This document shows positions 1 through 64,000 of a DNA stretch of 64,000 bases, piece after piece. Below the pieces are notes generated by a model, which ran no database searches, was not told where the DNA came from, and saw nothing but the letters and a program-made list of their open reading frames with translations. Positions within the stretch are counted from its first letter, which is position 1, and each line of letters opens with the position of its first letter. The position numbers and the translations under genes are program-made. Origin of the DNA: Runella defluvii (GTDB taxonomy: Bacteria; Bacteroidota; Bacteroidia; Cytophagales; Spirosomataceae); NCBI RefSeq assembly GCF_014195535.1, contig NZ_JACIBY010000003.1, forward strand, positions 186,001 to 250,000, given 5' to 3'.

Positions 1-1
1 C

Positions 2-286
2 CCGCGCGATTCGAAGGGAAGTTGCTCGTTGGCGTTACATGCCGAGCAAAATGCGATTTTGTATGCTGTCAAAAACGGCGCAAACCTCGAAGGAACAACG
101 CTTTACGTAACGCTTTCGCCCTGCATTGCGTGCGCGCGGGTGATTTATACCATGAAAATAAAACGGGTCATTTTTTTGGACTCGTATGCGGCTTACAAAG
201 GCATTGGTATCGACGAAGGCGTGGAGTTTTTGCGCAAATTTGGGGTACAAGTAGAACGCCACCACTCGGCGGTTATCGCACAATAA
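2..286 (+). CDS. dCMP/cytidine deaminase family protein, 3' part (5' end outside window)
   Basis: The last 94 residues of a zinc-dependent deoxycytidylate deaminase family protein. The frame is open from the window edge, so the gene begins upstream. The zinc-binding signature is visible as LHAEQNA (the HAE motif holding one ligand and the catalytic glutamate) followed by SPCIACA (the paired cysteines). The family converts dCMP to dUMP to feed dTMP synthesis. The C-terminal part, with RVIFLDSYAAYKGIGIDEG, is typical of the dCMP deaminase/ComEB group rather than short cytidine deaminases. The stop codon lies 1 nt before the next gene's ATG, so the two are probably cotranscribed. Assignment to dCMP rather than another cytosine-based substrate is inferred from the family. 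Confidence 0.85.
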   Translation, partial: PRDSKGSCSLALHAEQNAILYAVKNGANLEGTTLYVTLSPCIACARVIYTMKIKRVIFLDSYAAYKGIGIDEGVEFLRKFGVQVERHHSAVIAQ

Positions 287-287
287 A

Positions 288-878
288 ATGAACTATCTCG
301 CACATTTTTATTTGTCGTTTGGTCAAAAACCGCTGGTTGTGGGCAATTTACTGGGCGATTTTGTGCGAGGTCGCCTCGACCACCCTCGGAATGCACATTA
401 CACAACACCCATCCGACAGGGTATTTTGCTGCACCGACACATAGATTCTTTTACGGATGCGCATCCCGTGGGGTTGGCTTGCCGCCAAGCATTGCCTTCC
501 AGTTTTGGTAAGTATCGGGGCGTTGTGATGGACATGTACTTTGATTATTTTTTGGCCAAACATTTTAACGACTACCACGCCCAACCCCTGCCTGACTTTG
601 TAGCAGAAGTATATCAAACATTGGAAGCCAATAGAGCCATTTTACCCGCCGACGCCTTGCTACTGGTCGATTCGATGATAAAATACGATTGGCTATATCA
701 TTACCAGTTTATTGAAGGAATGAATCGTTCGTTTCAGGGTATGTCGCGTCGGTTTGCTTTTTTAAAAGGCATCGAACACGCAGGAGCGGAGTTAGCGGAG
801 AAAGAATCGCAGTACGAAAGCTATTTTCGCTCGTTTTTTCCTGATTTGGTGAGTAGTTGTGAAGATTTTCTTATTTAG
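288..878 (+). CDS. acpH: Acyl carrier protein phosphodiesterase (AcpH/DUF479 family)
   Basis: A 196-residue protein with the AcpH N-terminal signature MNYLAHFYLS, GNLLGDFVRG and GILLHRHIDSFTDAHP. The histidines and aspartates of these motifs form the metal site of this HD-like family. AcpH removes the 4-phosphopantetheine arm from holo-acyl carrier protein, acting in the cytoplasm in ACP prosthetic-group turnover. Length matches the family (about 190-200). ATG begins 1 nt after the preceding deaminase stop, indicating an operon. No signal peptide is present. The family is clear; physiological activity in Bacteroidota is assumed from homologues. Confidence 0.88.
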   Translation: MNYLAHFYLSFGQKPLVVGNLLGDFVRGRLDHPRNAHYTTPIRQGILLHRHIDSFTDAHPVGLACRQALPSSFGKYRGVVMDMYFDYFLAKHFNDYHAQPLPDFVAEVYQTLEANRAILPADALLLVDSMIKYDWLYHYQFIEGMNRSFQGMSRRFAFLKGIEHAGAELAEKESQYESYFRSFFPDLVSSCEDFLI

Positions 879-911
879 ATACTGGTATAGTTGAACCATT
901 TGCTAGTTAGA

Positions 912-3197
912 ATGAAACGTCTTTTACTACTGGTGGGGCTTTTGCCCCTTGTTTGTTTTGCTCAAAAAACACCCGTGGATTACGTCAATCCCTTGATTGG
1001 CTCGGCACCTTCTACCACCGAAAGTGCCCGCCGACACAGTGAAGGAGCAAGCGAGTTGCGCGGGCAAATTGCACCTGCCATTGGCCATCCGCACGGCATG
1101 ACGACCTGGACGCCACAAACCCGCGCCACCGAAACCAAATGTATAGCTCCCTATTATTATAACGACCCAAAAATCAACGGTTTTCGTGCGACACACTGGC
1201 TTAATGGAAGCTGCGTACAAGATTATGGTAGCCTGACGTTGATGCCGATTTCGGGCAAACTTCGCATTGCCGCTGCTGACCGTGCCGCTTCGTATTCGCA
1301 CGCCCAAGAAGTAGTTTCGCCGTCGTACTATTCGGTTGAACTAACCGACGCGCACATCAAAGCAGAAGTATCGGCAACGAAGCGTTCGGGCTTGTTGAAA
1401 TTTACGTTTCAGGACAAAGCACCTGCGTACCTATTAATTGAACCCAACAGCGATGAAGGCGAAGGTTACGTCGAAATTGTGCCCGACCGCAACGAACTGG
1501 TTGTTTATAATCCTGTGCATCGTATTTACCAAGGCAGCGGACAATCGGCTGGCTTTAGCGGGTATTACGTCATTCAGTTTGAAAAACCGTTTAAAAATTT
1601 CGGAACGTGGGAAGGCAACGAAATTCAGCCCCGTAGCCAAAAAGTAAAAGGGGCAGGAAATCGGGTGTCGGTTGGGGCTTATGTTGAAATAGATATAACG
1701 ACCAATCCCGTGGTCAACGTTCGGGTGGGCTCTTCCTTTACGGATGCCGCTGGAGCGCGAACCAACCTCACCAGCGAACTGGCACATTGGGACTTGCACA
1801 AAGTCAAAGCACAAGCCGCCGAAGCATGGAACAAAGAACTGGGGCGCATTGCCATCAAAGGCAGCGAGCAGACCAAAACGTTGTTTTATACGGCCTTGTA
1901 CCATACCAAGCATACACCTCGGCTTTTTTCGGACGTGGACGGGCGCTATCCAGGCTTTGCCGATGACAGCGAAATCCATACAACCAAGGGATTTGACTAC
2001 TATTGTGATTTCAGTCTTTGGGACACATTTCGGGCTGGAATGCCGCTCCATACGTTGTTAGAACCACAGCGTTCGTCGCATTTTATGCAGTCGCTGGTAA
2101 CCAAAGCCGAACAAGGTGGATGGATGCCGATATTTCCGTGTTGGAATCATTTTACGGCTGCCATGATTGGCGACCACGTGGCGTCGGCCATGGCCGATGC
2201 TTATGCCAAAGGGATTCGAGGTTTTGATGTTCAAAAAGGGTACCACTATTTACACCAAAATGCCTTTACGCCCAATGCCGACCCCAAAAGCTACGAAGCA
2301 GGCAAGGGGCGCAGGGCGTTGGTGAGTTATTTGAAATACAACTACATTCCGCTCGAAGACTCCGTGTGGCAAGCGTTTCATAAGCGAGAACAAACTTCGC
2401 GCACGCTGGAGTATGCTTACGACGATTTTTGTCTGAGCACATTGGCAAAGGCGTTGGGCAAAACGGCAGATTATGAGGCACTTCGCCGCCGAGCATTGAA
2501 TTATAAAAACGTTATTGATCCCGCAACGGGCTGGGCAAGAGGACGTTATGCCAACGGACAATGGAGCAGAAATTTTGACCCTTATGCCACGAGGGTACCA
2601 TTTATTACGGAAGGCTCTCCTGCACAATACACTTGGTTTGTTCCGCACGATGTCCAAGGGTTAATTGCACAAGTGGGTGGACGTGAGCGTTTTATCGCAA
2701 AGTTGGATACCATGTTTGAACAAGGGAAATATTGGCACGGCAACGAACCTGGCAACCACACGGTGTATTTGTATGCCTACGGCGGCGAACCTTGGAAAAC
2801 CCAAAAATGGGTGCGGCAGCTGGTAGAAGAGGAGTACTCGACAGACGCGGGCGGTTTGAGCGGCAACGAAGACGGCGGGCAAATGTCGGCTTGGTTGGTT
2901 TTTAGCATGGTTGGATTTTACCCAGTTTGTCCAGGAAAGCCCTACTACGTGCTGGGAAGCCCGAGTGTAGAAGAGGCAACGTTGCGGTTGGCCAATGGGA
3001 AATCTTTTCAACTTATTGCCAAAAAGCAAAGCCCTAAAAATAGATATATTCGGTCGGCTGTGCTGAATGGAAAACCTTTAAAAACAGCGTTTTTGACCCA
3101 CGAACAACTTCAAAATGGTGGCGTATTAGAATTAGAAATGAGCGAAACTCCAAACCTCAAATGGGGGAAAGAGGTCGATAAGTTGTCTTCATATTAA
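912..3197 (+). CDS. GH92 family glycosidase (alpha-mannosidase type), secreted
   Basis: A 761-residue glycoside hydrolase family 92 protein. GH92 enzymes are calcium-dependent exo-acting alpha-mannosidases, mostly alpha-1,2. I chose the ATG at 912, giving MKRLLLLVGLLPLVCFAQ as a clean signal peptide; an in-frame TTG at 891 adds seven residues. The mature protein opens with VDYVNPLIGS, typical of the family, and has HPHGMTTWTPQT and a conserved C-terminal block (about residues 605-690) with GNEPGNH, YGGEPWKTQ and GLSGNEDGGQMSAW. Residues in that block form the calcium and catalytic centre in characterised members. It is probably periplasmic or surface-exposed and trims mannose from glycoprotein glycans or mannan. 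No SusC/D pair is adjacent, so it stands alone here. Exact linkage specificity cannot be read from sequence. Confidence 0.9.
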   Translation: MKRLLLLVGLLPLVCFAQKTPVDYVNPLIGSAPSTTESARRHSEGASELRGQIAPAIGHPHGMTTWTPQTRATETKCIAPYYYNDPKINGFRATHWLNGSCVQDYGSLTLMPISGKLRIAAADRAASYSHAQEVVSPSYYSVELTDAHIKAEVSATKRSGLLKFTFQDKAPAYLLIEPNSDEGEGYVEIVPDRNELVVYNPVHRIYQGSGQSAGFSGYYVIQFEKPFKNFGTWEGNEIQPRSQKVKGAGNRVSVGAYVEIDITTNPVVNVRVGSSFTDAAGARTNLTSELAHWDLHKVKAQAAEAWNKELGRIAIKGSEQTKTLFYTALYHTKHTPRLFSDVDGRYPGFADDSEIHTTKGFDYYCDFSLWDTFRAGMPLHTLLEPQRSSHFMQSLVTKAEQGGWMPIFPCWNHFTAAMIGDHVASAMADAYAKGIRGFDVQKGYHYLHQNAFTPNADPKSYEAGKGRRALVSYLKYNYIPLEDSVWQAFHKREQTSRTLEYAYDDFCLSTLAKALGKTADYEALRRRALNYKNVIDPATGWARGRYANGQWSRNFDPYATRVPFITEGSPAQYTWFVPHDVQGLIAQVGGRERFIAKLDTMFEQGKYWHGNEPGNHTVYLYAYGGEPWKTQKWVRQLVEEEYSTDAGGLSGNEDGGQMSAWLVFSMVGFYPVCPGKPYYVLGSPSVEEATLRLANGKSFQLIAKKQSPKNRYIRSAVLNGKPLKTAFLTHEQLQNGGVLELEMSETPNLKWGKEVDKLSSY

Positions 3198-3255
3198 AAA
3201 AAACTTCTTATATTAGCCATCATCAAATAACCCAACCCCCTCTTTCTCTACTTTT

Positions 3256-4308
3256 ATGAATGCACTAATTAGCGGAATTCAACAAGTGGGTATTGGTGTT
3301 CCAAACGCCAATGATGCCTTTACGTGGTACCGAAAAACACTTGGTCTGAATGTTCCCATTTTTAATGATGAAGCAGATGCGAAATTGATGACGTGTTATA
3401 CTTCAGGGGAAGTTCGTCGTCGTCATGCCATCATGGCCTTAAACATGGCGGGCGGCGGAGGTGTCGAAATTTGGCAGTACAAAAATCGCATTCCAGTCGA
3501 ACCCACCTTTGAGCCTGTGTTGGGTGATTTAGGGATTTTTTCTATCAAAATTAAATGCCTTGACGTTCCTACGTTTTATACACAACTCAGCAGCAAGGAG
3601 AAAAAATCGGCTTTAGGTGCTTCTCCCGAAAACCGCAAGCAATTTTGGCTGCGCGATTTCCGTAATAACATTCTTCAAATTGTGCCCAACGACTCGTGGT
3701 TTCGTCCCAATGGCCACCTAACAGGGGGTGTGTGCGGAGCAGTTATCGGGGTAAGTGACATGGACAAAGCCATTACTTTTTACGCAGGAACGCTTCAAAT
3801 CGACCAAATCGTTTATGATAAAACGGGCACTTTCGAGGATTTTGCGTTTTTGGGCGTCGAGAAGCAACGTTTTCGTCGGGTGTTGTTGCGCAAAACGTTG
3901 GGCAAAGTAGGCGCATTTGGCAAGCTACTCGGCGGTATCGAAATCGAGCTGGTACAGGCGTTGGATCGGACTCCGCGCAAAATTTTTGAAGACCGCGATT
4001 GGGGCGATGCAGGTTTTATTCACCTTTGTTTTGATGCCCTTGACATGGATGCCCTCAAGAATCAGTGCCAAGCCAATGGTTTTCCGTTTACGGTCGATAG
4101 CGCCGATTCGTTTGACATGGGCGAAGCCGCAGGACGATTCTCGTACGTAGAAGACCCCGACGGAACACTTATTGAGTTTGTCGAAACGCACAAAGTGCCT
4201 ATCGTGAAGAAATTGGGAATTTATCTCAACTTGAAAAAAAGAAAGAAACAAACACACTTACCCGACTGGATGGTAGCGACCCTGGGTTGGGGCAAAGTAA
4301 AAGATTAA
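3256..4308 (+). CDS. VOC (glyoxalase/dioxygenase-fold) protein with two VOC modules
   Basis: A 350-residue cytoplasmic protein with two vicinal-oxygen-chelate modules, about residues 6-140 (starting GIQQVGIGVPNANDAFTWY) and 156-312 (starting VIGVSDMDKAITFYAGTL). Each shows the family's beta-alpha-beta-beta-beta pattern; the second ends YVEDPDGTLIEFVET, where the final Glu is the usual metal ligand. The protein resembles metal-dependent extradiol dioxygenase or glyoxalase relatives, but the substrate is unknown. The C-terminal tail (about 40 residues, basic, KKLGIYLNLKKRKK) is extra to the fold. A strong bidirectional terminator follows, so it is probably monocistronic. Confidence 0.75.
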   Translation: MNALISGIQQVGIGVPNANDAFTWYRKTLGLNVPIFNDEADAKLMTCYTSGEVRRRHAIMALNMAGGGGVEIWQYKNRIPVEPTFEPVLGDLGIFSIKIKCLDVPTFYTQLSSKEKKSALGASPENRKQFWLRDFRNNILQIVPNDSWFRPNGHLTGGVCGAVIGVSDMDKAITFYAGTLQIDQIVYDKTGTFEDFAFLGVEKQRFRRVLLRKTLGKVGAFGKLLGGIEIELVQALDRTPRKIFEDRDWGDAGFIHLCFDALDMDALKNQCQANGFPFTVDSADSFDMGEAAGRFSYVEDPDGTLIEFVETHKVPIVKKLGIYLNLKKRKKQTHLPDWMVATLGWGKVKD

Positions 4309-4316
4309 TAGTTGTC

Positions 4317-4350
4317 AAACGCCATCGCACAACGCGGTGGCGTTTTGTTT
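4317..4350. terminator. Bidirectional hairpin terminator between convergent genes
   Basis: A 12-bp stem (AAACGCCATCGC with GCGGTGGCGTTT, one G-T pair) around a 5-nt loop, with a T-rich tail on the plus side and an A-rich left flank. It lies between the VOC gene and the convergent hydrolase gene and can serve both. Confidence 0.8.
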
Positions 4351-5219
4351 TAAGAGCGATGAGGGGGATATATTTCCTCCAAAAAAGCAATAACGGCATT
4401 GGTAAAAGCATGGTTAGAATCGCCTGCTACCATGTGACCTGCGCCCGAAACGGTGGTGCTCCGAACGTGCGGCACTGCATCCAAAAACTCCGCCATCACC
4501 CGCTCGCTCACCACGTCGCTCATGCCACCACGAACGATAAGCGTGGGCGCTTTTAGCCGCTGGGCGGCTTGATAAAGACGTTCTTCGTACGCAATTTGTT
4601 GGTCGGGGGTAGCATTTTTCCACACGTGGAGCATTTGTGGATCCCAATGCCAATAATACCGTCCTTCACGAAAACGGAGGTTTTTTTCTAACCGACTGGG
4701 GTCATAATTTTTTGAGCGCTGTGGCAAGTAGGCCGATACGGCAGCAGCGGCTTCTTCCAAGCTGCCAAAACCACTTTCGAGGTGTGAGCTCATAAAGGCA
4801 AAAATACGCTCAATTCCCTTTTGTTCGGCTTTAGGTGCAATGTCCACTAAGACAATGGCTGAGGCGAGCGATTCGTCCGATTCGCCGTCTAACACCATGG
4901 CGGTGAGCCCGCCCATGGAAGCGCCAACAAGGGCGGGTTTGGTGCCAAGTTGACGAATAATTGCTTTTAAATCAGCGACTAGACCATCCACCAAGTAGTT
5001 GCCCGTGACTGACCAATCGCTTTCTCCGTGCCCACGGGCGTCGTAAGTGATGGCATACCAACCTTGGTCTGCTAATTTTTGGGCGGTATCTCCCCACGAA
5101 TGACGCGTTTGCCCGCCACCATGAAGTAAAATTAAGGGTGGATGGGCTGGGTTTCCCCAACCTTCTGCCGACAGAAAAAAATGAGGTTCTGTTTCAAACC
5201 GAATCGGGTGAGATGGCAT
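4350..5219 (-). CDS. Alpha/beta hydrolase
   Basis: A 289-residue alpha/beta-hydrolase with an intact triad by position: nucleophile Ser near residue 101 in VGASMGGL (GxSxG), an acid in IVRGGMSDVVSE, and His near 261 in VSGAGHMVAGD. The oxyanion segment LILLHGGGQTRHSW and YDARGHGESDW are typical of the esterase/epoxide-hydrolase-like subgroup. No signal peptide is seen, so it should be cytoplasmic. Its ATG overlaps the stop of the upstream lipoprotein gene by 1 nt (TAATG), which implies translational coupling. Substrate unknown. Confidence 0.85.
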   Translation of the reverse strand: MPSHPIRFETEPHFFLSAEGWGNPAHPPLILLHGGGQTRHSWGDTAQKLADQGWYAITYDARGHGESDWSVTGNYLVDGLVADLKAIIRQLGTKPALVGASMGGLTAMVLDGESDESLASAIVLVDIAPKAEQKGIERIFAFMSSHLESGFGSLEEAAAAVSAYLPQRSKNYDPSRLEKNLRFREGRYYWHWDPQMLHVWKNATPDQQIAYEERLYQAAQRLKAPTLIVRGGMSDVVSERVMAEFLDAVPHVRSTTVSGAGHMVAGDSNHAFTNAVIAFLEEIYPPHRS

Positions 5220-5674
5220 TAAATTGCGGGGACAAGTTCCAAAAACACGTCAAAATTGAGGCCACTATAAACAGCAGTATGACGTAAACTCATCCGAGCG
5301 CGGTCAAGTTTATTGATGGGGTAGTTGCCCTTAAATGTTTTGCCTAAGTCGATGTACAACGTTTTAGAATTGTCCAACAAATCCCAAGCACCACCTTGCT
5401 GCACCGTCAGGGCGACGGGGTCGAGTGCGCGTACCGTTTTGTCTTCCTTAAAATAAATATATACTTCAAAAAAGCTTTTGACTTCGGTAGGCAACAAGTT
5501 TTTGTCAATGGTATTGCCGTTTAAGTCGGTGATTTTGTTAACTTTCCAAGGATTGGTTGTTAATACACTAATCGTTGCATCGGGCGTAGTTGGGGTGTCA
5601 GTTACCTCTACTTTCTTACAATTTGCAAGAAAAATTGACACGAATACGAAACAAAGAACCGACCACTTTTTCAT
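5219..5674 (-). CDS. Small predicted lipoprotein (lipocalin-like size, unknown function)
   Basis: A 151-residue protein with a lipoprotein signal peptide: MKKWSVLCFVFVSIFLANC, with the lipidated Cys followed by KK. The mature part starts with a Thr/Pro-rich linker and a domain with NPWKVNKITDLNGNTI, then several predicted beta strands. That layout is similar in style to the small lipocalin-like lipoproteins common in Bacteroidota, but I cannot assign the family firmly. It overlaps the hydrolase start by 1 nt and probably leads that two-gene operon. Function unknown. Confidence 0.7.
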   Translation of the reverse strand: MKKWSVLCFVFVSIFLANCKKVEVTDTPTTPDATISVLTTNPWKVNKITDLNGNTIDKNLLPTEVKSFFEVYIYFKEDKTVRALDPVALTVQQGGAWDLLDNSKTLYIDLGKTFKGNYPINKLDRARMSLRHTAVYSGLNFDVFLELVPAI

Positions 5675-5787
5675 AGCTTTTGATTACGGGTTAAATTTGT
5701 GCTCAAATTTAGCGTTTTTCTAAGACAATCCGCTGAGATAGGATATTGGTTGACGGACGTTGGGGAATCATTTTAAACTTTATACGA

Positions 5788-7482
5788 TTGAAAAACAAGA
5801 ATAATATACCGTTTCGAGTTACCCATTTAGTTGTTAAAATTGCTTGTGTGCTGGCAGGGTTTGGAGGAATGGAGCTAAAAGCACAAGAATGTACTTCGTC
5901 GTTTCAATGGACACCCGTCAAAACGAATAACGTTATCGAATGGGAAAAATTTCCTGCCTTTTCGCTGCCGTTTACAATTATCTATGAAGGGCCACGCTTT
6001 GGCGACACAAAATCGCTCCCACTTAGTCGCGGGTTTAGCCATTTAGCTACTTTTTCGGGAAATGAAAGTGCGACCTTGCCCTTCGAGCAGCGAGCAGTGA
6101 CTTGGTACCACGTAGCCACTGAAGCGGGTAGCCAACCTTGGGCCGACAGGGCGATAAGAAGTCCTTGGGGAAATGATCAAAACGTGTACAATTCGATTTG
6201 GGAGAACCAACTTCGTGGTCACGCCGATGCCTTTCAAGATTCACAGGGCGGAAAGCCGTTGGCCTATAGTATTGTTGGACTCGACATCGAACGGATTTTT
6301 GATACTGACCGCGAAATAGCAGCCATAAAAACCCAACCAAGGATTCCTGAGGCATACCGTTCCTTGAGCGACGCGCAGTTTGTGGAACGATACAAGCGCG
6401 ATATGCAGCGACAATATGCCGCACCCGTTGATTTTTTGCGTAAAAAATCAGTGGAGACTACCAAAATTGGGAGCTACAGCGATGCTTTGGTTCGGGGAAG
6501 TTTTACCAATTGGCTGGCCATGGACTTGACAACTTGGAAAGATTGGACGACCAACTCCAATTTGTTACTGCACGTGATGAAAGACTCGACGTCGGGCCAA
6601 CCTGGAGGGCCTTTTTACAACCAACTCAACCTGCTCACACCTTCTTGTTATTACTATTACGACTACAATACCTCTCCTTTGGGCAAAGATTATTTGGCCT
6701 ATTTGCTGTTTGTTATTGAGGCCAATCGGGTGTGGTCCGACAAGCCCGTGATTCCTTACATCTGGATGCGTTACCACGATGCGTTTAACCCAACAGTGCC
6801 TTTTGTTCCTTCGTTTGTGGCAGAGGCTACGGCCATTTTTCCTTTCTTTTCGGGTGCGAAAGGGCTTTGGCTTTGGGAGGCACCCGTTGACGATACTCGC
6901 CAAGATAACTACGCGAGTTATGAATATTTTATTGGTGGTTTGTACCGTTTATCGCAGTTTAAGGAGTTTTTTGAGGGGGCCAATCAGTTGGTCATTCCCA
7001 CGCCTGCCCTGGAATCATCGAAGGCAAAATCAGCCATTTGGCGTGGCGTTGTTAAAGGCTCAAACATTCTTATTGCGGCCCAAAACCCCTATGTTTCGTC
7101 GGATACCCAAGAAACAACAATCAATGTAAGTTTTCAAAATTGGCAAAAAACAATCACCCTCAAAGGCCGCGAAGTGTTTTTATGTTCTTTTGATTTGAAT
7201 ACCATTACATCGGTGGAGGAAACGCATGGATTAAAAGACATAAAAGTGACGCCTAATCCCGCCCACGAAAAAATTTACTATCGGGTGGAAAGCGTGTCGA
7301 GTGCAGCGGCCTCCATTTTTCTGACCGACCTCGTAGGAAAAGTGCATTCAAAAGAAGAAGCGATGCTTAAAGAGGGCATCAACGAACGTGAAATCAATGC
7401 TTCAAAATTACCAACGGGTACTTACCTACTTCACGTAGAAGTGAATGGGCGGCGACTATCCGAACGAGTACTTATTAAGTGA
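5788..7482 (+). CDS. Secreted protein of unknown function with T9SS type A C-terminal domain
   Basis: About 564 residues from a TTG at 5788 (KNKNNIPFRV..., then a hydrophobic signal segment ending LKAQ). An upstream in-frame TTG at 5746 would give 578 residues but a worse signal peptide; no ATG is available in this region. The C-terminal roughly 75 residues (KVTPNPAHEKIYYRV to SERVLIK) are a typical Por secretion-system sorting domain, so the protein is probably exported through T9SS to the surface. The central part has many Trp/Tyr residues and stretches such as IVGLDIERIFDTDREI and GAKGLWLWEAP that are compatible with a TIM-barrel glycosidase-like fold. I recognise no defined family. Confidence 0.7.
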   Translation: MKNKNNIPFRVTHLVVKIACVLAGFGGMELKAQECTSSFQWTPVKTNNVIEWEKFPAFSLPFTIIYEGPRFGDTKSLPLSRGFSHLATFSGNESATLPFEQRAVTWYHVATEAGSQPWADRAIRSPWGNDQNVYNSIWENQLRGHADAFQDSQGGKPLAYSIVGLDIERIFDTDREIAAIKTQPRIPEAYRSLSDAQFVERYKRDMQRQYAAPVDFLRKKSVETTKIGSYSDALVRGSFTNWLAMDLTTWKDWTTNSNLLLHVMKDSTSGQPGGPFYNQLNLLTPSCYYYYDYNTSPLGKDYLAYLLFVIEANRVWSDKPVIPYIWMRYHDAFNPTVPFVPSFVAEATAIFPFFSGAKGLWLWEAPVDDTRQDNYASYEYFIGGLYRLSQFKEFFEGANQLVIPTPALESSKAKSAIWRGVVKGSNILIAAQNPYVSSDTQETTINVSFQNWQKTITLKGREVFLCSFDLNTITSVEETHGLKDIKVTPNPAHEKIYYRVESVSSAAASIFLTDLVGKVHSKEEAMLKEGINEREINASKLPTGTYLLHVEVNGRRLSERVLIK

Positions 7483-7542
7483 CATAGTTTGGTCTGTTTG
7501 CGGTACGTTTTTGCCAGTTTACTATTCGGTTAGTTTTTTTTG

Positions 7543-7573
7543 TTGCGAAGTACACAATTGTTAGTTATACTTG
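7543..7573 (+). promoter_or_regulatory. Predicted Bacteroidota-type promoter upstream of the MG2/TonB-plug gene
   Basis: TTGC at 7543 and TATACTTG at 7566-7573 are separated by 19 nt, close to the Bacteroidota vegetative consensus (TTTG, about 19-20 nt, TAnnTTTG). It sits 39 nt before the ATG at 7612. Predicted from sequence pattern only. Confidence 0.4.
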
Positions 7574-7611
7574 CGTTATTTCTAAAACCCAAACTAAAAT
7601 AGTGTACAGCC

Positions 7612-10068
7612 ATGTATCGTAGTTTTATTCTGATTGCCCTTAGCTCGGTGTTGCTGGGGGCCAAAGTTCTTCCGTGGGAAGACAAGTGGTTAGACAAATT
7701 GGTCGCCAAGTTTGAAAAATACCAACAAACCTATCCTGCCGAAAAGGCGTATTTGCACCTTGACCGTCCCTATTATTCAACGGGGGAAACGATTTGGTTT
7801 AAAGCCTATTTAGTGTACGGAATCAGCCATGCCGCCGATTCGGTCAGCCGCGTTTTGTACGTTGATTTGGTGGACAAAACAACATCAAAAGTGGTGTTGC
7901 TCAAAAAAGTATCCTTAAACGGGGGAATAGGTCACGGCGAAATGGCCCTGGCAGATTCGTTGCAGGAGGGAGAGTACCAACTTCGTGCTTACACCCAGTG
8001 GATGCGCAATTTTTCGGAAGATTTTTACTTCCACCGCGACGTTCGCGTACTAAAGTCCAACAAACCAGTTACTTCGTTGCCCCACAATGCGGATGACATT
8101 GACGTGCAATTTATGCCCGAAGGCGGAGATTTGGTGCAAGGATTAGAAGGTCGGGTGGCTTTCAAAGCCGTCAACGCGCTAGGGAAAGGCGTTGGAATCA
8201 CAGGGGCGGTAGTCAGTCAAACCAATGATACCTTGGCAGGGTTTTCGACCTCGCACCTCGGGATGGGATTTTTCAGTTTTATGCCCGAAGCTGGTCAAGA
8301 GTACCGTATCGAAGTACGAAAACCTAACGGACAGTACGTGAAATACCCTATTCCTAAGGTTAAAAAAGAAGGGTTTACGGTGACGGTCGATAATTTGTCC
8401 AACAAAGACAACGTGAGGGTGATTGTGCGCCATAACAAACCGCTGAATCCGTCGGCAGAAATGTCGATTTTTGTTCATACCCGTGGGGCCGTGGGCTACG
8501 CTGCCAAGGCAACTTTGGCCAAAAAAACGGTTTTATTCAATATCCCACGTGCTAATTTGAACGACGGAATTACGCACATCACGGTTTTTGACGAAAATAA
8601 CCTTCCGACGGCAGAGCGACTGGTGTATATTCAGCGCAATCGGGAGATTGAGTTACAAATTGCAAGTGATAAAAATGCGTACAAACCACGGGAAAAAGTG
8701 GAATTGGAGATTACAGCAAAAGACTCCGAGGGTAATCCTGTAATGGGTAACTTTTCATTGGCTGCTACAGACGCAAAACAAGTGCTTGATAAAGAGCCCA
8801 ATGCGTTGTCGATTCGCTCGTATTTTCTGCTTGCGTCAGATGTCAAAGGAAGCATTGAACAACCAAGTTATTATTTCGACAAAACAAACCCAAATGCGGC
8901 GGCGCAACTGGACATTTTGCTGATGACGCAAGGGTGGCGTCGCTTTAACTGGGGTGAAGTACTGAAAGATTCGTTAGCGCCTGCTCCTTTTTACGTAGAA
9001 CAAGGCATTTCATTTTCGGGAAAAGTAGCGCGTATGAACAAAAAACAGCCTGGAAAGGTGAAATTGACCTATCTGCTGGTTCAGAAGGATAGCACGCGGT
9101 CGGTCTTGATGGGCGAAACGGCCGAAACGGGTGAGTTTTTGGTCTATGACCTCGATGTGCGCGACACAACTACTGTGCTGGTGCAGGCAGTTACAGAGCG
9201 CGGAAACCGAAACTTATCCATCATGCTTAACCCATTTCAACCTGCCAAAGTATCTTTTACAAAAATACCCTTCAATCCCATCGAATTTGACCCCAACGAA
9301 CTTGCTGAATACCTCAAGCGTACGGAAGAGTACTTGCGAATTGAGCGCCAAATTCGGGCAAGTCGGGAGCAATTGTTAAATGAAGTAGTAGTAAAAGCCA
9401 AACGCCCCGACCCAATCAAAGACGATTCGCGCCGTGCCATGTATGGGGAGCCTAGCAATACCGTAAAATTTGACAACATGAATACGGCGGGAGCGATGTC
9501 GATTTTTGACGTTATTCAGGGGCGAGTACCTGGGGTTCAAATCACGGGAAGTGGCATGAATCGCTCCATCCAAATCAGAGGAGCAGCCAACTTTAGTGGA
9601 GCGGTTGAGCCCTTGTTTTTGCTGGATGGTATGGCTGTGAGCAAAGATGCCATTGTTTCAATTCCACCAAGCGATGTGGAGGCGGTTGACATTTTGAAGG
9701 GCGCCAACGCCGCTATTTATGGTAGCCAAGGTGGCGGGGGAGTGGTAGCGATTTTAACCAAGCGGGGTGGCTCATCTTACGACTGGACCAAAGACAAAGC
9801 CGAAGGGGTGATTACGGAGAAAATACTGGGCTACAGCCCCGTGCGGGAATTTTACGCACCCAAATACGACAAAGCAATTCCCGAACACGTTCAGCCTGAC
9901 TTTCGGGCTACGTTGTATTGGTCGCCGATGATACAGACCGATAAGGAAGGAAAAGCCAAGGTTTCTTTTTTTGCCTCTGACGCCCAAACCGACGTAAAAG
10001 TTCGGGTAGAAGGCATGAATTCTACGGGGGCAATGGGTGTGAAAGAAAGTACGTTTAAAGTTAACTAG
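7612..10068 (+). CDS. MG2-like/TonB-receptor-plug domain protein without a beta-barrel
   Basis: An 818-residue exported protein. After an N-terminal signal it has the segment EKAYLHLDRPYYSTGETIWF, the usual start of macroglobulin (MG2)-like modules in Bacteroidota, then further Ig-like beta domains to about residue 580. A TonB-dependent receptor plug follows (about 615-725) with GRVPGVQITGSGM, FLLDGMAV and DVEAVDILKGANAAIYGSQG, and a final beta domain containing ATLYWSPMIQTD. There is no C-terminal 22-strand barrel, so it cannot be a transporter by itself. Related proteins occur widely in Bacteroidota and are thought to act at the outer membrane, but the role is not established. A strong terminator follows. 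Confidence 0.8.
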   Translation: MYRSFILIALSSVLLGAKVLPWEDKWLDKLVAKFEKYQQTYPAEKAYLHLDRPYYSTGETIWFKAYLVYGISHAADSVSRVLYVDLVDKTTSKVVLLKKVSLNGGIGHGEMALADSLQEGEYQLRAYTQWMRNFSEDFYFHRDVRVLKSNKPVTSLPHNADDIDVQFMPEGGDLVQGLEGRVAFKAVNALGKGVGITGAVVSQTNDTLAGFSTSHLGMGFFSFMPEAGQEYRIEVRKPNGQYVKYPIPKVKKEGFTVTVDNLSNKDNVRVIVRHNKPLNPSAEMSIFVHTRGAVGYAAKATLAKKTVLFNIPRANLNDGITHITVFDENNLPTAERLVYIQRNREIELQIASDKNAYKPREKVELEITAKDSEGNPVMGNFSLAATDAKQVLDKEPNALSIRSYFLLASDVKGSIEQPSYYFDKTNPNAAAQLDILLMTQGWRRFNWGEVLKDSLAPAPFYVEQGISFSGKVARMNKKQPGKVKLTYLLVQKDSTRSVLMGETAETGEFLVYDLDVRDTTTVLVQAVTERGNRNLSIMLNPFQPAKVSFTKIPFNPIEFDPNELAEYLKRTEEYLRIERQIRASREQLLNEVVVKAKRPDPIKDDSRRAMYGEPSNTVKFDNMNTAGAMSIFDVIQGRVPGVQITGSGMNRSIQIRGAANFSGAVEPLFLLDGMAVSKDAIVSIPPSDVEAVDILKGANAAIYGSQGGGGVVAILTKRGGSSYDWTKDKAEGVITEKILGYSPVREFYAPKYDKAIPEHVQPDFRATLYWSPMIQTDKEGKAKVSFFASDAQTDVKVRVEGMNSTGAMGVKESTFKVN

Positions 10069-10083
10069 GTAGCTGAAAAGCAA

Positions 10084-10119
10084 AAAAGCCGCCCCGACAA
10101 TTCATCGAGGGCGGCTTTT
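10084..10119. terminator. Hairpin terminator after the MG2/TonB-plug gene
   Basis: An 11-bp stem AAAAGCCGCCC/GGGCGGCTTTT with the run of T at the end of the stem. It ends the plus-strand operon and marks the left border of the AT-rich accessory island. Confidence 0.85.
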
Positions 10120-10246
10120 GCGTGAATGGGGGTGAGGGTGTGAGCGGGAGACGTGTGCGATTGGGGTAGTTGCACTTTCAACGATAACTCCAAAACAAAA
10201 AAGGGTTTGGTGGGTACTTGCCGCCACCGAAGGTTTCGTTCAACAG

Positions 10247-10287
10247 CGCCTTCATGACTTGGCCTTCAGCCACCAGCTTAGTTATTA
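10247..10287 (-). repeat. Cassette-boundary repeat, copy A
   Basis: A 41-nt element beginning CGCCTTCATGACTTGGCC on the plus strand and ending CTTAGTTATTA. The final TTA is the reverse complement of the phosphatase stop codon, so the gene ends inside the element. It aligns with copy D (13189-13234) across its full length with a short gap, and with copies B and C in its core (TTCAGC, a short spacer, TTAGTTA). Confidence 0.65.
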
Positions 10288-10839
10288 TGTGCCGCCTTTG
10301 TTTGTCCTCCAACCACGTTTTTCAATTGTCCGAACATTGTCAACATTTTTTAAAGTCAGCAAATAGTCCTGCAAATGTTTGAGTTCTTCATCTGTTGCAT
10401 TACCCGAAAATTCGTTGATATAAATTGCGTTTCCGTAATTGTTTCTTGATTTTTGAGGGGTGTCGTCAACTATAATGATTTTCTCAAGTCTAAACCCTTT
10501 CTTCTTTAGTTTGTTAAGACGTTTTTCAAAATAGTAATTGTCAAAAGTATAATCTCTTTTTAGAGAACATCTGCTACGTCCCCAAATAATTTCAAGTTCT
10601 ACATTGTCTGGTTTTATGTTATTTGCGATTTCGGTTACATAGGCGTCGTCCGCCGAACTCCAAATTCCAATTTTAAAATGTTTTGAGATGTCCACAAGAA
10701 ACTGGTCAAGGTGAGGTCGTTTATGAACAAAATATTTGTCAAACTTAAAGTCTGCCGAAAAACCCAATTCTTTTTCAGTGGCGTGAATTAGTGTTTCGTC
10801 TAAGTCAAGGATTAAAAGTTTGTCAGATTTTTCGTCCAT
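10285..10839 (-). CDS. NIF/FCP1-like HAD-type phosphatase
   Basis: A 184-residue protein of the HAD superfamily FCP1/SCP-like branch. The catalytic motif DLDETL is at residues 12-17. Later motifs are IGIWSSADDAY (the Thr/Ser motif II region) and KIIIVDDTPQKS (motif IV acidic pair). Eukaryotic members dephosphorylate the RNA polymerase II CTD; bacterial ones have mostly unknown substrates. It is cytoplasmic, AT-rich, and its stop codon lies within repeat copy A. It is the first unit of the apparent cassette island and was probably acquired horizontally. Confidence 0.8.
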   Translation of the reverse strand: MDEKSDKLLILDLDETLIHATEKELGFSADFKFDKYFVHKRPHLDQFLVDISKHFKIGIWSSADDAYVTEIANNIKPDNVELEIIWGRSRCSLKRDYTFDNYYFEKRLNKLKKKGFRLEKIIIVDDTPQKSRNNYGNAIYINEFSGNATDEELKHLQDYLLTLKNVDNVRTIEKRGWRTNKGGT

Positions 10840-10922
10840 TTGTCAACTAGTAAGTGGGCCTGTAAGGTGGCAAATAACTCCCAAATATACGCAACTTTTG
10901 TGTTGGTACTGCCAAAATAGGA

Positions 10923-10970
10923 AAGTTCTCACTAATTTTCAAGTAATTGTTGTATTGTGCTGAAAATAAG
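10923..10970. repeat. 48-nt direct repeat, copy 1 (5' side of the phosphatase gene)
   Basis: Begins AAGTTCTCACTAATTTTCAA and ends GAAAATAAG. It is about 92% identical (44 of 48 by hand count) to 14088-14135. Each copy lies about 75-85 nt upstream of the ATG of a cassette gene, the phosphatase and the HNH gene respectively, and so may be a shared leader or the remnant of the neighbouring unit. Confidence 0.75.
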
Positions 10971-11000
10971 ATGTTTGTCTGCTATTGATTTGGGCAGTTT

Positions 11001-11024
11001 GATGTCGCGAGCGTGACACTTTCG
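11001..11024. repeat. REP-like hairpin remnant
   Basis: The segment around GTCGCGAGCGTGACACTTTC resembles the hairpins at 11752 and 14286 (GCGAGTGTGACACTCGC type) but pairs less well. It is followed by CTAACTGAGGT, which also follows the hairpin at 14286. It is probably a decayed copy of the same family. Confidence 0.45.
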
Positions 11025-11044
11025 CTAACTGAGGTCGGATTTTT

Positions 11045-11082
11045 ATGGATTGGCTTTCAGCTACTACGAAAGCTTAATTAAC
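11045..11082 (-). repeat. Cassette-boundary repeat, copy B
   Basis: Core ATGGATTGGCTTTCAGCTAC followed by TACGAAAGCTTAATTAAC on the plus strand. It is most similar to copy C (11788-11824) and shares the core TTCAGC...TTA with copies A and D. It lies 88 nt beyond the GNAT stop codon. Confidence 0.6.
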
Positions 11083-11169
11083 AGTGGCAGTTGTCCTAGA
11101 ACGAGTTGGGGCTTCGTCTAAGCTCCTCGAACTTTCAAGTAAGGTCTCCATCATATTGCCAAACTACTG

Positions 11170-11616
11170 TTAGCGGTTCGGGCTTGTTGCCCAGTCATCA
11201 TACGTCATTTCAAATTTAATTTCCTTGGTTCCGTGTGTTCCAACTTCTGTCCATCCTGCTTTTCTGTAAAACTTTTCTGCTCTTGTATTAAAAGCAGTTC
11301 CTAACCAGACTTTTTCCTTTGTCTGTGTAAAATACCACTCTAACATTGTGTCGTGCAATAGTTTTCCAATACCTTTTTTCTCAAATTTAGGGTCTAAAAA
11401 TAACGCCCAAATGTTATTTTCCTTCAAGTCAGCAATAGCAAAACCCACAATTTGTTTGTCAATTTCGCAAACCCATCCTTTTCCTCTTTTTGTAATAAAC
11501 TCTTCGCAATCTTCGTCTGTCACCAAGTTAGGATTTGACAATGTATTTTCAGTTACAGAATTTCTTACGATCTGAATTTGTTTTATGTCGTCAATGGTAG
11601 CTTCTCTAATAGTCAT
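11170..11616 (-). CDS. GNAT family N-acetyltransferase
   Basis: A 148-residue GCN5-related acetyltransferase. It starts MTIREATIDDIKQIQIVRN, the usual beta1-alpha1 opening, and has the acetyl-CoA-binding loop DPKFEKKGIGKLL (the Q/RxxGxG/A motif with Lys at the start), then AEKFYRKAGWTEVG, the canonical C-terminal FYxxxGF-like segment. It would transfer acetyl from acetyl-CoA to an amine on a small molecule, peptide or protein; the substrate is unknown. AT-rich and located in the cassette island, each flank carrying repeats. Confidence 0.85.
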   Translation of the reverse strand: MTIREATIDDIKQIQIVRNSVTENTLSNPNLVTDEDCEEFITKRGKGWVCEIDKQIVGFAIADLKENNIWALFLDPKFEKKGIGKLLHDTMLEWYFTQTKEKVWLGTAFNTRAEKFYRKAGWTEVGTHGTKEIKFEMTYDDWATSPNR

Positions 11617-11719
11617 AATTTATTTCATTCTGTTTATTTTTCTGTCGATGGGTTATCCTAAATTGTCAACTGTTTGTTGTCGCTGTGTCGCTTTATTGTG
11701 CTGACTTTTCAAGGTATAT

Positions 11720-11780
11720 AATGTTGAAAAGGCTAGAAGCCTTAAAATAAATAGCACGAGTGTGACACTCGCGCTATCGG
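11720..11780. repeat. 61-nt direct repeat with REP-like hairpins, copy 1
   Basis: Differs from 14254-14314 at only 3 of 61 positions. It contains a small hairpin (AAGGCT/AGCCTT) and a larger one, ATAGCACGAGTG-TGA-CACTCGCGCTAT. Such near-identical palindromic intergenic units resemble REP elements mobilised by RAYT transposases, though no RAYT gene is present here. It directly precedes boundary repeat C. Confidence 0.75.
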
Positions 11781-11787
11781 GAGTTTT

Positions 11788-11824
11788 ATGGCGTGGCTTT
11801 CAGCCATTACTAAAGCTTAGTTAC
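11788..11824 (-). repeat. Cassette-boundary repeat, copy C
   Basis: Core ATGGCGTGGCTTTCAGCCAT then TACTAAAGCTTAGTTAC on the plus strand. It is closely related to copy B and lies 35 nt beyond the serine-hydrolase stop codon. Confidence 0.6.
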
Positions 11825-11859
11825 CAGCGTCTGGTGGTAGTCGATAAACTATCCAAAAG

Positions 11860-12858
11860 TTATTTCACAACCTCGGAACACAATGGTTCTATTAATTTCA
11901 TATAGGTGTCGGGGTGAATATTAGAGCAAAAGGTTAATGCTTTTTGGGTTTGGCGATTGAGAAAAATGGAAGAGGAAAAACCTGCTGTTCCGCCATTTAT
12001 TTTTAAAACAGGCTCCGTTTCAGGAGATTTTACCAACACCCAACCAATTGCCGAATAAACCTCTGGTTTAGCCAAAACAGCATTAGAAACTTGTAAATCC
12101 ATCATTTTATTCCTCACATCTAAAGTTGCTATTGCAAATTTTGCCAAATCTTCGGATGTGGAAATAATACCAATGCAACCATCAAGAATTCCGCCATCCC
12201 AATATGGTGTAAAATTTCCTTCTTTATCTAAGCCTTTAATCAATTTTGTGGAAATCTTATTAATGTTAAATGCCGAATGCTGCATTTTCAATGGCTTGAA
12301 AATTTTTGCTTCAACTATTTCTGCAAAAGATTGTCCTTGAATCCTCGACATAATATAACTAAGCAAACCAAAGCCTAAATTTGAATACATTACTCTTTCT
12401 CCAGGCTGAGATTCAATTTTAAGGTCATTTTTTAAATAGCCTATTAAATCTTCTTCATAGTAATTACTAAAAGGGTTTTCTTTAATAAAATTTCTTCTAT
12501 CGTCATACCAAATTGGCATTCTCGGAAGTCCAGAGGTATGCATACCTAATTGTTTCAACGTTATAGCTGTATTATCTTTCAGTTCAAAGTGAAGAAAATC
12601 TGAAATTGGGTCGTCAAGACGAACTTTACCTTCAACTGCTAATTGTGCTAGTACATTCCCTGTAAAAGATTTAGTAACAGAGCCTATTTCAAATGCTGAT
12701 GTTTTATTGTTTGGGTAAGAAATTTCTTCACCTTCATTTTTTAATCCGTAATAAGTTGTCGTATTATTTTCCGTCACAGAAATTGAAACTTCCGTGTAAA
12801 CTGGTAAAATTTTAATAATGTTTGTGATCTTATCTATAAACTCTTCAGGTCGTGTCAT
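11860..12858 (-). CDS. Serine hydrolase, class C beta-lactamase/esterase fold, cytoplasmic
   Basis: A 332-residue member of the class C beta-lactamase/DD-peptidase-like hydrolase superfamily. The nucleophile motif SVTK is at residues 60-63 and the YSN motif at 158-160. The third box reads KINGGTAGF near 296, where the usual HTG/KTG is replaced by NGG, so the C-terminal binding box is atypical. There is no signal peptide or lipobox, although most relatives act in the periplasm; either it is a cytoplasmic esterase-like enzyme or the leader was lost. It is AT-rich and one of the cassette-island genes. Substrate unknown; beta-lactam hydrolysis is not implied. Confidence 0.8.
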   Translation of the reverse strand: MTRPEEFIDKITNIIKILPVYTEVSISVTENNTTTYYGLKNEGEEISYPNNKTSAFEIGSVTKSFTGNVLAQLAVEGKVRLDDPISDFLHFELKDNTAITLKQLGMHTSGLPRMPIWYDDRRNFIKENPFSNYYEEDLIGYLKNDLKIESQPGERVMYSNLGFGLLSYIMSRIQGQSFAEIVEAKIFKPLKMQHSAFNINKISTKLIKGLDKEGNFTPYWDGGILDGCIGIISTSEDLAKFAIATLDVRNKMMDLQVSNAVLAKPEVYSAIGWVLVKSPETEPVLKINGGTAGFSSSIFLNRQTQKALTFCSNIHPDTYMKLIEPLCSEVVK

Positions 12859-13188
12859 TTGATAGTTTTGTTGTTGTCTGCTTGCTGCTGTCGGTTTTTA
12901 GCTTTGCGTTCGAGCGGGTTTCGAAGTACAAAGTTCCAAATTTATTACTAATGTTTATTAGAAGAACAAAGCTTTAAGTATGTATGTCAGTACGCCTTAC
13001 TCAAAACCTAAAGGGCGTTTTTCTATATAAACTGTTTGTCAATTTGTTCTTTGTCAAGTATCTAATCGTTACGTTTGTTGTAAATTGGTCGTAAGATTTC
13101 TTTGTCAGCCGAAACTAGTCAATTTCCTTATACTCACCGCCAGGCTGGCCGCCCGCCCGAGTTCCGTTCAAGACTGGCCGTCCCCCAT
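12859..13188. other. Intergenic spacer inside the cassette island
   Basis: Some 330 nt between the serine hydrolase start and boundary repeat D. Mostly AT-rich and with no gene. A short, strikingly GC-rich stretch at 13137-13185 (CCGCCAGGCTGGCCGCCCGC and following) adjoins repeat D and contrasts with the rest of the island; it may be an extension of the boundary element. Confidence 0.4.
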
Positions 13189-13234
13189 CGCCTTCATGGT
13201 TTGACCTTCGGCTACCACGAATTCTTAGTTATTA
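13189..13234 (-). repeat. Cassette-boundary repeat, copy D
   Basis: Begins CGCCTTCATGGTTTGACC and ends TTCTTAGTTATTA on the plus strand. As in copy A, its last three bases are the HNH gene stop codon in reverse complement. The A and D copies are the best-matching pair. Confidence 0.65.
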
Positions 13235-14014
13235 AGCGATGTATTTTTTGTTCATTATTTCTTTAAGTTCGTTAATTGTCGGCTCATTTCCATTAATTTT
13301 TCTGTGTAACATAGCGTGACAGTTAGGACATACAGGAGCTAAATCTTCCTTATAATTAACTTTATATTCTTTTCCAATTTGATGAATTGGTGTTAAATGG
13401 TGTACGTGAATAAAGCCTTCCCCGATTTCTCCATAGACATCAAAGAAATTCATTCCGCAAACAAAGCAATTTAGTCCATTAAACTCAATACATTTATCTC
13501 TCGCAATTGAACTTCGTTCGTATTTATTTACGGTTATAACCTTCTTTATTCCTTCGTATATTATTTTATCACCTATTGTATCTGGAAAATAGTCAGTCTG
13601 ATTATTGTCCGTGAAATGTATTTTTAGGTATTCAGATAGTTCTTTTCTTATTTTTACGGGTCCTTGTGGAGCGGCAGAAAGTCCATTTTCCTTAAGGTTT
13701 TCCAAGTTTAGTTTTCTATTCGAAACTTGTTCAATTAACCTTAGTCTAATAAAATTTCCTTGAAGAGATTTCTCGTATTCGTCAAGATTTTTCCAGTATT
13801 CTTTATCATCTCTTATTTCTGAATGTTTAAGATTAATTTTCTCAACCAAGCATTTGTAGCGAATAGATGAAATTGGCCTTGTAGCATAAATATAAACTAT
13901 ATCATTTACTTCATACTTTGTATTTCCTTGTCGCCAATCTATAAATTCAAAATGTTCAAATGAAGAACTGTGGTCGTACATTTTAGCATTTGCCGAAATA
14001 ATCCATTCTGTCAT
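13232..14014 (-). CDS. EVE/PUA-like domain fused to HNH endonuclease (candidate modification-dependent restriction enzyme)
   Basis: A 260-residue two-domain protein. Residues about 1-110 (MTEWIISANAKMYDHS..., WRQGN, YEVNDIVYIYATRPIS) look like an EVE/PUA-family reader domain, which in known proteins binds modified bases. Residues about 184-245 are a canonical zinc-bound HNH nuclease: CFVCGMNF, HVHHLTPI, then APVCPNCHAMLHR, giving two CxxC pairs and the catalytic His. EVE-HNH fusions include characterised restriction enzymes that cut DNA carrying modified cytosine, so a phage-defence or type IV restriction role is the leading inference. AT-rich, stand-alone gene; no methyltransferase nearby, as expected for a modification-dependent enzyme. 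The EVE assignment is by eye and less secure than the HNH. Confidence 0.75.
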   Translation of the reverse strand: MTEWIISANAKMYDHSSSFEHFEFIDWRQGNTKYEVNDIVYIYATRPISSIRYKCLVEKINLKHSEIRDDKEYWKNLDEYEKSLQGNFIRLRLIEQVSNRKLNLENLKENGLSAAPQGPVKIRKELSEYLKIHFTDNNQTDYFPDTIGDKIIYEGIKKVITVNKYERSSIARDKCIEFNGLNCFVCGMNFFDVYGEIGEGFIHVHHLTPIHQIGKEYKVNYKEDLAPVCPNCHAMLHRKINGNEPTINELKEIMNKKYIA

Positions 14015-14087
14015 AGTTTTCGTGGAGTTTGGTTAAAATATCGCCTAATTCTTAAATAACTGTTGTGTATGATTCTGCAATATAGAG

Positions 14088-14135
14088 AAGTTCTCACTAA
14101 TTTTCAAGTAATCGTTATAATGTGTTGAAAATAAG
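14088..14135. repeat. 48-nt direct repeat, copy 2 (5' side of the HNH gene)
   Basis: Second copy of the repeat at 10923-10970 (44 of 48 identical), in the same orientation and at a similar distance upstream of a cassette gene start. Confidence 0.75.
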
Positions 14136-14193
14136 CTACTTGTATGTTTTTGATTTTGAAGTTTTTAAAAATGGATACAAAAAAACAATTTGA

Positions 14194-14217
14194 TAGCGCG
14201 AGCGTCCCTGCTCGTGC
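14194..14217. repeat. REP-like hairpin
   Basis: AGCGCGAG paired with CTCGTGCT around the loop CGTCCCTG. It is an imperfect palindrome of the same style as the hairpins at 11752 and 14286, but with a different loop. Confidence 0.55.
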
Positions 14218-14253
14218 TCACTATTCAAAGGCATCCAGCCTATTAGATTAGAT

Positions 14254-14314
14254 AATGTCGAAAAGGCTAGAAGCCTAAAAATAAATAGCACGAGTGTGAC
14301 ACTCGCACTATCGG
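14254..14314. repeat. 61-nt direct repeat with REP-like hairpins, copy 2
   Basis: Matches 11720-11780 at 58 of 61 positions and carries the same paired hairpins. It is followed by GGCTAACTGAGGT, shared with 11028-11035, at the right border of the island. Confidence 0.75.
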
Positions 14315-14364
14315 AGGCTAACTGAGGTTGTTGTAGATTTCTCCTGTCGTTGAAATGACAAAAA

Positions 14365-14401
14365 AGCCTAAAGCGTGAGCGTTTTGCTCGGGCTTTAGGC
14401 T
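14365..14401 (-). terminator. Terminator of the PhyH gene
   Basis: A 10-bp stem AGCCTAAAGC/GCTTTAGGCT with an inner GAGC/GCTC pair. The A-run on its left becomes a U-run in the minus-strand transcript, so it ends transcription of the dioxygenase gene and borders the accessory island. Confidence 0.8.
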
Positions 14402-14428
14402 AACTATTAACTCTGCGTTAACACCTAC

Positions 14429-15418
14429 TTACCATTTTTCAAGTCCTAGCAGTTTTTTGCCAAGGTCGTTCAATTCGGCTACATCGTACTTGGTTTGTTC
14501 CCAGTGACGGGGGTCGCCTGGGAAGGCATACCCTTCGGGCGAAATGCGATTTTTCCATGAATTGACGCGCCAATTGCGTAGGGCCTCGTTTTCTTCCTCG
14601 GCGGGCATCATGGAGATGTATTGCGCTATCCGAACTTTATTTCCTGATAAATTGGGGCGGATGCCGTGGGGCTGCGTGCTGTTGAAAATCAATAAATCGC
14701 CCGCTTCCATTTTTACTTTGACGATGTGCTCTTCTAAGCCTGTGGTGTCGGGTTGGAAACGATTACGGTCGGCGGGTTGTGTCAATTTCCACGTATCGTA
14801 GGTGCGATACAGCTCAGGAATGCACTGAAAGCCTCCCATGTTTTCGTCGGTTTGGTCGGCCAAAGCCAGTACACCTTGTACGTTTTGAGGCTTTGTTTCG
14901 GGGTCATAGTCCCAGTGAATAAAGCCTTTGTATTCAAAACCTGGACGAATGGGAAAGTTTAAGTTGGCACGGTCAATGGTCACCCACAGTTTCTCTGTTC
15001 CCCAAATGTCAACAAAAGCATCATAGACCCGTTGCATTTGGCGATTGTCCCAAAGGTGTTGGTTGTTATATACTTCCACCATTCCCGTTCCCGTCAATTC
15101 CTTCATTTTCATTTCTGCACGAGGGGGGGCGTACCATGTTTCGGGGTCGTTAGGATTTTTTTCCTCAAACTCCCACAAAAACTCGGCGGTTTTGAGTGCT
15201 TGCTCGCGGGGAACGGCGTTTTTGATGACAATGTAGCCGTTGTGCATCCAAAACTGCCAATCTTCTTCGCTCAACACCTGCAAAGGTTCTCCATTGGAAC
15301 GGTCGTTGAGGGTCAAATGACTACTTGTCGCAGTTGATGGGTTGCCAGGAATGTCCTCGTGGTTGGTATTGGCCATTTTAACTGGGGCCATGGTTGGGGT
15401 CATTGTATGTGCTTCCAT
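14429..15418 (-). CDS. Phytanoyl-CoA dioxygenase (PhyH) family Fe(II)/2-oxoglutarate oxygenase
   Basis: A 329-residue PhyH-family protein. The iron-binding facial triad is visible as HWD near residue 167 (GFIHWDYDP) and the distal His near 251 (STQPHGIRPN), with the 2-oxoglutarate-binding Arg shortly after (KVRIAQY). The family hydroxylates or halogenates small molecules using 2-oxoglutarate and O2; the substrate here is unknown. The first 40 residues are low-complexity with four Met residues in the first 16, so the true start may be one of the later ATGs. The gene is divergent from an AraC-type regulator 151 nt away, a layout that suggests local control. Confidence 0.85.
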   Translation of the reverse strand: MEAHTMTPTMAPVKMANTNHEDIPGNPSTATSSHLTLNDRSNGEPLQVLSEEDWQFWMHNGYIVIKNAVPREQALKTAEFLWEFEEKNPNDPETWYAPPRAEMKMKELTGTGMVEVYNNQHLWDNRQMQRVYDAFVDIWGTEKLWVTIDRANLNFPIRPGFEYKGFIHWDYDPETKPQNVQGVLALADQTDENMGGFQCIPELYRTYDTWKLTQPADRNRFQPDTTGLEEHIVKVKMEAGDLLIFNSTQPHGIRPNLSGNKVRIAQYISMMPAEEENEALRNWRVNSWKNRISPEGYAFPGDPRHWEQTKYDVAELNDLGKKLLGLEKW

Positions 15419-15500
15419 GATATGTACTATTTTGAATGAAAATAATTATACAAAGGTAGCGCAATGAAGCAGCTAAAATCTTCGCCAATAGTTGCATAAA

Positions 15501-15532
15501 TTTGAATTGTATTGATATAAATAGTAATTTTA
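15501..15532 (+). promoter_or_regulatory. Predicted promoter for the AraC-type regulator
   Basis: TTTG at 15501-15504, 20 nt, then TAATTTTA at 15525-15532, fitting the Bacteroidota pattern (TTTG, about 20, TAnnTTT). It lies 38 nt before the AraC ATG in the 151-nt divergent region shared with the PhyH gene. Confidence 0.35.
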
Positions 15533-15569
15533 AGCAATATAAAAGTTAAAAACAGACAAACTGCTTCGT

Positions 15570-16418
15570 ATGAAAGTTGTTTTTGAGGCTTTCGTTCCCG
15601 ATTCAAATAGCTCATTTCGGTTACTTCTAAACCCGCGCCTTAGTGATGTGTTTTATTGGCACTTTCATCCTGAGTTGGAACTGGTGTATATTGAAGCAGA
15701 AAGTGGAATGCGGCACGTTGGAGAACACATTTCGCGTTTTATTGGCAGCGATTTGGTGCTGATTGGGTCAAATATCCCGCACCTTAACTTCGATTATGGT
15801 ATCAAATCTGACTACGAAAAAGTCGTTTTACACATTAAAAGTGATTTTTTGGGGGCTGCTTTCGAGACTACACCCGAATTGTCGAGCATTGCCCATCTTT
15901 TTCAAAAAGCACAGCATGGTTTGGCGTTTGGCGCTGATACCAAGCAACTGATTGGAGAACAAATGCGACACTTGACGGGGTTGCCACCTTTTGAGCAGTT
16001 TCTGGAAATATTGAAAATACTGCAAAGACTGGCCAATGCCTCGGATATTACTTTGTTACACGACCAACCCGTTGAAAATCAATATACTAAAAAAGATCAA
16101 GAGCGTCTAAAACGACTTTACGGATTTATCGACGAGCATTTTCACCATAAAATAGAGATGGAAGAGGTGGCGAGTTTATGCCACCTGAGTATTCCTGCGT
16201 TTTGTCGGTATTTTAAAAAAATGACCCGTTTGACCTTTACCGAATTTTTAAACCATTACCGCGTCAATCAAGCCCAAAAACTGCTTTTGATGGACAAAAA
16301 CGTGACGGAAACCTGTTTTGAATGTGGTTTTGATAGCTTGTCTTATTTTAACCGAACCTTTAAAAAAGTGACAGGCGAGAACCCCTTGTCGTTTAAGAAA
16401 AGGTATTTGAGCAAGTAG
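15570..16418 (+). CDS. AraC-family transcriptional regulator with cupin-like sensor domain
   Basis: A 282-residue regulator. The N-terminal domain contains the cupin pattern HFHPELELVYIEAESG, typical of ligand-sensing AraC proteins. The C-terminal about 100 residues hold two helix-turn-helix motifs: KIEMEEVASLCHLSIPAFCR and the signature FECGFDSLSYFNRTFKKVTG. It probably binds the 151-nt divergent region and controls the PhyH dioxygenase gene in response to a small molecule, possibly a sugar or the oxygenase product. That target is inferred only from divergence. Confidence 0.9.
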   Translation: MKVVFEAFVPDSNSSFRLLLNPRLSDVFYWHFHPELELVYIEAESGMRHVGEHISRFIGSDLVLIGSNIPHLNFDYGIKSDYEKVVLHIKSDFLGAAFETTPELSSIAHLFQKAQHGLAFGADTKQLIGEQMRHLTGLPPFEQFLEILKILQRLANASDITLLHDQPVENQYTKKDQERLKRLYGFIDEHFHHKIEMEEVASLCHLSIPAFCRYFKKMTRLTFTEFLNHYRVNQAQKLLLMDKNVTETCFECGFDSLSYFNRTFKKVTGENPLSFKKRYLSK

Positions 16419-16625
16419 ATTTAAGGACAAATTTACCCATGTATCTTGATTTTTGGGTGCGAAACATTGCAGGCGACTAGGAAAATGTAAACACATAGTC
16501 CATATAGAATTTTCACATAGCACACAAAAGACTAGCTATGTTTACATATGTGTTTATTCTACTATTTTCTATGTGTTTTAAAAGAATGTTACCATATCCT
16601 AGATTTGTTCGTACACCCGATGTTT

Positions 16626-17846
16626 CTATTTTTTGAAAACTAAGGATTGAGCTGGACGAATGCGGCTGATAATGAGGGTTGGAATGAGTAAAATTAACGT
16701 AATGACGCTCAAAATTCCGATATTGAGAAACAAGTAAGAGGGCCAATCAAAAACGATTGGAACGGTGCTCATGAAATAATTGACGGGATCGAGCGGGATG
16801 ATTTGGAACTTACTTTGAAGCCAACAAAGCCCCAAACCGACGACATTTCCAATAATTAAGCCTTTCAGGGTCAATTGCAGCCCTACGTAAAAGAAAATGC
16901 GACGGATTTGGCTGTCGGGACTGCCGAGGGTTTTGAGTAGCCCCAGCATGGGAGTGCGTTCCATCATCATTACCAACAATACGGAAGCGATGTTGAAACA
17001 AGTCACAAAAAATACCAAAGCTAGCAAGACCATGGTATTTTGGTCGAGCAATTGCAGCCATTCAAACAGCGGGCGGTATTTGTCGGTGACCCGTTCGAGG
17101 CGCATGTAGCTAGGCAATTGGGCGTAAAGTTCCTTGGCGGTAGGCTCAAGTTGGGCGAAGTCTTTGACAAAATATTCGTACGAACCTACCGAGTCTGGGC
17201 CCCAGCCATTGAGGCGTTGAACCAGCCCAATATCACCCAAAACCAGTTGATTATCAAATTCTTCGAGGTTTGTTTCATACACGCCGACTATCTTCAGTTT
17301 GCGAACGCGGGGTGGATTTTGTACAAAGTACATCAAGACCTCATCATTGAGTTTTAAATTGAGTTTTTGAGAAATGATGCGACTGACGATGATTTCGTTG
17401 GCATAGGCGGTGTCAGAATACTGAATCACCCGACCTTCCACCAAATTTTCAGCGAGTAATTTCCAATCGTAATCGCGCCCCACGCCCTTGATAACCGCAC
17501 CTTGGAGTTCGTCGGGCGTTTTTAGGATGCCAGCTTTGTGCGCCACCGCCTGCCGATGTCGAATCCCTTTGATTTGTTGCCATTGGTCGTAAGGCTTGGT
17601 ATGAAGGGGGAGGGGTGCACTTTCAAAAGATTGATTGAGCGAAAGTTTGTTTACTTGAAGGTGCGAGCCAAAAAGGAAGACTTTTTGGTAAATAGTATCT
17701 TTAAAGCCAAATAAGACCGATAATGCAACAATTCCGACTGCTACACCCAAGGCAATGGTAACGATTCCGACGCGAGACACCGTCGCAGAAAAAGTGGTTT
17801 GCTGAGGCTCTCTAATACGACGAGCTACGAAAAAGGGGAAATTCAC
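16626..17846 (-). CDS. ABC transporter permease, FtsX/LolC-LolE-like
   Basis: A 406-residue inner-membrane protein with one N-terminal helix (about residues 26-48, VGIVTIALGVAVGIVALSVL), a large periplasmic domain and three C-terminal helices (about 275-300, 318-340 and 372-397). This is the LolC/E and MacB-like FtsX topology. The N-terminal FFVARRIREP resembles the LolE start. LolCDE extracts lipoproteins from the inner membrane, but the partner ATPase gene is not adjacent here, so the substrate is inferred. It is a single-gene unit facing the next, divergent ATP-grasp gene. Confidence 0.8.
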   Translation of the reverse strand: MNFPFFVARRIREPQQTTFSATVSRVGIVTIALGVAVGIVALSVLFGFKDTIYQKVFLFGSHLQVNKLSLNQSFESAPLPLHTKPYDQWQQIKGIRHRQAVAHKAGILKTPDELQGAVIKGVGRDYDWKLLAENLVEGRVIQYSDTAYANEIIVSRIISQKLNLKLNDEVLMYFVQNPPRVRKLKIVGVYETNLEEFDNQLVLGDIGLVQRLNGWGPDSVGSYEYFVKDFAQLEPTAKELYAQLPSYMRLERVTDKYRPLFEWLQLLDQNTMVLLALVFFVTCFNIASVLLVMMMERTPMLGLLKTLGSPDSQIRRIFFYVGLQLTLKGLIIGNVVGLGLCWLQSKFQIIPLDPVNYFMSTVPIVFDWPSYLFLNIGILSVITLILLIPTLIISRIRPAQSLVFKK

Positions 17847-17933
17847 AAGTGGTGTTTGTTTGAATGTTTGATAGTTTGTAAGTTTGAAAAGTTCCTACAA
17901 TACTAACGTTTTCTGATTAAACCTTAACTACCC

Positions 17934-19142
17934 ATGAGTTTAACGTTTTTGTGTATTACGTGTTATTTTAAAGGCGGTGATTTTTTGCGGGCCTGTAAAG
18001 AGGCTGGCAACACAGTTTATTTGTTGACCGCCAGACGAACGGAAGGGAAAGAATGGCCTTACGAGTCGATTGATGAGTTTTTTTACCTAGAGGATGACTC
18101 GAATACACTGTCAAACTTTGAAAACATCATCAAAGGAATGGCGTACCTCATGCGCACGCGAAAAATAGACCGCGTGGTAGCTTTGGATGATTTTGATGTG
18201 GAAAAAGCAGCCATCTTGCGCGAACATTTCCGAATCCCAGGCATGGGGCAAACCACCGCCCGTTTTTTTAGGGACAAATTGGCGATGCGCGTACAAGCCC
18301 GTGATGCTGGAATTAAAGTGCCCGCTTTTACTGGATTGTTCAACGACGTGGAGATTACGGAGTACCTGCGCGCTACCCAAGCGCCGTGGGTAATCAAGCC
18401 ACGTGCCGAAGCCTCGGCGGCAGGCATCAAAAAAGTCCATAGTTTTGACGAAGCTTGGAATACCATTCACAGCCTCGGGGAAGAACGGCACATGTTTCTG
18501 ATTGAGCAATTTAAGCCTGGCGATGTCTATCACGTAGATGCGCTGACGTTGGATAAAAAAGTGATTTTTGAACGAAGTAGCCAATACCTCAATACCCCAT
18601 TTGAAGTAGCACACGGGGGTGGTATTTTTCGTTCGGTAACGGTGGAGTTTGGTACCAAAGATGCCAAAGCGCTCAAAAAAGTAAATGAACAAGTGCTGAA
18701 AGCATTCCAGATGAACTACAGTGCTTCACACACGGAGGTGATTAAATGTTACGAAGATGGGGAGTTTTATTTCCTTGAAACGGCCTCGCGGGTAGGTGGA
18801 GCGCACTTGGCCGAAATGGTCGATTATTCGTCGGGGATTAATTTGTGGAAAGAATGGGCGCACATCGAACATGCCAAGGCAATCAATGCAGACTATGTGT
18901 TGCCTGAAGTTCAGAATTTATACTCGGGCATCATTATCTCTTTGGCGCGCCAACAATGGCCCGACATGTCGCCGTTTAATGACCCCGAAATTGTGTGGCA
19001 AATGAAAGAAGAATACCATGTCGGACTGATTGTGCAATCGCCAAGTCGGAGCCGTGTCATGGAATTGATGGATAAATATGCCGAGATGATTCGCCACGAT
19101 TATCACGCCTCGGCACCCGCCCAAGATAAACCAACGCATTAA
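17934..19142 (+). CDS. ATP-grasp domain protein (carbamoyl-phosphate-synthase-like ligase)
   Basis: A 402-residue protein with a preATP-grasp region (about 1-110) and an ATP-grasp fold: PWVIKPRAEASAAGIKKV (ATP-binding lysine strand) and a Mg-binding segment FLETASRVGGAHLAEM. The fold ligates a carboxylate to an amine or thiol using ATP; the substrates are unknown. It ends 2 nt before the downstream aminotransferase gene, so the two may work in one amino-acid-derived pathway. No signal peptide. Confidence 0.8.
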   Translation: MSLTFLCITCYFKGGDFLRACKEAGNTVYLLTARRTEGKEWPYESIDEFFYLEDDSNTLSNFENIIKGMAYLMRTRKIDRVVALDDFDVEKAAILREHFRIPGMGQTTARFFRDKLAMRVQARDAGIKVPAFTGLFNDVEITEYLRATQAPWVIKPRAEASAAGIKKVHSFDEAWNTIHSLGEERHMFLIEQFKPGDVYHVDALTLDKKVIFERSSQYLNTPFEVAHGGGIFRSVTVEFGTKDAKALKKVNEQVLKAFQMNYSASHTEVIKCYEDGEFYFLETASRVGGAHLAEMVDYSSGINLWKEWAHIEHAKAINADYVLPEVQNLYSGIIISLARQQWPDMSPFNDPEIVWQMKEEYHVGLIVQSPSRSRVMELMDKYAEMIRHDYHASAPAQDKPTH

Positions 19143-19144
19143 TA

Positions 19145-20275
19145 ATGAGCATTTTTGACCAAGTTATTGACAGAAAAAATACCAATAGTTACAAGTGGGA
19201 CAAATACGCTGACCCAAATGTGATTCCTGTTTGGGTAGCAGACATGGATTTTCAAGCCGCCCCGCCGATTTTGGAGGCGCTACAAAAAGTGACCGAGCAC
19301 GGCATTTTTGGGTATTCGAAATGCCCCGATGAACTTTATGACGTCGTTATTGAACGTTTGAAAAACCGCCATGGCTGGGATGTAAAAAAAGATTGGATTG
19401 TGTGGTTGCCAGGCTTGGTGCCAGGTATCGGCTTGTCTATCCGAACGGTCACAACCGAAGCGGACGCAGTGATGACTGCGACACCCGTTTATCATCCTTT
19501 TATGTTGGAAACCCATGCGGCGGGTCGCACGTTACAAAAAGTACCTTTACAACTAAAAAACAACCGTTGGGTCATTGATTTCGAGGCGTTAGAAGCATCG
19601 GTTACACCCCAAACAAAATTGTTTTTACTCTGCAATCCCCATAATCCCGCAGGAACGGTTTTTACCAAAGAAGAACAAGAAAAATTGCTAGAAATTTGTC
19701 TTAAAAACGACATTGTCATTTGTTCGGACGAAATTCACTGTGATTTATTACTCGACAAAACCAAAAACCACCTGTCGATTGCTACCCTTAGCCCCGAGGC
19801 AGCACAGCATACAATTACGCTGTTAGCGCCGAGCAAGACGTTCAATATTGCAGGTTTGGGTTGTTCAATGGCTATCATTCCGAATGATGAACTTCGGGCT
19901 AAATTTATCAAAACCAAAGCGGGCCTTATGCCTATGCTTTCGGCCTATGCCTACGAAGCGGCCTTGGCAGCTTACCGCGACGGCGCTGCTTGGCACGAAG
20001 AACTGTTGGACTATCTTCGCCAAAATCACCAGTTTTTACTGAACGAAATCAACCAGTTGAAGGGCATGAAAATGGTGCCGTTGGAAGCAACCTATTTGGC
20101 ATGGATTGATACGCGGGAGTCGGGTATCGTTGATTTTGCCCAAAAATTGGAAGCCGTCGGCATTGGTGTATCAGACGGGGTACAATTTGACGGCGCAGGG
20201 TTCATTCGTCTCAATTTTGCCTGTCCACGAGCCACGTTAGAAGAAGTAGTTCGGAGAATAAAAACTGTTTTTTAA
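19145..20275 (+). CDS. MalY/PatB-family PLP-dependent aminotransferase / C-S lyase
   Basis: A 376-residue fold-type I PLP enzyme. Family marks are DVPVWVADMDF-like PVWVADMDFQAAPPI near the N-terminus, NPHNPAGTVF (substrate carboxylate binding) and the Schiff-base lysine in APSKTFNIAGL. PatB/MalY enzymes cleave cystathionine or cysteine conjugates (C-S beta-lyase) and some act as aminotransferases. It follows the ATP-grasp gene with a 2-nt gap. Its stop codon is the first part of the palindromic repeat at 20274. Confidence 0.88.
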   Translation: MSIFDQVIDRKNTNSYKWDKYADPNVIPVWVADMDFQAAPPILEALQKVTEHGIFGYSKCPDELYDVVIERLKNRHGWDVKKDWIVWLPGLVPGIGLSIRTVTTEADAVMTATPVYHPFMLETHAAGRTLQKVPLQLKNNRWVIDFEALEASVTPQTKLFLLCNPHNPAGTVFTKEEQEKLLEICLKNDIVICSDEIHCDLLLDKTKNHLSIATLSPEAAQHTITLLAPSKTFNIAGLGCSMAIIPNDELRAKFIKTKAGLMPMLSAYAYEAALAAYRDGAAWHEELLDYLRQNHQFLLNEINQLKGMKMVPLEATYLAWIDTRESGIVDFAQKLEAVGIGVSDGVQFDGAGFIRLNFACPRATLEEVVRRIKTVF

Positions 20276-20362
20276 TGTCGAGTGTAGACGGGGGCGCCCG
20301 TGCGATGTAGAATGTCGAATTTAATACCCTTATTCGACACTCTACATTCTGCACTCGACATT
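20274..20362. repeat. Imperfect palindromic interspersed repeat, copy 1
   Basis: About 89 nt. The left and right halves pair in a long hairpin (GATGTAGAATGTCGAAT against ATTCGACACTCTACATT), with outer AATGTCGAGTG and CACTCGACATT also pairing. It aligns along its length with 35949-36034. It lies between two convergent genes and may double as a terminator. Confidence 0.75.
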
Positions 20363-20381
20363 ATACATTCGATACTAACTG

Positions 20382-22640
20382 TTATTCTTTCCAAGCTGGA
20401 GGTTCGGTTTTATACAAATGGCGGACAAAAAAGTCTCGGCGTTTGCGCTCACCGTATTCGCCGCCTGTGGAGTGTCCCATGTTGGGAACCATCAGAAAAT
20501 CAAAATCTTTGTTGGCTTTGATGAGGGCATTGACGAGCTGCATCGTCGATGCTGGGTCAACGTTGTCATCGACTTCTCCCAAAATAAGCATCAGTTTTCC
20601 TTGTAGTTTATTGGCATTCACCACGTTAGAGCATTCTTCGTAGTGTGGGCCAATGGGGTAGCCCATCCATTGTTCGTTCCACCAAATTTTGTCCATACGG
20701 TTGTCGTGGCAGCCACAAGAAGAAACGGCTACTTTGTAAAAATCGGGATAAAACAACAACCCTCCCGTTGAACTTTGTCCTCCCGCCGACGTTCCATAAA
20801 TCCCCACCCGACTTACGTCCATCGAAGGGTATTTGCGTGCGGCTTCCTGCATCCACAAAATTCGGTCGGGGAAGCCCGCATCTTTGAGGTTTTTCCAGCA
20901 TACATCGTGAAAAGCTTTGGAACGATTGGAGGTACCCATGCCATCTAGTTGAACCACAATAAACCCAAGTTCGGCCAATTCAAACATGCTTCGGTTGTAG
21001 GTCATAAACGTTTTGGGTGTAAACGAGCTGTGCGGCCCCGCGTAGATGTTTTCGATAATGGGGTATTTTTTGTTGGGATCAAAATTGGTCGGGCGGATAA
21101 TGATTCCCCAAATGTCCGTTTTTCCGTCACGCCCTTTGGCGGTAAACACCTCAGGTGTTTTCCAACCTGCATTCAACCATTCCGAAATATCCGCTTTCTC
21201 CAGTTCCATCACCACCGAACCGTCGGCTGCCGAGCGAAGTACGGTAACAGGAGGCATATCTACCCGCGAATAAGTGTCAACAAACAGTTGATTGTCAGAT
21301 GAAAATACGCCCGTGTGGTTGGCGTTTTCGGAAGTTAGCGGCGTCAGTCCTGTACCGTCAAAATTGATTCGGTAGTAATGCGTGAAATACGGGTCTTGTT
21401 TTGGATTCATTCCGCTGGCGGCAAAAGTAATGGTGCGTTTTTCTTCGTTGACATTCACCACGTTACGCACTACCCATTCACCTTTGGTTAGCTGTTTTTT
21501 TACTTTACCCGTCACACCATCGTACAAATAAAGGTGGTTCCAGCCGTCACGTTCAGAAGCCCAAATGATTTCTTTGCCGTCGGCCACATCGTAGCGATAC
21601 TTTTTCCCGCTGTAATCAATGAAGGTGGGACTTTGCTCGTCGATGAGCGCACGAATTGCCCCATTGGCAGCATTGACTTCCAACACCCGATACACTTGGT
21701 GCCCCCGTTGGTTGTATTCAAAACTAAAAGCGCGACTGTCTTTGCGCCAATCAATCCTCGAAATGTTGTACTGATGATTAAACAGCGCTTCGTCGATGGG
21801 AATGTGTTTTTTTTCTTCAACCAAAAAAAGATGTGGGCGACGAATCGGCAACGCATCGCCAGGTTTGAGGTACTCGCGGCTTTCGAGTTTGGGTTGTAGC
21901 TGGTCTTCGGGCGACGAACGCACAAAATAGATAAGATGCTTTTGGTTGGGGCGTATTTTGTTGGCTACCAGTTTTTTAGAATCGGGCGACCACTGGACAT
22001 AGCCTGAATAGTATTCGCCTTCGGAGCCATCGAAGGTAAGTTGTGATTCTGTTTTAGTTTTCTCCGAACGAACGTACAAGTTATGATTTTTGATGTACGA
22101 CGTCCACAAACTATCGGGAGAGAAAACGGGTTTTTCGGGTTGGTCGCTGGTAGCGGCTGCCCAATACCGTTGTGGGTCGTTACGAATGGGTTCTTTTTTG
22201 CGTAACGATTTGGTAGTGAGCCCGTACGTCCACACAAATCCTTCTGCGCTAAACTCAATTTCTTGGTCGTCTTTGACGTAAGCAATGGAATTGAAAGGTA
22301 AGCTGAAAGGTTTGGCTTCGGTTTTTGATAACGTGGCCAACTGTTGAGCCAATTGCTCATGGTCAAAGGCCGACTGGCGCGTTTTGGTTTGCGGGTTTAC
22401 CGAAATAAACTCTTTACCGCGAGGGGTTTGAATGGCGTACCAAACGATTTTGCCTGATTTTGACCAAAATACCTGAGCGGGGGCGTTATAGACTTTGTCT
22501 TTTAGCTTGTTTTTAAGCAACTCCGAGCGTTGGTAGTCTTCTGCCGTTCCTTGACTGAAGGCTGAAATAGGGGACAACAGCCCAGTTAAAAGGGGAAGCA
22601 TAACCAAGCCTTGGTAAACGCGCCTAATTAAAGTTTGCAT
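20382..22640 (-). CDS. S9 family serine peptidase (dipeptidyl-peptidase IV type), secreted
   Basis: A 752-residue prolyl-oligopeptidase-family enzyme with a signal peptide (MQTLIRRVYQG to SAFSQG). Residues about 60-480 form the DPP IV-like beta-propeller (FSPDSLWTSY, WSPDSKKL). The C-terminal alpha/beta hydrolase domain has nucleophile Ser near 617 in GTSAGGQSS, Asp near 693 in GEVDDNVDP and His near 721 in NMGHSTGG. The family cleaves dipeptides, often Xaa-Pro, from peptide N-termini in the periplasm. The nucleophile elbow GTSAGG differs from the classical GWSYGG, so subgroup specificity is uncertain. Confidence 0.88.
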   Translation of the reverse strand: MQTLIRRVYQGLVMLPLLTGLLSPISAFSQGTAEDYQRSELLKNKLKDKVYNAPAQVFWSKSGKIVWYAIQTPRGKEFISVNPQTKTRQSAFDHEQLAQQLATLSKTEAKPFSLPFNSIAYVKDDQEIEFSAEGFVWTYGLTTKSLRKKEPIRNDPQRYWAAATSDQPEKPVFSPDSLWTSYIKNHNLYVRSEKTKTESQLTFDGSEGEYYSGYVQWSPDSKKLVANKIRPNQKHLIYFVRSSPEDQLQPKLESREYLKPGDALPIRRPHLFLVEEKKHIPIDEALFNHQYNISRIDWRKDSRAFSFEYNQRGHQVYRVLEVNAANGAIRALIDEQSPTFIDYSGKKYRYDVADGKEIIWASERDGWNHLYLYDGVTGKVKKQLTKGEWVVRNVVNVNEEKRTITFAASGMNPKQDPYFTHYYRINFDGTGLTPLTSENANHTGVFSSDNQLFVDTYSRVDMPPVTVLRSAADGSVVMELEKADISEWLNAGWKTPEVFTAKGRDGKTDIWGIIIRPTNFDPNKKYPIIENIYAGPHSSFTPKTFMTYNRSMFELAELGFIVVQLDGMGTSNRSKAFHDVCWKNLKDAGFPDRILWMQEAARKYPSMDVSRVGIYGTSAGGQSSTGGLLFYPDFYKVAVSSCGCHDNRMDKIWWNEQWMGYPIGPHYEECSNVVNANKLQGKLMLILGEVDDNVDPASTMQLVNALIKANKDFDFLMVPNMGHSTGGEYGERKRRDFFVRHLYKTEPPAWKE

Positions 22641-22984
22641 GGTTGGAGTGGGTTTAAGTTTTTACAAACCTAGCTATCTTTTCCCTTTTTTGTGGTGTCC
22701 TAATTGGCACAGAGTAGTACTATTTTAGCTACTTGGCATGAAATTACCTATCAAAATGATGGGAATAAGCGCCCTTTTTGAAGATTAGGCATATTTTTAA
22801 TGCCAAAATACCTGAATGGGTGGCATGATGCCCTACTTTGTCTAATCATTTTCCCGAAACGTCGCTTCCTATTGAAATCGTGGCTTTTATTTGCTAATTT
22901 TCAAAAAGATAAAACGACCATTACATAATTTTTGAAGAATATCTCTCTTAACCTCATAAGCTTAAAATCTCTTACTGACTTACC
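22641..22984. other. Intergenic region upstream of the two-component genes
   Basis: 344 nt between the S9 peptidase and the divergent histidine kinase. It should hold both promoters. A short GGCAT/ATGCC hairpin sits near 22790-22803. I see no gene or known RNA in it. Confidence 0.4.
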
Positions 22985-24082
22985 ATGACATCTACTACGA
23001 CTCTTTCATTACCAGTACCACCAGGCACCAAGCAAATCCGCTGGAGGCAAGTTTTGGTGGTGGTCACCCATATATTTTTCTGGGCTTGCTTCATCTTTTT
23101 GCCCTTTTTGTTGATACAATCGCAGCAGCAAGCCAACGCCTTAGCGAGTTCTCAACTTAAATTATCACAAGAAGAAAAAGACCGAATTTGGCAGACAATT
23201 TTTTATTTTAGTCAGTTCTTCTCCGTATTGTTATTTTACACCAACTCCGAAATTTTACTACCAAGGTTATTCAAAAAGCGAGGGCTTGGGGTGTATATTT
23301 TGGTGATTGTGCTTGCCCTGATTTTAGTCCTTACGATTACGTATTTTTTTCGGTACTGGATGTGGGGAATGCCTCCCCAGACTTGGTTTAGCTACACTAC
23401 TTTCTATTCGTTGATTTCGGCGTTTGGCATTAGTACGTGTTTTCGATTATTGGGCGATTATCAACGCGAACATCGCTTGCAAAACGAACAAGAGAAGGTG
23501 CGGCTACAGTCGGAATTGTCGTTTTTGCGTTCTCAGATTAGCCCACATTTTATGTTTAATTTGATGAATAGCTTGGCAGCATTGGCCCGAAAAAAATCAG
23601 ATTTGCTAGAGCCAATGATTGTCAAAATGTCGGATTTGCTGCGCTACATGTTGTACGATTCAGACGATTCAAAAATCCCTTTGGACAAAGAAATAAATTA
23701 TTTGAAAAGTTATGTGGAGCTGCAACAATTGCGTTTTGGAAATAAAGTGAAGGTGGACATGGTTTTTGATACGTCCTACAATAACTTAGCGCTTGAGCCT
23801 ATGCTGCTGATTCCGTTCGTAGAAAATGCGTTTAAACACGGTACGGGGCTTATTCGTGAACCTTTTATTCAGATTATGTTGGTATCGGGTGACAATAAAA
23901 TACGGTTCAAAGTACAAAATCGCTACAATTCCGACTTTGTGGAAGCCAAGGACAATAGTTCGGGAATTGGACTAGCCAACGTAAAACGCCGCCTCGAATT
24001 ACTCTATCCTGAAACCCATACATTACAAATTTCAAAAGATAAGGCTATGTTTGTGACAGATTTAGAAATAGTTTTGAAGTAA
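22985..24082 (+). CDS. LytS/YpdA-type sensor histidine kinase
   Basis: A 365-residue membrane kinase with four predicted transmembrane helices in the first 155 residues and no periplasmic sensor domain. The HisKA_7TM-type phosphoacceptor is near His187 in SQISPHFMFNLMNSL, followed by the ATPase N-box PFVENAFKHG (about 278) and a G-box SGIGLANVKRRLELL (about 330). It belongs to the LytS-like family that pairs with LytTR response regulators. The regulator gene follows with a 9-nt gap. The stimulus is unknown. Confidence 0.9.
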   Translation: MTSTTTLSLPVPPGTKQIRWRQVLVVVTHIFFWACFIFLPFLLIQSQQQANALASSQLKLSQEEKDRIWQTIFYFSQFFSVLLFYTNSEILLPRLFKKRGLGVYILVIVLALILVLTITYFFRYWMWGMPPQTWFSYTTFYSLISAFGISTCFRLLGDYQREHRLQNEQEKVRLQSELSFLRSQISPHFMFNLMNSLAALARKKSDLLEPMIVKMSDLLRYMLYDSDDSKIPLDKEINYLKSYVELQQLRFGNKVKVDMVFDTSYNNLALEPMLLIPFVENAFKHGTGLIREPFIQIMLVSGDNKIRFKVQNRYNSDFVEAKDNSSGIGLANVKRRLELLYPETHTLQISKDKAMFVTDLEIVLK

Positions 24083-24091
24083 AAACAAACA

Positions 24092-24811
24092 ATGAACATG
24101 CCTAAGCTACGTTGCATAGCGGTTGATGACGAACCCCTAGCCCTCGAACTTTTAGAAGACAACATTCGCCAAGTGCCTTTTTTGGAGCTAGTAGCAAGTT
24201 GTCATAATGCGTTTGAGGCCATGGATATTTTGCACGAACAAGGAGCCGACTTGATTTTTTTGGATATTCAAATGCCTGGCATTACGGGCGTTCAGTTTTT
24301 GAAATCTATTCAGGGGCAAAACACAACCCCGATGGTGATTTTTATAACGGCTTATGAACAGTATGCGTTAGAAGGATTTGAGTTGGACGTTGTAGATTAT
24401 TTGTTGAAACCAGTGGCCTTTGAGCGGTTTTTGAAATCGGTCAACAAAGCCTACGATTTGTTTAAACTGCACCAACAAACACCTACTGAGCAAACCACGA
24501 CGCATTTTTTTGTAAATGCCAACTACGCCTTGGTAAAAATCCGCTACGACGAAATTTTGTACATCGAAGGGTTGAAAGACTACGTGAAGATTTACCTTTC
24601 CTCCGCACGCCATCCAGTGATTACCAGAATGACCCTCAAAGGAATCGAACAAAAACTTCCTTCCCATGAGTTTATGCGGATACACAAGTCATACATTGTG
24701 TCTCTTGACAAAATCCAATCGGTACGTAACCTAAAAATCCACATCGGCGAAGCCGTCATTCCAGTGGGAGAGCAATATGTTGAGGAGTTTATGAAAGCAA
24801 TTGGCGAATAA
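24092..24811 (+). CDS. LytTR-family response regulator
   Basis: A 239-residue regulator with a receiver domain (about 1-125; acidic DDE pocket in AVDDEPLALE, phospho-accepting Asp near 58 in LIFLDIQMPG, Lys in LLKPV) and a C-terminal LytTR DNA-binding domain (about 140-235: YIEGLKDYVKIYL, FMRIHKSYIVSLDKI). It is the partner of the upstream LytS-like kinase. An alternative start is the second Met two codons on. A target operon is not evident, though the SusC/D locus lies convergent downstream. Confidence 0.92.
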   Translation: MNMPKLRCIAVDDEPLALELLEDNIRQVPFLELVASCHNAFEAMDILHEQGADLIFLDIQMPGITGVQFLKSIQGQNTTPMVIFITAYEQYALEGFELDVVDYLLKPVAFERFLKSVNKAYDLFKLHQQTPTEQTTTHFFVNANYALVKIRYDEILYIEGLKDYVKIYLSSARHPVITRMTLKGIEQKLPSHEFMRIHKSYIVSLDKIQSVRNLKIHIGEAVIPVGEQYVEEFMKAIGE

Positions 24812-24888
24812 AACAATGCTTGCATGCGCAACGAAAGGCTTTCCTTTTTAGGTTTAACCTGTTGGTATACAGTTTTTATAAATAAATG

Positions 24889-24930
24889 AACCCCGAAAAA
24901 GAGCCAAAATTGGCCATTTTCGGGGTTTTT
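24889..24930. terminator. Hairpin terminator after the LytTR regulator
   Basis: AACCCCGAAAA pairs with TTTTCGGGGTT, with an inner GCCAAAATTGGC palindrome and a following T-run. It ends the two-component operon. Confidence 0.85.
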
Positions 24931-25061
24931 GTGTATTTGGTTTTTGCGACAAAACTGAAATACAAATGCAAGATACACCCTTCGACCATAATTCTGCAAA
25001 CTCCTCTAAATTGTACATTTTTATGAATTGTACTGATTTAGGGGCTATTTGTCAAACTATT

Positions 25062-25250
25062 GATTGGTATCTTTAGATGAACATACAGAGCGGGTAACCC
25101 AATGGTTTTTTGAACTTTGTTCTCAGATAAAGAGATGATTTTTTGTTTCAAAAGCCCGTTCTTTTCTAGGTGAACAGGGATCGTTTTAAGTAAAAAATAG
25201 ACTCCTTCTTGTTTCGATGAGGTAGTACCTCAAAGAGCAAGAAGGAGTTT
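25062..25250 (+). ncRNA. Candidate small RNA with its own promoter-like and terminator sequences
   Basis: Between two convergent operons, after one terminator (24889-24930), there is a second hairpin with a T-run (25201-25253: ACTCCTTCTTG/CAAGAAGGAGT). A promoter-like pair, TTTG then TATCTTTA with 16 nt between, lies shortly before about 25080. The spacing is shorter than the usual 19-20 nt. No open reading frame of note is present. This is a prediction of an orphan transcript, not a match to a known RNA. Confidence 0.3.
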
Positions 25251-25253
25251 TTT
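25201..25253. terminator. Hairpin terminator near the SusC/D locus end
   Basis: An 11-bp perfect outer stem with an inner GAGGT/ACCTC hairpin, T-run on the plus side and A/T-rich flank on the other. It could end the DUF4397 transcript (minus) and a possible plus-strand RNA. Confidence 0.75.
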
Positions 25254-25304
25254 ATTGGGTACTAACTAAAGTTGTTGAAGTGATATGCGACTTTTGCTGC
25301 AAAA

Positions 25305-26087
25305 CTATCGGTTTGTTACTGCCCCTATGGTCAATACTTGCGTACCTGTACCGCCAACTCTACCACGCAAAATGATGGTGTAAAAACGCCCTTTGATGGG
25401 AGAAAGGGTAAACGTGGCAGGAGCAAGATTGGTGGTGGTACCATTCACCCGAACTTGAACGGGCAAAGCGGCTCCACCCGTTGGAACAGGCGTGATGGCC
25501 ACAAAATCAGAGGCTTTTTTGTAACCAATGTTGGTCATGGCTGGCGCATAAGTGCCATTGTAACCTACGTCGTAGCCCGTCGTTGCATTAACAATGGTAT
25601 TGACAACCCGAAAATAGGCTTTCGAGGTATCCGCTGGCGTAAGTTTGTCTTCTACGACCAATGGCTCAAGCGTGGCAGTAGCTGCAGAACCCACCGCAAA
25701 AACCGAGTAATATTTGTTGGCTTCTAGCGGAACAGTCCCTGTCAGAAGTGATACTTGTTGGCTAGTTCCACTGGCAGGAACTACTACCTCAACTTTGGCA
25801 CTGCCCGCATCAATCGTTGCATAGTCAACAGCTGGGTAAATATTCCCGTAGGTAATAACGCCTGGTGAGGCAGGGGCGACGGTAAGCACCCCTGAAAACT
25901 GACGGTCGTTTACCAAAATACTCACACCTGGGCCGTCCGAAACCATGTGGTGGAATTTTACGCGTGCTCCAGTGGCAGGGGTAACAATCGTTAATTGGTC
26001 ACTTGATTCACCTATACACGCAAAAAGTCCAGCGGAAAGCGCACCTGCGAGCAAAATGCTTTTTGTTATGGATTGAAATTTCTTCAT
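25305..26087 (-). CDS. DUF4397-domain lipoprotein in the SusC/D locus
   Basis: A 260-residue protein with a lipoprotein-type signal (MKKFQSITKS, then AGALSAGLFAC). The mature part fits DUF4397: repeated beta-rich modules with RVKFHHMVSDGPGVSILVND, YSVFAVGS and YFRVVNTI. It is the third gene of a minus-strand run after susC- and susD-like genes, 43 nt downstream of the latter. It is probably outer-membrane anchored and may bind the same nutrient, which is inferred from position alone. Confidence 0.8.
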   Translation of the reverse strand: MKKFQSITKSILLAGALSAGLFACIGESSDQLTIVTPATGARVKFHHMVSDGPGVSILVNDRQFSGVLTVAPASPGVITYGNIYPAVDYATIDAGSAKVEVVVPASGTSQQVSLLTGTVPLEANKYYSVFAVGSAATATLEPLVVEDKLTPADTSKAYFRVVNTIVNATTGYDVGYNGTYAPAMTNIGYKKASDFVAITPVPTGGAALPVQVRVNGTTTNLAPATFTLSPIKGRFYTIILRGRVGGTGTQVLTIGAVTNR

Positions 26088-26130
26088 TGTTTGTTTCTTT
26101 TGGATTCGTAATTGGTTGAAAAACCTACGA

Positions 26131-27687
26131 TTAAGGTTGCATAAACCAAATTTCTTTGGTGTGATAATCCGCGTTTAATGCGCCAATTTTGTCCAATGCT
26201 GCGCGGTTCCAAACGTATTCGGAGTTGTAGCGTGGACGCAAACGATACGCCAATTTGCCACCGTTGTCTGGGAATAAAGTAGAGCCTGTTGGCGCTGTAA
26301 ATCCTTTGAAAATATCAGGACTGTACTTGTAACGACGCATATCAACCCAGCTTTCCATGTGGCCATGCACAAACATTGAAATGTATTTTTGGGTCATAAT
26401 GTCGCTGAGTGTCAATGCTGCGGATGTTTGAGCAACGGCACTACTTTTGAGGTAGGCTGCACGCTCTGTAGTAAAAGCTGCACGCCCCGCTGCGTCGGTT
26501 GAGGACATTAGTGAAAACACCCAGTCCAAGTGAGCATTGATGCCTTTGTTGTAAGCATCGAAGGCCATGGCTTTATCGCCTTTGATAAAAGCTGCTTCGG
26601 CTTTCACAAACTGCATTTCCCAGTAAGTAATAAGCGGGTGGGCGGTGCCATTATCGAAAATAGATTTTCCAGTGGCAGGTGTGGTGGCGGTAGGCTGTGA
26701 TTGCCCCCAGAAGTTGGCCACCCGATTGGTACGTCCCGCTACGTTGTTGGCATCACCAAGGTTCACGTTTACCCCTCTATATACTTTGTCGTCGCTTGCG
26801 GTAAGCATAGCCGCCATGCGTGGATCAATGGCATTCGGAAATAACGTACCATTGAATAAGCTAACCAAATAGCTACTTTGGCGAAACGAGTTCATGTTGT
26901 TACGAAGAGGTCCCCAGAAGTTAGCATCGGCGGTATTGGTTCCTGCCTGTGGGATGTAAAAATTATCCGCATTGCTACTAAATGAAGCATCAACAAACTT
27001 AATTACGGCATCAGGATTATAGGTTTTTTTGTTGCTGATGTGGTTGGCATTACGCGCCAAAATCGCATTTACAAACTTAATCCATTTGGTACGGTCTCCT
27101 TTATAAACCAAGTCGCCACGGCTAAGGGAAGCAACAGATACACCACCGTCGGTACGAGAAAGGTCAGCAATGGCTTCCGTTCCAAGTCGAACTACCTCTT
27201 TGTAAACGTCTTCTTGCGAATCGTACTCAAATACGTAACGGTTTGGCTCCCAAGCTTGCTTCAAAATCATCTCGCCGTTGGCGTCGGTGGTACTTTGCCA
27301 GCCCCAAGTACGGAGGGCTTTGGCCACACCCACGTAATCCCATTGTTGTTTGGCTACTGCATCTTCGATGACCAAATCCACGTTTTTACCAATTGACCAA
27401 TAGTGTGAACGCCACATTTCGCCGCCGTTATCGCTTCCTGCGACGTAGCCATGGCGATCCCAGGCATTTCCTGCGGCAGTTGCTAGCCAATACTGGCAAT
27501 ATTGTCCCGTAAAACGGCCGTCGAAAGCTTCGGCACGGGCCATTTGCCCCAGCATGGGAGGCAGCAACGCAAAACCTTGGGATACTTGAGGAAAACTAGG
27601 GTCAAAATTTACATCTAAGTATTTTTCACAACTTGTCAGTCCCACCCCTAGCAGGGTAACAAGCGATATAAGTTTTATCTTTTTCAT
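26131..27687 (-). CDS. SusD/RagB-family nutrient-binding outer-membrane lipoprotein
   Basis: A 518-residue SusD-like protein with lipobox VGLTSCEKYLDVNFDPS, typical of the SusD_like branch (Cys followed by EKYLDVN). Tetratricopeptide-like helical content follows (AKALRTWGWQSTT, EAAFIKGDKAMAFDAYNKG). SusD proteins sit over the SusC transporter and capture oligosaccharides or peptides at the cell surface. It is 45 nt downstream of the SusC gene. The ligand cannot be read from sequence. Confidence 0.92.
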   Translation of the reverse strand: MKKIKLISLVTLLGVGLTSCEKYLDVNFDPSFPQVSQGFALLPPMLGQMARAEAFDGRFTGQYCQYWLATAAGNAWDRHGYVAGSDNGGEMWRSHYWSIGKNVDLVIEDAVAKQQWDYVGVAKALRTWGWQSTTDANGEMILKQAWEPNRYVFEYDSQEDVYKEVVRLGTEAIADLSRTDGGVSVASLSRGDLVYKGDRTKWIKFVNAILARNANHISNKKTYNPDAVIKFVDASFSSNADNFYIPQAGTNTADANFWGPLRNNMNSFRQSSYLVSLFNGTLFPNAIDPRMAAMLTASDDKVYRGVNVNLGDANNVAGRTNRVANFWGQSQPTATTPATGKSIFDNGTAHPLITYWEMQFVKAEAAFIKGDKAMAFDAYNKGINAHLDWVFSLMSSTDAAGRAAFTTERAAYLKSSAVAQTSAALTLSDIMTQKYISMFVHGHMESWVDMRRYKYSPDIFKGFTAPTGSTLFPDNGGKLAYRLRPRYNSEYVWNRAALDKIGALNADYHTKEIWFMQP

Positions 27688-27732
27688 TTTAAAGTCTGTT
27701 TAAAATCTCAATTAACTGTGCGCAAGCATCGC

Positions 27733-30700
27733 TTAGAAAGAAAAATTCAAACCTGCGGTAATGGTGCGTGGCAAGGCCAACGTTCCATAGTCAAAACCAC
27801 GTGCTCCGATACCTAACGTTCCAGCACTTGTACCGTTTACATCGGGGTCTGCGCCTGTATAATTGGTCAAGAGGAATAGTTCATTGCCAGAAACAAAGAT
27901 GCTTCCTGAGCGGAATATTTTCTGCTTGTCTAAGATAGACTGCGGGAAACTATAACGGAGCGTTACGTCGCGCAAACGAACCCAGTTAATGTCTTTTTCA
28001 ACAAAACTTTCTTCTGTGAACGCCCCGTAAAAATCAGAACGGAATTGAGGCGTAACTTGGATGGTATTTGGCGTTGGTGCGTCGCTGTCTTCGCGGCCAT
28101 CGCGCAGTACGCCTTTGAAAACATAAGGATTTTCTCGGTCGAGAACGCGCGTAGAAAGACCATTGCGGAACATGTACATTTCGTTCCCGTTGAAAACGTC
28201 ACCGCCTCTACGAATGTCTAACAACACCGAAAGTGACCAGTCTTTGTAACGAACTGAATTTTGAAATCCTACCATAAATTTAGGGTTACGATCACCGATG
28301 GGCAAGAAAACAGGGTTTGAAATTGGCAGACCTGTGCTTGGGCTGACAAGAATATCGCCGCGTTTGTTGCGCAAGTAGCTGTATCCTGCCAATGCGGTAG
28401 TTTTTCCCTCACCACGGGTGTTTACGTACGATAAATTAGGGTAGAAAGAGCTTTGGTTGGGTGCCATGGCACTTGCCCGAACGTTTCCGTACAACCATGT
28501 GTCCGAGTTGTAATACTCCGCCACTTCGCCAGGAAGGCTCACTACTTCATTCAGAAGACGCGTAAAATTGAGGTTCATGTCCCACTGAACATTCTTGGCT
28601 TTGATGGGCGTAATGTTCAATTGGGCTTCAAGTCCACTGTTGCGAATTTCACCACCGTTCAACAAACCAAAAATAAATCCAGTACCGTAGCTCAAACGCT
28701 GGGTCGTGATTTGGTCAAAATTGCTCTTGTTGAAGTAAGTTACATCCAATCCTACACGATTTTTGAAGAAACGTAGCTCTAAGCCAGTTTCAAAACTCCG
28801 ACCACGCTCTGGGCGTAAGTTTTCGTTGCCGCCGTAGAAGTCATACAAAAAGCCACCACCCGTTGTTGTTTGTGGCACGAGGCGAGGGCGCGTACGGTAA
28901 GGGGTAGCGTCGTTACCAACTTCAGCATAGGCAAAGCGAACTTTTCCATAGCTCAAAACTTGTTGCTGCTCAAACGCAGGAAGTTCGGTGAAAACAAACC
29001 CTAAACTAACCGATGGATAGAAGAAGGAGTTGTTCTGAACAGGCAAGGTCGATGACCAGTCATTACGCCCCGTAACGGTTAAGTACAACATGTCGGCATA
29101 GCTCAAATTGAGCGAGCCCAACACACTCACCAAACGACGTTGAAGAAGGGTTGACTTGTTACGTTGGGTGCTGTTCAACGTGTTGTTGATACTGTTGAAG
29201 TCGGGCAAATAAAGTTGCTCCCCGTAAATAGCCGTTGTTTCGTAGCGGCGGTCATCTACGGTTGTACCCACCATGAGTGATGTTTTTAGCTTGCCAAAGT
29301 CTTTTTTAGCGGTAGCACGGAAGTTACCGTTGAGCAATTGACTGTTTTCTGTGGCATTTTCCACAAATCCTTTGGCCGTAATACCCGCATTGGATTCTGG
29401 ATGTTGGAAGCGGTTGTAACGCGTTGAAAAAATGTCGGCCCCTAAGATTCCCGCTAAAGTAAGCCAAGGCGTTACGTTATAATCCAACTGAATGTTACCA
29501 ACAGTACGGTTGATTCGGTTGCTGTTGATGTTCTTATACACGTTGAAGAACGGGTTGTCCAAGTCGTTGGCATCTTCTCCAAAAGTACGGAAACGGCGGC
29601 CGTCTGCCGTGAGGTATTGCCGTGCATCTAAATAAAACGGGAAAGCCAACATGCCAATGAGAAAACCTTGGGCACTACGAAGTGGTTGGAGGTTGTTGGT
29701 TCCGATGTAATTGAAGGAGGTGGTTGCCCGCAAATTCTTGGTAATTTGTCCTACCCCAGTCAAACGGATGTTAATCTGGTCCATTTGGTTGGTAGGTACC
29801 ACTCCTTTGTCCGAAATATACGAAGTCGATAAGCGATAGGTCGCTTTTTCACTTCCACCTTCTACTGTTACGTTGTGCGACTGACGAAGTCCTTGTTGGA
29901 AAAAATTGCCAACGTTGTCATATACTTTACCGCCACCTTCGCCGATTTGGGACACTTCACCCCCAAAATAAGAAAAGTTGTTTGGGTTAAAGACGCCGTT
30001 GAAACCACGTCCGTAGGTGGTTTGGCCTTCAGGGAAACGATACACATCACGAATACTCAACGAACCATTGTAGGTGATTTTTCCGCGACCTGTGCCGCCT
30101 TTTTTGGTGGTGATAACAATCGCACCGTTGGCAGCTTCGATACCGTACAAAGCAGCGGCTTCTGGTCCTTTTAGGATGGTGACTGTCTCAATGTCGTTGG
30201 GGTTAATATCCGCTGCACGGTTTTGGTAGTCCATGTCGCGGTTGGGGCGGTCAGAAACCAACGCTCCTTGGGCAAAGGTGTTGTTTGAAATAGGCAAACC
30301 ATCAACGACATAAAGCGGTTGGTTGCTATTCCCGATCGAACCCGCACCGCGCAACTGAATAACGGCCGATCCACCCGCAGTACCGCTGGTTGGGGTCATT
30401 TGAAGACCTGCTACCCGTCCTTGAAGTCCCATCATGAAGTTGTCTCGCTGAGAGTCCAACAAATCTTGACCTTTTACTTCCTGCACGGCATAACCCAGCG
30501 CGCGTTTCTCTTGTTTTACCCCAAGGGCAGTTACCACGACTTCATTTAAGATGTTTTCGTCGTTTTCTAGCGAAACATTGATGGTGTTGTTGCTCCCAAC
30601 TTTAACTTCTTGGCGAATGTAGCCGATGTAGCTAAAAATAAGGGTGGCATTGGTAGGAGCATTTACCTTAAATTCTCCGTTGGCATCCGTGGTGGTACCT

Positions 30701-30858
30701 TTGGAGGTTCCTTTGACAACGATGCTTACACCTGGAAGCACGCTGTTGTCGGATGAACTGGTGACTTTTCCTGAAATGAGTCGGTCTTGTGCCCATGTCG
30801 TAAGACATATGCCAAAAACAACTAGAAAAGCCATACTTCGATGAAGAAGTTTTTTCAT
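27733..30858 (-). CDS. SusC/RagA-family TonB-linked outer-membrane transporter
   Basis: A 1041-residue TonB-dependent transporter. It has a signal peptide ending TTWAQ, a carboxypeptidase-like regulatory domain (about 25-105: ISGKVTSSSDNSVLPGVSI, TTTDANGEF), the SusC signature NEVVVTALGVKQEKRALGY, a plug with LYVVDGLPI and DIETVTILKGPEAAALYG, and a long barrel ending in an aromatic residue (TAGLNFSF). It imports large nutrients with the SusD partner. There is no extracytoplasmic sigma/anti-sigma pair nearby, so regulation is not evident. The upstream region has CGGATTT repeats. Confidence 0.93.
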   Translation of the reverse strand: MKKLLHRSMAFLVVFGICLTTWAQDRLISGKVTSSSDNSVLPGVSIVVKGTSKGTTTDANGEFKVNAPTNATLIFSYIGYIRQEVKVGSNNTINVSLENDENILNEVVVTALGVKQEKRALGYAVQEVKGQDLLDSQRDNFMMGLQGRVAGLQMTPTSGTAGGSAVIQLRGAGSIGNSNQPLYVVDGLPISNNTFAQGALVSDRPNRDMDYQNRAADINPNDIETVTILKGPEAAALYGIEAANGAIVITTKKGGTGRGKITYNGSLSIRDVYRFPEGQTTYGRGFNGVFNPNNFSYFGGEVSQIGEGGGKVYDNVGNFFQQGLRQSHNVTVEGGSEKATYRLSTSYISDKGVVPTNQMDQINIRLTGVGQITKNLRATTSFNYIGTNNLQPLRSAQGFLIGMLAFPFYLDARQYLTADGRRFRTFGEDANDLDNPFFNVYKNINSNRINRTVGNIQLDYNVTPWLTLAGILGADIFSTRYNRFQHPESNAGITAKGFVENATENSQLLNGNFRATAKKDFGKLKTSLMVGTTVDDRRYETTAIYGEQLYLPDFNSINNTLNSTQRNKSTLLQRRLVSVLGSLNLSYADMLYLTVTGRNDWSSTLPVQNNSFFYPSVSLGFVFTELPAFEQQQVLSYGKVRFAYAEVGNDATPYRTRPRLVPQTTTGGGFLYDFYGGNENLRPERGRSFETGLELRFFKNRVGLDVTYFNKSNFDQITTQRLSYGTGFIFGLLNGGEIRNSGLEAQLNITPIKAKNVQWDMNLNFTRLLNEVVSLPGEVAEYYNSDTWLYGNVRASAMAPNQSSFYPNLSYVNTRGEGKTTALAGYSYLRNKRGDILVSPSTGLPISNPVFLPIGDRNPKFMVGFQNSVRYKDWSLSVLLDIRRGGDVFNGNEMYMFRNGLSTRVLDRENPYVFKGVLRDGREDSDAPTPNTIQVTPQFRSDFYGAFTEESFVEKDINWVRLRDVTLRYSFPQSILDKQKIFRSGSIFVSGNELFLLTNYTGADPDVNGTSAGTLGIGARGFDYGTLALPRTITAGLNFSF

Positions 30859-30904
30859 AGTTAGTGAATTTGGTTGTTAGAAATGATAAGTTGAGGTGAA
30901 CTAA

Positions 30905-31020
30905 GTTCGGATTTACTTCAAAAAAAATCAAAAACGTTCGGATTTGCAATGTTTTTCCGAATAAAATTGCATGAGTATGCGGTTTAAAGGCGTAAATGAT
31001 GCGGATTTGTGCGGATTTTT
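30905..31020. promoter_or_regulatory. CGGATTT direct repeats in the susC/aroB divergent region
   Basis: CGGATTT occurs at about 30908, 30939, 31002 and 31012, with CGGTTT at 30980. The first two copies are 31 nt apart and the third lies 63 nt beyond, roughly multiples of three helical turns. They could be binding sites for a regulator of the SusC operon. Function is a guess. Confidence 0.3.
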
Positions 31021-31094
31021 GCACGGATGAAAGTACGGGTGTAAATTCGCGGTAAATGTATATCCTTTTTGGTTTTTAAAATTCCGAACTCACT

Positions 31095-32123
31095 ATGTCT
31101 GTAACCATTGCCCCGATTCAGGAGAGTCTCCCTGCGTACCTTTCAGCGCATCAGTACTCCAAAGTTGTCGTTATTGCCGATACAAATACCAAAAAACACT
31201 GCTACGCAAAGGTAAAGCCTCTTTTGCCCAAACATGACCTTATCGTTGTTCCAGCGGGAGAGCAGCACAAGACCCTGGCAACCTGTGAAAAGATTTGGGG
31301 CGAAATGACCAAAGCACAACTCGACCGTCACGCGGTTGTTTTTAACTTGGGTGGAGGAGTGATTGGAGACATGGGCGGGTTTTGTGCCGCTACGTACAAA
31401 AGAGGGATTGATTTTGTTCAAATCCCGACGACGCTGCTTTCTCAAGTGGATGCCAGCGTGGGTGGAAAATTAGGAATCGACTTCCAAGGTTTTAAAAATC
31501 ATTTGGGGGTTTTTACCCAACCAAAAAATGTTTTGATTGACGCATCCTTTTTGTCAACCCTTCCGTATATAGAATTGCGCTCTGGATTTGCCGAAATTGT
31601 GAAGCATTGTTTGATTGCAGATGCGGCCAAGTGGGAAGAAATTCGTAAAAAAGACTTTGAACAACAAAATTGGACAGATCTGATTGCGCACTCGGTTGAA
31701 ATCAAGAAAAAAGTTGTGGCTACTGACCCAACGGAAAAAGGGCTTCGCAAAATCTTGAATTTTGGACATACCATAGGTCATGCGGTAGAAACCTATTTTT
31801 TAAGCAAACCACCCAAAGAGCGGTTGTTGCACGGGGAAGCGATTGCGGCGGGAATGATTATGGAAACCTATTTGGCCTACCGCAAAAAAATGGTGGATTT
31901 GCAAACACTTGAGCAGGTTGAGGAGTTTATATTTTCAGTGTTTGGCAAAGCCGATGTCCAGCTTTCGGATGCGCCAACGGTGATTGCACTGGCGCAGCAA
32001 GACAAAAAGAACCGAGGAGGAGAGTTGCGTTTTTCAGTGCTAGATGGTATCGGAACGTGTGCGTATGATGTGAAAGTGACACCAGCTGAAATCCAACAAG
32101 CTATCGCTTATTACGTAGGTTAA
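31095..32123 (+). CDS. aroB: 3-dehydroquinate synthase
   Basis: A 342-residue AroB. Visible family motifs are the NAD-binding GGGVIGDMGGFCAATY, PTTLLSQVDASVGGK, and HCLIADAAKWE plus GHTIGHAVE (zinc-binding histidines). The enzyme converts DAHP to 3-dehydroquinate in the shikimate pathway of aromatic amino-acid synthesis. Cytoplasmic, and of usual length for the short AroB form of Bacteroidota. It is divergent from the susC gene. Confidence 0.95.
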   Translation: MSVTIAPIQESLPAYLSAHQYSKVVVIADTNTKKHCYAKVKPLLPKHDLIVVPAGEQHKTLATCEKIWGEMTKAQLDRHAVVFNLGGGVIGDMGGFCAATYKRGIDFVQIPTTLLSQVDASVGGKLGIDFQGFKNHLGVFTQPKNVLIDASFLSTLPYIELRSGFAEIVKHCLIADAAKWEEIRKKDFEQQNWTDLIAHSVEIKKKVVATDPTEKGLRKILNFGHTIGHAVETYFLSKPPKERLLHGEAIAAGMIMETYLAYRKKMVDLQTLEQVEEFIFSVFGKADVQLSDAPTVIALAQQDKKNRGGELRFSVLDGIGTCAYDVKVTPAEIQQAIAYYVG

Positions 32124-32154
32124 TTTGGGTGATAGTAAGTTTTGCAGTAAAAAA

Positions 32155-32184
32155 TTTGCTTTTGTAGAAAATTTCGTATTTTTA
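32155..32184 (+). promoter_or_regulatory. Predicted promoter for the DUF4136 lipoprotein gene
   Basis: TTTG at 32155-32158 and TATTTTTA at 32177-32184 with 18 nt between, matching the Bacteroidota promoter style, 40 nt before the ATG at 32225. Confidence 0.4.
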
Positions 32185-32224
32185 ATCAAATATTCTCTCA
32201 AACACCCCAAACCACGAACTATCT

Positions 32225-32797
32225 ATGAAGCTTGTCAAACTTTTACTGCTTGGATGTGTTGTTGTTATTGTGGCAGCAAGTTGCAACACGAGTCAGAAAA
32301 TTTTTGTTGAACACGATTACAGTTACGAAACTAATTTCAAAGCCTACAGCACGTACGCTTTCTTGGAATGTGAACGTGATACGGGTAATGTGTGTACAGA
32401 AGTCTATAATGCCATCCACCGACAAATGCAGGCGCGTGGATACCGACTTACCACCAACAAACCTTCGTTGTTGGTCAATTACGGTATTTTCTACGATAAC
32501 TTGCGCTACCAAGGGTACATGCAGCCCGTGATTAAAAACTGGGTGGATACAGAAGATGATTCGTTTAAATATGAACCTATTCGCTATTCGCTCGACAAAG
32601 GTACAATCATTGTATCGCTGATTGATGCAGATACGGATCAGGTTGTTTGGCGCGGATATGCGGCGGGTATTTTTAAGAATCCCAATGCTGCCAATAATTA
32701 TTATCGAAACGTAGTACGTACAATTTTTGACCAATATCCGCTGTTTGCTTCGGGTTATGATCCACGAGGCGGCGGTGGCCAGTCCAATGGTCGCTAG
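32225..32797 (+). CDS. DUF4136-domain lipoprotein
   Basis: A 190-residue lipoprotein: MKLVKLLLLGCVVVIVAASC supplies the signal and lipid-modified Cys. The mature domain matches DUF4136 in pattern: DYSYETNFKAYSTYAF near the start, HRQMQARGYRL, PSLLVNYGIFYDN and IIVSLIDADTDQVVWRGYA. The protein is probably anchored in the outer membrane; its role is unknown. A strong terminator follows, so it is a single-gene unit. The Gly-rich tail (RGGGGQSNGR) is low complexity. Confidence 0.85.
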   Translation: MKLVKLLLLGCVVVIVAASCNTSQKIFVEHDYSYETNFKAYSTYAFLECERDTGNVCTEVYNAIHRQMQARGYRLTTNKPSLLVNYGIFYDNLRYQGYMQPVIKNWVDTEDDSFKYEPIRYSLDKGTIIVSLIDADTDQVVWRGYAAGIFKNPNAANNYYRNVVRTIFDQYPLFASGYDPRGGGGQSNGR

Positions 32798-32811
32798 TGG
32801 CTGAGATACAC

Positions 32812-32844
32812 AAAAAAAGGACGCCCGACGGCGTCCTTTTTTTA
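32812..32844. terminator. Bidirectional hairpin terminator
   Basis: AAAGGACGCC pairs with GGCGTCCTTT around CGAC, with A- and T-runs on both sides. It separates the DUF4136 gene from the convergent lipoprotein gene. Confidence 0.88.
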
Positions 32845-32867
32845 TGCAACGTTTTCTGGCAAGCTAA

Positions 32868-33431
32868 CTAATAGATAGTTCCTACAATGGAAAACGATTT
32901 TTTATCGGTTAAAGACAGGTGCTGAAAACCAGAAATTTCGTATGTTTTTATTAGCCAAACCCCTTCTGGTCGCATTCCACACGTGAGGCGAAGCTGTTTC
33001 TCAGAATCGTACAGTTTATTTTCTTCCTTCAACGAAACTTCAATGAGTGAAGGCATCTGGGTTTTATCATCGAAGGTCACCTTCAAAGATTGAACGGGCT
33101 GATTTTCGCCTTTTTTGAGGGTATAAAGGTTAGTTTTGGGCGTCGGTTGCGTGGTTTCGTAGCTAGATTGATACGCCTGTTTGTTAATATCTGCTTGGAT
33201 AAACAGGTCTAATTCTTTGGCCCAATTAATTTCATTTGTTTGCTTTGACTCGCTTTCACCATCAAGTGACATTTTTTTGTCAACCGTCGGTTTGCGTTTC
33301 TCTAATTCACGAAGCTGTGATTCAATGAAGCCTTTTAAATCAAAATACGACTTAACTTGGTTGGTTTCGGTTTGGGGCTGGCAGGCAGCGAGGAAAACGA
33401 GCGCGACGAAAATACAAAAAAGTGGTTTCAT
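32868..33431 (-). CDS. Predicted lipoprotein of unknown function
   Basis: A 187-residue lipoprotein with MKPLFCIFVALVFLAAC as signal and lipobox. After a Gln/Thr-rich linker it has a Lys/Glu-rich, partly helical first half (EKRKPTVDKK, INWAKELDLFIQADINKQAY) and a beta-rich second half (SLIEVSLKEENKLYDSE). I recognise no family. It is the last gene of a minus-strand run starting with enolase, 37 nt after gpmI. Probably periplasmic, outer-membrane-anchored. Confidence 0.65.
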   Translation of the reverse strand: MKPLFCIFVALVFLAACQPQTETNQVKSYFDLKGFIESQLRELEKRKPTVDKKMSLDGESESKQTNEINWAKELDLFIQADINKQAYQSSYETTQPTPKTNLYTLKKGENQPVQSLKVTFDDKTQMPSLIEVSLKEENKLYDSEKQLRLTCGMRPEGVWLIKTYEISGFQHLSLTDKKSFSIVGTIY

Positions 33432-33468
33432 GGCTCAATAACCCTCACCGCCTGCAAAAAGTTCGGTA

Positions 33469-35004
33469 TTACAACAAGCTTACCCCCGTCATTTCGGCTG
33501 GTTGAGCAACGCCCAAAAGTGCTAAAATGGTTGGTGCGATATCAGCCAATTTTCCATCTTTCGGTTGCCCAGTGTATTCGTTGCCTACAAAAATGCAAGG
33601 AACTAGGTTGGTACTGTGGGCGGTGTTTGGTGTTCCATCGTCGTTTCTCATGTAATCAGAGTTGCCGTGGTCAGCAATAATGATGGAAGTATAACCGTGT
33701 GCCAGACCCGCAGTGGCAACGGCTTCGGTGCATTGGTCAACGGTTTCACAAGCCTTTATAACGGCCTCAAAAACCCCCGTGTGGCCTACCATGTCAGGGT
33801 TGGCAAAGTTGAGACAAATAAAATCAGCGGTTTCTGCTTCGATTTCGGGAAGAATGGCATTGCGAATGTCGAAAGCGGCCATTTCTGGTTTCAAGTCATA
33901 GGTTTTTACATCCTTGGGCGAAGGGCACAAAAGTCGTTTTTCGCCTTCAAATGGCACTTCACGGCCTCCTGAGAAGAAGAAAGTTACGTGCGGGTATTTT
34001 TCAGTTTCCGCAATGCGGATTTGGGTTTTCCCTGCTCCTTCAATGACTTCACCAAGGGTGTTTTTGAGATTGTCTTTGTCATAAATCACTTTCACTCCAA
34101 CAAACGCATCGTCGTAGTTGGTCATGGTGAGGTAATACAAATTCAATTTAGTTGTGCCTTGTTCTGGGAAATCTTGCTGAGTAAGCATTTCGGTGATTTC
34201 GCGCCCACGGTCGGTACGGAAGTTGAAACACAACACAACATCGCCTTCGGCAATGGTCGCTACGGGAGCACCTGCTTCGTCCACAACCACGATGGGTTCA
34301 ATAAATTCGTCGGTCACACCTGCTGCGTAAGAAGCCTCAATTGCCGATACAATTTGACTATCGACAACCGATTGACCCACGCCGTTGACCATCACGTTAT
34401 AGGCTTTGGCCACGCGTTCCCAACGTTTGTCGCGATCCATGGCATAAAAACGCCCCGTTACGCTGGCAATTTTGCCCGTTGTGGTTGCCAATGAAGCCTG
34501 CAAATCGGTCAAAAAGCCTGCGCCACTTTTAGGGTCACAGTCGCGGCCGTCGGTAAAAGCATGAACATATACGTCATTAAGTCCTGCTTCTTGTGCGGCT
34601 TTGCAAAGCCCTTTGACGTGGTTGATGTGAGAGTGAACCCCACCATCTGAGACCAAACCGATAAAGTGAACTTTCTTTTGATTGTCTTTTGCGTATTCAA
34701 AAGCTTCAACCAGCGTTGGTTCTTGGGCAATAGAGCCTGATTCGACCGCTAAGTTGATTTTAACCAGGTCTTGATACACGATACGACCTGCGCCAAGGTT
34801 GGTATGGCCCACCTCCGAATTTCCCATTTGTCCGTCAGGAAGCCCAACGGCTAATCCGCTTGCTTCGAGTTTGCTGTGTGGGTATTGTTGAAGGATTCGG
34901 TCGTAAAAAGGCGTGTTGGCGGCGATGATGGCCGAGCGGTTTTCTTCGCCATTTTTAGCGATACCCCAACCATCCATGATGATAAGAATTACTTTTTGAC
35001 TCAT
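33469..35004 (-). CDS. gpmI: 2,3-bisphosphoglycerate-independent phosphoglycerate mutase
   Basis: A 511-residue alkaline-phosphatase-superfamily iPGM. It starts KVILIIMDGWGIAKNGEENR (first metal ligand Asp), has GQMGNSEVGHTNLGAG with the phospho-accepting Ser, and late metal-ligand motifs NFANPDMVGHTG and IIADHGNSDYM. It interconverts 3- and 2-phosphoglycerate using two Mn ions. It lies in one run with enolase, which catalyses the next glycolytic step, with divIC and the tyrosine phosphatase gene in between. Confidence 0.96.
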   Translation of the reverse strand: MSQKVILIIMDGWGIAKNGEENRSAIIAANTPFYDRILQQYPHSKLEASGLAVGLPDGQMGNSEVGHTNLGAGRIVYQDLVKINLAVESGSIAQEPTLVEAFEYAKDNQKKVHFIGLVSDGGVHSHINHVKGLCKAAQEAGLNDVYVHAFTDGRDCDPKSGAGFLTDLQASLATTTGKIASVTGRFYAMDRDKRWERVAKAYNVMVNGVGQSVVDSQIVSAIEASYAAGVTDEFIEPIVVVDEAGAPVATIAEGDVVLCFNFRTDRGREITEMLTQQDFPEQGTTKLNLYYLTMTNYDDAFVGVKVIYDKDNLKNTLGEVIEGAGKTQIRIAETEKYPHVTFFFSGGREVPFEGEKRLLCPSPKDVKTYDLKPEMAAFDIRNAILPEIEAETADFICLNFANPDMVGHTGVFEAVIKACETVDQCTEAVATAGLAHGYTSIIIADHGNSDYMRNDDGTPNTAHSTNLVPCIFVGNEYTGQPKDGKLADIAPTILALLGVAQPAEMTGVSLL

Positions 35005-35018
35005 TGTGGGTTTTATTT

Positions 35019-35513
35019 TTACACTAAATTATGTTCCTTTATTAAGTATTCCAAGAAATGTTCTCCGCACCGACTTACGATTTGAAAGACATCTTCAAAG
35101 GCTGACATGTCATCGTAGTAAGGGTCAGGTACATTGGGAGAATCAGCTTGGTCGTCAAAATCACGGTAAAGAAGCACGCGCCCTTCTTCGGGATAAAAAC
35201 CCGTGGAGCGATAGCTTTGGGTTTGGATGTTTTCAAGGTTGGATTCATCCATGGCAATGATGTAGTCAAAGTTGGCAAAATCGTCGCTAGAAAGTTTTCG
35301 GGCGTGATGGGTGAGGGTAATGCCGTAATCGGCCGCAACACGGCGAGAGCGACGGTCGGGGAGGGCACCAATATGATAACCATGCGTACCAGCAGAGTCG
35401 CAAGAAATGCTATCTGATAGCCCTTTTTGAGCAACGAGCTCACGAAAAGCGCCTTCTGCAAGGGGAGAGCGGCAGATATTGCCGAGGCAGACGAAGAGTA
35501 CTTGAAGTTTCAC
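35019..35513 (-). CDS. Low-molecular-weight protein tyrosine phosphatase
   Basis: A 164-residue phosphatase. I place the start at a GTG (35513) giving VKLQVLFVCLGNICRSPLAEG, where the P-loop C-x5-R-S is at residues 9-15; an upstream start would add 19 unlikely residues. The general-acid loop VPDPYYDD (DP motif) is near residue 125. LMW-PTPs dephosphorylate tyrosine on proteins such as BY-kinases that control capsule and exopolysaccharide synthesis, but no such kinase is in view. It sits 14 nt upstream of the gpmI start on the same strand. Confidence 0.9.
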   Translation of the reverse strand: MKLQVLFVCLGNICRSPLAEGAFRELVAQKGLSDSISCDSAGTHGYHIGALPDRRSRRVAADYGITLTHHARKLSSDDFANFDYIIAMDESNLENIQTQSYRSTGFYPEEGRVLLYRDFDDQADSPNVPDPYYDDMSAFEDVFQIVSRCGEHFLEYLIKEHNLV

Positions 35514-35517
35514 GAAA

Positions 35518-35571
35518 GTTGAAAATGGGCCAATTTGAAAATGAAAATTAGCACACCTCGTCATTTTCAAC
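35518..35571. repeat. Inverted repeat upstream of the tyrosine phosphatase gene
   Basis: A perfect 10-bp inverted repeat GTTGAAAATG...CATTTTCAAC spans the 5' untranslated region of the phosphatase gene, with CAATTTGAAAATGAAAATT inside. It might form an RNA hairpin or protein-binding site; no match to a known motif. Confidence 0.5.
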
Positions 35572-35587
35572 TGACCAAATGAACGAA

Positions 35588-35902
35588 TTATTTTTCAAAT
35601 GGTTCCCCATTTTTATCGACCAACACAAACACTTCCTCACTGTCTTTTTTCATGAAATACTTTTCACGGGCATATTTCTCAAGAAGTTTGTCGGTGCCAA
35701 GGGTGGATGCTTGTTCTTTTTTGAGCAGGACGATTTGTTCCTCGTAGTATTCTTTCTGGGCCTTTAATTCTCGAAGTTCCCACCAGTTTCCAAGTTGGTC
35801 AGGAATACTATTCAGTTCAAAAAACATCAACCAGATAAGCAAACCTAGCGCACTTGCTTTGTAGAAATCTTTGAGAAAACGGAAACGTTGGAGGAACTGC
35901 AT
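35588..35902 (-). CDS. DivIC/FtsB-family septum formation initiator
   Basis: A 104-residue bitopic membrane protein with a short cytoplasmic N-terminus, one helix (about 15-31, ASALGLLIWLMFFELNS) and a periplasmic coiled coil (about 42-70, LRELKAQKEYYEEQIVLLKKE), ending in the family-typical LEKYAREKYFMKKDSEEVF. FtsB/DivIC links FtsL and FtsQ in the divisome. It is flanked by enolase upstream and the tyrosine phosphatase downstream, a conserved-looking arrangement in Bacteroidota. Confidence 0.85.
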   Translation of the reverse strand: MQFLQRFRFLKDFYKASALGLLIWLMFFELNSIPDQLGNWWELRELKAQKEYYEEQIVLLKKEQASTLGTDKLLEKYAREKYFMKKDSEEVFVLVDKNGEPFEK

Positions 35903-35948
35903 AAGTGTAGAAGATAAAAAGGTGACACCTGTTTGATGCAGAAAGAGA

Positions 35949-36034
35949 ATGTCGAGTGCCGACGGAGTTACCCGTACGATGCAGAATGTCGATTAATTAT
36001 TTTCATTCGACATTCTGCATTTGACACTCGACAC
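35949..36034. repeat. Imperfect palindromic interspersed repeat, copy 2
   Basis: About 86 nt with left half GATGCAGAATGTCGA and right half TCGACATTCTGCATT pairing, flanked by outer AATGTCGAGTG / CACTCGACA. It aligns along its length with copy 1 (20274-20362), and sits 4 nt beyond the enolase stop codon. Confidence 0.75.
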
Positions 36035-36037
36035 TAA

Positions 36038-37438
<1,401 letters not shown>

Positions 37439-37626
37439 TTATTGGCGAAAGTAGATTCATACCCAATGATTTAACATACCAATTGTATTTTGCCAAGAGC
37501 TTCTTGTTTTAAGCAAATAAAATTCTAAAAAAGTAGAATATAGGTATTGATTGTATTGTCAAAGTTATTATATTTGGTATAATAGTTGGTCGATTACACA
37601 CAACACACACGCACATTATTAGTTAC

Positions 37627-38307
37627 ATGAAGAAAATTTTACTGAGCCTTGGCTTGGCATGGATGGTATTGCTTTCCGTGGAAGCCCGACCAAAGGATAA
37701 TTGGTCAAGAGGGGAAATTAAGCTCGCTACGGGCGAACGAATGAAAGGAGAGCTGCTGTATGCTCCCGAAGTTGAGGTCGTATCAATAAAACTTGACGAT
37801 GGCCGCCACCGCGCCTATGGAAGCCGACAGCTGGTGTCGTTTTCATTTTGGGATGCCAAAAAACAACAGACTCGTCATTTTGTTAAAAGCCATTTGCCGC
37901 ACAGTGGGCGTGAAGTGCTTTTTGAAAATGTGGCTGATGGGGCTTTGAAAATTCAACGTTTCCTCAAGCCTTATTCGCGAAAACGGCTTCTTACTTTTAC
38001 TTCAATCACCACCGATGATGCTCCTGAAACAGCCCACGAACATGGGCGCTATCAGTATTATGTTCAAGATGGGGAGCAATTGATGACCCTAGAGCACTTC
38101 TTACGGAGAAGGTTTTCGACATCAACCAAAAGATGGGAAAAAGAATTGGAAGAATACCGTTATTACAACGACCTAGACAATGGCATTGCGAGTTGGCTCA
38201 AGGTACTTATATACTATAATGTGTTGGAAGCGGATCATAATCCAAAGGAATACGAAGGCAGTTTATCTGTTGGTGCGTCTTTTATTTTGATGGGCAACTT
38301 AAATTAG
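37627..38307 (+). CDS. Exported protein of unknown function (226 aa)
   Basis: A 226-residue protein with signal peptide MKKILLSLGLAWMVLLSVEA. The mature part has an Arg/Lys-rich beta-domain opening GEIKLATGERMKGELLYAPE and a later acidic, aromatic helical region (EKELEEYRYYNDLDNGIAS). The ending SLSVGASFILMGNLN is hydrophobic. I recognise no family. It is a single-gene unit: the last codons form the left arm of its own terminator. Confidence 0.6.
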   Translation: MKKILLSLGLAWMVLLSVEARPKDNWSRGEIKLATGERMKGELLYAPEVEVVSIKLDDGRHRAYGSRQLVSFSFWDAKKQQTRHFVKSHLPHSGREVLFENVADGALKIQRFLKPYSRKRLLTFTSITTDDAPETAHEHGRYQYYVQDGEQLMTLEHFLRRRFSTSTKRWEKELEEYRYYNDLDNGIASWLKVLIYYNVLEADHNPKEYEGSLSVGASFILMGNLN

Positions 38308-38323
38308 AAGTTGCCCATTTTTT
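38292..38323 (+). terminator. Terminator overlapping the end of the preceding gene
   Basis: GGGCAACTT pairs with AAGTTGCCC around AAATTAG, followed by a T-run. The left arm encodes the final residues of the 226-aa exported protein and its stop codon lies in the loop. The convergent aminotransferase stop is 1-2 nt beyond. Confidence 0.85.
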
Positions 38324-38324
38324 T

Positions 38325-39482
38325 CTAACTTTTCAGACGCTCAATAGCTTGCCAAATTCGTTCGGCAGGCATACAAAGTGAAACCCGAATGTAGCGTTGG
38401 CCTTTAGGACCAAAAATAAATCCAGGAGCAATGAAAATATGTTTTTGGTATAATAAATCGTCCACAAGTTGTTCTGCCGAGGCAACCTCATCAGGGAGTT
38501 TTGCCCACAGAAACATACCTTCTTGGGCCAAATCGAAAGTGCAGTTTAGGGTTGTTAAAAATGTTTTGGCGGCATCCAATCGACTGTGATACACGGCATT
38601 TTGGGCGGCGTGCCATTCTTCTGAATTTTGAAGGGCGGCTACAGCGGCCTGTTGAATGCCTAAAAACATCCCAGAGTCCACGTTACTTTTTATGGTAAGT
38701 ACAGCGTCCACGTATTCTTTAGCCCCTGATAACCAGCCTATTCGCCAGCCCGCCATGTTGTGCGACTTGGACATGGAGTTTAGCTCAATGGCCACCTCTT
38801 TCGCCCCTTCAATTGAAAGCAAGCTAATGGGAGGCTTTTGGTTGAGTATCAGGCTATAAGGGTTGTCGTGGCATAATAAAATGCCATGCTCTTTGGCAAA
38901 ACGAACGGCATTTTCAAAAAGCTCGCGCGTGGCGGGTGCGCCCGTAGGCATGTGTGGATAGTTGAGCCACAAAATTTTTGTTTTGGCACTTACTATACCT
39001 TTCATAGCTTCCCAGTCGGGCTGCCATTGGTTATTTTCTTGAAGGGGATATTCAATGACCGTTGCCCCCACCATTTCGCTTACAGCACGATAGGCAGGAT
39101 AGCCAAGTTCGGGAACAAGCACTTCGTCCCCTTCGTCTAAAAAAGTCAAACTGATGTGCGTTATGCCTTCTTTGGAACCAATTAAGGGCAAGATTTCGTG
39201 TTCGGGGTCGAGCTGTACGCCATACACACGCTCATACCATTTTGATATACCTTGACGAAGGGCAGGAATGCCTTTATACGATTGATACCCGTGGGTATCA
39301 GTAAGTGAAGCCGTATTCTTTAATGCTTCAATGGTTGCTTCTGAGGGAGCTTGGTCAGGGTTTCCAATCCCCATATTGATGACATCATGTCCTGCGGCAA
39401 GTAGCTTTCGAACTTCGGCGAGCTTCACCGAGAAGTAGTATTCCTGCGCTTGAGTGGCGCGTTTTGCAAGAGAAATAACCAT
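38325..39482 (-). CDS. Class I/II PLP-dependent aminotransferase
   Basis: A 385-residue fold-type I aminotransferase. The ATG at 39482 gives MVISLAKRATQAQEYYFSVK; an in-frame TTG adds four codons. Key motifs are NMGIGNPDQAPS, NYPHMPTGAPA (substrate-binding Asn-Pro variant), CHDNPYSLIL (Asp for the PLP pyridine N), and the PLP Lys in ELNSMSKSHNMAGWRIG. Similar proteins are annotated as LL-diaminopimelate or aspartate-type aminotransferases; which donor is used cannot be said. It is the last of five minus-strand genes led by the beta-CASP nuclease and accA. Confidence 0.85.
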   Translation of the reverse strand: MVISLAKRATQAQEYYFSVKLAEVRKLLAAGHDVINMGIGNPDQAPSEATIEALKNTASLTDTHGYQSYKGIPALRQGISKWYERVYGVQLDPEHEILPLIGSKEGITHISLTFLDEGDEVLVPELGYPAYRAVSEMVGATVIEYPLQENNQWQPDWEAMKGIVSAKTKILWLNYPHMPTGAPATRELFENAVRFAKEHGILLCHDNPYSLILNQKPPISLLSIEGAKEVAIELNSMSKSHNMAGWRIGWLSGAKEYVDAVLTIKSNVDSGMFLGIQQAAVAALQNSEEWHAAQNAVYHSRLDAAKTFLTTLNCTFDLAQEGMFLWAKLPDEVASAEQLVDDLLYQKHIFIAPGFIFGPKGQRYIRVSLCMPAERIWQAIERLKS

Positions 39483-39529
39483 GGATGGGTGCAACGTTGC
39501 GTCGAAATGTTTCTACAACGTCGTTTATT

Positions 39530-40684
39530 TTACAATACAACGAAAGGTTTTGGACTAAAACAGAGTACAAAGATAATCAAAGCTAACCAACCCACGACTT
39601 TTCTGGAGTTACTTAACGGGGCAATGTCGTCTGTTGAGGGATGATAAACGCCTAAAACACGACCAATCAAGAACCCGAACGCTAAAAATCCAGAGTAGCC
39701 TTCTACGGTTGGAAATAGGAGAGAAAGCCCGAGTTGAATCGTGACCGTTAAAAGAGCTAACATCCACTTGGTGAGCGCATTATTTTCGTCGATTCGACTA
39801 TAACATAGTTGAAGGAAAATAATGTAAATCCCCAGAGAGGCGAATTGTTCCCAAAATAAGTTTGCATTGGCAATGGCAAACTCGTCGGCACGGTACATGC
39901 CAAGCCCTGCGTAAGTAATAAAGACAAAAAACAAAATGGGAGAAACTATCCGGTAGTTTTTGTTGCCAATAAGCCCGTACAACACATGTCCACCGTCAAG
40001 TTGTCCAATGGGAATAAGGTTGAGCGACGTGAAAAATAGCGCCAAATAACCCGCCAAAAGTAGCGGATAGTGCATGATTTCTTGAGGAGGAGGTAGGCGA
40101 GTTGGATCGGCGACGTAGGTTTTAAAAAAAGTAAAAAGCAGATTATCGCCCAATAAAATATTTCCAGCTTGATTTTTGGCATAGACAACGCGTGCAAAGC
40201 CCATCCCATATTTTTGGTATTCGGGATGAATTTTGAAGATGTAATCAAGGGTAGGAAGGGTGGCAAAACCATACCAAAGAACGCCAACGGCAACCACAAA
40301 CCCCGCAAGTGGTCCTGCTATCCCAATATCAAAGTATTTTTCGCGTGAGCGAATAAACTCTTTGATACGAATAAATGCCCCAAGTGTACCGATGGTTTGT
40401 CCAATTCCAAGCCAGAGCGGAATGTAGTAGGGGAGGGTAACTTTGACTTTGTGGTATTTGGCTGCAAAATAATGCCCGAACTCGTGAACGGTCAAAATCC
40501 CCAAAAAAGGAATCGAAAATCGGAAACCTTGCCAAAAATGTTCCCAGCCTAATGGATTTTCAATCTGGTAAAATGGAAGGTCAAAAGGTCGCCCAAACAT
40601 CCATTCGGCGCCTGCTAAGGACGTACTTATGATGGTGAGTACAAACAGTAGGAGCTGGAGGAGTAAGGTGCGGGTAGAGTTCAC
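39530..40684 (-). CDS. Site-2 protease family (M50) membrane metalloprotease
   Basis: A 384-residue multi-helix membrane protein. The zinc motif HEFGH is at residues 67-71 within a transmembrane segment, and a second conserved site LDGGHVLYG (third zinc ligand Asp) follows near 226. Site-2 proteases cut transmembrane anchors of regulators such as anti-sigma factors. The start is GTG, immediately after the HAD gene's TAA (TAAGTG), so the pair is coupled. The client is unknown. Confidence 0.88.
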   Translation of the reverse strand: MNSTRTLLLQLLLFVLTIISTSLAGAEWMFGRPFDLPFYQIENPLGWEHFWQGFRFSIPFLGILTVHEFGHYFAAKYHKVKVTLPYYIPLWLGIGQTIGTLGAFIRIKEFIRSREKYFDIGIAGPLAGFVVAVGVLWYGFATLPTLDYIFKIHPEYQKYGMGFARVVYAKNQAGNILLGDNLLFTFFKTYVADPTRLPPPQEIMHYPLLLAGYLALFFTSLNLIPIGQLDGGHVLYGLIGNKNYRIVSPILFFVFITYAGLGMYRADEFAIANANLFWEQFASLGIYIIFLQLCYSRIDENNALTKWMLALLTVTIQLGLSLLFPTVEGYSGFLAFGFLIGRVLGVYHPSTDDIAPLSNSRKVVGWLALIIFVLCFSPKPFVVL

Positions 40685-41311
40685 TTAAAAATCTTTTAGG
40701 TATTCGACAATCGAGGTTGGTTTTTGAACGTGAATGGTCTGAATACCAACTTCGCCTGCGGCTCTGATGTTATCGGCATTGTCGTCCAAAAACAAAGACT
40801 CCTGCGGTAAAATTCCAGCGTCTGTTAATACACCGTGGTAAATATCATGGTGGGGTTTCATCACGCCCATTTCGTACGAAAGAAAAAGCTTTTCAAACAA
40901 CGCATCCAGTTTTGGAATGCCAGTCGTACGGTGAAGAATGCGATTTACTTCCTCAACGTGAATTGAGCTAGTATTGCTCAATAGAAAAAGTCGATAGCCT
41001 TTTTTGGCTAAAGCGACGATTGTTTCAACCCGTTGGGGAGGAATATCGAGTAGGAGTGAATTCCAAGCTTCGTCGATTTGGGCGTCTGTCCATTCCGGAT
41101 GGGCGAGGAGCTCACGAATGTAGTTTCTAAAATCAGGGGCAGATAACTGCCCCGTCTCAAACTTCTTAAAAACCTCATTGTGCTGAATAAGCCGTTGCAC
41201 ATCTTCCAGTGGAAGTTGACCCAGCTCCGCAAAAGATTGTGCCGCCCGTGGAACGTCAATGTTGATAATGACGTCTCCGAGGTCAAAAATGATGTTTTTT
41301 ATTGCTTTCAT
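40685..41311 (-). CDS. HAD-superfamily phosphatase (subfamily IA)
   Basis: A 208-residue HAD phosphatase. Motif [13 protein letters not shown] carries Asp nucleophile and, in place of the second Asp, Gly-Asp. Motif [15 protein letters not shown] and motif [17 protein letters not shown] are intact, with the Lys of motif III in [10 protein letters not shown]. The ATG at 41311 forms an ATGA overlap with the accA stop, so translation is coupled. It hydrolyses an unknown small phosphate ester. Confidence 0.85.
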
Positions 41312-42261
41312 TCCGTAAAGACCCCCATCGAACAAAACTTGTCAATCCGCTGATTGATTCGTTCTTCGGGCGTTAGCTTTTGGAGTTCATTAATACTGCC
41401 TAAAATGACATTTTTCAGGATGTTAGCCATGGCTTGGTGGTCTAAGTGAGCACCACCAAGTGGTTCTTCTACAATTCCATCAATCAATTTTGCCATTGTC
41501 ATATCCGAAGCCGTTAAGCGGAGAGCTTCGGCTGCTTGTTCTTTAAAATTCCAGCTACGCCAAAGAATAGATGAACAAGATTCGGGCGAAATTACTGAGT
41601 ACCAAGTGTTTTCGAGCATGAGAACACGGTCGCCAATGGCAATTCCCAACGCTCCCCCTGAAGCACCTTCGCCGATAATAATACAGATGACGGGCACTTT
41701 AAGCATAAACATTTCTTTCAAGTTGCGCGCAATGGCTTCACCTTGACCACGTTCTTCGGCTTCTAGGCCAGGAAAGGCGCCTGGGGTATCAATAAGTGCA
41801 ACGATAGGCTTGTTGAACTTTTCGGCTAATTTCATCAACCGAAGGGCTTTGCGATAGCCTTCAGGGTTAGCCATCCCAAAGTTGCGGTGTTGGCGTTGCT
41901 TGGTATTACGGCCTTTTTGCTGACCAATGATGAGCATACTTTGACCATCAATGTTACAAAATCCACCGACCATGGCAGGGTCGTCGCGCACGGTACGGTC
42001 ACCGTGAAGTTCGATAAACTCCTCACACATTAGTTCGATATAATCGAGGGTATAAGGGCGATCAGGGTGGCGAGAAAGCTGCACCCGTTGCCATCTAGTG
42101 AGGTTTTGAGCCGTATCTTTCCGTAATTGTATAATGCTGTCTTCGAGTCTAATAACAGCTTCCGAAACGTCAACTTGTGTTGTATCGGCGAGTTTTTTTA
42201 ACTCGGCAAGCTTGGATTCGAGCTCTGCCACAGGTTTTTCAAAATCTAAATAAGTTGGCAT
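41308..42261 (-). CDS. accA: Acetyl-CoA carboxylase carboxyltransferase subunit alpha
   Basis: A 317-residue AccA of normal length. Visible features are the N-terminal helical region ([20 protein letters not shown]), [33 protein letters not shown], the carboxyltransferase signature [20 protein letters not shown] and [20 protein letters not shown]. With AccD it transfers carboxyl from biotin to acetyl-CoA to make malonyl-CoA for fatty acids. accD is not nearby, as is common. It is the second gene of the minus-strand run, 12 nt after the beta-CASP nuclease gene. Confidence 0.96.
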
Positions 42262-42273
42262 AAAGTTGGTTGC

Positions 42274-43716
42274 TTACAATTCAAAAGTTTGTCCCTTTGT
42301 GGGGATCTCGATATTTTCGTAACCGACTGATTGTAAAGTGTTTTTAAAGTGGTCCATACTTGGCTTTTCCCCGTGGACAAGGAAGATTTTTTTTAACTCG
42401 GCAGGTGCCTGTTGCTGAACAAACGTCAGAAGGTCTTCTTTGTCTCCGTGGCCGCTAAATACGTCAATTTTTTCGATATTGGCCAATACTTGCTCGTCTT
42501 TCCCTCGAATGCGTAGTGTTGTTTGGCCATTCAGAAGCCTCCATCCGAGCGTTCCTTCGGCACAATAACCGATGAGCAATATGGTGCAGTAAGGATTGCT
42601 AATGTTCTGAGCCACATGGTATTCGACGCGTCCACCTTGCACCATTCCAGAGGAAGAAATGATGATACAAGGCTCTACATGGTTTGAAATAGCGCGGCTG
42701 GCGTCTGTACTTTCGAGGTAGATTAAATTTTCAAAGTCAAACAACGATTCATTCTCTTCGTTAAACTCACGGGCCTCGCGGTTTAGCATTCGAACGTTCC
42801 GCTGATAGACCCGCGAGCTTTCAAAAGCAAGCGGACTGTCGGCAAAAACTTTGATGGGAGGAAGCTGATGATTATTATATAATTTATTTAAGGTATATAA
42901 TAAAGCCTGAGTTCGTCCCACACTAAAAGACGGAATAATAAGCCGCCCTGGAATGTCAACACAGGTACGTTTGATAACATCTGCCAAAGCCAAATCGGGC
43001 GAAACGCCTTTTTCATGCAAACGATTGCCGTAGGTTGTTTCACATACTAAGAAATCAACTTGGGGCAAAGTAGCTGGATCAATAAGAAGTGGGTAGCCTT
43101 TACGGCCCACATCACCCGAAAATCCAATGGTTTTTTTCTGCCCGTTTTCCCAAACTTCAACTACGATATGTGCTGCACCCAATAAATGCCCTGCGGGGAT
43201 AAAAGTAATAATGACGTTGTCGGATACCCTAAAACGGCGATTAAAGGCAAGTGGAACAAAGTTTTCGAGTGCTTGACGTACTTGTTTTTCGAGGTATAAA
43301 TCTTTAGGAAGTTCTTTTTTTCTGCCTTTTTTTCGTTTACGTTGCGAATCCGAACTGTTCAATTCATTGATTCGCTTCTGATTCAGCATTGCTGCATCTT
43401 TAAGTAATATACTGGTTAGAGCAAAAGTAGAATCGGTACACAGTACTTGTCCTTCGTATCCATCTCGATACAAGTTTGGGATATTTCCAGAGTGATCAAT
43501 ATGGGCGTGAGTCAATAAAACTACGTTAATTGACGGAGCTTCAAAAGGGAAAAGTGCGTTTGGAAATGGGGGTGGGGTATCGTTGAGCGCGCGTCTTCGG
43601 TCGCCGCTTTCAAAGTCAGAACCACAGTCAATCAAAATACGATAATCGTCTTCCAATTCTAGGAGGTACATGCTACCAGTAACCTGTTGTGAAGCCCCCC
43701 AAAAAGTTAATTTCAT
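42274..43716 (-). CDS. Metallo-beta-lactamase-fold beta-CASP RNase-like protein
   Basis: A 480-residue MBL-fold nuclease of the beta-CASP group (CPSF/YSH1-like). The zinc motif LTHAHIDHSG is near residues 68-77, and GHLLGAAHIVVE and FSGDVGRKG hold further ligands. The beta-CASP cap follows, with GRTQALLYTL and SSSGMVQGGRVEYH. A Lys/Arg-rich insertion, SSDSQRKRKKGRKKELPKD (about residues 123-141), is a likely RNA-contacting loop. Such enzymes process RNA; a lactamase role is not implied. It leads a five-gene minus-strand run. Confidence 0.87.
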   Translation of the reverse strand: MKLTFWGASQQVTGSMYLLELEDDYRILIDCGSDFESGDRRRALNDTPPPFPNALFPFEAPSINVVLLTHAHIDHSGNIPNLYRDGYEGQVLCTDSTFALTSILLKDAAMLNQKRINELNSSDSQRKRKKGRKKELPKDLYLEKQVRQALENFVPLAFNRRFRVSDNVIITFIPAGHLLGAAHIVVEVWENGQKKTIGFSGDVGRKGYPLLIDPATLPQVDFLVCETTYGNRLHEKGVSPDLALADVIKRTCVDIPGRLIIPSFSVGRTQALLYTLNKLYNNHQLPPIKVFADSPLAFESSRVYQRNVRMLNREAREFNEENESLFDFENLIYLESTDASRAISNHVEPCIIISSSGMVQGGRVEYHVAQNISNPYCTILLIGYCAEGTLGWRLLNGQTTLRIRGKDEQVLANIEKIDVFSGHGDKEDLLTFVQQQAPAELKKIFLVHGEKPSMDHFKNTLQSVGYENIEIPTKGQTFEL

Positions 43717-43861
43717 ATGAAGTCAGTTATTCCTCTTATGTACTCAATGCGGAACAAGAGGAGAGTTCGTTACGTTTCCTTCAAAGGTTTAAACACAATA
43801 ATGCGAATAAGCGATTGAAGAAGGGTTTCTGCAAAAGTATCAAAAACAGCTTAAAAAAACA

Positions 43862-44338
43862 TTATTCTGCTAACGGAATAGGACGGGCGATTCGTTCCTC
43901 TAAGGAGATAAATGTTTCGGTTCGTTGAATACCACCTACTTTTTGAATTTTATCGTGAAGAACTTGCCGCAGATGTTCTGTATCACGACAAACGATTTTA
44001 GCAAAAATGCTGTAAATACCCGTAGTGTAATGAATATTAACTACTTCGGGAATGCGTTCGAGCTCAATAGCGACTTCTTCATAGAGCGAACTTTTGTCTA
44101 AGTATATACCTAAAAAAGCGCTAATATCCCAGCCTAATTTAGTTTGATCAACCAATAATTGTGCCCCTTTAACAATTCCAAGCTGCTCAAGTTTTTTCAT
44201 TCGCACATGAACTGTACCTCCTGAAACATGAACCCGTTTGCCAATTTCGGTGTAAGCTAGGTGTGCATCTTCTAAAAGAAGCGCTAAAATTTTTAAGTCA
44301 GTTGCGTCAATTTTATCAATTTCTAAATTTCGTTCCAT
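43862..44338 (-). CDS. Lrp/AsnC-family transcriptional regulator
   Basis: A 158-residue regulator with an N-terminal winged helix-turn-helix (about 13-60: TDLKILALLLEDAHLAYTEI, VSGGTVHVRMKKLEQLGI) and a C-terminal ligand-binding RAM domain (about 75-150: IPEVVNIHYTTGIYSIFAKI). It probably senses an amino acid. Its start faces the tRNA-like locus and the DUF819 membrane-protein gene across a 616-nt region, so it might control the latter; that is inferred from position. Confidence 0.92.
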   Translation of the reverse strand: MERNLEIDKIDATDLKILALLLEDAHLAYTEIGKRVHVSGGTVHVRMKKLEQLGIVKGAQLLVDQTKLGWDISAFLGIYLDKSSLYEEVAIELERIPEVVNIHYTTGIYSIFAKIVCRDTEHLRQVLHDKIQKVGGIQRTETFISLEERIARPIPLAE

Positions 44339-44423
44339 GATGAAGTGGTAAAATTAGATTTCATTTAACAAAAGTGCTGTTTTGTTGAATGAAATCAAAA
44401 TTTTTAAAAATATTTATGGAAAA

Positions 44424-44455
44424 TTTGCAACAAAAAATAATATCTATTAGTTTTG
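44424..44455 (+). promoter_or_regulatory. Consensus Bacteroidota promoter for the tRNA-like RNA
   Basis: TTTG at 44424-44427 and TAGTTTTG at 44448-44455, separated by 20 nt, match the vegetative consensus (TTTG, 19-21, TAnnTTTG) exactly. A transcript would begin near 44462, 58 nt before the tRNA-like fold. Confidence 0.6.
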
Positions 44456-44460
44456 CATTG

Positions 44461-44502
44461 TCAATTAAAGAAAAAAGCACTTGGCAACAAGTAAATTAGT
44501 TG
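44461..44502 (+). other. Leader stem-loop with GCAA tetraloop
   Basis: ACTTG-GCAA-CAAGT forms a 5-bp hairpin with a GNRA loop (about 44479-44492), enclosed by GTCAA/TTGAC (about 44460 and 44498). It lies between the promoter and the tRNA-like domain and is probably part of the same RNA. Confidence 0.45.
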
Positions 44503-44519
44503 ACTTTAGTTCTTTATAC

Positions 44520-44680
44520 TGTAGGATGATGAAACTTGGCAGCCATGCCCTCCTGTCTCGGGGGTGGTGAGTTCAGGACAAACACGATATAATGCCGGCA
44601 CTCTAGTCGACTGGGGTAGACCACCAAACTTTGTATCGCGGCTAACTGCACCGTGGGCGGTTCGAATCCCCCTCCTACAG
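44520..44680 (+). ncRNA. tRNA-like RNA with a ~91-nt insertion in the variable region
   Basis: Acceptor stem TGTAGGA (44520-44526) pairs with TCCTACA (44673-44679), extended to 8 bp by C44519-G44680. The D arm ATG/CAT has the class II-like loop AAACTTGGCAGC including GG at 44538-44539. An anticodon-like arm CCCTC-CTGTCTC-GGGGG (44548-44564) has U33 and GUC in the anticodon position but pyrimidine 37. T arm GGCGG-TTCGAAT-CCCCC (44656-44672) has one C-C mismatch. Between anticodon arm and T arm are 91 nt, against about 23 at most in normal class II tRNAs. CCA is not encoded. It is not a normal tRNA, and it is far shorter than tmRNA. It could be a tRNA relic, a tRNA with an unusual intron, or a new tRNA-mimic RNA. 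Confidence 0.55.
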
Positions 44681-44720
44681 CATTCATGTGAATGGTAAAA
44701 CAATTACCCCTCACGACCCT

Positions 44721-44765
44721 AAGGATAGCTTGTTTAAATGATTCATTTCAACAAGTTATCCTTTT
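44721..44765 (+). terminator. Terminator of the tRNA-like RNA
   Basis: AAGGATAGCTTGTT pairs with AACAAGTTATCCTT (one mismatch-type G-T) around a 15-nt loop, followed by a short T-run. It lies 41 nt after the tRNA-like 3' end. Confidence 0.75.
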
Positions 44766-44778
44766 AAAATATAAAATG

Positions 44779-44797
44779 AAGTGTCCAATTGACACTT
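44779..44797. repeat. Short hairpin in the spacer between two terminators
   Basis: AAGTGTC-CAATT-GACACTT, a perfect 7-bp stem. A related sequence GAAGTGTAATTGCGACAC occurs at about 44836-44853, so a motif of this type is repeated within 60 nt. Confidence 0.45.
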
Positions 44798-44849
44798 ACT
44801 TAAAAGAAAAACTATTTGGTTTTTAGTTTGTTGATGAAGTGTAATTGCG

Positions 44850-44887
44850 ACACGCAGGCTCAGCTTTGAGGCCTGTGTGTTTTTTTT
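44850..44887 (+). terminator. Second terminator, upstream of the DUF819 gene
   Basis: ACACGCAGGC pairs with GCCTGTGTGT around TCAGCTTTGAG, followed by eight T. It closes a short (about 120 nt) interval after the preceding terminator. Confidence 0.8.
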
Positions 44888-44954
44888 GTGCCTATACCTA
44901 GTTATTCTCAAAAGAATGGTTTATTTGCCAACTTTTCGATTTTTAACTTGACAT

Positions 44955-46202
44955 ATGTTACTTCTCACTGTTTTTACTTCAGACGCCGTCGTTCTTGGCT
45001 TACTTTTTATCATTTTGGCGGGTGTTTTTTATACAGCTTCCTTAAAACACCCACTTTGGATAAAGTTTTACGCAATTTTTCCTCCTTTACTTCTTTGTTA
45101 TTTCATCCCAGGAGTTTTAAATTCTTTTAAAATCATTTCAGGAGAGGAGTCTAAACTCTATTCAGTGGTTTCCCAATATTTTTTACCAGCGTGTCTGGTT
45201 TATTTTACCCTTGGAATGGACTTTAAAGCGGTAGTACGTTTAGGCCCTAAAGCACTTCTTGTGTTTTTGGCAGGCACTCTGGGAGTAATGCTTGGTGGTC
45301 CAATAGCAGTAGCGATTGTTAAAACCTTTGCTCCTGAAGTGGTTGGCGGCTCGGGCTCTGATGCTGTTTGGAGGGGGCTATCTACCATTGCGGGAAGTTG
45401 GATTGGGGGAGGGGCAAATCAAACGGCGTTAAAAGAAGTTTTTCAACCAAGTGATCGTCTTTTTTCGCAAGTGATTGCAGTAGATGTCATTGTGGCGGAA
45501 ATTTGGATGGCCGTACTAATTTACGGCGCGGGAAAAGCAGCTAAAATTGATTATTATTTTAAAGCAGATGCTACTGCCATTGATGAATTAAAAACAAAGC
45601 TTGAACTAGAACAGAAAACATCTAAGCGAATACCAACACTCAATGATTTAATGATGATTGCCGCGGTTGGTTTTGGTGCTACGGCCCTTGCTCATTTTGT
45701 GGCAGATTTGGTTGCTCCATGGCTCAAACTTAATTATCCCTCTCTTGAGAAATTTAGCCTAACTTCATCATTTTTTTGGGTTGTTTCGGTCGTTACATTT
45801 TTGGGTATTTTGCTTTCTTTTACCCGATTGCGCCAACTCGAATTTGCGGGAGCCTCAAAAATTGGTAGTTTGTTCCTCTACGTACTTGTGGCAACCATTG
45901 GTATGAAAATGGATATTTTTGCCGTGGCCGAAAACCCTGGGTTATTTGTAGTAGGGATTCTATGGATGACCATACACGTAATGATTACCTTGTTGGTTGC
46001 CAAATGGTTAAGAGCGCCTTTCTTTTTTACAGCAGTAGGTTCACAAGCCAATGTAGGAGGTGCTGCTTCAGCACCGGTTGTTGCCGCGGCTTTCCATCCT
46101 TCGCTGGCATCGGTAGGTGTATTATTGGCAATATTGGGGTACGCATTGGGAACGTACGGAGGGTATTTGACTGGACTGATGATGCAATGGATAGCAGAAT
46201 AA
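44955..46202 (+). CDS. DUF819-family integral membrane protein
   Basis: A 415-residue polytopic inner-membrane protein with about ten predicted helices, Gly-rich and matching DUF819 (YjcL-like): YFLPACLVYFTLGMDFKAV, STIAGSWIGGGANQTALKEV, SQVIAVDVIVAEIWMAVLI and a C-terminal GSQANVGGAASAPVVAAAFH. The fold resembles secondary transporters, but the substrate is unknown. It stands alone; the nearest regulator is the Lrp/AsnC gene on the opposite strand beyond the tRNA-like locus. Confidence 0.85.
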   Translation: MLLLTVFTSDAVVLGLLFIILAGVFYTASLKHPLWIKFYAIFPPLLLCYFIPGVLNSFKIISGEESKLYSVVSQYFLPACLVYFTLGMDFKAVVRLGPKALLVFLAGTLGVMLGGPIAVAIVKTFAPEVVGGSGSDAVWRGLSTIAGSWIGGGANQTALKEVFQPSDRLFSQVIAVDVIVAEIWMAVLIYGAGKAAKIDYYFKADATAIDELKTKLELEQKTSKRIPTLNDLMMIAAVGFGATALAHFVADLVAPWLKLNYPSLEKFSLTSSFFWVVSVVTFLGILLSFTRLRQLEFAGASKIGSLFLYVLVATIGMKMDIFAVAENPGLFVVGILWMTIHVMITLLVAKWLRAPFFFTAVGSQANVGGAASAPVVAAAFHPSLASVGVLLAILGYALGTYGGYLTGLMMQWIAE

Positions 46203-46203
46203 A

Positions 46204-48297
46204 CTAGCGTTCGAGCAAAATTGCCCCTCTGAACTCGGAAATTGATTCACTATTCTGAATTTTGTATTGTAAAAGGTAAACATAGGATCCATTGGGGGCG
46301 GCGGCATCTTTAAATGTCCCGTTCCATTGGGGATCTTTACTTTGTTCAAAATAGACAGGATGCCCCCAGCGGTTATAAACTGTAAGGCTAACGATTTCAC
46401 CCCCTACCATGATGGCTTTGAACGTGTCGTTGACTCCGTCGCTGTTGGGAGTAAAAATGTCTGGAACATAAAATCGGGGATTACATGGCCCTGAAACGGT
46501 AATGGTTCGGAATAGAGAACAGCCAAGTTGGTTGGTTACTTTCACGCGATAAATACCGTCGGGTTGTGGTTGTATCGACCGCGTTGTCTCTCCTGAATCC
46601 CATAAATAGGTCAAATCACTATCGTCGTTTTCAGCGGCAAAAAGCGGTTTTTCATTGCAAGTAGTAGCTTCTTTAGCGATATTAGGTAATGGGTGGTTTC
46701 GAACAATGATAGTGTCGCGGCCAGAACAAGGTCCTTGCGTCGCTGTTAAAATATATTGACCACTTTGAGACACCTTTGTTTCGATACCTGTGCTGCCGTT
46801 TGACCAACTGTAGTTAATGTTTCCCCCAGAAGCGTTGACGTTTGGACGTAAGGTAACAGCCTCGCCTTCACAAGTAAGTTTGTCAAGCCCTAAATCAATT
46901 TGTGGGGTTGGCAATACAGTAATGGTTCTGCTTGTAACACATCCGCCACCTAATGTACTCACCTTTACGGCGTATGTTCCAGGTTGGAAAATAGTTAACT
47001 GAGGGTTGGTTGTATTGGAAGAGGCCCAAAAATACGAATAGGTATTGGTGCCTAGTGCTCCTGCTTCTAATACCATCGAAGGAGATGCAAAACAAAGGGT
47101 TTCATTTGGTTTTAATTCAGGTGGTTTACCAACGACAACGGTAGTAGAAAATGATTTAGAACAAGCACCATTAGAAACAGTTATGGCATAGGTTCCTGTT
47201 TTTGCCACGTTGATTTTTGAAGTAGTCTCTCCTGTCGTCCATTTGTAAGAAACTGGGAGGTTGTTTGGAGTAATAGTTGGTGATAACTCTACGATATTTC
47301 CCTCACAGAATTCGTTGGTCGCGTTAAAAGCGACTTGAGGCAAACCGATTACACTCAAATTCAAGGTTCGGCTACTATCGCAGCCTAGGGCTGTTTTAAA
47401 GTTATCTTTATAAGTTCCGCTGGAGGAATACCCATCATAGATTTCACCTTGACAAATGGTTTTGTTAATCGTAGCGTCTTGTACTTTGGGGGGGACATTA
47501 ACAACTTTTAGGGCGATTGAAGTACATCGATTAGCGTCTGTCGCGGTTACGGAGTAAACTCCACTTTCTTCAAAGGTGTTGGTTGCATTTGTGGGTGTTT
47601 TTCCGCCAGACCACCTATAAGAAGTGCCGCCACTTGCAGTTAAAACAGTACTTCCACATGATTTTGAGTCTTCGGTAATTTTAACAGGAAAGATAGGAGG
47701 TTGAAGCCCCCAAGTGATATTTGTGTAATCCTCGGGTGTATCTGAGAAAATGGTTAAACAAGTAAAAGTGCCAGGAAATAGTAATATGGAATAGCCCTCC
47801 AAACCACGAATAGTATATGAACTAGTATAATTCATTCCAATACCATTGTATACAACTACATATGGTTGATCTAAACGAAGACTAACAGGAGTGATTTGTT
47901 CGCCAGGTGTATTGGGGAAATCTCGACCAAGCGATGCAATTAGTAAAAGTGGATTTGTTACTGGTTCAGAGAAACACATGGTTGTTGTTCCGTCTGCACC
48001 AGCAGTCCACTCTGTTCTTGGAACAGTAGCGTTTGGGATTACAGTTACGCCACTGTACCCGCTAAAATTCTCAAACCCATATATTTTGTCAGTAGAACCA
48101 AACTCATAATTGGCGCTCATGGTGACGTTAACAGGGCGGCCATTCACTTGGATAGTGCCAGTTGCTTCCCTTCCTTTAAAGTTAGTCCAAGTTGCCCAAG
48201 AATAGTCTTGCTTACACTGGGAAAAACAGTGCAAATGAATAAAATACGTAAAAAATAAAACTAGTGTAAGCTTCCAGTACATCTTCAAACGGTTCAT
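46204..48297 (-). CDS. T9SS-secreted surface protein with gliding-motility (CHU_C) C-terminal domain
   Basis: About 697 residues from the ATG at 48297 (MNRLKMYWKLTLVLFFTYFI..., signal ending CFSQ). Residues about 200-600 hold several Ig/PKD-like modules each containing a Cys and an YxW-type core (SYRWSGGK, SYKWTTGETTS, TYLWDSGETTRS). The C-terminus (YVPDIFTPNSDGVNDTFK ... YNRWGHPVYF, GSYVYLLQY) is the CHU_C/type B sorting domain exported by the type IX system. Probably a cell-surface or released adhesin. Ligand unknown. Confidence 0.88.
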   Translation of the reverse strand: MNRLKMYWKLTLVLFFTYFIHLHCFSQCKQDYSWATWTNFKGREATGTIQVNGRPVNVTMSANYEFGSTDKIYGFENFSGYSGVTVIPNATVPRTEWTAGADGTTTMCFSEPVTNPLLLIASLGRDFPNTPGEQITPVSLRLDQPYVVVYNGIGMNYTSSYTIRGLEGYSILLFPGTFTCLTIFSDTPEDYTNITWGLQPPIFPVKITEDSKSCGSTVLTASGGTSYRWSGGKTPTNATNTFEESGVYSVTATDANRCTSIALKVVNVPPKVQDATINKTICQGEIYDGYSSSGTYKDNFKTALGCDSSRTLNLSVIGLPQVAFNATNEFCEGNIVELSPTITPNNLPVSYKWTTGETTSKINVAKTGTYAITVSNGACSKSFSTTVVVGKPPELKPNETLCFASPSMVLEAGALGTNTYSYFWASSNTTNPQLTIFQPGTYAVKVSTLGGGCVTSRTITVLPTPQIDLGLDKLTCEGEAVTLRPNVNASGGNINYSWSNGSTGIETKVSQSGQYILTATQGPCSGRDTIIVRNHPLPNIAKEATTCNEKPLFAAENDDSDLTYLWDSGETTRSIQPQPDGIYRVKVTNQLGCSLFRTITVSGPCNPRFYVPDIFTPNSDGVNDTFKAIMVGGEIVSLTVYNRWGHPVYFEQSKDPQWNGTFKDAAAPNGSYVYLLQYKIQNSESISEFRGAILLER

Positions 48298-48706
48298 AAT
48301 CAGCACAATTCAGAAAGGAATTAATTACGACTAGCCATAAAACAACTTCATAGTTTTTTTGATGAACAGAATATGTTCAGGTTCTTAGAGGAATATTTAT
48401 GGATTATTGGCCGTAAAAATAGCTATTCTTACGACGCTTTGCATCCTCTGAAAGTAACATTTTATTTTACGGAAGCATTTACTAAGTACATTGTGTAATT
48501 AGTTTTTTGTATTTTATATTGTCTGCATTAACGTGTGAATAGTGCCGATTAAGCGTATTTCTGGCAGACTCGCTTGAAAATGGTTAATCTATGGTAATTT
48601 TCATATCCATTATTCAATTGAGTTTGTAGATAATATGAATCTATCTATTCCACTATGAACAATGTGTTGTTTCTGCATCTGTTTTTGATTGTTTTTCAAA
48701 TCTAAA
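48298..48706. other. Intergenic region without recognised features
   Basis: About 409 nt, AT-rich, between the CHU_C gene start and the stop of the next minus-strand gene. Must hold the CHU_C promoter. I see no gene, RNA or clear terminator. Confidence 0.4.
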
Positions 48707-51544
48707 TCACAAACCCGTCGAAACGAATATACCAAAATGGAAAGATTGGCTTGGGTTAATGGGGTCTTTGTCTAGTAAAAACGAATTCCGAAGCCCAATG
48801 CTGAGGGGTAAGATATTCAAAAAAGTATTGTCAAAAATAAGTTCAGCTCCTGCCGAACGGTAGGTAGTTTTGGTTTTCGCTATAAGTCGTTCGGTCATGG
48901 CGTAATCGTAAAAAAGATTGGCCCTTACTCGCTTAAAATACGTAATTCCGAACAAACCCGCGTCGGGGTAAAAAAGTGGTAAGTCATAATTGACCGCTAG
49001 GCTTGTCACTTGGTCGTTGGCAGGGGCGTTGTAGCCGCGTGGATAGACAAAGGTATCGGAGAATTGGTAAGAATTACTCAAGAGTTCTTTCTGGAAAGCT
49101 CCTCTGACTTGAATGGCGTGATTTTTACCAATGCCTGGAAGATACACCGCACTAGAAGCAACGGTTTTGGAATTGTCGTCCCTATTTAGGGTAGAAATGC
49201 TGGCCAATTGGAGAGCAAAACCAAGTCTTGGCCCAACGTTTTGGTAGGCCCTACGACGAACTGTGCTAAAGGTAAGCCCCACATTACTACTCAAAAACGA
49301 GTTGTCGGGCTTACTAGCTACGTTATCAATGGTAAAATTGGTCAAATTTCGCTGCGTGAGTGTGACATAAGGCATAAGCGACGTAGAGAAATTGCCTTTG
49401 AGCCAGCGAAGAGGAATCGCTACCTGGGCTGAAAGGTCAAGCTCGTTGAACTGCTGATTAACCACTTGGTTGTTGCGCAAAACGGCGGTACTACGTTGTC
49501 CATATTCCGTCATGAAGGTAAAATCAGGGTAAAAACGGGCAATTTTTAGCAAGGCATTAAACGAATTACTCCCCGCTTCGTTAAAGTTGGCACTTCCCCC
49601 AAAACTCAGTGAAACATCGTTCAGGAAATTATCGAATTGGACGCTTAAAGACGGATTGCTTGGCGATGGAATAATGTTCCAACTGTGCAACTTTAAGCCT
49701 TTGAACAACCCTCGGTAAGATTTTACGCCATATTCTTGAGTCGGTAGTTTTTCAAAAATTGAACCTCCTTCTTCAGGAAAATTAGAGGCTTTAAAAATGG
49801 GCAATTCAAAGGGTTCTTTCACCACAAATTCGGACGAGTTATTGGCCTCAAGTGATTGTTTTGAAATGACATAGCCCATGTTGGTAAACTCCGAAAAATA
49901 AAGCGTTTTGCCGTCTTTGCTTATTTCGGGCTCAAAAGCAGCTACGGGAACGGAGGTGACTTTTGAGATTTTTTTGCTCCCCGCTAAATCAGTACAATAA
50001 ATATTATCGATGGTTGAAAAGGAGGCATTGAAATAGACTTTATCGTTGGAAATGACTGGCGATTCAATCGTATGGTACGTCCAAGGAGTTAAAAGTGTAA
50101 TTCCTTTTTCATTGACGTTAATTTTGGCAAGTGCCAGTTGGCTTTGGTGTTTGGCAATGCTAACCAGTGCGTCCCCGTTTTCGGTCCATGCCAGCCGAGA
50201 AAAGAAATAATTGTCAGGGCTAGTGATGGTTTCTAATAGTTTTCCTGAAATGGCATCTAGCACGTGAATTTCGTTTTTCAGCATCGGAGATACATAGATC
50301 GCCGCAATTTTACGGCCATCGGGCGAGGCGATAGGAGAAAAATAGCGGGTTTTGTGGGTAAGTTGTCTTTTTTGTTGGGTTTGTAAATCAAATAGATAGA
50401 TGTTGGTAAAATCCTGATAACCGCGACGCGGGTTGCGCGATAGTTCGGCCCATGCGACAGTGTTTCCGTTCAGGCTAAAGAAATCGTCGTTGTTATAGCC
50501 GATGGTTGTCAGTACTTTTTCTTTGCCGTTTTCGAGCTGGACAAGCTGGTCGGTTTGTTTGTAACTGCTTTTTCGAGCAACGAGAATGTCATTTTTCCAA
50601 GCCCGTGGATAACGGTAGTCAGTCACCGTTCGCTTGTTTTTTTGGGTGACGGCTTGCGTTGGAATCAACGCCGTAGCATCGAGGCGTTCTTGCCACGCTT
50701 GTTTATTTTCTTTCCAGGCAAGCTTGTACAAATTGGTAGAATTATAGCCAAGGTTACGTTTGAGTGCTCTCGAAAATGGATACACAATTCCTTTGTAGCG
50801 AGCAGCTTCGGCGTGGATTTTGGCCGTAATGTCGTTTCCTTTCAATTGACGAGCTTGGGTCAGCATCAAGTAGCCAAGTCGATAATGGTCTGGCACGAGA
50901 CTGCGATAAGAACCATTCCGATTTTTTTGGTAGGAATAATTTACCCCGACGTTGGCCAACGAACGTTGCTCAAGGGTAAAAAAGCTGGTTCTTCCACGCC
51001 CGTTTTTACTAAGGGCGGTTTCAGAAATAACGGCATCTCCTTCGCTGTACCAGTTAGGAATACTCAAAGCACTCATCACAGCCCATAATCCTTGTCCCTG
51101 CAAAATTGAACCAAGTTTGGTAATACCTCGCCGAGCATTGAGGGTTTGAAGTACGTGACGGTATTCGTGGACAGACAACACATCCAGCCAATTTTGGCTT
51201 CCCAAAAGGAGATTGGATGCGGGAGGTGTACAAAAAAACTCAGACCGAAAGGGTGCTAGGGCTACGTATCCGTTGGGGTTAACGGTTTGGGTCTGCAAAA
51301 CAATGTTAATGCGTCCTTTTTTGTCACCGATGGAACGACGGTTGTTAAGGTCTATAAAATTCACCACGTTAGCCACTCGCTGAGCTTGCGGTTCGATGCC
51401 TTTTGGAAAAATAATGTTGGCCGATGGCGAAGAAATGACTTGCCACTGCTGGCCTGTGATGTGTCCCCCAAATTGGTCTTGGGCAAACGAATACGTGCCC
51501 ATTGTGCTAAGAAGGGCGGCGAAATAAAGTTTTCTGTACTGCAT
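48707..51544 (-). CDS. Predicted outer-membrane protein: HEXXH metallopeptidase-like, TolB-like propeller and C-terminal barrel
   Basis: 945 residues from the ATG at 51544 (MQYRKLYFAALLSTMGTYSFAQ, signal peptide). Residues about 130-185 contain DVLSVHEYRHVLQ, a HEYRH zinc-type motif, followed by GLWAVMSALSIPNWYSEGDA, whose Glu could be the third ligand as in gluzincins. Residues about 300-600 have propeller-like repeats (SPDGRKIAAIYVS, SRLAWTENGDAL). The C-terminal 300 residues are beta-rich, with repeated aromatics, ending FGIFVSTGL, and look like an outer-membrane barrel. Similar proteins are often annotated TolB-like. A membrane-anchored surface protease is the inference; peptidase activity is unproven. 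Confidence 0.65.
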   Translation of the reverse strand: MQYRKLYFAALLSTMGTYSFAQDQFGGHITGQQWQVISSPSANIIFPKGIEPQAQRVANVVNFIDLNNRRSIGDKKGRINIVLQTQTVNPNGYVALAPFRSEFFCTPPASNLLLGSQNWLDVLSVHEYRHVLQTLNARRGITKLGSILQGQGLWAVMSALSIPNWYSEGDAVISETALSKNGRGRTSFFTLEQRSLANVGVNYSYQKNRNGSYRSLVPDHYRLGYLMLTQARQLKGNDITAKIHAEAARYKGIVYPFSRALKRNLGYNSTNLYKLAWKENKQAWQERLDATALIPTQAVTQKNKRTVTDYRYPRAWKNDILVARKSSYKQTDQLVQLENGKEKVLTTIGYNNDDFFSLNGNTVAWAELSRNPRRGYQDFTNIYLFDLQTQQKRQLTHKTRYFSPIASPDGRKIAAIYVSPMLKNEIHVLDAISGKLLETITSPDNYFFSRLAWTENGDALVSIAKHQSQLALAKINVNEKGITLLTPWTYHTIESPVISNDKVYFNASFSTIDNIYCTDLAGSKKISKVTSVPVAAFEPEISKDGKTLYFSEFTNMGYVISKQSLEANNSSEFVVKEPFELPIFKASNFPEEGGSIFEKLPTQEYGVKSYRGLFKGLKLHSWNIIPSPSNPSLSVQFDNFLNDVSLSFGGSANFNEAGSNSFNALLKIARFYPDFTFMTEYGQRSTAVLRNNQVVNQQFNELDLSAQVAIPLRWLKGNFSTSLMPYVTLTQRNLTNFTIDNVASKPDNSFLSSNVGLTFSTVRRRAYQNVGPRLGFALQLASISTLNRDDNSKTVASSAVYLPGIGKNHAIQVRGAFQKELLSNSYQFSDTFVYPRGYNAPANDQVTSLAVNYDLPLFYPDAGLFGITYFKRVRANLFYDYAMTERLIAKTKTTYRSAGAELIFDNTFLNILPLSIGLRNSFLLDKDPINPSQSFHFGIFVSTGL

Positions 51545-51555
51545 AAGAGCGGATG

Positions 51556-51747
51556 TTATTCTTCCTCTTTCTGTAATTGTCGGTATTGGTACGTATATAA
51601 AACGGCACTTGCGCCAAAGCAAATCACCATCAAGATACGCGGGAAGTTCCATTCTACATAAAAGCCTGCAAAAATGCTGACCAGGGTGGCAAAGCCCATG
51701 CCAATGGCTGCGATTTTAGACCATCTACGGCGTTTGTCTAATTCCAT
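51556..51747 (-). CDS. Small membrane protein (63 aa)
   Basis: A 63-residue protein with two predicted helices (about 12-28 AAIGMGFATLVSIFAGF; 36-51 ILMVICFGASAVLYTY) and charged ends (MELDKRRRWSK; QLQKEEE). No family recognised. Its first codons overlap the end of the alpha/beta hydrolase gene by 23 nt and it ends 11 nt before the peptidase-like gene, supporting a real operon member. Confidence 0.6.
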   Translation of the reverse strand: MELDKRRRWSKIAAIGMGFATLVSIFAGFYVEWNFPRILMVICFGASAVLYTYQYRQLQKEEE

Positions 51748-52630
51748 TTTTTAAGAAGTGAAGAAGTGTTGAAGTAAAAATGGTTGATTTCTCAAGGTTG
51801 GACAAATGCCCTGAATTTTTAATGACAAAGGTAGAAGAATTGGGAATTCGCTCGGCCATCACTTTCGCCATCCGATGAAACGTTTCCTCTTCTTTACTTC
51901 CTGTCAAAATAAGGGTTTGAGCTTGGATAATTGGAAGCAACTCAAGGGTATGAGGGGGGCCAAAGTACGGGTTGATGCGGGGATTGATGAGGTGGTCGCC
52001 GTGGTAGTCGGCGGTCATTTCACTTAGTCGAATCACTGCACGATCTTCGGCCGCGTACAAACGCGTGAAAGGCGAACGAAGCCAAAATTCTTGCTGCTCG
52101 TCGTGCCACCCTTGCTGAGAAATAATGCCAACGGCTTTGTGAAGCGACGCCGATAATTCGGGGGTATATTCCTCAAAACCATCAAGCTCGGTGTTAGCAG
52201 CAACGATTTTAAGGGCACGTTGAGGATAACGAGCCGCAAAATGAAGTGCAATGTTAGCACCCATTCCCGCCCCAACAAGGTGCGTTTGTGTGATACCCAA
52301 TGAATCTAATAATGCCTTGAGGTCGTCGGTGGGGTCGTGGGGGTCGCGTGCGCGGGCTGATTGTCCAAACCCACGCACGTCGTATCGAATAACTCGGTAT
52401 CGTTTATTTAATTTTGACCATTGGCTATCCCACTGTCGGTTGTCGAGGGCAAATCCATGGATCAAGACCACTGTTTCGCCTTTTCCCGCCGCTTCGTAAT
52501 ACAGCCGAGTGTCATTGACTGCCAATCTACCCGAGACGGTTTTAGATTGGGCAAGGGCAACTACGCTGCTACACAGCAGCCAACACAGCAAAGCCAACAA
52601 AGAATGTCGTGAATGATGGGTTGGATACAT
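51725..52630 (-). CDS. Alpha/beta hydrolase-fold protein lacking the nucleophile serine
   Basis: A 301-residue exported protein (signal MYPTHHSRHSLLALLCWLLCSSVVALAQ). The fold is clear: VVLIHGFALDNRQW, IRYDVRGFGQS and a C-terminal His in IKNSGHLSNLEK. The nucleophile elbow, however, reads HLVGAGMGANIA, so residue 122 is Gly (GGA, 52265-52267) where GxSxG has Ser. The acid segment ILTGSKEEETFH is also atypical. It is likely a non-catalytic alpha/beta-hydrolase relative, perhaps binding rather than hydrolysing, or a mutated gene. It overlaps the next small membrane-protein gene. Confidence 0.8.
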   Translation of the reverse strand: MYPTHHSRHSLLALLCWLLCSSVVALAQSKTVSGRLAVNDTRLYYEAAGKGETVVLIHGFALDNRQWDSQWSKLNKRYRVIRYDVRGFGQSARARDPHDPTDDLKALLDSLGITQTHLVGAGMGANIALHFAARYPQRALKIVAANTELDGFEEYTPELSASLHKAVGIISQQGWHDEQQEFWLRSPFTRLYAAEDRAVIRLSEMTADYHGDHLINPRINPYFGPPHTLELLPIIQAQTLILTGSKEEETFHRMAKVMAERIPNSSTFVIKNSGHLSNLEKSTIFTSTLLHFLKNGIRQTP

Positions 52631-52651
52631 AATTGGCTAAGGCATATCGAC

Positions 52652-53215
52652 TTAGTACATGTCATTGAAGTCTGTAATACCACCTGAGCGGTAATAGTCG
52701 TCTTCGTCGTTACGGCTTTGTTTGCCCAAACCTTTGTAAGTAAGTGCTTTTTTGAGAATGGAGATTTGACCCGCGTGGTACAAATCATGCTGTAAAATTC
52801 CGTGAAGCATGGTATAATAATCGTACTCGCGTCCTGGTACGATTTCCTCTAAAAATTCGTCATCTTCCCGCTTTTCAAGCTCCGCAATAAGCTCTTCTTG
52901 GCTCAAACTAAGTTCCATTTGGAGTGCTTCCCATTCAAACTCATCAAACATCGGGAACGTCTTCCAGTCGCGTGATTTTGTTACTTCATACTCACCGTCA
53001 CCTTGTAATCGTTTGATGACAAAGATGCGCCAGGTGGTCATGTGATAAAGAAGTTCGGCGATACAATGGGTATTCGGCATGATTTTTTCGGCAGCCATTT
53101 CCCACGATACATCGCTCAATACTTCTACCACCGATGGCCCATGCCATGCTCCTTCACTTTCGTAGATTAGATTAAATTGGTCAATAATGCGTAATAACTC
53201 TTCTTTTGCGTCCAT
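52652..53215 (-). CDS. DinB-superfamily protein
   Basis: A 187-residue four-helix protein; the ATG at 53215 gives MDAKEELLRIIDQFN. The DinB/YfiT-like metal site is represented by HCIAELLYHMTTWR and HGILQHDLYHAGQI, each contributing His. Such proteins are often thiol-dependent S-transferases (bacillithiol/mycothiol type) or have unknown function. Acidic C-terminus (SRNDEDDYYRSGG). Single gene, upstream of the hydrolase gene in the same direction by 22 nt. Confidence 0.8.
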   Translation of the reverse strand: MDAKEELLRIIDQFNLIYESEGAWHGPSVVEVLSDVSWEMAAEKIMPNTHCIAELLYHMTTWRIFVIKRLQGDGEYEVTKSRDWKTFPMFDEFEWEALQMELSLSQEELIAELEKREDDEFLEEIVPGREYDYYTMLHGILQHDLYHAGQISILKKALTYKGLGKQSRNDEDDYYRSGGITDFNDMY

Positions 53216-53291
53216 TGTGATGTTATAAGACAATCTTTGTTAAACTCCAAAGGTACTCAATTCTTGTTTTGTTCGGTAAACTTGCGACTGT

Positions 53292-53326
53292 TTTCGTAGA
53301 AAAACCAAAGTGAACGTGTACTTTTG
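53292..53326 (+). promoter_or_regulatory. Predicted promoter for mltG
   Basis: TACTTTTG at 53319-53326 matches the TAnnTTTG box; a weak upstream box TTTTCG lies about 22 nt before it. It is 54 nt before the mltG ATG. Confidence 0.4.
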
Positions 53327-53379
53327 CACCGTAGATTCTATTGGCAGCCTCGTTCATTTGTTCAAATTGACTCATTATC

Positions 53380-54423
53380 ATGTCTCGTAATTTTCAAATT
53401 GGCTTGTTTGTTACCGTTACGGTAATCATCACATCATTCTCCTTTTATTTTTGGCAATTGGCCAAAACACCCAACTTTCAACAAGGGAAAGACAAAGACT
53501 TTGCCCTGTTGATTCCTGCGGGGGCTACCTACGAAACGGTGCTCGACTCGCTCAAAAAAAACGACGTAGTAAATGACCAGATGTCGTTTCGTTTTTTGGC
53601 TAAATTGCTCGATTTACCCGAAAAAGTAAAACCTGGACGGTATGTTCTAACCCGTAAAATGGGAAACTTAGAGGCCATCCAAAAACTTCGCAATGGCAGT
53701 CAAGATGCTGTTCGCTTGACCTTCAATAATATTCGACTTAAAGAGGATTTGGTGAAGCGAATTGGGGCAAAATTTGCGTTTGGAGCAGATACTTTAGGCC
53801 GATTGTTGAACGACCCTCTGGTATGCCAAAAGTACGGGTTTGATACCACAAACATCGTAAGCATGTTTTTGCCAAATACGTATGAGATATTTTGGACAAC
53901 CAAAGTGGATAAGTTTTTGGGACGTATGCACGATGAGTATAACAAGTTTTGGACGCCCGAACGAATCGCTAAAGCCAAGGCTTTGGGTTATTCCAAAGCA
54001 GAAGTGTCGGTAATGGCCTCGATTGTGGACGCCGAAACCAACCGAACCGACGAAATGCCGCGCATTGCGGGTGTGTATCTCAACCGTATCAAACAAAGTA
54101 TGCCTTTACAGGCTGACCCAACGGTGATTTTTGCGTGGCGTGATTTTAGCATTAAGCGGGTAACGAGTAAGTATTCGGCCCTCAATTCTCCTTACAATAC
54201 GTACCGCGTTTTGGGATTGCCTCCAGGGCCAATCAACATCCCAAGCACGGATGCCATCAACGCCGTTTTGAACGCCGAACAGCATGATTACTTGTATTTC
54301 TGCGTAAAAATCGACCCTGATGGTAAATTATTGGGCTACCACGACTTTGCAGTTACGTACGAAGATCACCTCAAAAACGCAAAAATATACCAAGAGGCGC
54401 TTAATAAATTAAACATCAAATAA
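53380..54423 (+). CDS. mltG: Endolytic murein transglycosylase MltG
   Basis: A 347-residue MltG. It has a single N-terminal helix (about 7-27, GLFVTVTVIITSFSFYFWQL), a LysM-like periplasmic region (about 45-110) and the YceG-like catalytic domain with the conserved SIVDAETNRTDEMPRIAGVY (catalytic Glu), LNRIKQSMPLQADPTV and NSPYNTYRVLGLPPGPI. It cuts nascent peptidoglycan strands, possibly setting glycan length. It is first of two genes with the thioesterase gene 9 nt downstream. Confidence 0.93.
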   Translation: MSRNFQIGLFVTVTVIITSFSFYFWQLAKTPNFQQGKDKDFALLIPAGATYETVLDSLKKNDVVNDQMSFRFLAKLLDLPEKVKPGRYVLTRKMGNLEAIQKLRNGSQDAVRLTFNNIRLKEDLVKRIGAKFAFGADTLGRLLNDPLVCQKYGFDTTNIVSMFLPNTYEIFWTTKVDKFLGRMHDEYNKFWTPERIAKAKALGYSKAEVSVMASIVDAETNRTDEMPRIAGVYLNRIKQSMPLQADPTVIFAWRDFSIKRVTSKYSALNSPYNTYRVLGLPPGPINIPSTDAINAVLNAEQHDYLYFCVKIDPDGKLLGYHDFAVTYEDHLKNAKIYQEALNKLNIK

Positions 54424-54432
54424 TCACTGCCC

Positions 54433-54849
54433 ATGTTTGTCTATGAGTACAAAGGCGTCCGTGTTCGTTACGCCGATACCGACCAAATGGGATACGTGTA
54501 TTACGGTAATTATGGCCGTTTTTATGAAATTGGTCGGGTAGAAGCCTTGCGTAGTTTGGGTATGTCATACCGCGAGATGGAGGACAGTGGCATAATGATG
54601 CCCGTGTATGACAATTATTCGCGTTATCTCCAACCCGCTCGTTATGATGATGAACTTAGCATCAAAGTGACGATTCCAGAGTTACCAATGGCACGGATTG
54701 TCTTTGAGTACGAAATACGGAACCAGGAAGGCACATTGTTGAACACAGGAAAAACGACACTTTTGTTTTTAAGCCGAACGACCAACCGCCCAACGCGCGC
54801 TCCCAAAGAAATGATTGAGCGACTGCAAGGGTTTTACGAACCTAAATAG
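54433..54849 (+). CDS. YbgC/4-hydroxybenzoyl-CoA thioesterase-type hotdog protein
   Basis: A 138-residue single hotdog domain. The catalytic-site motif YADTDQMGYVYYGNYGRFYE has the conserved Asp followed by xxG and the tyrosines of the acyl-CoA thioesterase signature. It hydrolyses a short or aromatic acyl-CoA or, like YbgC, interacts with the acyl carrier protein/Tol-Pal system. The cognate substrate is unknown. It is cotranscribed with mltG and followed by an exceptionally strong terminator. Confidence 0.85.
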   Translation: MFVYEYKGVRVRYADTDQMGYVYYGNYGRFYEIGRVEALRSLGMSYREMEDSGIMMPVYDNYSRYLQPARYDDELSIKVTIPELPMARIVFEYEIRNQEGTLLNTGKTTLLFLSRTTNRPTRAPKEMIERLQGFYEPK

Positions 54850-54855
54850 CATTAC

Positions 54856-54904
54856 AAAAAAGGCAAGCCTCCGAATTGGTTTAACTCGGAGGCTTGCCTT
54901 TTTT
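54856..54904. terminator. Strong bidirectional hairpin terminator
   Basis: A 19-bp perfect stem, AAAAAAGGCAAGCCTCCGA with its complement, and an 11-nt loop. It separates the thioesterase gene from the convergent epimerase-like gene. Confidence 0.92.
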
Positions 54905-54908
54905 AGTC

Positions 54909-55775
54909 TCACTCAGCAATGGAAACCGACCAAGTACGTTCAAACGTCTGGTTACTTTCTAGGCAAATAATTCCTTCTTTTTGCGTCAATTCTTGCGTAG
55001 AATCGACACTGTCAGCAATTCCACACCAAGGCTCAATGCACACAAAGTCGGCATCTTTGGCCGCCCAAATGCCCACGTAAGGAAAACCACGAAAGCCAAA
55101 CGTAAATGAATTGCTACCTTTTACTGAGCTTAACGTAACGGCAGTAGAGTTGAGGTGTTTAAATACCAGTGCATCTTCGTAAAAAAGTGACTTGGTTAAA
55201 GCCAAGCTATTTGTTGTTGAAACCAACGTAGGTTGAGTTTCAATAAGTCCGTCAGGCGACAAAGGCCAACGCCATAATTCTTCTTCTGTATTAAAATTTA
55301 ACGTATAGTCATCGTACGTTCTTTTCTTATCAAAAGGTACATGAAAAGCAGGGTGGCCTCCCACAGAAAACCACAATTGATTTGCGGCAGGATTATGAAC
55401 CTGATACGTAACGTTTAATTGATTTTGCACAATTTCGTAGATAAGCCTCAATTCAAATTCAAACGGATAATTGGCCAAAGTGCTTTCATCTTGGGTAAGT
55501 AAAAAAGTGGCTTTATTTTCGGTTTGTTCTTCGACTAAAAAGACTTTATCCCTAGCAAATCCATGTCTAGGTAGTTGATAGTCAATTTTCTGGTAACGAT
55601 AGGTATTGCCCTTTAAGCTTCCAACAATGGGGAATAAAACAGGTGAATGTTTGCCCCAAACAGCTTGTGCATTCCAGAGATAGTCTGATTGCGAGGGTAC
55701 ATGAAATAGTTGTTGAAGTTCTGCCCCTTTGGGATGAATCTGAACTTGGAGGTGGGTATTTTTAAGTTGTATCAT
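54909..55775 (-). CDS. Aldose 1-epimerase-family protein
   Basis: A 288-residue galactose-mutarotase-fold enzyme. Active-site motifs are LPRHGFARDKVF (base-binding His), SVGGHPAFHVPF (catalytic His) and FVCIEPWCGIADS (catalytic Glu and sugar contacts). It should interconvert alpha and beta anomers of a sugar; LacX-like or glucose-6-phosphate epimerase subfamilies cannot be distinguished. No signal peptide. It stands alone, convergent to the thioesterase gene. Confidence 0.88.
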   Translation of the reverse strand: MIQLKNTHLQVQIHPKGAELQQLFHVPSQSDYLWNAQAVWGKHSPVLFPIVGSLKGNTYRYQKIDYQLPRHGFARDKVFLVEEQTENKATFLLTQDESTLANYPFEFELRLIYEIVQNQLNVTYQVHNPAANQLWFSVGGHPAFHVPFDKKRTYDDYTLNFNTEEELWRWPLSPDGLIETQPTLVSTTNSLALTKSLFYEDALVFKHLNSTAVTLSSVKGSNSFTFGFRGFPYVGIWAAKDADFVCIEPWCGIADSVDSTQELTQKEGIICLESNQTFERTWSVSIAE

Positions 55776-55943
55776 TGCGTAGTTGAAGGTTTGTACAGGT
55801 AAAATAATGAGGCTTAGAGTGAGTGAATTGTGAACAAGTTTGCAAAAATTGACAATAAGGCATAGAAAAACAGTGTTTGCTAGAAATATAACTCAAAAAA
55901 GTTGGCGGAGAACAGTAAAATCCATAATTTCAGACTCTTACTC

Positions 55944-57374
55944 ATGTTACAAAAACTCTATTTTAACTCTAGCCTTTTGATGGACTCACGTGCGCAATTT
56001 CAGTTGTCGTTACTTGGCGATAAAACTGCTCTCCTAAAAATAGGCAAACGTACGCGCATTCTTCTATTGTCATTGGTTGTTGTTGTCATCATAACGGGCG
56101 TATTCTTCTCGCAAACACTGGGATTGTTTTTATTTGGCTTAGGTTTTCTTAACTACATCTTGCTGTTGAGTTTTAGGGTAAGTAACAACTTTTTTCGTCG
56201 AACAAAAAAAAGCATAACAGCTTCGATGTTAGTGGAAGAATGGCCGAAGTTTTCGATTCTAGTACCCCTAAAAAACGAAGACGAAGTAATCCACGCGACT
56301 CTGCAAGCCATTGAAAATTTAGATTATCCCAGCGACCAAAAAGAGGTGTTGATTGTTGTGGAAGATACCGATGTGGTTACCCAACGCAGCCTGGCTCAAA
56401 TTGATTTGCCATTTTCTTTTCGGATTATTCACATACCTGAGCTTCCTCCTTTTACCAAAGGGCGGGCATTGTTGTACGCACTTAGCGAGGCTACGGGTAC
56501 GTATATCACGGTGTATGATGCCGAAAGTAGGCCAGAGCCTAGTCAATTGAAAGTAGCTGCCACTGCTCTTTTACAGGCTAAGAAAGAAACATGTTTTCAG
56601 TCGAAAATTCGTATTTCAAACGCAGGGACAAACTGGCTCACCCGAAACTTTGCGGGTGAATATTTCGAGTGGTACGAACGGCATTTGAGTGAGTTATCGG
56701 CGCAAGGTTTACCCTTTGGACTCGGGGGAAATTCGTTTTTTGTCTCCAAAAAAGCCCTTGAAGAGGCAGGTGCATGGGATCCTTTCAACGTGACTGAAGA
56801 TGCCGACCTGAGTGTGCGGCTATCAGAGAATGGAGTTAAACTCCAAATCCTCGATTCTGTCACGACCGAAACCTGTCCAGATACGCCCAAAGGTTGGATA
56901 AACCAGCGTACGCGTTGGAACAAAGGGCTGTTTATTACGCAATTGGTGCATTTGGGGCGTACGTTTATGAGTGATAGCTGGCGGGGAGAAGCATGGATAA
57001 GTTTTTGGTTGCCCATGATTTCGGCGGCACTGGTGCCTTTCTTTAATCTATATATTCCCGTTTATATGACGTGGGGCAATCTTTCCCTTTGGAATGTCTA
57101 TATCATGAGCGTGGCGCTTTGGGGATTGTTTTCGCTCAATCTAGTTTTCACCTGTGCCATAAATTACCTGACCTACCGACGCATGGGCATTGAAGTTTCG
57201 CCGCTGCGTATTTTAAAGGATTGGTTTTTGTACTTAATTCTTCATATAGCATCGGGGGTGAAGGCGTATGCTGAGTACTTCATTTCTCCCTTGTATTGGC
57301 ACAAAACCGAACACCTTGAAGATGAAAAATCCAGCCCGATACGCTCAGAAAAGGAAATCTTTACAACGTATTGA
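55944..57374 (+). CDS. GT2 family glycosyltransferase, membrane-bound
   Basis: About 476 residues from the ATG at 55944 (a TTG at 55902 adds 14; ATG at 55980 also possible). Two to three N-terminal helices are followed by a GT-A domain: FSILVPLKNEDEVI, ITVYDAESRPEPSQL (DxD-like), VTEDADLSVRL and NQRTRWNKG (the QxxRW-type motif of processive synthases), then three or four C-terminal helices. This is the cellulose-synthase/N-acetylglucosaminyltransferase-like plan. It is an inner-membrane enzyme building a polysaccharide or glycolipid. It lies 40 nt before the giant surface-protein gene; whether they work together is unknown. Confidence 0.85.
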   Translation: MLQKLYFNSSLLMDSRAQFQLSLLGDKTALLKIGKRTRILLLSLVVVVIITGVFFSQTLGLFLFGLGFLNYILLLSFRVSNNFFRRTKKSITASMLVEEWPKFSILVPLKNEDEVIHATLQAIENLDYPSDQKEVLIVVEDTDVVTQRSLAQIDLPFSFRIIHIPELPPFTKGRALLYALSEATGTYITVYDAESRPEPSQLKVAATALLQAKKETCFQSKIRISNAGTNWLTRNFAGEYFEWYERHLSELSAQGLPFGLGGNSFFVSKKALEEAGAWDPFNVTEDADLSVRLSENGVKLQILDSVTTETCPDTPKGWINQRTRWNKGLFITQLVHLGRTFMSDSWRGEAWISFWLPMISAALVPFFNLYIPVYMTWGNLSLWNVYIMSVALWGLFSLNLVFTCAINYLTYRRMGIEVSPLRILKDWFLYLILHIASGVKAYAEYFISPLYWHKTEHLEDEKSSPIRSEKEIFTTY

Positions 57375-57414
57375 ATTTTACTCTATTGTTAATTAATAAA
57401 TCCCCACATGTCAA

Positions 57415-60400
57415 ATGTCTATTTCTAAACAACGCCTTCTGTATTTGCTTGTCTTGCTCTGTTGGGCAGCTGGTCAAGCGTGGTCTGCTCCCAACAAATC
57501 GCGCCGAAAGGTTTCATTAAAGGAACAAAACGGTACCTATACGCTCAAAGGAAACGAAGTCAAAGTTTCTAATAATGAGCCTTGGGCTTTGATTGCTCCC
57601 ACTGCGGGCGGTACGATTGTACCCGAAACTTTCGGAGTCATTTCGGTCAAAAAAATGACGAATCCACCAGTTTTGGATGTTTATGTGTGGTCGGGTGCTA
57701 TTAGCACCGATTGGCATACGGCAGGCAACTGGCTGGTGAATAGTGCCGTGGCTACGGGTACACCAAATTTTGGTTTTTTGATAGGTAACCATGTTCAAAT
57801 TCCAGTGGTTGGAAATGGACGATATCCAGTAGTGACAGCCAACGCGGGCGCACGTTCTCTTACGATTGCCGCGGGCGCGAGTGTCACTGTGGCCAGTGGA
57901 GGAAAACTACGGGTTACGGGGAGTGACGTCGATGGTGTCACCAACGGAGGAACATTTACCAACAACGGCACAACCGAGCTGGATTCTGCTTTTCGTGACG
58001 GATTTATTAACCAAGCGGGAGCGTCGTTAGTAAACACTGCTACTTTTTCGGTCGCCAAGGGTACAGGAAGTCGTCTTAAAAATTCGAGTACGATTACTAA
58101 CTCAGGTACTTTCAATGTCTATGGAGGGTTGTCGTTAGGCTTCTATAATTATTCGGGGGCTAAGTTGTTGAACACAACCTCAGCGGCCGTTTTTAACGTC
58201 GAAAGTGCCAAAAACGGCGGGGTTTCTAATGAAGGAAAAATTGACAATGCAGGTACGTTGATTGTGAAGTCTGGAGATACGGGCCCGCAGTTTATCAATG
58301 CCGATTCAGTGATAAATAGGGTAGGGGCAACGTTTGAAGTAAAAGAGCATCAAGATGGGATTTTGTTTGACAATAAAAAATACCTGCTCAATGAAGGCAC
58401 ATTTAGGGTGAAGAGTGGAGGAAATAAGGGAGGGGTTTATAACCGAAATGGTGCGAAGTTGCTAAATACGGCTACAGGGAGCTTTTGGATTACTAGTACC
58501 ACAACAACCAATCTAAGAAATGAGGGAGTCATTGAAAATAACAATTTGTTTGAGACAAGTTATAACGCCGATAGCGCTGTCGTAAACAATGCCACAGGGA
58601 GTATCACTAATAATGGAATATGGACAGTGCAGGCGAGTCAATTTGCGATAGTCAACCGAGGAACTATTTCGCTGGGTGGTTCAGCAACCTTTGATATTTC
58701 AGCAACTGGTGGCTCGGCCATAAAGAACCTAAACACCTTTATGACCTCCACAGGTTGTACCTTAAAAATTTCCTCGGCTTCTTCTTCCATTCTGAATGAA
58801 CCCAATGCACTTTTTGTAAATAATTGTAGTACCTCGTTTAAATACTTAGGAGGACCGCTCATGCTTAATAAGGGGCGCTTTACTCATTTAAATGGTTCTA
58901 TTTCAGCGGAAGCGTTTACCTCATTTATCAAAAACGAGAAGTACATGAGTATCAATGTCCCAGTAACTTTTGGAAGTTCTGGGACTACTGCCAGTGGAGC
59001 TTTCGATAATAGCGATACGCTTATCGTGGGTTCAGCTCTTGCTAGGGCATGGTTTAATACCAATTTTTTTATAAAAAATTCTGGTTACATGACAATTGAT
59101 GGGGAGCATAAAATTCACAGTATAAACAATGTAATTGAAAATTCTGGTAAATTAATTTTGCCTAGTACATTCAGCATTAATGCTGTCTATATTGGGTCAC
59201 CAATCATTAATTCAGGTACGATTCAGAATGATGCGTCTTTGGTTTTTTCTAATTTTGGTAGCCCATTGTTAAACAATACAGGAACGTTTAATAACAACGG
59301 CCGAGTGGAAGGTGGGCGTCATCAAATTGGCATTAACAATAATGGTGGTACTATCGTCAATGCTGGCGTTATAGAAATCGATACTGTGGGATCAAAGGGA
59401 ATAGACCAATTTGGAACAAGCCCAACGTTTACCAACACCGCTACGGGAAAAATTCTCCTTGATATGATAACTACCGATGGGATAGGTATCTCAACTGGAA
59501 CTTTTACCAATAATGGAGAAATTCTCATTGCCCAAACCGATAGCTTAGCCTTCAATGGGATTAACAACGCGGCTACTTTTATCAACAATAAATTGATTCG
59601 GATTGGCAAGGCTGGACAAAAAGGAATTTTAAATACAGGAACGTTTACCAATGCGCCCAATTCGCAAATCTTTATTACGATGGCGCTGAGGGCCGCAAGT
59701 AGTACGGCGAAAGGGATTGATAACCAAGGAACGTTCACCAATCAAACCTGTGCTACGATAGAATCAAGACCCGCTATTGTTAACACTTCTGGTACGTTTA
59801 ACAATGAGGGGGCTATTACCAAACAAGAAGATGGTTTTACGGCGGCGAGTGCTATTTCTAATAACACGGGAACAATTACCAACCAAGACTCCGATGCGTT
59901 TAATGTCGCGGGCACCAATACAACGTTTGTGTTTGCGATGACGAGTAGCAATGCAGCAATGTGCGTAGGCGAAACCCGTACCCTCACTACTTCGGCAAGT
60001 GGTGCAGTAACATTCTCTGCAACTGGCCCAGCTACGGTCTCTGGAAATTTATTAACGGTTACGGGAGCGGGAGCTATTACGGTTACCGCAATTTATGCGC
60101 TTAATCCTAGCTGTTCGTTTACAGTTAATCAAACCATTACGGGCAAAGCCTTGCCAAACGCAGGAACGATTTCTCCATTGTCAGTTTGTGCTGGTAATAC
60201 CATGACGCTTACTTCCAATGGTTTAGGTGGTGGTAGTTGGAGCGGAAATAATAACGCAGTAGCAACAGTTAACTCTACTACGGGTCAACTAACAGCCGTA
60301 AGTGCGGGTTTTGTTCAAGTTACTTATTTGGTGAGCAATAACGGTTGTTCAACTTCTACGACAGCTTCAGTTCAAGTAAAAGCATTGCCTACGCTGACAG

Positions 60401-62289
60401 TAACAGGAGGGCTGGTACCTAGTAGCCGCTGTCCTGTGTTGGAGCCTGTCTCTATGTACTCAACGGTAAGCTGTGGGACTGATAAAACAGCGATGTGGTA
60501 CGATGCTCCAACGGGTGGCAGTACGGTGTTGGTGCCAAATCAGACACCTTTGGTGACAAAAGATTACTACGTAGCGTGCAAAGACGTCTTGACGGGTTGT
60601 GAAAGTGCTGAACGCGCAAAAATTACTTTTACAGCTTTACCAGTGGGAAGTATACCAACAAACGTTAGTTTAACGGCCGACGGACAAATGGTTACGGTTG
60701 GACAATCGGCTAGTTTTTGTGATTTGGTAGGCGCAGATATTACGTTTTCTAGCGCTTGCCCAAGCGGCCAACAGCTATTGATTTCTGTCGATGGTGCTGA
60801 ATATTCGGCAACAATTCCAACCCAAATGGTGGATGGGAACAATCACAATTATCGGGTACGTTGCCAAGCAGGGACAGGTATTGAAGCGTGTTTAGGGCCA
60901 GAATCTGGTGCTATGTCACTGCGAATTTACCCAGCTCTTCCAAAGCCAACTGCAACAATTTTGCCTTTAAGTATTTGTAGTTCAAGCGCATCTGTGCCAT
61001 TTTTATCGAATGCTAGTTGTGGAAATACGGTGACAATTTGGTATAATGCAGCAACGAACCAACCTGTAACCTTACCAAGTCAAACGCCAACAACGACCTC
61101 TTCGTACTACGTTAAATGCCAAAGTGCGGGTGGGTGTATGAGCGAAGCCAGTGATGTGGTTACTTTCACTGTTTATCAAGCAGGCGTAGCTCCAATAGTG
61201 TCGGTTATTGGCGATGATAACTTGTGTGCAGGCCAAACGGCTCGTTTGACAACCAATTGCCCTGCTGGCTCAACAGTGGTTTGGAATACAAACGTAAACG
61301 GAGCGACTTTAGAAGTAAGTTCTGCTTCTATGTCAACGGCGTCATACAGTGCCAAATGTGTTTTGACGGGCGGTTGTGAGACACCAATGAGTGCTTCTAA
61401 AGTAATAAACTGGCGGGCATTTAGCCTAACGGTCTATAATGTAGGTGGTTCACAATCGGGTGTGAAGTCGGGAGCTGTGGTTACGAAATCGGATTGGAGT
61501 GCCAATTTTATCACACCAGATGCGGGGCCAAGCCTTGAAAAAAGCACCCAAAACAACCCAACGGTTTACTTTGTAGAAAATGTAAACAAAATTGCTCCTC
61601 GGTACTGGACGATTGAAGTAGAAACCTGTAATTTAGGCACTGATGGTTCAATAACCTATAATATGTCGGCGGCTCCCGAAACGGGCGTGGTGCGTTCATA
61701 CAATACCCACGAAAACAACGCTCCCTATTTTATGTATGCAAACCGTGATGGTTTCCGTGAACTTTATGCACAAAACCACCCTGCTTATGGGTTCTATCTT
61801 GACAATGGTAGCGGCGGGAATATCTATGATGTAGGCTTGCCCAAAGGTTCTTATAAACTTGGTATTCGCTACTGGGATATGAAAGGATGGGGAAGTATTT
61901 ACCCTTCTACTCGTCAGGCGCAAGGAAATGTGCTTGCCTATCAAGAATTCTGGTTTAGAATCCAATCGAAAGATGGAATTGGCGTAGGAGCTGCAAGAGA
62001 AGCGGCTGAAAGCTTGGCGACAGTAGAACAAAATGAACTCGCCGAAATCGCGCCCAACCCTGTTTCTCAGACCCTTTACTTGAAGGTAAAAAATGTAAAA
62101 GGTGTTTCGGTAAACCTAGATTTAATGGATATTTCTGGTCGAAAAGTGCTTGGACGCTCGTTTGTTCCTGAATCTAACCAACACCAAGAGGAGTTTGATG
62201 TGAGTCAAATGGTCAACGGAATGTATTTCCTACGGATCAATGCGGGCTCTAAGCAAACAACCTTGAAAGTGCTAAAAATGAGTAAGTAA
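57415..62289 (+). CDS. Giant T9SS-secreted surface protein with parallel beta-repeats and Ig-like domains
   Basis: A 1624-residue protein with signal peptide (MSISKQRLLYLLVLLCWAAGQAWSA). Residues about 90-870 contain dozens of imperfect repeats of a TNxGTFxN type (GTFTNNGTTE, STITNSGTFNVY, GTFTNAPNSQ), an asparagine- and glycine-rich pattern expected of a beta-helix/adhesin stalk. Residues about 870-1350 have Cys-bearing Ig-like and BIG2-like modules (SVCAGNTMTLTS, GQLTAVSAGFVQVTY). Residues about 1370-1530 form a further domain, and the C-terminal 80 residues (IAPNPVSQTLYLKV ... TTLKVLKMSK) are a T9SS type A sorting domain. Role in adhesion is inferred; no ligand can be named. A strong terminator follows. 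Confidence 0.85.
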   Translation: MSISKQRLLYLLVLLCWAAGQAWSAPNKSRRKVSLKEQNGTYTLKGNEVKVSNNEPWALIAPTAGGTIVPETFGVISVKKMTNPPVLDVYVWSGAISTDWHTAGNWLVNSAVATGTPNFGFLIGNHVQIPVVGNGRYPVVTANAGARSLTIAAGASVTVASGGKLRVTGSDVDGVTNGGTFTNNGTTELDSAFRDGFINQAGASLVNTATFSVAKGTGSRLKNSSTITNSGTFNVYGGLSLGFYNYSGAKLLNTTSAAVFNVESAKNGGVSNEGKIDNAGTLIVKSGDTGPQFINADSVINRVGATFEVKEHQDGILFDNKKYLLNEGTFRVKSGGNKGGVYNRNGAKLLNTATGSFWITSTTTTNLRNEGVIENNNLFETSYNADSAVVNNATGSITNNGIWTVQASQFAIVNRGTISLGGSATFDISATGGSAIKNLNTFMTSTGCTLKISSASSSILNEPNALFVNNCSTSFKYLGGPLMLNKGRFTHLNGSISAEAFTSFIKNEKYMSINVPVTFGSSGTTASGAFDNSDTLIVGSALARAWFNTNFFIKNSGYMTIDGEHKIHSINNVIENSGKLILPSTFSINAVYIGSPIINSGTIQNDASLVFSNFGSPLLNNTGTFNNNGRVEGGRHQIGINNNGGTIVNAGVIEIDTVGSKGIDQFGTSPTFTNTATGKILLDMITTDGIGISTGTFTNNGEILIAQTDSLAFNGINNAATFINNKLIRIGKAGQKGILNTGTFTNAPNSQIFITMALRAASSTAKGIDNQGTFTNQTCATIESRPAIVNTSGTFNNEGAITKQEDGFTAASAISNNTGTITNQDSDAFNVAGTNTTFVFAMTSSNAAMCVGETRTLTTSASGAVTFSATGPATVSGNLLTVTGAGAITVTAIYALNPSCSFTVNQTITGKALPNAGTISPLSVCAGNTMTLTSNGLGGGSWSGNNNAVATVNSTTGQLTAVSAGFVQVTYLVSNNGCSTSTTASVQVKALPTLTVTGGLVPSSRCPVLEPVSMYSTVSCGTDKTAMWYDAPTGGSTVLVPNQTPLVTKDYYVACKDVLTGCESAERAKITFTALPVGSIPTNVSLTADGQMVTVGQSASFCDLVGADITFSSACPSGQQLLISVDGAEYSATIPTQMVDGNNHNYRVRCQAGTGIEACLGPESGAMSLRIYPALPKPTATILPLSICSSSASVPFLSNASCGNTVTIWYNAATNQPVTLPSQTPTTTSSYYVKCQSAGGCMSEASDVVTFTVYQAGVAPIVSVIGDDNLCAGQTARLTTNCPAGSTVVWNTNVNGATLEVSSASMSTASYSAKCVLTGGCETPMSASKVINWRAFSLTVYNVGGSQSGVKSGAVVTKSDWSANFITPDAGPSLEKSTQNNPTVYFVENVNKIAPRYWTIEVETCNLGTDGSITYNMSAAPETGVVRSYNTHENNAPYFMYANRDGFRELYAQNHPAYGFYLDNGSGGNIYDVGLPKGSYKLGIRYWDMKGWGSIYPSTRQAQGNVLAYQEFWFRIQSKDGIGVGAAREAAESLATVEQNELAEIAPNPVSQTLYLKVKNVKGVSVNLDLMDISGRKVLGRSFVPESNQHQEEFDVSQMVNGMYFLRINAGSKQTTLKVLKMSK

Positions 62290-62309
62290 CATTGGTCGCT
62301 CTGCTATAA

Positions 62310-62347
62310 TAAAACCCCGTTTAACCTTAAAGTTAAACGGGGTTTTT
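62310..62347. terminator. Bidirectional hairpin terminator
   Basis: AAAACCCCGTTTAAC pairs with GTTAAACGGGGTTTT around CTTAAA, with A- and T-runs. It separates the giant surface protein gene from the convergent PBP gene. Confidence 0.92.
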
Positions 62348-62377
62348 GCATTATTGGATGTTATTTGCGACCGATTA

Positions 62378-64000
62378 TCAACGAGAATTTGTCGTGTCCA
62401 CGGGGACTTGAGGGTCGTGGTCACTTTCATCAAATGTTGGTAACATATCCAACGTATCATTGACTGTGCTAGTCGAGTCAGCTAAGTTTTCAATCGGTGA
62501 AGATGGCGCACAATCACGGTAACTTTTCAGGATGGCAATGGTTGGTTTAGGGAATGGTCCACGAACGTAGCCGATATTAGGGTCATCATAGACTTTTTCC
62601 AAGAACCGTCCCACCAATGGAAGGGCTGTTTTGGCTCCTTCGCCCAGGTTCGTACTGCGGAAGTGGATGCTTCGGTCGTCGCCGCCTACCCATGCACCTA
62701 CCACAAGGTCTTTGGTGACACCCATAAACCAGCCATCAGAGTTGTTGGAAGTAGTACCTGTTTTACCACCGATTTCAAACCCTTTTTTGAATAAACTACC
62801 GAAAGTCCACATATTTTGCGAAGTTCCACCTGGTTCTTCAATACCGCCTTTGAGCATGTGAACCATCAAAAATGCTGATTCTTCGCTGATAACCTGCTTA
62901 CTTTTTGGGGCAAAACTTGCAATTTCACTGCCATTAGAATCTAAAATACGAGCCACCACGATAGGGTCTGTGTGTTTGCCGTGATTAGGGAAAACGCTGT
63001 AGGCAGTTACCATGTCGAAAAGTGAGACGTCAAAAGGACCAAGTCCGATAGAAGCTACGGGCTTTAGTGCGGTGGTTATTCCTAGTTTTTGAGCGTATTT
63101 AACAACGGCCTGCGCCCCAATCCGATTGGTCAAATGCGCCGTAACGGAGTTAATGGAGCGAGCCAATGCCCTACGAAGCGTCAGTTCTTGGTACGTAAAA
63201 CCACCCGTAGAGTTTTTGGGCCGCCAGATGCGGGTTGTGTCTTTGCCTTTGACTTTCTCCCGAACTTCAATCTCAAAAGGTTCGTCTTTCATTTTATCAC
63301 AAGGAGAAAGATTAAAAGCCGAACTGTCGATGGCAGCGCAGTAAACAAACGGTTTAAAGGTGGATCCTGGTTGGCGTTTTCCTTGCTGAACCGCATCGTA
63401 CTTGAAAAACTTGTAATTTAAACCTCCCACCCAAGCCTTTACTTGACCCGTGTAAGGATCCATGGCCATCATGCCCGCCCGTAAAATGCGTTTGTAATAA
63501 TTAAGCGAATCTATCGAGCTCATCACGACCTTTTTATCCCGTCCCGTTTTCCAATCATAAATGGTCATGGTATCTTTTTTATTCATATAATACCAAATGG
63601 AATCCTGACGGATGGTCGAGTCTAATTTGGAAAAACGTTTGGAAAGCGCTTTGTAGCGGTCGGTACGTTTGGCTACATCCGTAAGAAAGTTAGGAATTTC
63701 TACCCCTTTTTCGTCGCGCCAAGGATTTTGATTTAACCAGTGATTTTCAAACGTTTGTTGGAGTGTTTTCATCCGTTCAAACGTAGCCTCTACGGCGTAT
63801 TTCTGCATCCGTGAGTCAATCGTCGTGTAGATTTTTAGGCCATCTTTATAAGGGTCGTAATCGTTTTCTTCCCCCCATTTTTCCATAAAATCTTCCACAC
63901 TTCCGTTGAAATACTGATAAATTGCGTATTCGTTATTTTCGTCGTTAAAGCGTTCGGGAGTAAGTTTGAGGTCAATCGGCGATTTAGATAGCGAATCGAC
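62378..64000 (-). CDS. Class A penicillin-binding protein (PBP1A type), 3' part; 5' end outside window
   Basis: 540 residues of the C-terminal part; the frame stays open to the window edge (reading ...DSLSKSPIDLKLTPERFN), so the glycosyltransferase domain lies outside. An apparent GTG start at 63898 is only an internal codon. Transpeptidase motifs are intact: SxxK in GSTFKPF, SxN in ARSINSV, and KTG in GGKTGTTSNN. It begins in the linker and ends with a Ser/Pro/Asp-rich tail (about 60 residues: NLADSTSTVND, VPVDTTNSR). It cross-links peptidoglycan in the periplasm. The gene is convergent with the giant surface protein gene. Confidence 0.92.
   Translation of the reverse strand, partial: VDSLSKSPIDLKLTPERFNDENNEYAIYQYFNGSVEDFMEKWGEENDYDPYKDGLKIYTTIDSRMQKYAVEATFERMKTLQQTFENHWLNQNPWRDEKGVEIPNFLTDVAKRTDRYKALSKRFSKLDSTIRQDSIWYYMNKKDTMTIYDWKTGRDKKVVMSSIDSLNYYKRILRAGMMAMDPYTGQVKAWVGGLNYKFFKYDAVQQGKRQPGSTFKPFVYCAAIDSSAFNLSPCDKMKDEPFEIEVREKVKGKDTTRIWRPKNSTGGFTYQELTLRRALARSINSVTAHLTNRIGAQAVVKYAQKLGITTALKPVASIGLGPFDVSLFDMVTAYSVFPNHGKHTDPIVVARILDSNGSEIASFAPKSKQVISEESAFLMVHMLKGGIEEPGGTSQNMWTFGSLFKKGFEIGGKTGTTSNNSDGWFMGVTKDLVVGAWVGGDDRSIHFRSTNLGEGAKTALPLVGRFLEKVYDDPNIGYVRGPFPKPTIAILKSYRDCAPSSPIENLADSTSTVNDTLDMLPTFDESDHDPQVPVDTTNSR

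Follow-up and report, generated by a model that had tools for sequence, protein, structure and literature searches.

What kind of RNA does Runella defluvii encode beside its AsnC-type regulator gene, and what use could a cell have for a tRNA-shaped molecule whose anticodon-like loop seems ill-suited to decoding? The question is raised by a short interval of the window, by which we mean the whole 64,000-nt stretch of DNA that was analysed. A first-pass annotation had described positions 44424–44765 as an apparent tRNA mimic with a promoter, a leader hairpin, a terminator and 91 nt inserted between the anticodon-like arm and the T arm. All the parts of the RNA gene lie on the plus strand. The Bacteroidota-type promoter TTTG-N20-TAGTTTTG is present exactly as described (44424–44455, with TTTG at 44424–44427, a 20-nt spacer and TAGTTTTG at 44448–44455), and the word TAnnTTTG lies within 100 nt 5' of the acceptor in 37 of 40 copies of the RNA, against a mean of 3.4 and a maximum of 9 in shuffled sequences. 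The leader (44456–44519) holds its hairpin at the place given, although it is a weak one (z −0.74). The tRNA-like RNA itself runs from acceptor base 1 to an encoded C74 (44520–44681) and is matched from end to end by our model R1 with 143.3 bits.

The acceptor 5' strand TGTAGGA (44520–44526; U1, G2, U3) pairs over 7 bp with TCCTACA (44673–44679). C44519 could form an eighth pair with G44680, but elsewhere in the family base −1 varies between C, T, A and, once, G. T8 and G9 directly follow the 5' strand, and G18 G19 of the D loop lie within GGCAG; both features had been noted before and can be read from the window. The D arm (44529–44546) has the stem ATG/CAT, which covaries, and GGCAG is found in 78 of 79 members. 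The anticodon-like arm (44548–44564) reads CCCTC-CTGTCTC-GGGGG, with G34, U35, C36, U37 and C38, and the loop CTGTCTC indeed has U33 together with a pyrimidine at position 37. The T arm (44655–44672) has the expected loop TTCGAAT (44661–44667), but its stem is not a plain one: a 1-nt bulge interrupts it (GGG-C-GG/CCCCC), and across the family 0, 1 or 2 nt are bulged between the third and fourth pair. G73 and the encoded C74 (44680–44681) close the RNA in 79 of 79 members, and C74 is also encoded by all 34 distinct tRNA genes of the same genome, as delimited by ARAGORN. The long extra stretch is real and measures 90 nt (44565–44654), but it is an oversized variable arm rather than an insertion. 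This giant arm (44566–44652) opens with the 4-bp stem P1 (GGTG 44566–44569/CACC 44649–44652) and the 3-bp stem P1b (CAG 44574–44576/CTG 44646–44648), both of which covary, followed by an internal loop GACAAA/CTAA and an inner domain with GGGGTAGACCACC. The inner domain differs in length between members and is reduced in short ones. Its motif GG(A/G)T(T/A/G)GACCAC, which falls for example at 44612–44627 of the window, was seen in 115 of 197 unique members, chromosomal and viral; among these 197, L305:715-819 (26.6 bits) is a false positive and L178 is truncated at the 5' end.

Is this fold more than a chance pairing of one sequence? The folding energy of the window sequence is not unusual (z −0.25), so a single sequence proves nothing here, and it is the comparison of homologues that decides. 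From a side-by-side reading of these we built a numbered frame: a 7-bp acceptor, T8 G9, a 3-bp D stem, A14 A15, G18 G19, a 7-nt anticodon-like loop on a 5-bp stem, base 44, the variable arm opening with P1 and P1b, U48, a 5-bp T stem, the loop TTCRANT, G73 and C74. The canonical hallmarks of a tRNA are all there (the 7-bp acceptor, the D, anticodon and T arms, T8, A14, G18 G19 and the TTCRANT loop), and the whole is a class II tRNA body with a 7/5 acceptor/T layout and a giant variable arm. In a MAFFT alignment of 24 sequences, 97.8% of 647 cells were paired and 12 of 27 pairs had changed on both sides; none of 500 shuffles equalled the structure in paired cells and double changes, and sliding the structure along the alignment lowered the paired cells to 51–62%. 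The doubly changed pairs fell in five of the six helices, with none in the anticodon-like stem. When 84 distinct sequences were aligned to the model, an alignment biased toward the structure by its construction, double changes appeared in all six helices and in 18 of 27 pairs. P1b was the weakest helix, with 87.5% and 91.2% of its cells paired in the two alignments. The covariation check that the first-pass annotation had named as a possible refutation was thus passed in both alignments, and its tRNA-like fold is confirmed by strong covariation of the arms. The anticodon-like stem occurs as CCTCC/GGTGG, CCGTC/GACGG or CCCGC/GCGGG; we also considered mimicry of an anti-Shine-Dalgarno sequence by CCTCC and rejected it, since some members have CCGTC or CCCGC in its place.

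The variable region spans 39–130 nt across the family, and the shortest full members measure about 110 nt. A compact 78-nt member without any variable arm was observed at locus L335 of genome G047 (68.6 bits, loop CTATCTC), from which it follows that the giant arm is dispensable; no AsnC-type gene was found in the 3.7 kb read around it. All other complete members score 88.9–151.5 bits with R1, while ordinary tRNAs reach at most 50 bits in searches of loci, and tRNA-length matches about 62 bits in searches of genomes. R1 was built from 13 members, and very divergent loops may escape it. A DNA match was found in 42 of the 59 genomes searched, the genome of the window included, and some loci carry tandem arrays of up to five copies (L326, L188). 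For counting we took a genome to have the RNA when its best match to R1 had E < 1e-20, by which the compact copy of G047 is scored as absent; the raw tallies of matches, 287/291 and 387/395, include ordinary tRNA-Leu and tRNA-Ser and are not counts of the family. By this measure the RNA is present in 15 of the 22 sampled families of the window's order, with none at E < 1e-20 in families f3, f7, f8, f11, f13, f16 and f21. Among 395 genomes spread over the phylum 40 carry it: 37 of the 98 from the window's class, made up of the order and families f23, f24 and f27, and 3 of the 297 outside it, all three from one family (f67) of another class.

ARAGORN reported no tRNA in the window, no Rfam family reached its gathering score there, and none of the copies from ten further sources exceeded one. 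A permissive Rfam search of 541 bases returned 15 matches, all so far under their gathering scores that we rejected these families as candidates. The RNA also has no match to RF00023 at the locus, and as the long stretch lies in the variable region and no Rfam intron matches it, the earlier view that it is neither a standard tRNA or tmRNA nor a group I intron holds. Full-text searches of open-licence PMC returned no paper whose title or opening of the abstract describes such an RNA. We conclude that the RNA is real, that it forms a widespread covarying tRNA-like family found also in viral contigs, and that this family, which Rfam 15 does not contain, is new within the reach of our searches. 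Among the readings offered at the outset, a tRNA-derived new class therefore stands, an intron-containing or degenerate tRNA falls, and a regulator is not favoured, since the conserved bases described below are determinants of aminoacylation and amidation and thus speak for a charged carrier.

What, then, would recognize this RNA? We counted its determinants in 79 distinct members, leaving out those retrieved by a core pattern. The first three acceptor pairs, U1-A72, G2-C71 and U3-A70, are each invariant (79/79), while pairs 4–7 vary and covary. G73, C74, U35, C36 and C38 are likewise found in 79 of 79, and G34 in 75; it is replaced by C in G064 and G079, by U in G150 and by A in G055, as well as in the compact copy of G047. 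One copy found by the core pattern, L156:190-315, has A1 instead of U1. Pair 10-25 is A-U in 56, U-A in 12, G-C in 7 and U-U in 4, so that G10 is not kept. According to the sections of PMC9976931 on aspartate identity, the strong elements are G73, G34, U35, C36 and C38, with G10, G1-C72 and G2-C71 as further bacterial elements, and E. coli AspRS uses G1-C72. Measured against the set given in those sections, the RNA has all five strong determinants (G34 in 75/79) and G2-C71, and lacks G10 and G1-C72. Instead it has U1-A72, the pair by which bacterial GatCAB recognizes tRNA-Asn, as stated in the relevant part of PMC4206432. The tRNAs of the same genome point the same way: among the 34, U1 occurs only in tRNA-Asn and tRNA-Gln, tRNA-Asp having G1, and the loop CTGTC-x-C occurs only in tRNA-Asp, where it reads CTGTCAC, one base away from CTGTCTC. 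On the match to these AspRS determinants, on U1-A72 and on the comparison with the genome's own tRNAs, we read the RNA as joining an aspartate-type loop to an asparagine-type acceptor. The bases flanking the anticodon-like triplet tell a different story from those of a tRNA. Position 37 is U in 73 and C in 6 members and never a purine, and U33 is kept in 66 of 79 and lost in 13, whereas all 34 tRNAs of the genome have both U33 and a purine at 37. For this reason the RNA looks like no ordinary decoder; its loop is predicted to keep the bases that a synthetase reads and to drop those that decoding needs.

If aspartate and asparagine are involved, one would look for the RNA in genomes with the amidotransferase. 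In the window's class, where any listed match was taken as gatB (as in the 395 genomes), 37 of 98 genomes have both the RNA and gatB, none has the RNA without gatB, 4 have gatB without the RNA and 57 have neither (Fisher 7.5e-23, with phylogeny ignored, which inflates the co-occurrence). The split is also seen inside families: in f23 (G318, G434) and f24 (G333, G427) the genomes without the RNA are also without gatB. The four with gatB only are G047, which has the compact copy, G357, G465 and G509, the gatB matches of the last two having E near 1e-105. All 40 genomes with the RNA in the 395-genome set have gatB. We further examined 62 genomes chosen by their RNA status, hence not a random set, 32 with and 30 without the RNA. 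Matches over the cut-off were found for gatB in all 32 with the RNA, for AsnRS in 61 of the 62 and for GlnRS in 24 of the 32. Among 38 chosen genomes of the class that have both GlnRS and AsnRS, 24 have the RNA and gatB and 14 have neither; with both synthetases present, tRNA-Gln and tRNA-Asn can be charged without GatCAB. Chosen genomes lacking the RNA have gatB in 14 of 14 cases outside the class and in 2 of 16 inside it, and five of those outside have gatB together with GlnRS and AsnRS, which means that GatCAB can be kept for other reasons. The genome of the window has gatB, AsnRS and GlnRS, and neither AsnA nor AsnB was found in it over the cut-offs; 7 of the 32 genomes with the RNA, this one included, lack both at these cut-offs. 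The AsnB family also holds enzymes with other duties. AsnB was over the cut-off in 25 of the 32 and AsnA in 3, and in these many genomes the RNA would be redundant.

The neighbour on the other side of the promoter is suggestive in the same respect. Immediately upstream and divergent lies the AsnC-type regulator gene (43862–44338, minus strand). The best PDB match of its product is E. coli AsnC (2cg4, E 4.1e-32, compared with 5.8e-10 for Lrp, 2gqq), and with the NCBIfam model for AsnC it scores 157 bits, under the cut-off of 227. AsnC was the top PDB chain for all four regulators compared, from the window and three distant loci, and the top NCBIfam model for eight of eight, at 150–180 bits and again under 227. 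Where a gene of the Lrp/AsnC family is near, its alignment ends 121–280 nt from the first copy of the RNA. Among 201 chromosomal listings, in which places fetched by two routes are counted twice, the AsnC-type gene lies within 700 nt in 113 and farther away behind tandem copies in 4; 71 lack it and a further 13 are too short to judge, so that it is near the RNA in 117 of the 188 with enough sequence. It is missing at the loci of Algoriphagus, Cyclobacterium, Belliella, Aquiflexum, Portibacter and Flammeovirga pacifica, and at those of Saprospiraceae with enough sequence, and the 44 viral listings yielded none (5 of them with too little sequence and one a false RNA match). The part of PMC8707732 that concerns AsnC describes how this regulator in E. 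coli activates the divergent gene asnA, which encodes asparagine synthetase A, and how asparagine damps the activation. By analogy with that description, the RNA sits in the place that asnA has in E. coli. Other neighbours are more varied. In the window, a beta-CASP nuclease gene (42274–43716) adjoins the AsnC-type gene and matches the type VII CRISPR Cas14 model with 345 bits, well short of the cut-off of 800. Two loci that lack the AsnC-type gene, L169 and L331, have a panC-like gene close to the RNA, and L169 also has a panD-like aspartate decarboxylase gene nearby, these being named by eye.

Copies of the RNA are not confined to chromosomes. An exact core pattern found 42 stretches in IMG/VR, with one full copy each. 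Several of these sit within tRNA arrays, with 19 tRNAs in L300, 13 in L295 and 12 in L307, and in nine viral contigs the gap between a tRNA and the RNA match is merely 3–5 nt. So close a spacing suggests excision of the RNA from its transcript in the way of a tRNA. The presence of a gene for the terminase large subunit and one for a portal protein in L277, and of a terminase gene in L293, supports a viral origin of these two, while some of the other IMG/VR contigs may be host or prophage DNA. A blastn search of phage and plasmid records with the window RNA gave no match, and with a viral copy as the query it gave one huge-phage record. This 636-kb record of an uncultured phage holds one copy (120.3 bits), and ARAGORN called nine tRNAs in the 12 kb read there.

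How can these observations be brought together? We propose that this tRNA-shaped, apparently non-decoding RNA is a dedicated carrier for RNA-dependent asparagine synthesis, a proposal to which we give an even chance. In this model its own promoter would drive transcription, and the transcript would then be trimmed as tRNA precursors are and receive CCA at its end. As predicted from the determinants, AspRS would read the G34-U35-C36-C38 loop, G2-C71 and G73 and load aspartate, and GatCAB would read U1-A72 and convert the aspartate to asparagine on the RNA. Judging by the chemistry of the loop, the pyrimidine at 37 and the unkept U33, together with the oversized arm, could hold the asparaginyl-RNA off the ribosome, so that no asparagine would be placed at aspartate codons. 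As a guess, the asparagine might afterwards be set free for use by AsnRS, or passed on. The AsnC-type regulator might tune the level of the RNA as AsnC tunes asnA in E. coli, and for phages the RNA would be cargo of the same kind as their tRNAs. In a fuller picture, the gene would supply the carrier part of an asparagine synthetase based on RNA, regulated by an AsnC-type protein on chromosomes and carried by phages, including the 636-kb one, as an auxiliary metabolic RNA; this picture falls somewhat short of an even chance. The weakest points of the carrier model are the release step and the loss of G34 in a few lineages. Among the latter is G150 with its U34, in which neither AsnA nor AsnB was found over the cut-offs, so that the loss is not excused by another synthetase. 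We also count against the model that G10 is not kept and that U1-A72 stands where, by the account in those sections of PMC9976931, E. coli AspRS uses G1-C72. Moreover, tRNA-Asn itself has U1-A72, and GatCAB could use it if AspRS were non-discriminating.

The last objection touches on a known route. The portion of PMC4206432 on tRNA-dependent amidation describes how a non-discriminating AspRS and GatCAB make asparagine on tRNA-Asn in Bdellovibrio and Staphylococcus aureus. Our model resembles the route described there in its predicted steps, aspartylation by AspRS and amidation by GatCAB via U1-A72, and in the genomes concerned, which have AsnRS, GlnRS and GatCAB and no asparagine synthetase. 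It differs in that the carrier of that route decodes asparagine codons, whereas here it would be a separate RNA with an aspartate loop that apparently does not decode. If the carrier model is true, evolution has turned a tRNA fold into a purely metabolic cofactor, with an amino acid being synthesized on an RNA barred from the ribosome. It would explain why GatCAB is kept in Bacteroidota of the window's class that have both AsnRS and GlnRS, provide a route to asparagine in genomes without a recognizable asparagine synthetase, and add an RNA to the auxiliary metabolic genes of phages.

Could the RNA be charged with aspartate and never amidated? It might be a sensor or decoy that binds AspRS and whose charging reports or buffers the supply of aspartate and asparagine, with the AsnC-type regulator as a partner and without GatCAB. 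The AspRS determinants and the synteny with AsnC would suit such a role, but it leaves the invariant U1-A72 (79/79) without a purpose and the presence of gatB in 37 of 37 genomes unexplained, and we consider it unlikely. A slightly lower probability attaches to the RNA being a donor of its aminoacyl group, aspartyl or asparaginyl, for a non-ribosomal modification of the envelope, a lipid or a peptide. The same determinants and a non-decoding body also fit this, and the step missing from the carrier model would be supplied if a transferase released the amino acid; however, no linked transferase was seen among the neighbours inspected by eye, and phages would seem to gain little from it. We find it improbable that the RNA acts in translation, in recoding or rescue like tmRNA, or as a decoy against anticodon nucleases. 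G34-U35 is mostly kept, and a nuclease decoy would explain the carriage in viral arrays with up to 19 tRNAs, yet the pyrimidine at 37 and the loss of U33 speak against this reading, and the links to AsnC and gatB find no explanation. tmRNA (RF00023) resembles our RNA in having its own gene, a tRNA-like fold and aminoacylation determinants and in being no ordinary decoder, but pair 3-70 is U-A in 79 of 79 members and not the alanine pair G3-U70, and the genome has a canonical tmRNA elsewhere, so we discarded this identity. Lastly, the length and the odd loop of the single sequence had suggested an intron-containing or decayed tRNA, a reading that we regard as ruled out, with hardly any probability left to it, by the covariation in the variable arm, the conserved core of the anticodon-like loop, the spread over classes and viral contigs and the lack of an Rfam intron match.

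The carrier that we propose can also be set beside other unusual tRNA-like molecules. The tRNAs of the same genome that score best with R1 are the class II tRNA-Leu (TAA, GAG and TAG, 49.3–49.8 bits), whose D arm is similar; the RNA is set apart from them by its aspartate-type loop, G73, a variable region of 39–130 nt and scores of 88.9–151.5 bits (68.6 for the compact copy). Among the allo-tRNA/selC*-type tRNAs a 9/3 form is known. These tRNAs are likewise unusual and have a long variable arm, but in the passages of PMC7609411 that describe them they have altered acceptor/T lengths such as 8/4, whereas the RNA has 7/5, a giant variable arm and a loop predicted not to decode. Structures in the yeast AspRS mRNA and the E. 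coli thrS mRNA, as outlined in part of PMC9976931, mimic the anticodon determinant of a synthetase; they act in cis within mRNAs, in contrast to the free-standing gene with an acceptor end described here.

Where does the transcript end? The first-pass annotation had taken the hairpin at 44722–44764 (AGGATAGCTTGTT/AACAAGTTATCCT) for the terminator. This was not borne out: its arm was found only in 12 same-genus loci among the first 43, and a strong terminator (z −3.57) lies farther downstream, together with a conserved module ATTTGGTTTTTAGTTTGTTGATGAAGTG (44814–44887, plus strand). The hairpin sometimes lies to either side of the RNA and is perhaps a small repeat, not a terminator. The module and terminator are probably the 3' end of the transcript at this locus, provided that it is transcribed as its promoter suggests. 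With up to 2 mismatches, TTGGTTTTTAGTTTGTTGATGAAGT occurs in exactly one copy in 36 of 58 genomes, and where the module is found, it lies 13–170 nt 3' of the RNA, with a terminator-like hairpin after it. Three genomes in which the DNA search gave no match to the RNA (G026, G031, G033) have it behind a gene named by eye as aspS-like (L090, L091, L092). In the order outside the window's family the module was found only in G040 and G052, and it is in none of 43 viral loci, for which reason we do not count it in the function of the RNA. A search by eye for pairing between the module and the RNA gave no consistent partner, and this idea was dropped. Within the module, ATGAAGTGTAA may be where a mini-ORF (MKCN...) begins.

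Some minor observations may be added. Directly before the acceptor, a BoxA-like word, similar to the consensus of rRNA antitermination, was seen, clear as TGCTCTTTAACA in L024 and less so at 44506–44516 of the window. A DUF819 protein is encoded at 44955–46202, and a similar gene lies 3' of the RNA in many, though not all, loci, as judged by eye. Elsewhere in the genome, at G000:C1:982782-982881 (L089), a 100-nt match to RF00005 with 48.9 bits is left uncalled by ARAGORN, and at G000:C9:260439-261220 (L088) three 92-nt copies resembling tRNA-Val(TAC), each longer by about 16 nt in the region of the T arm, adjoin two normal copies.
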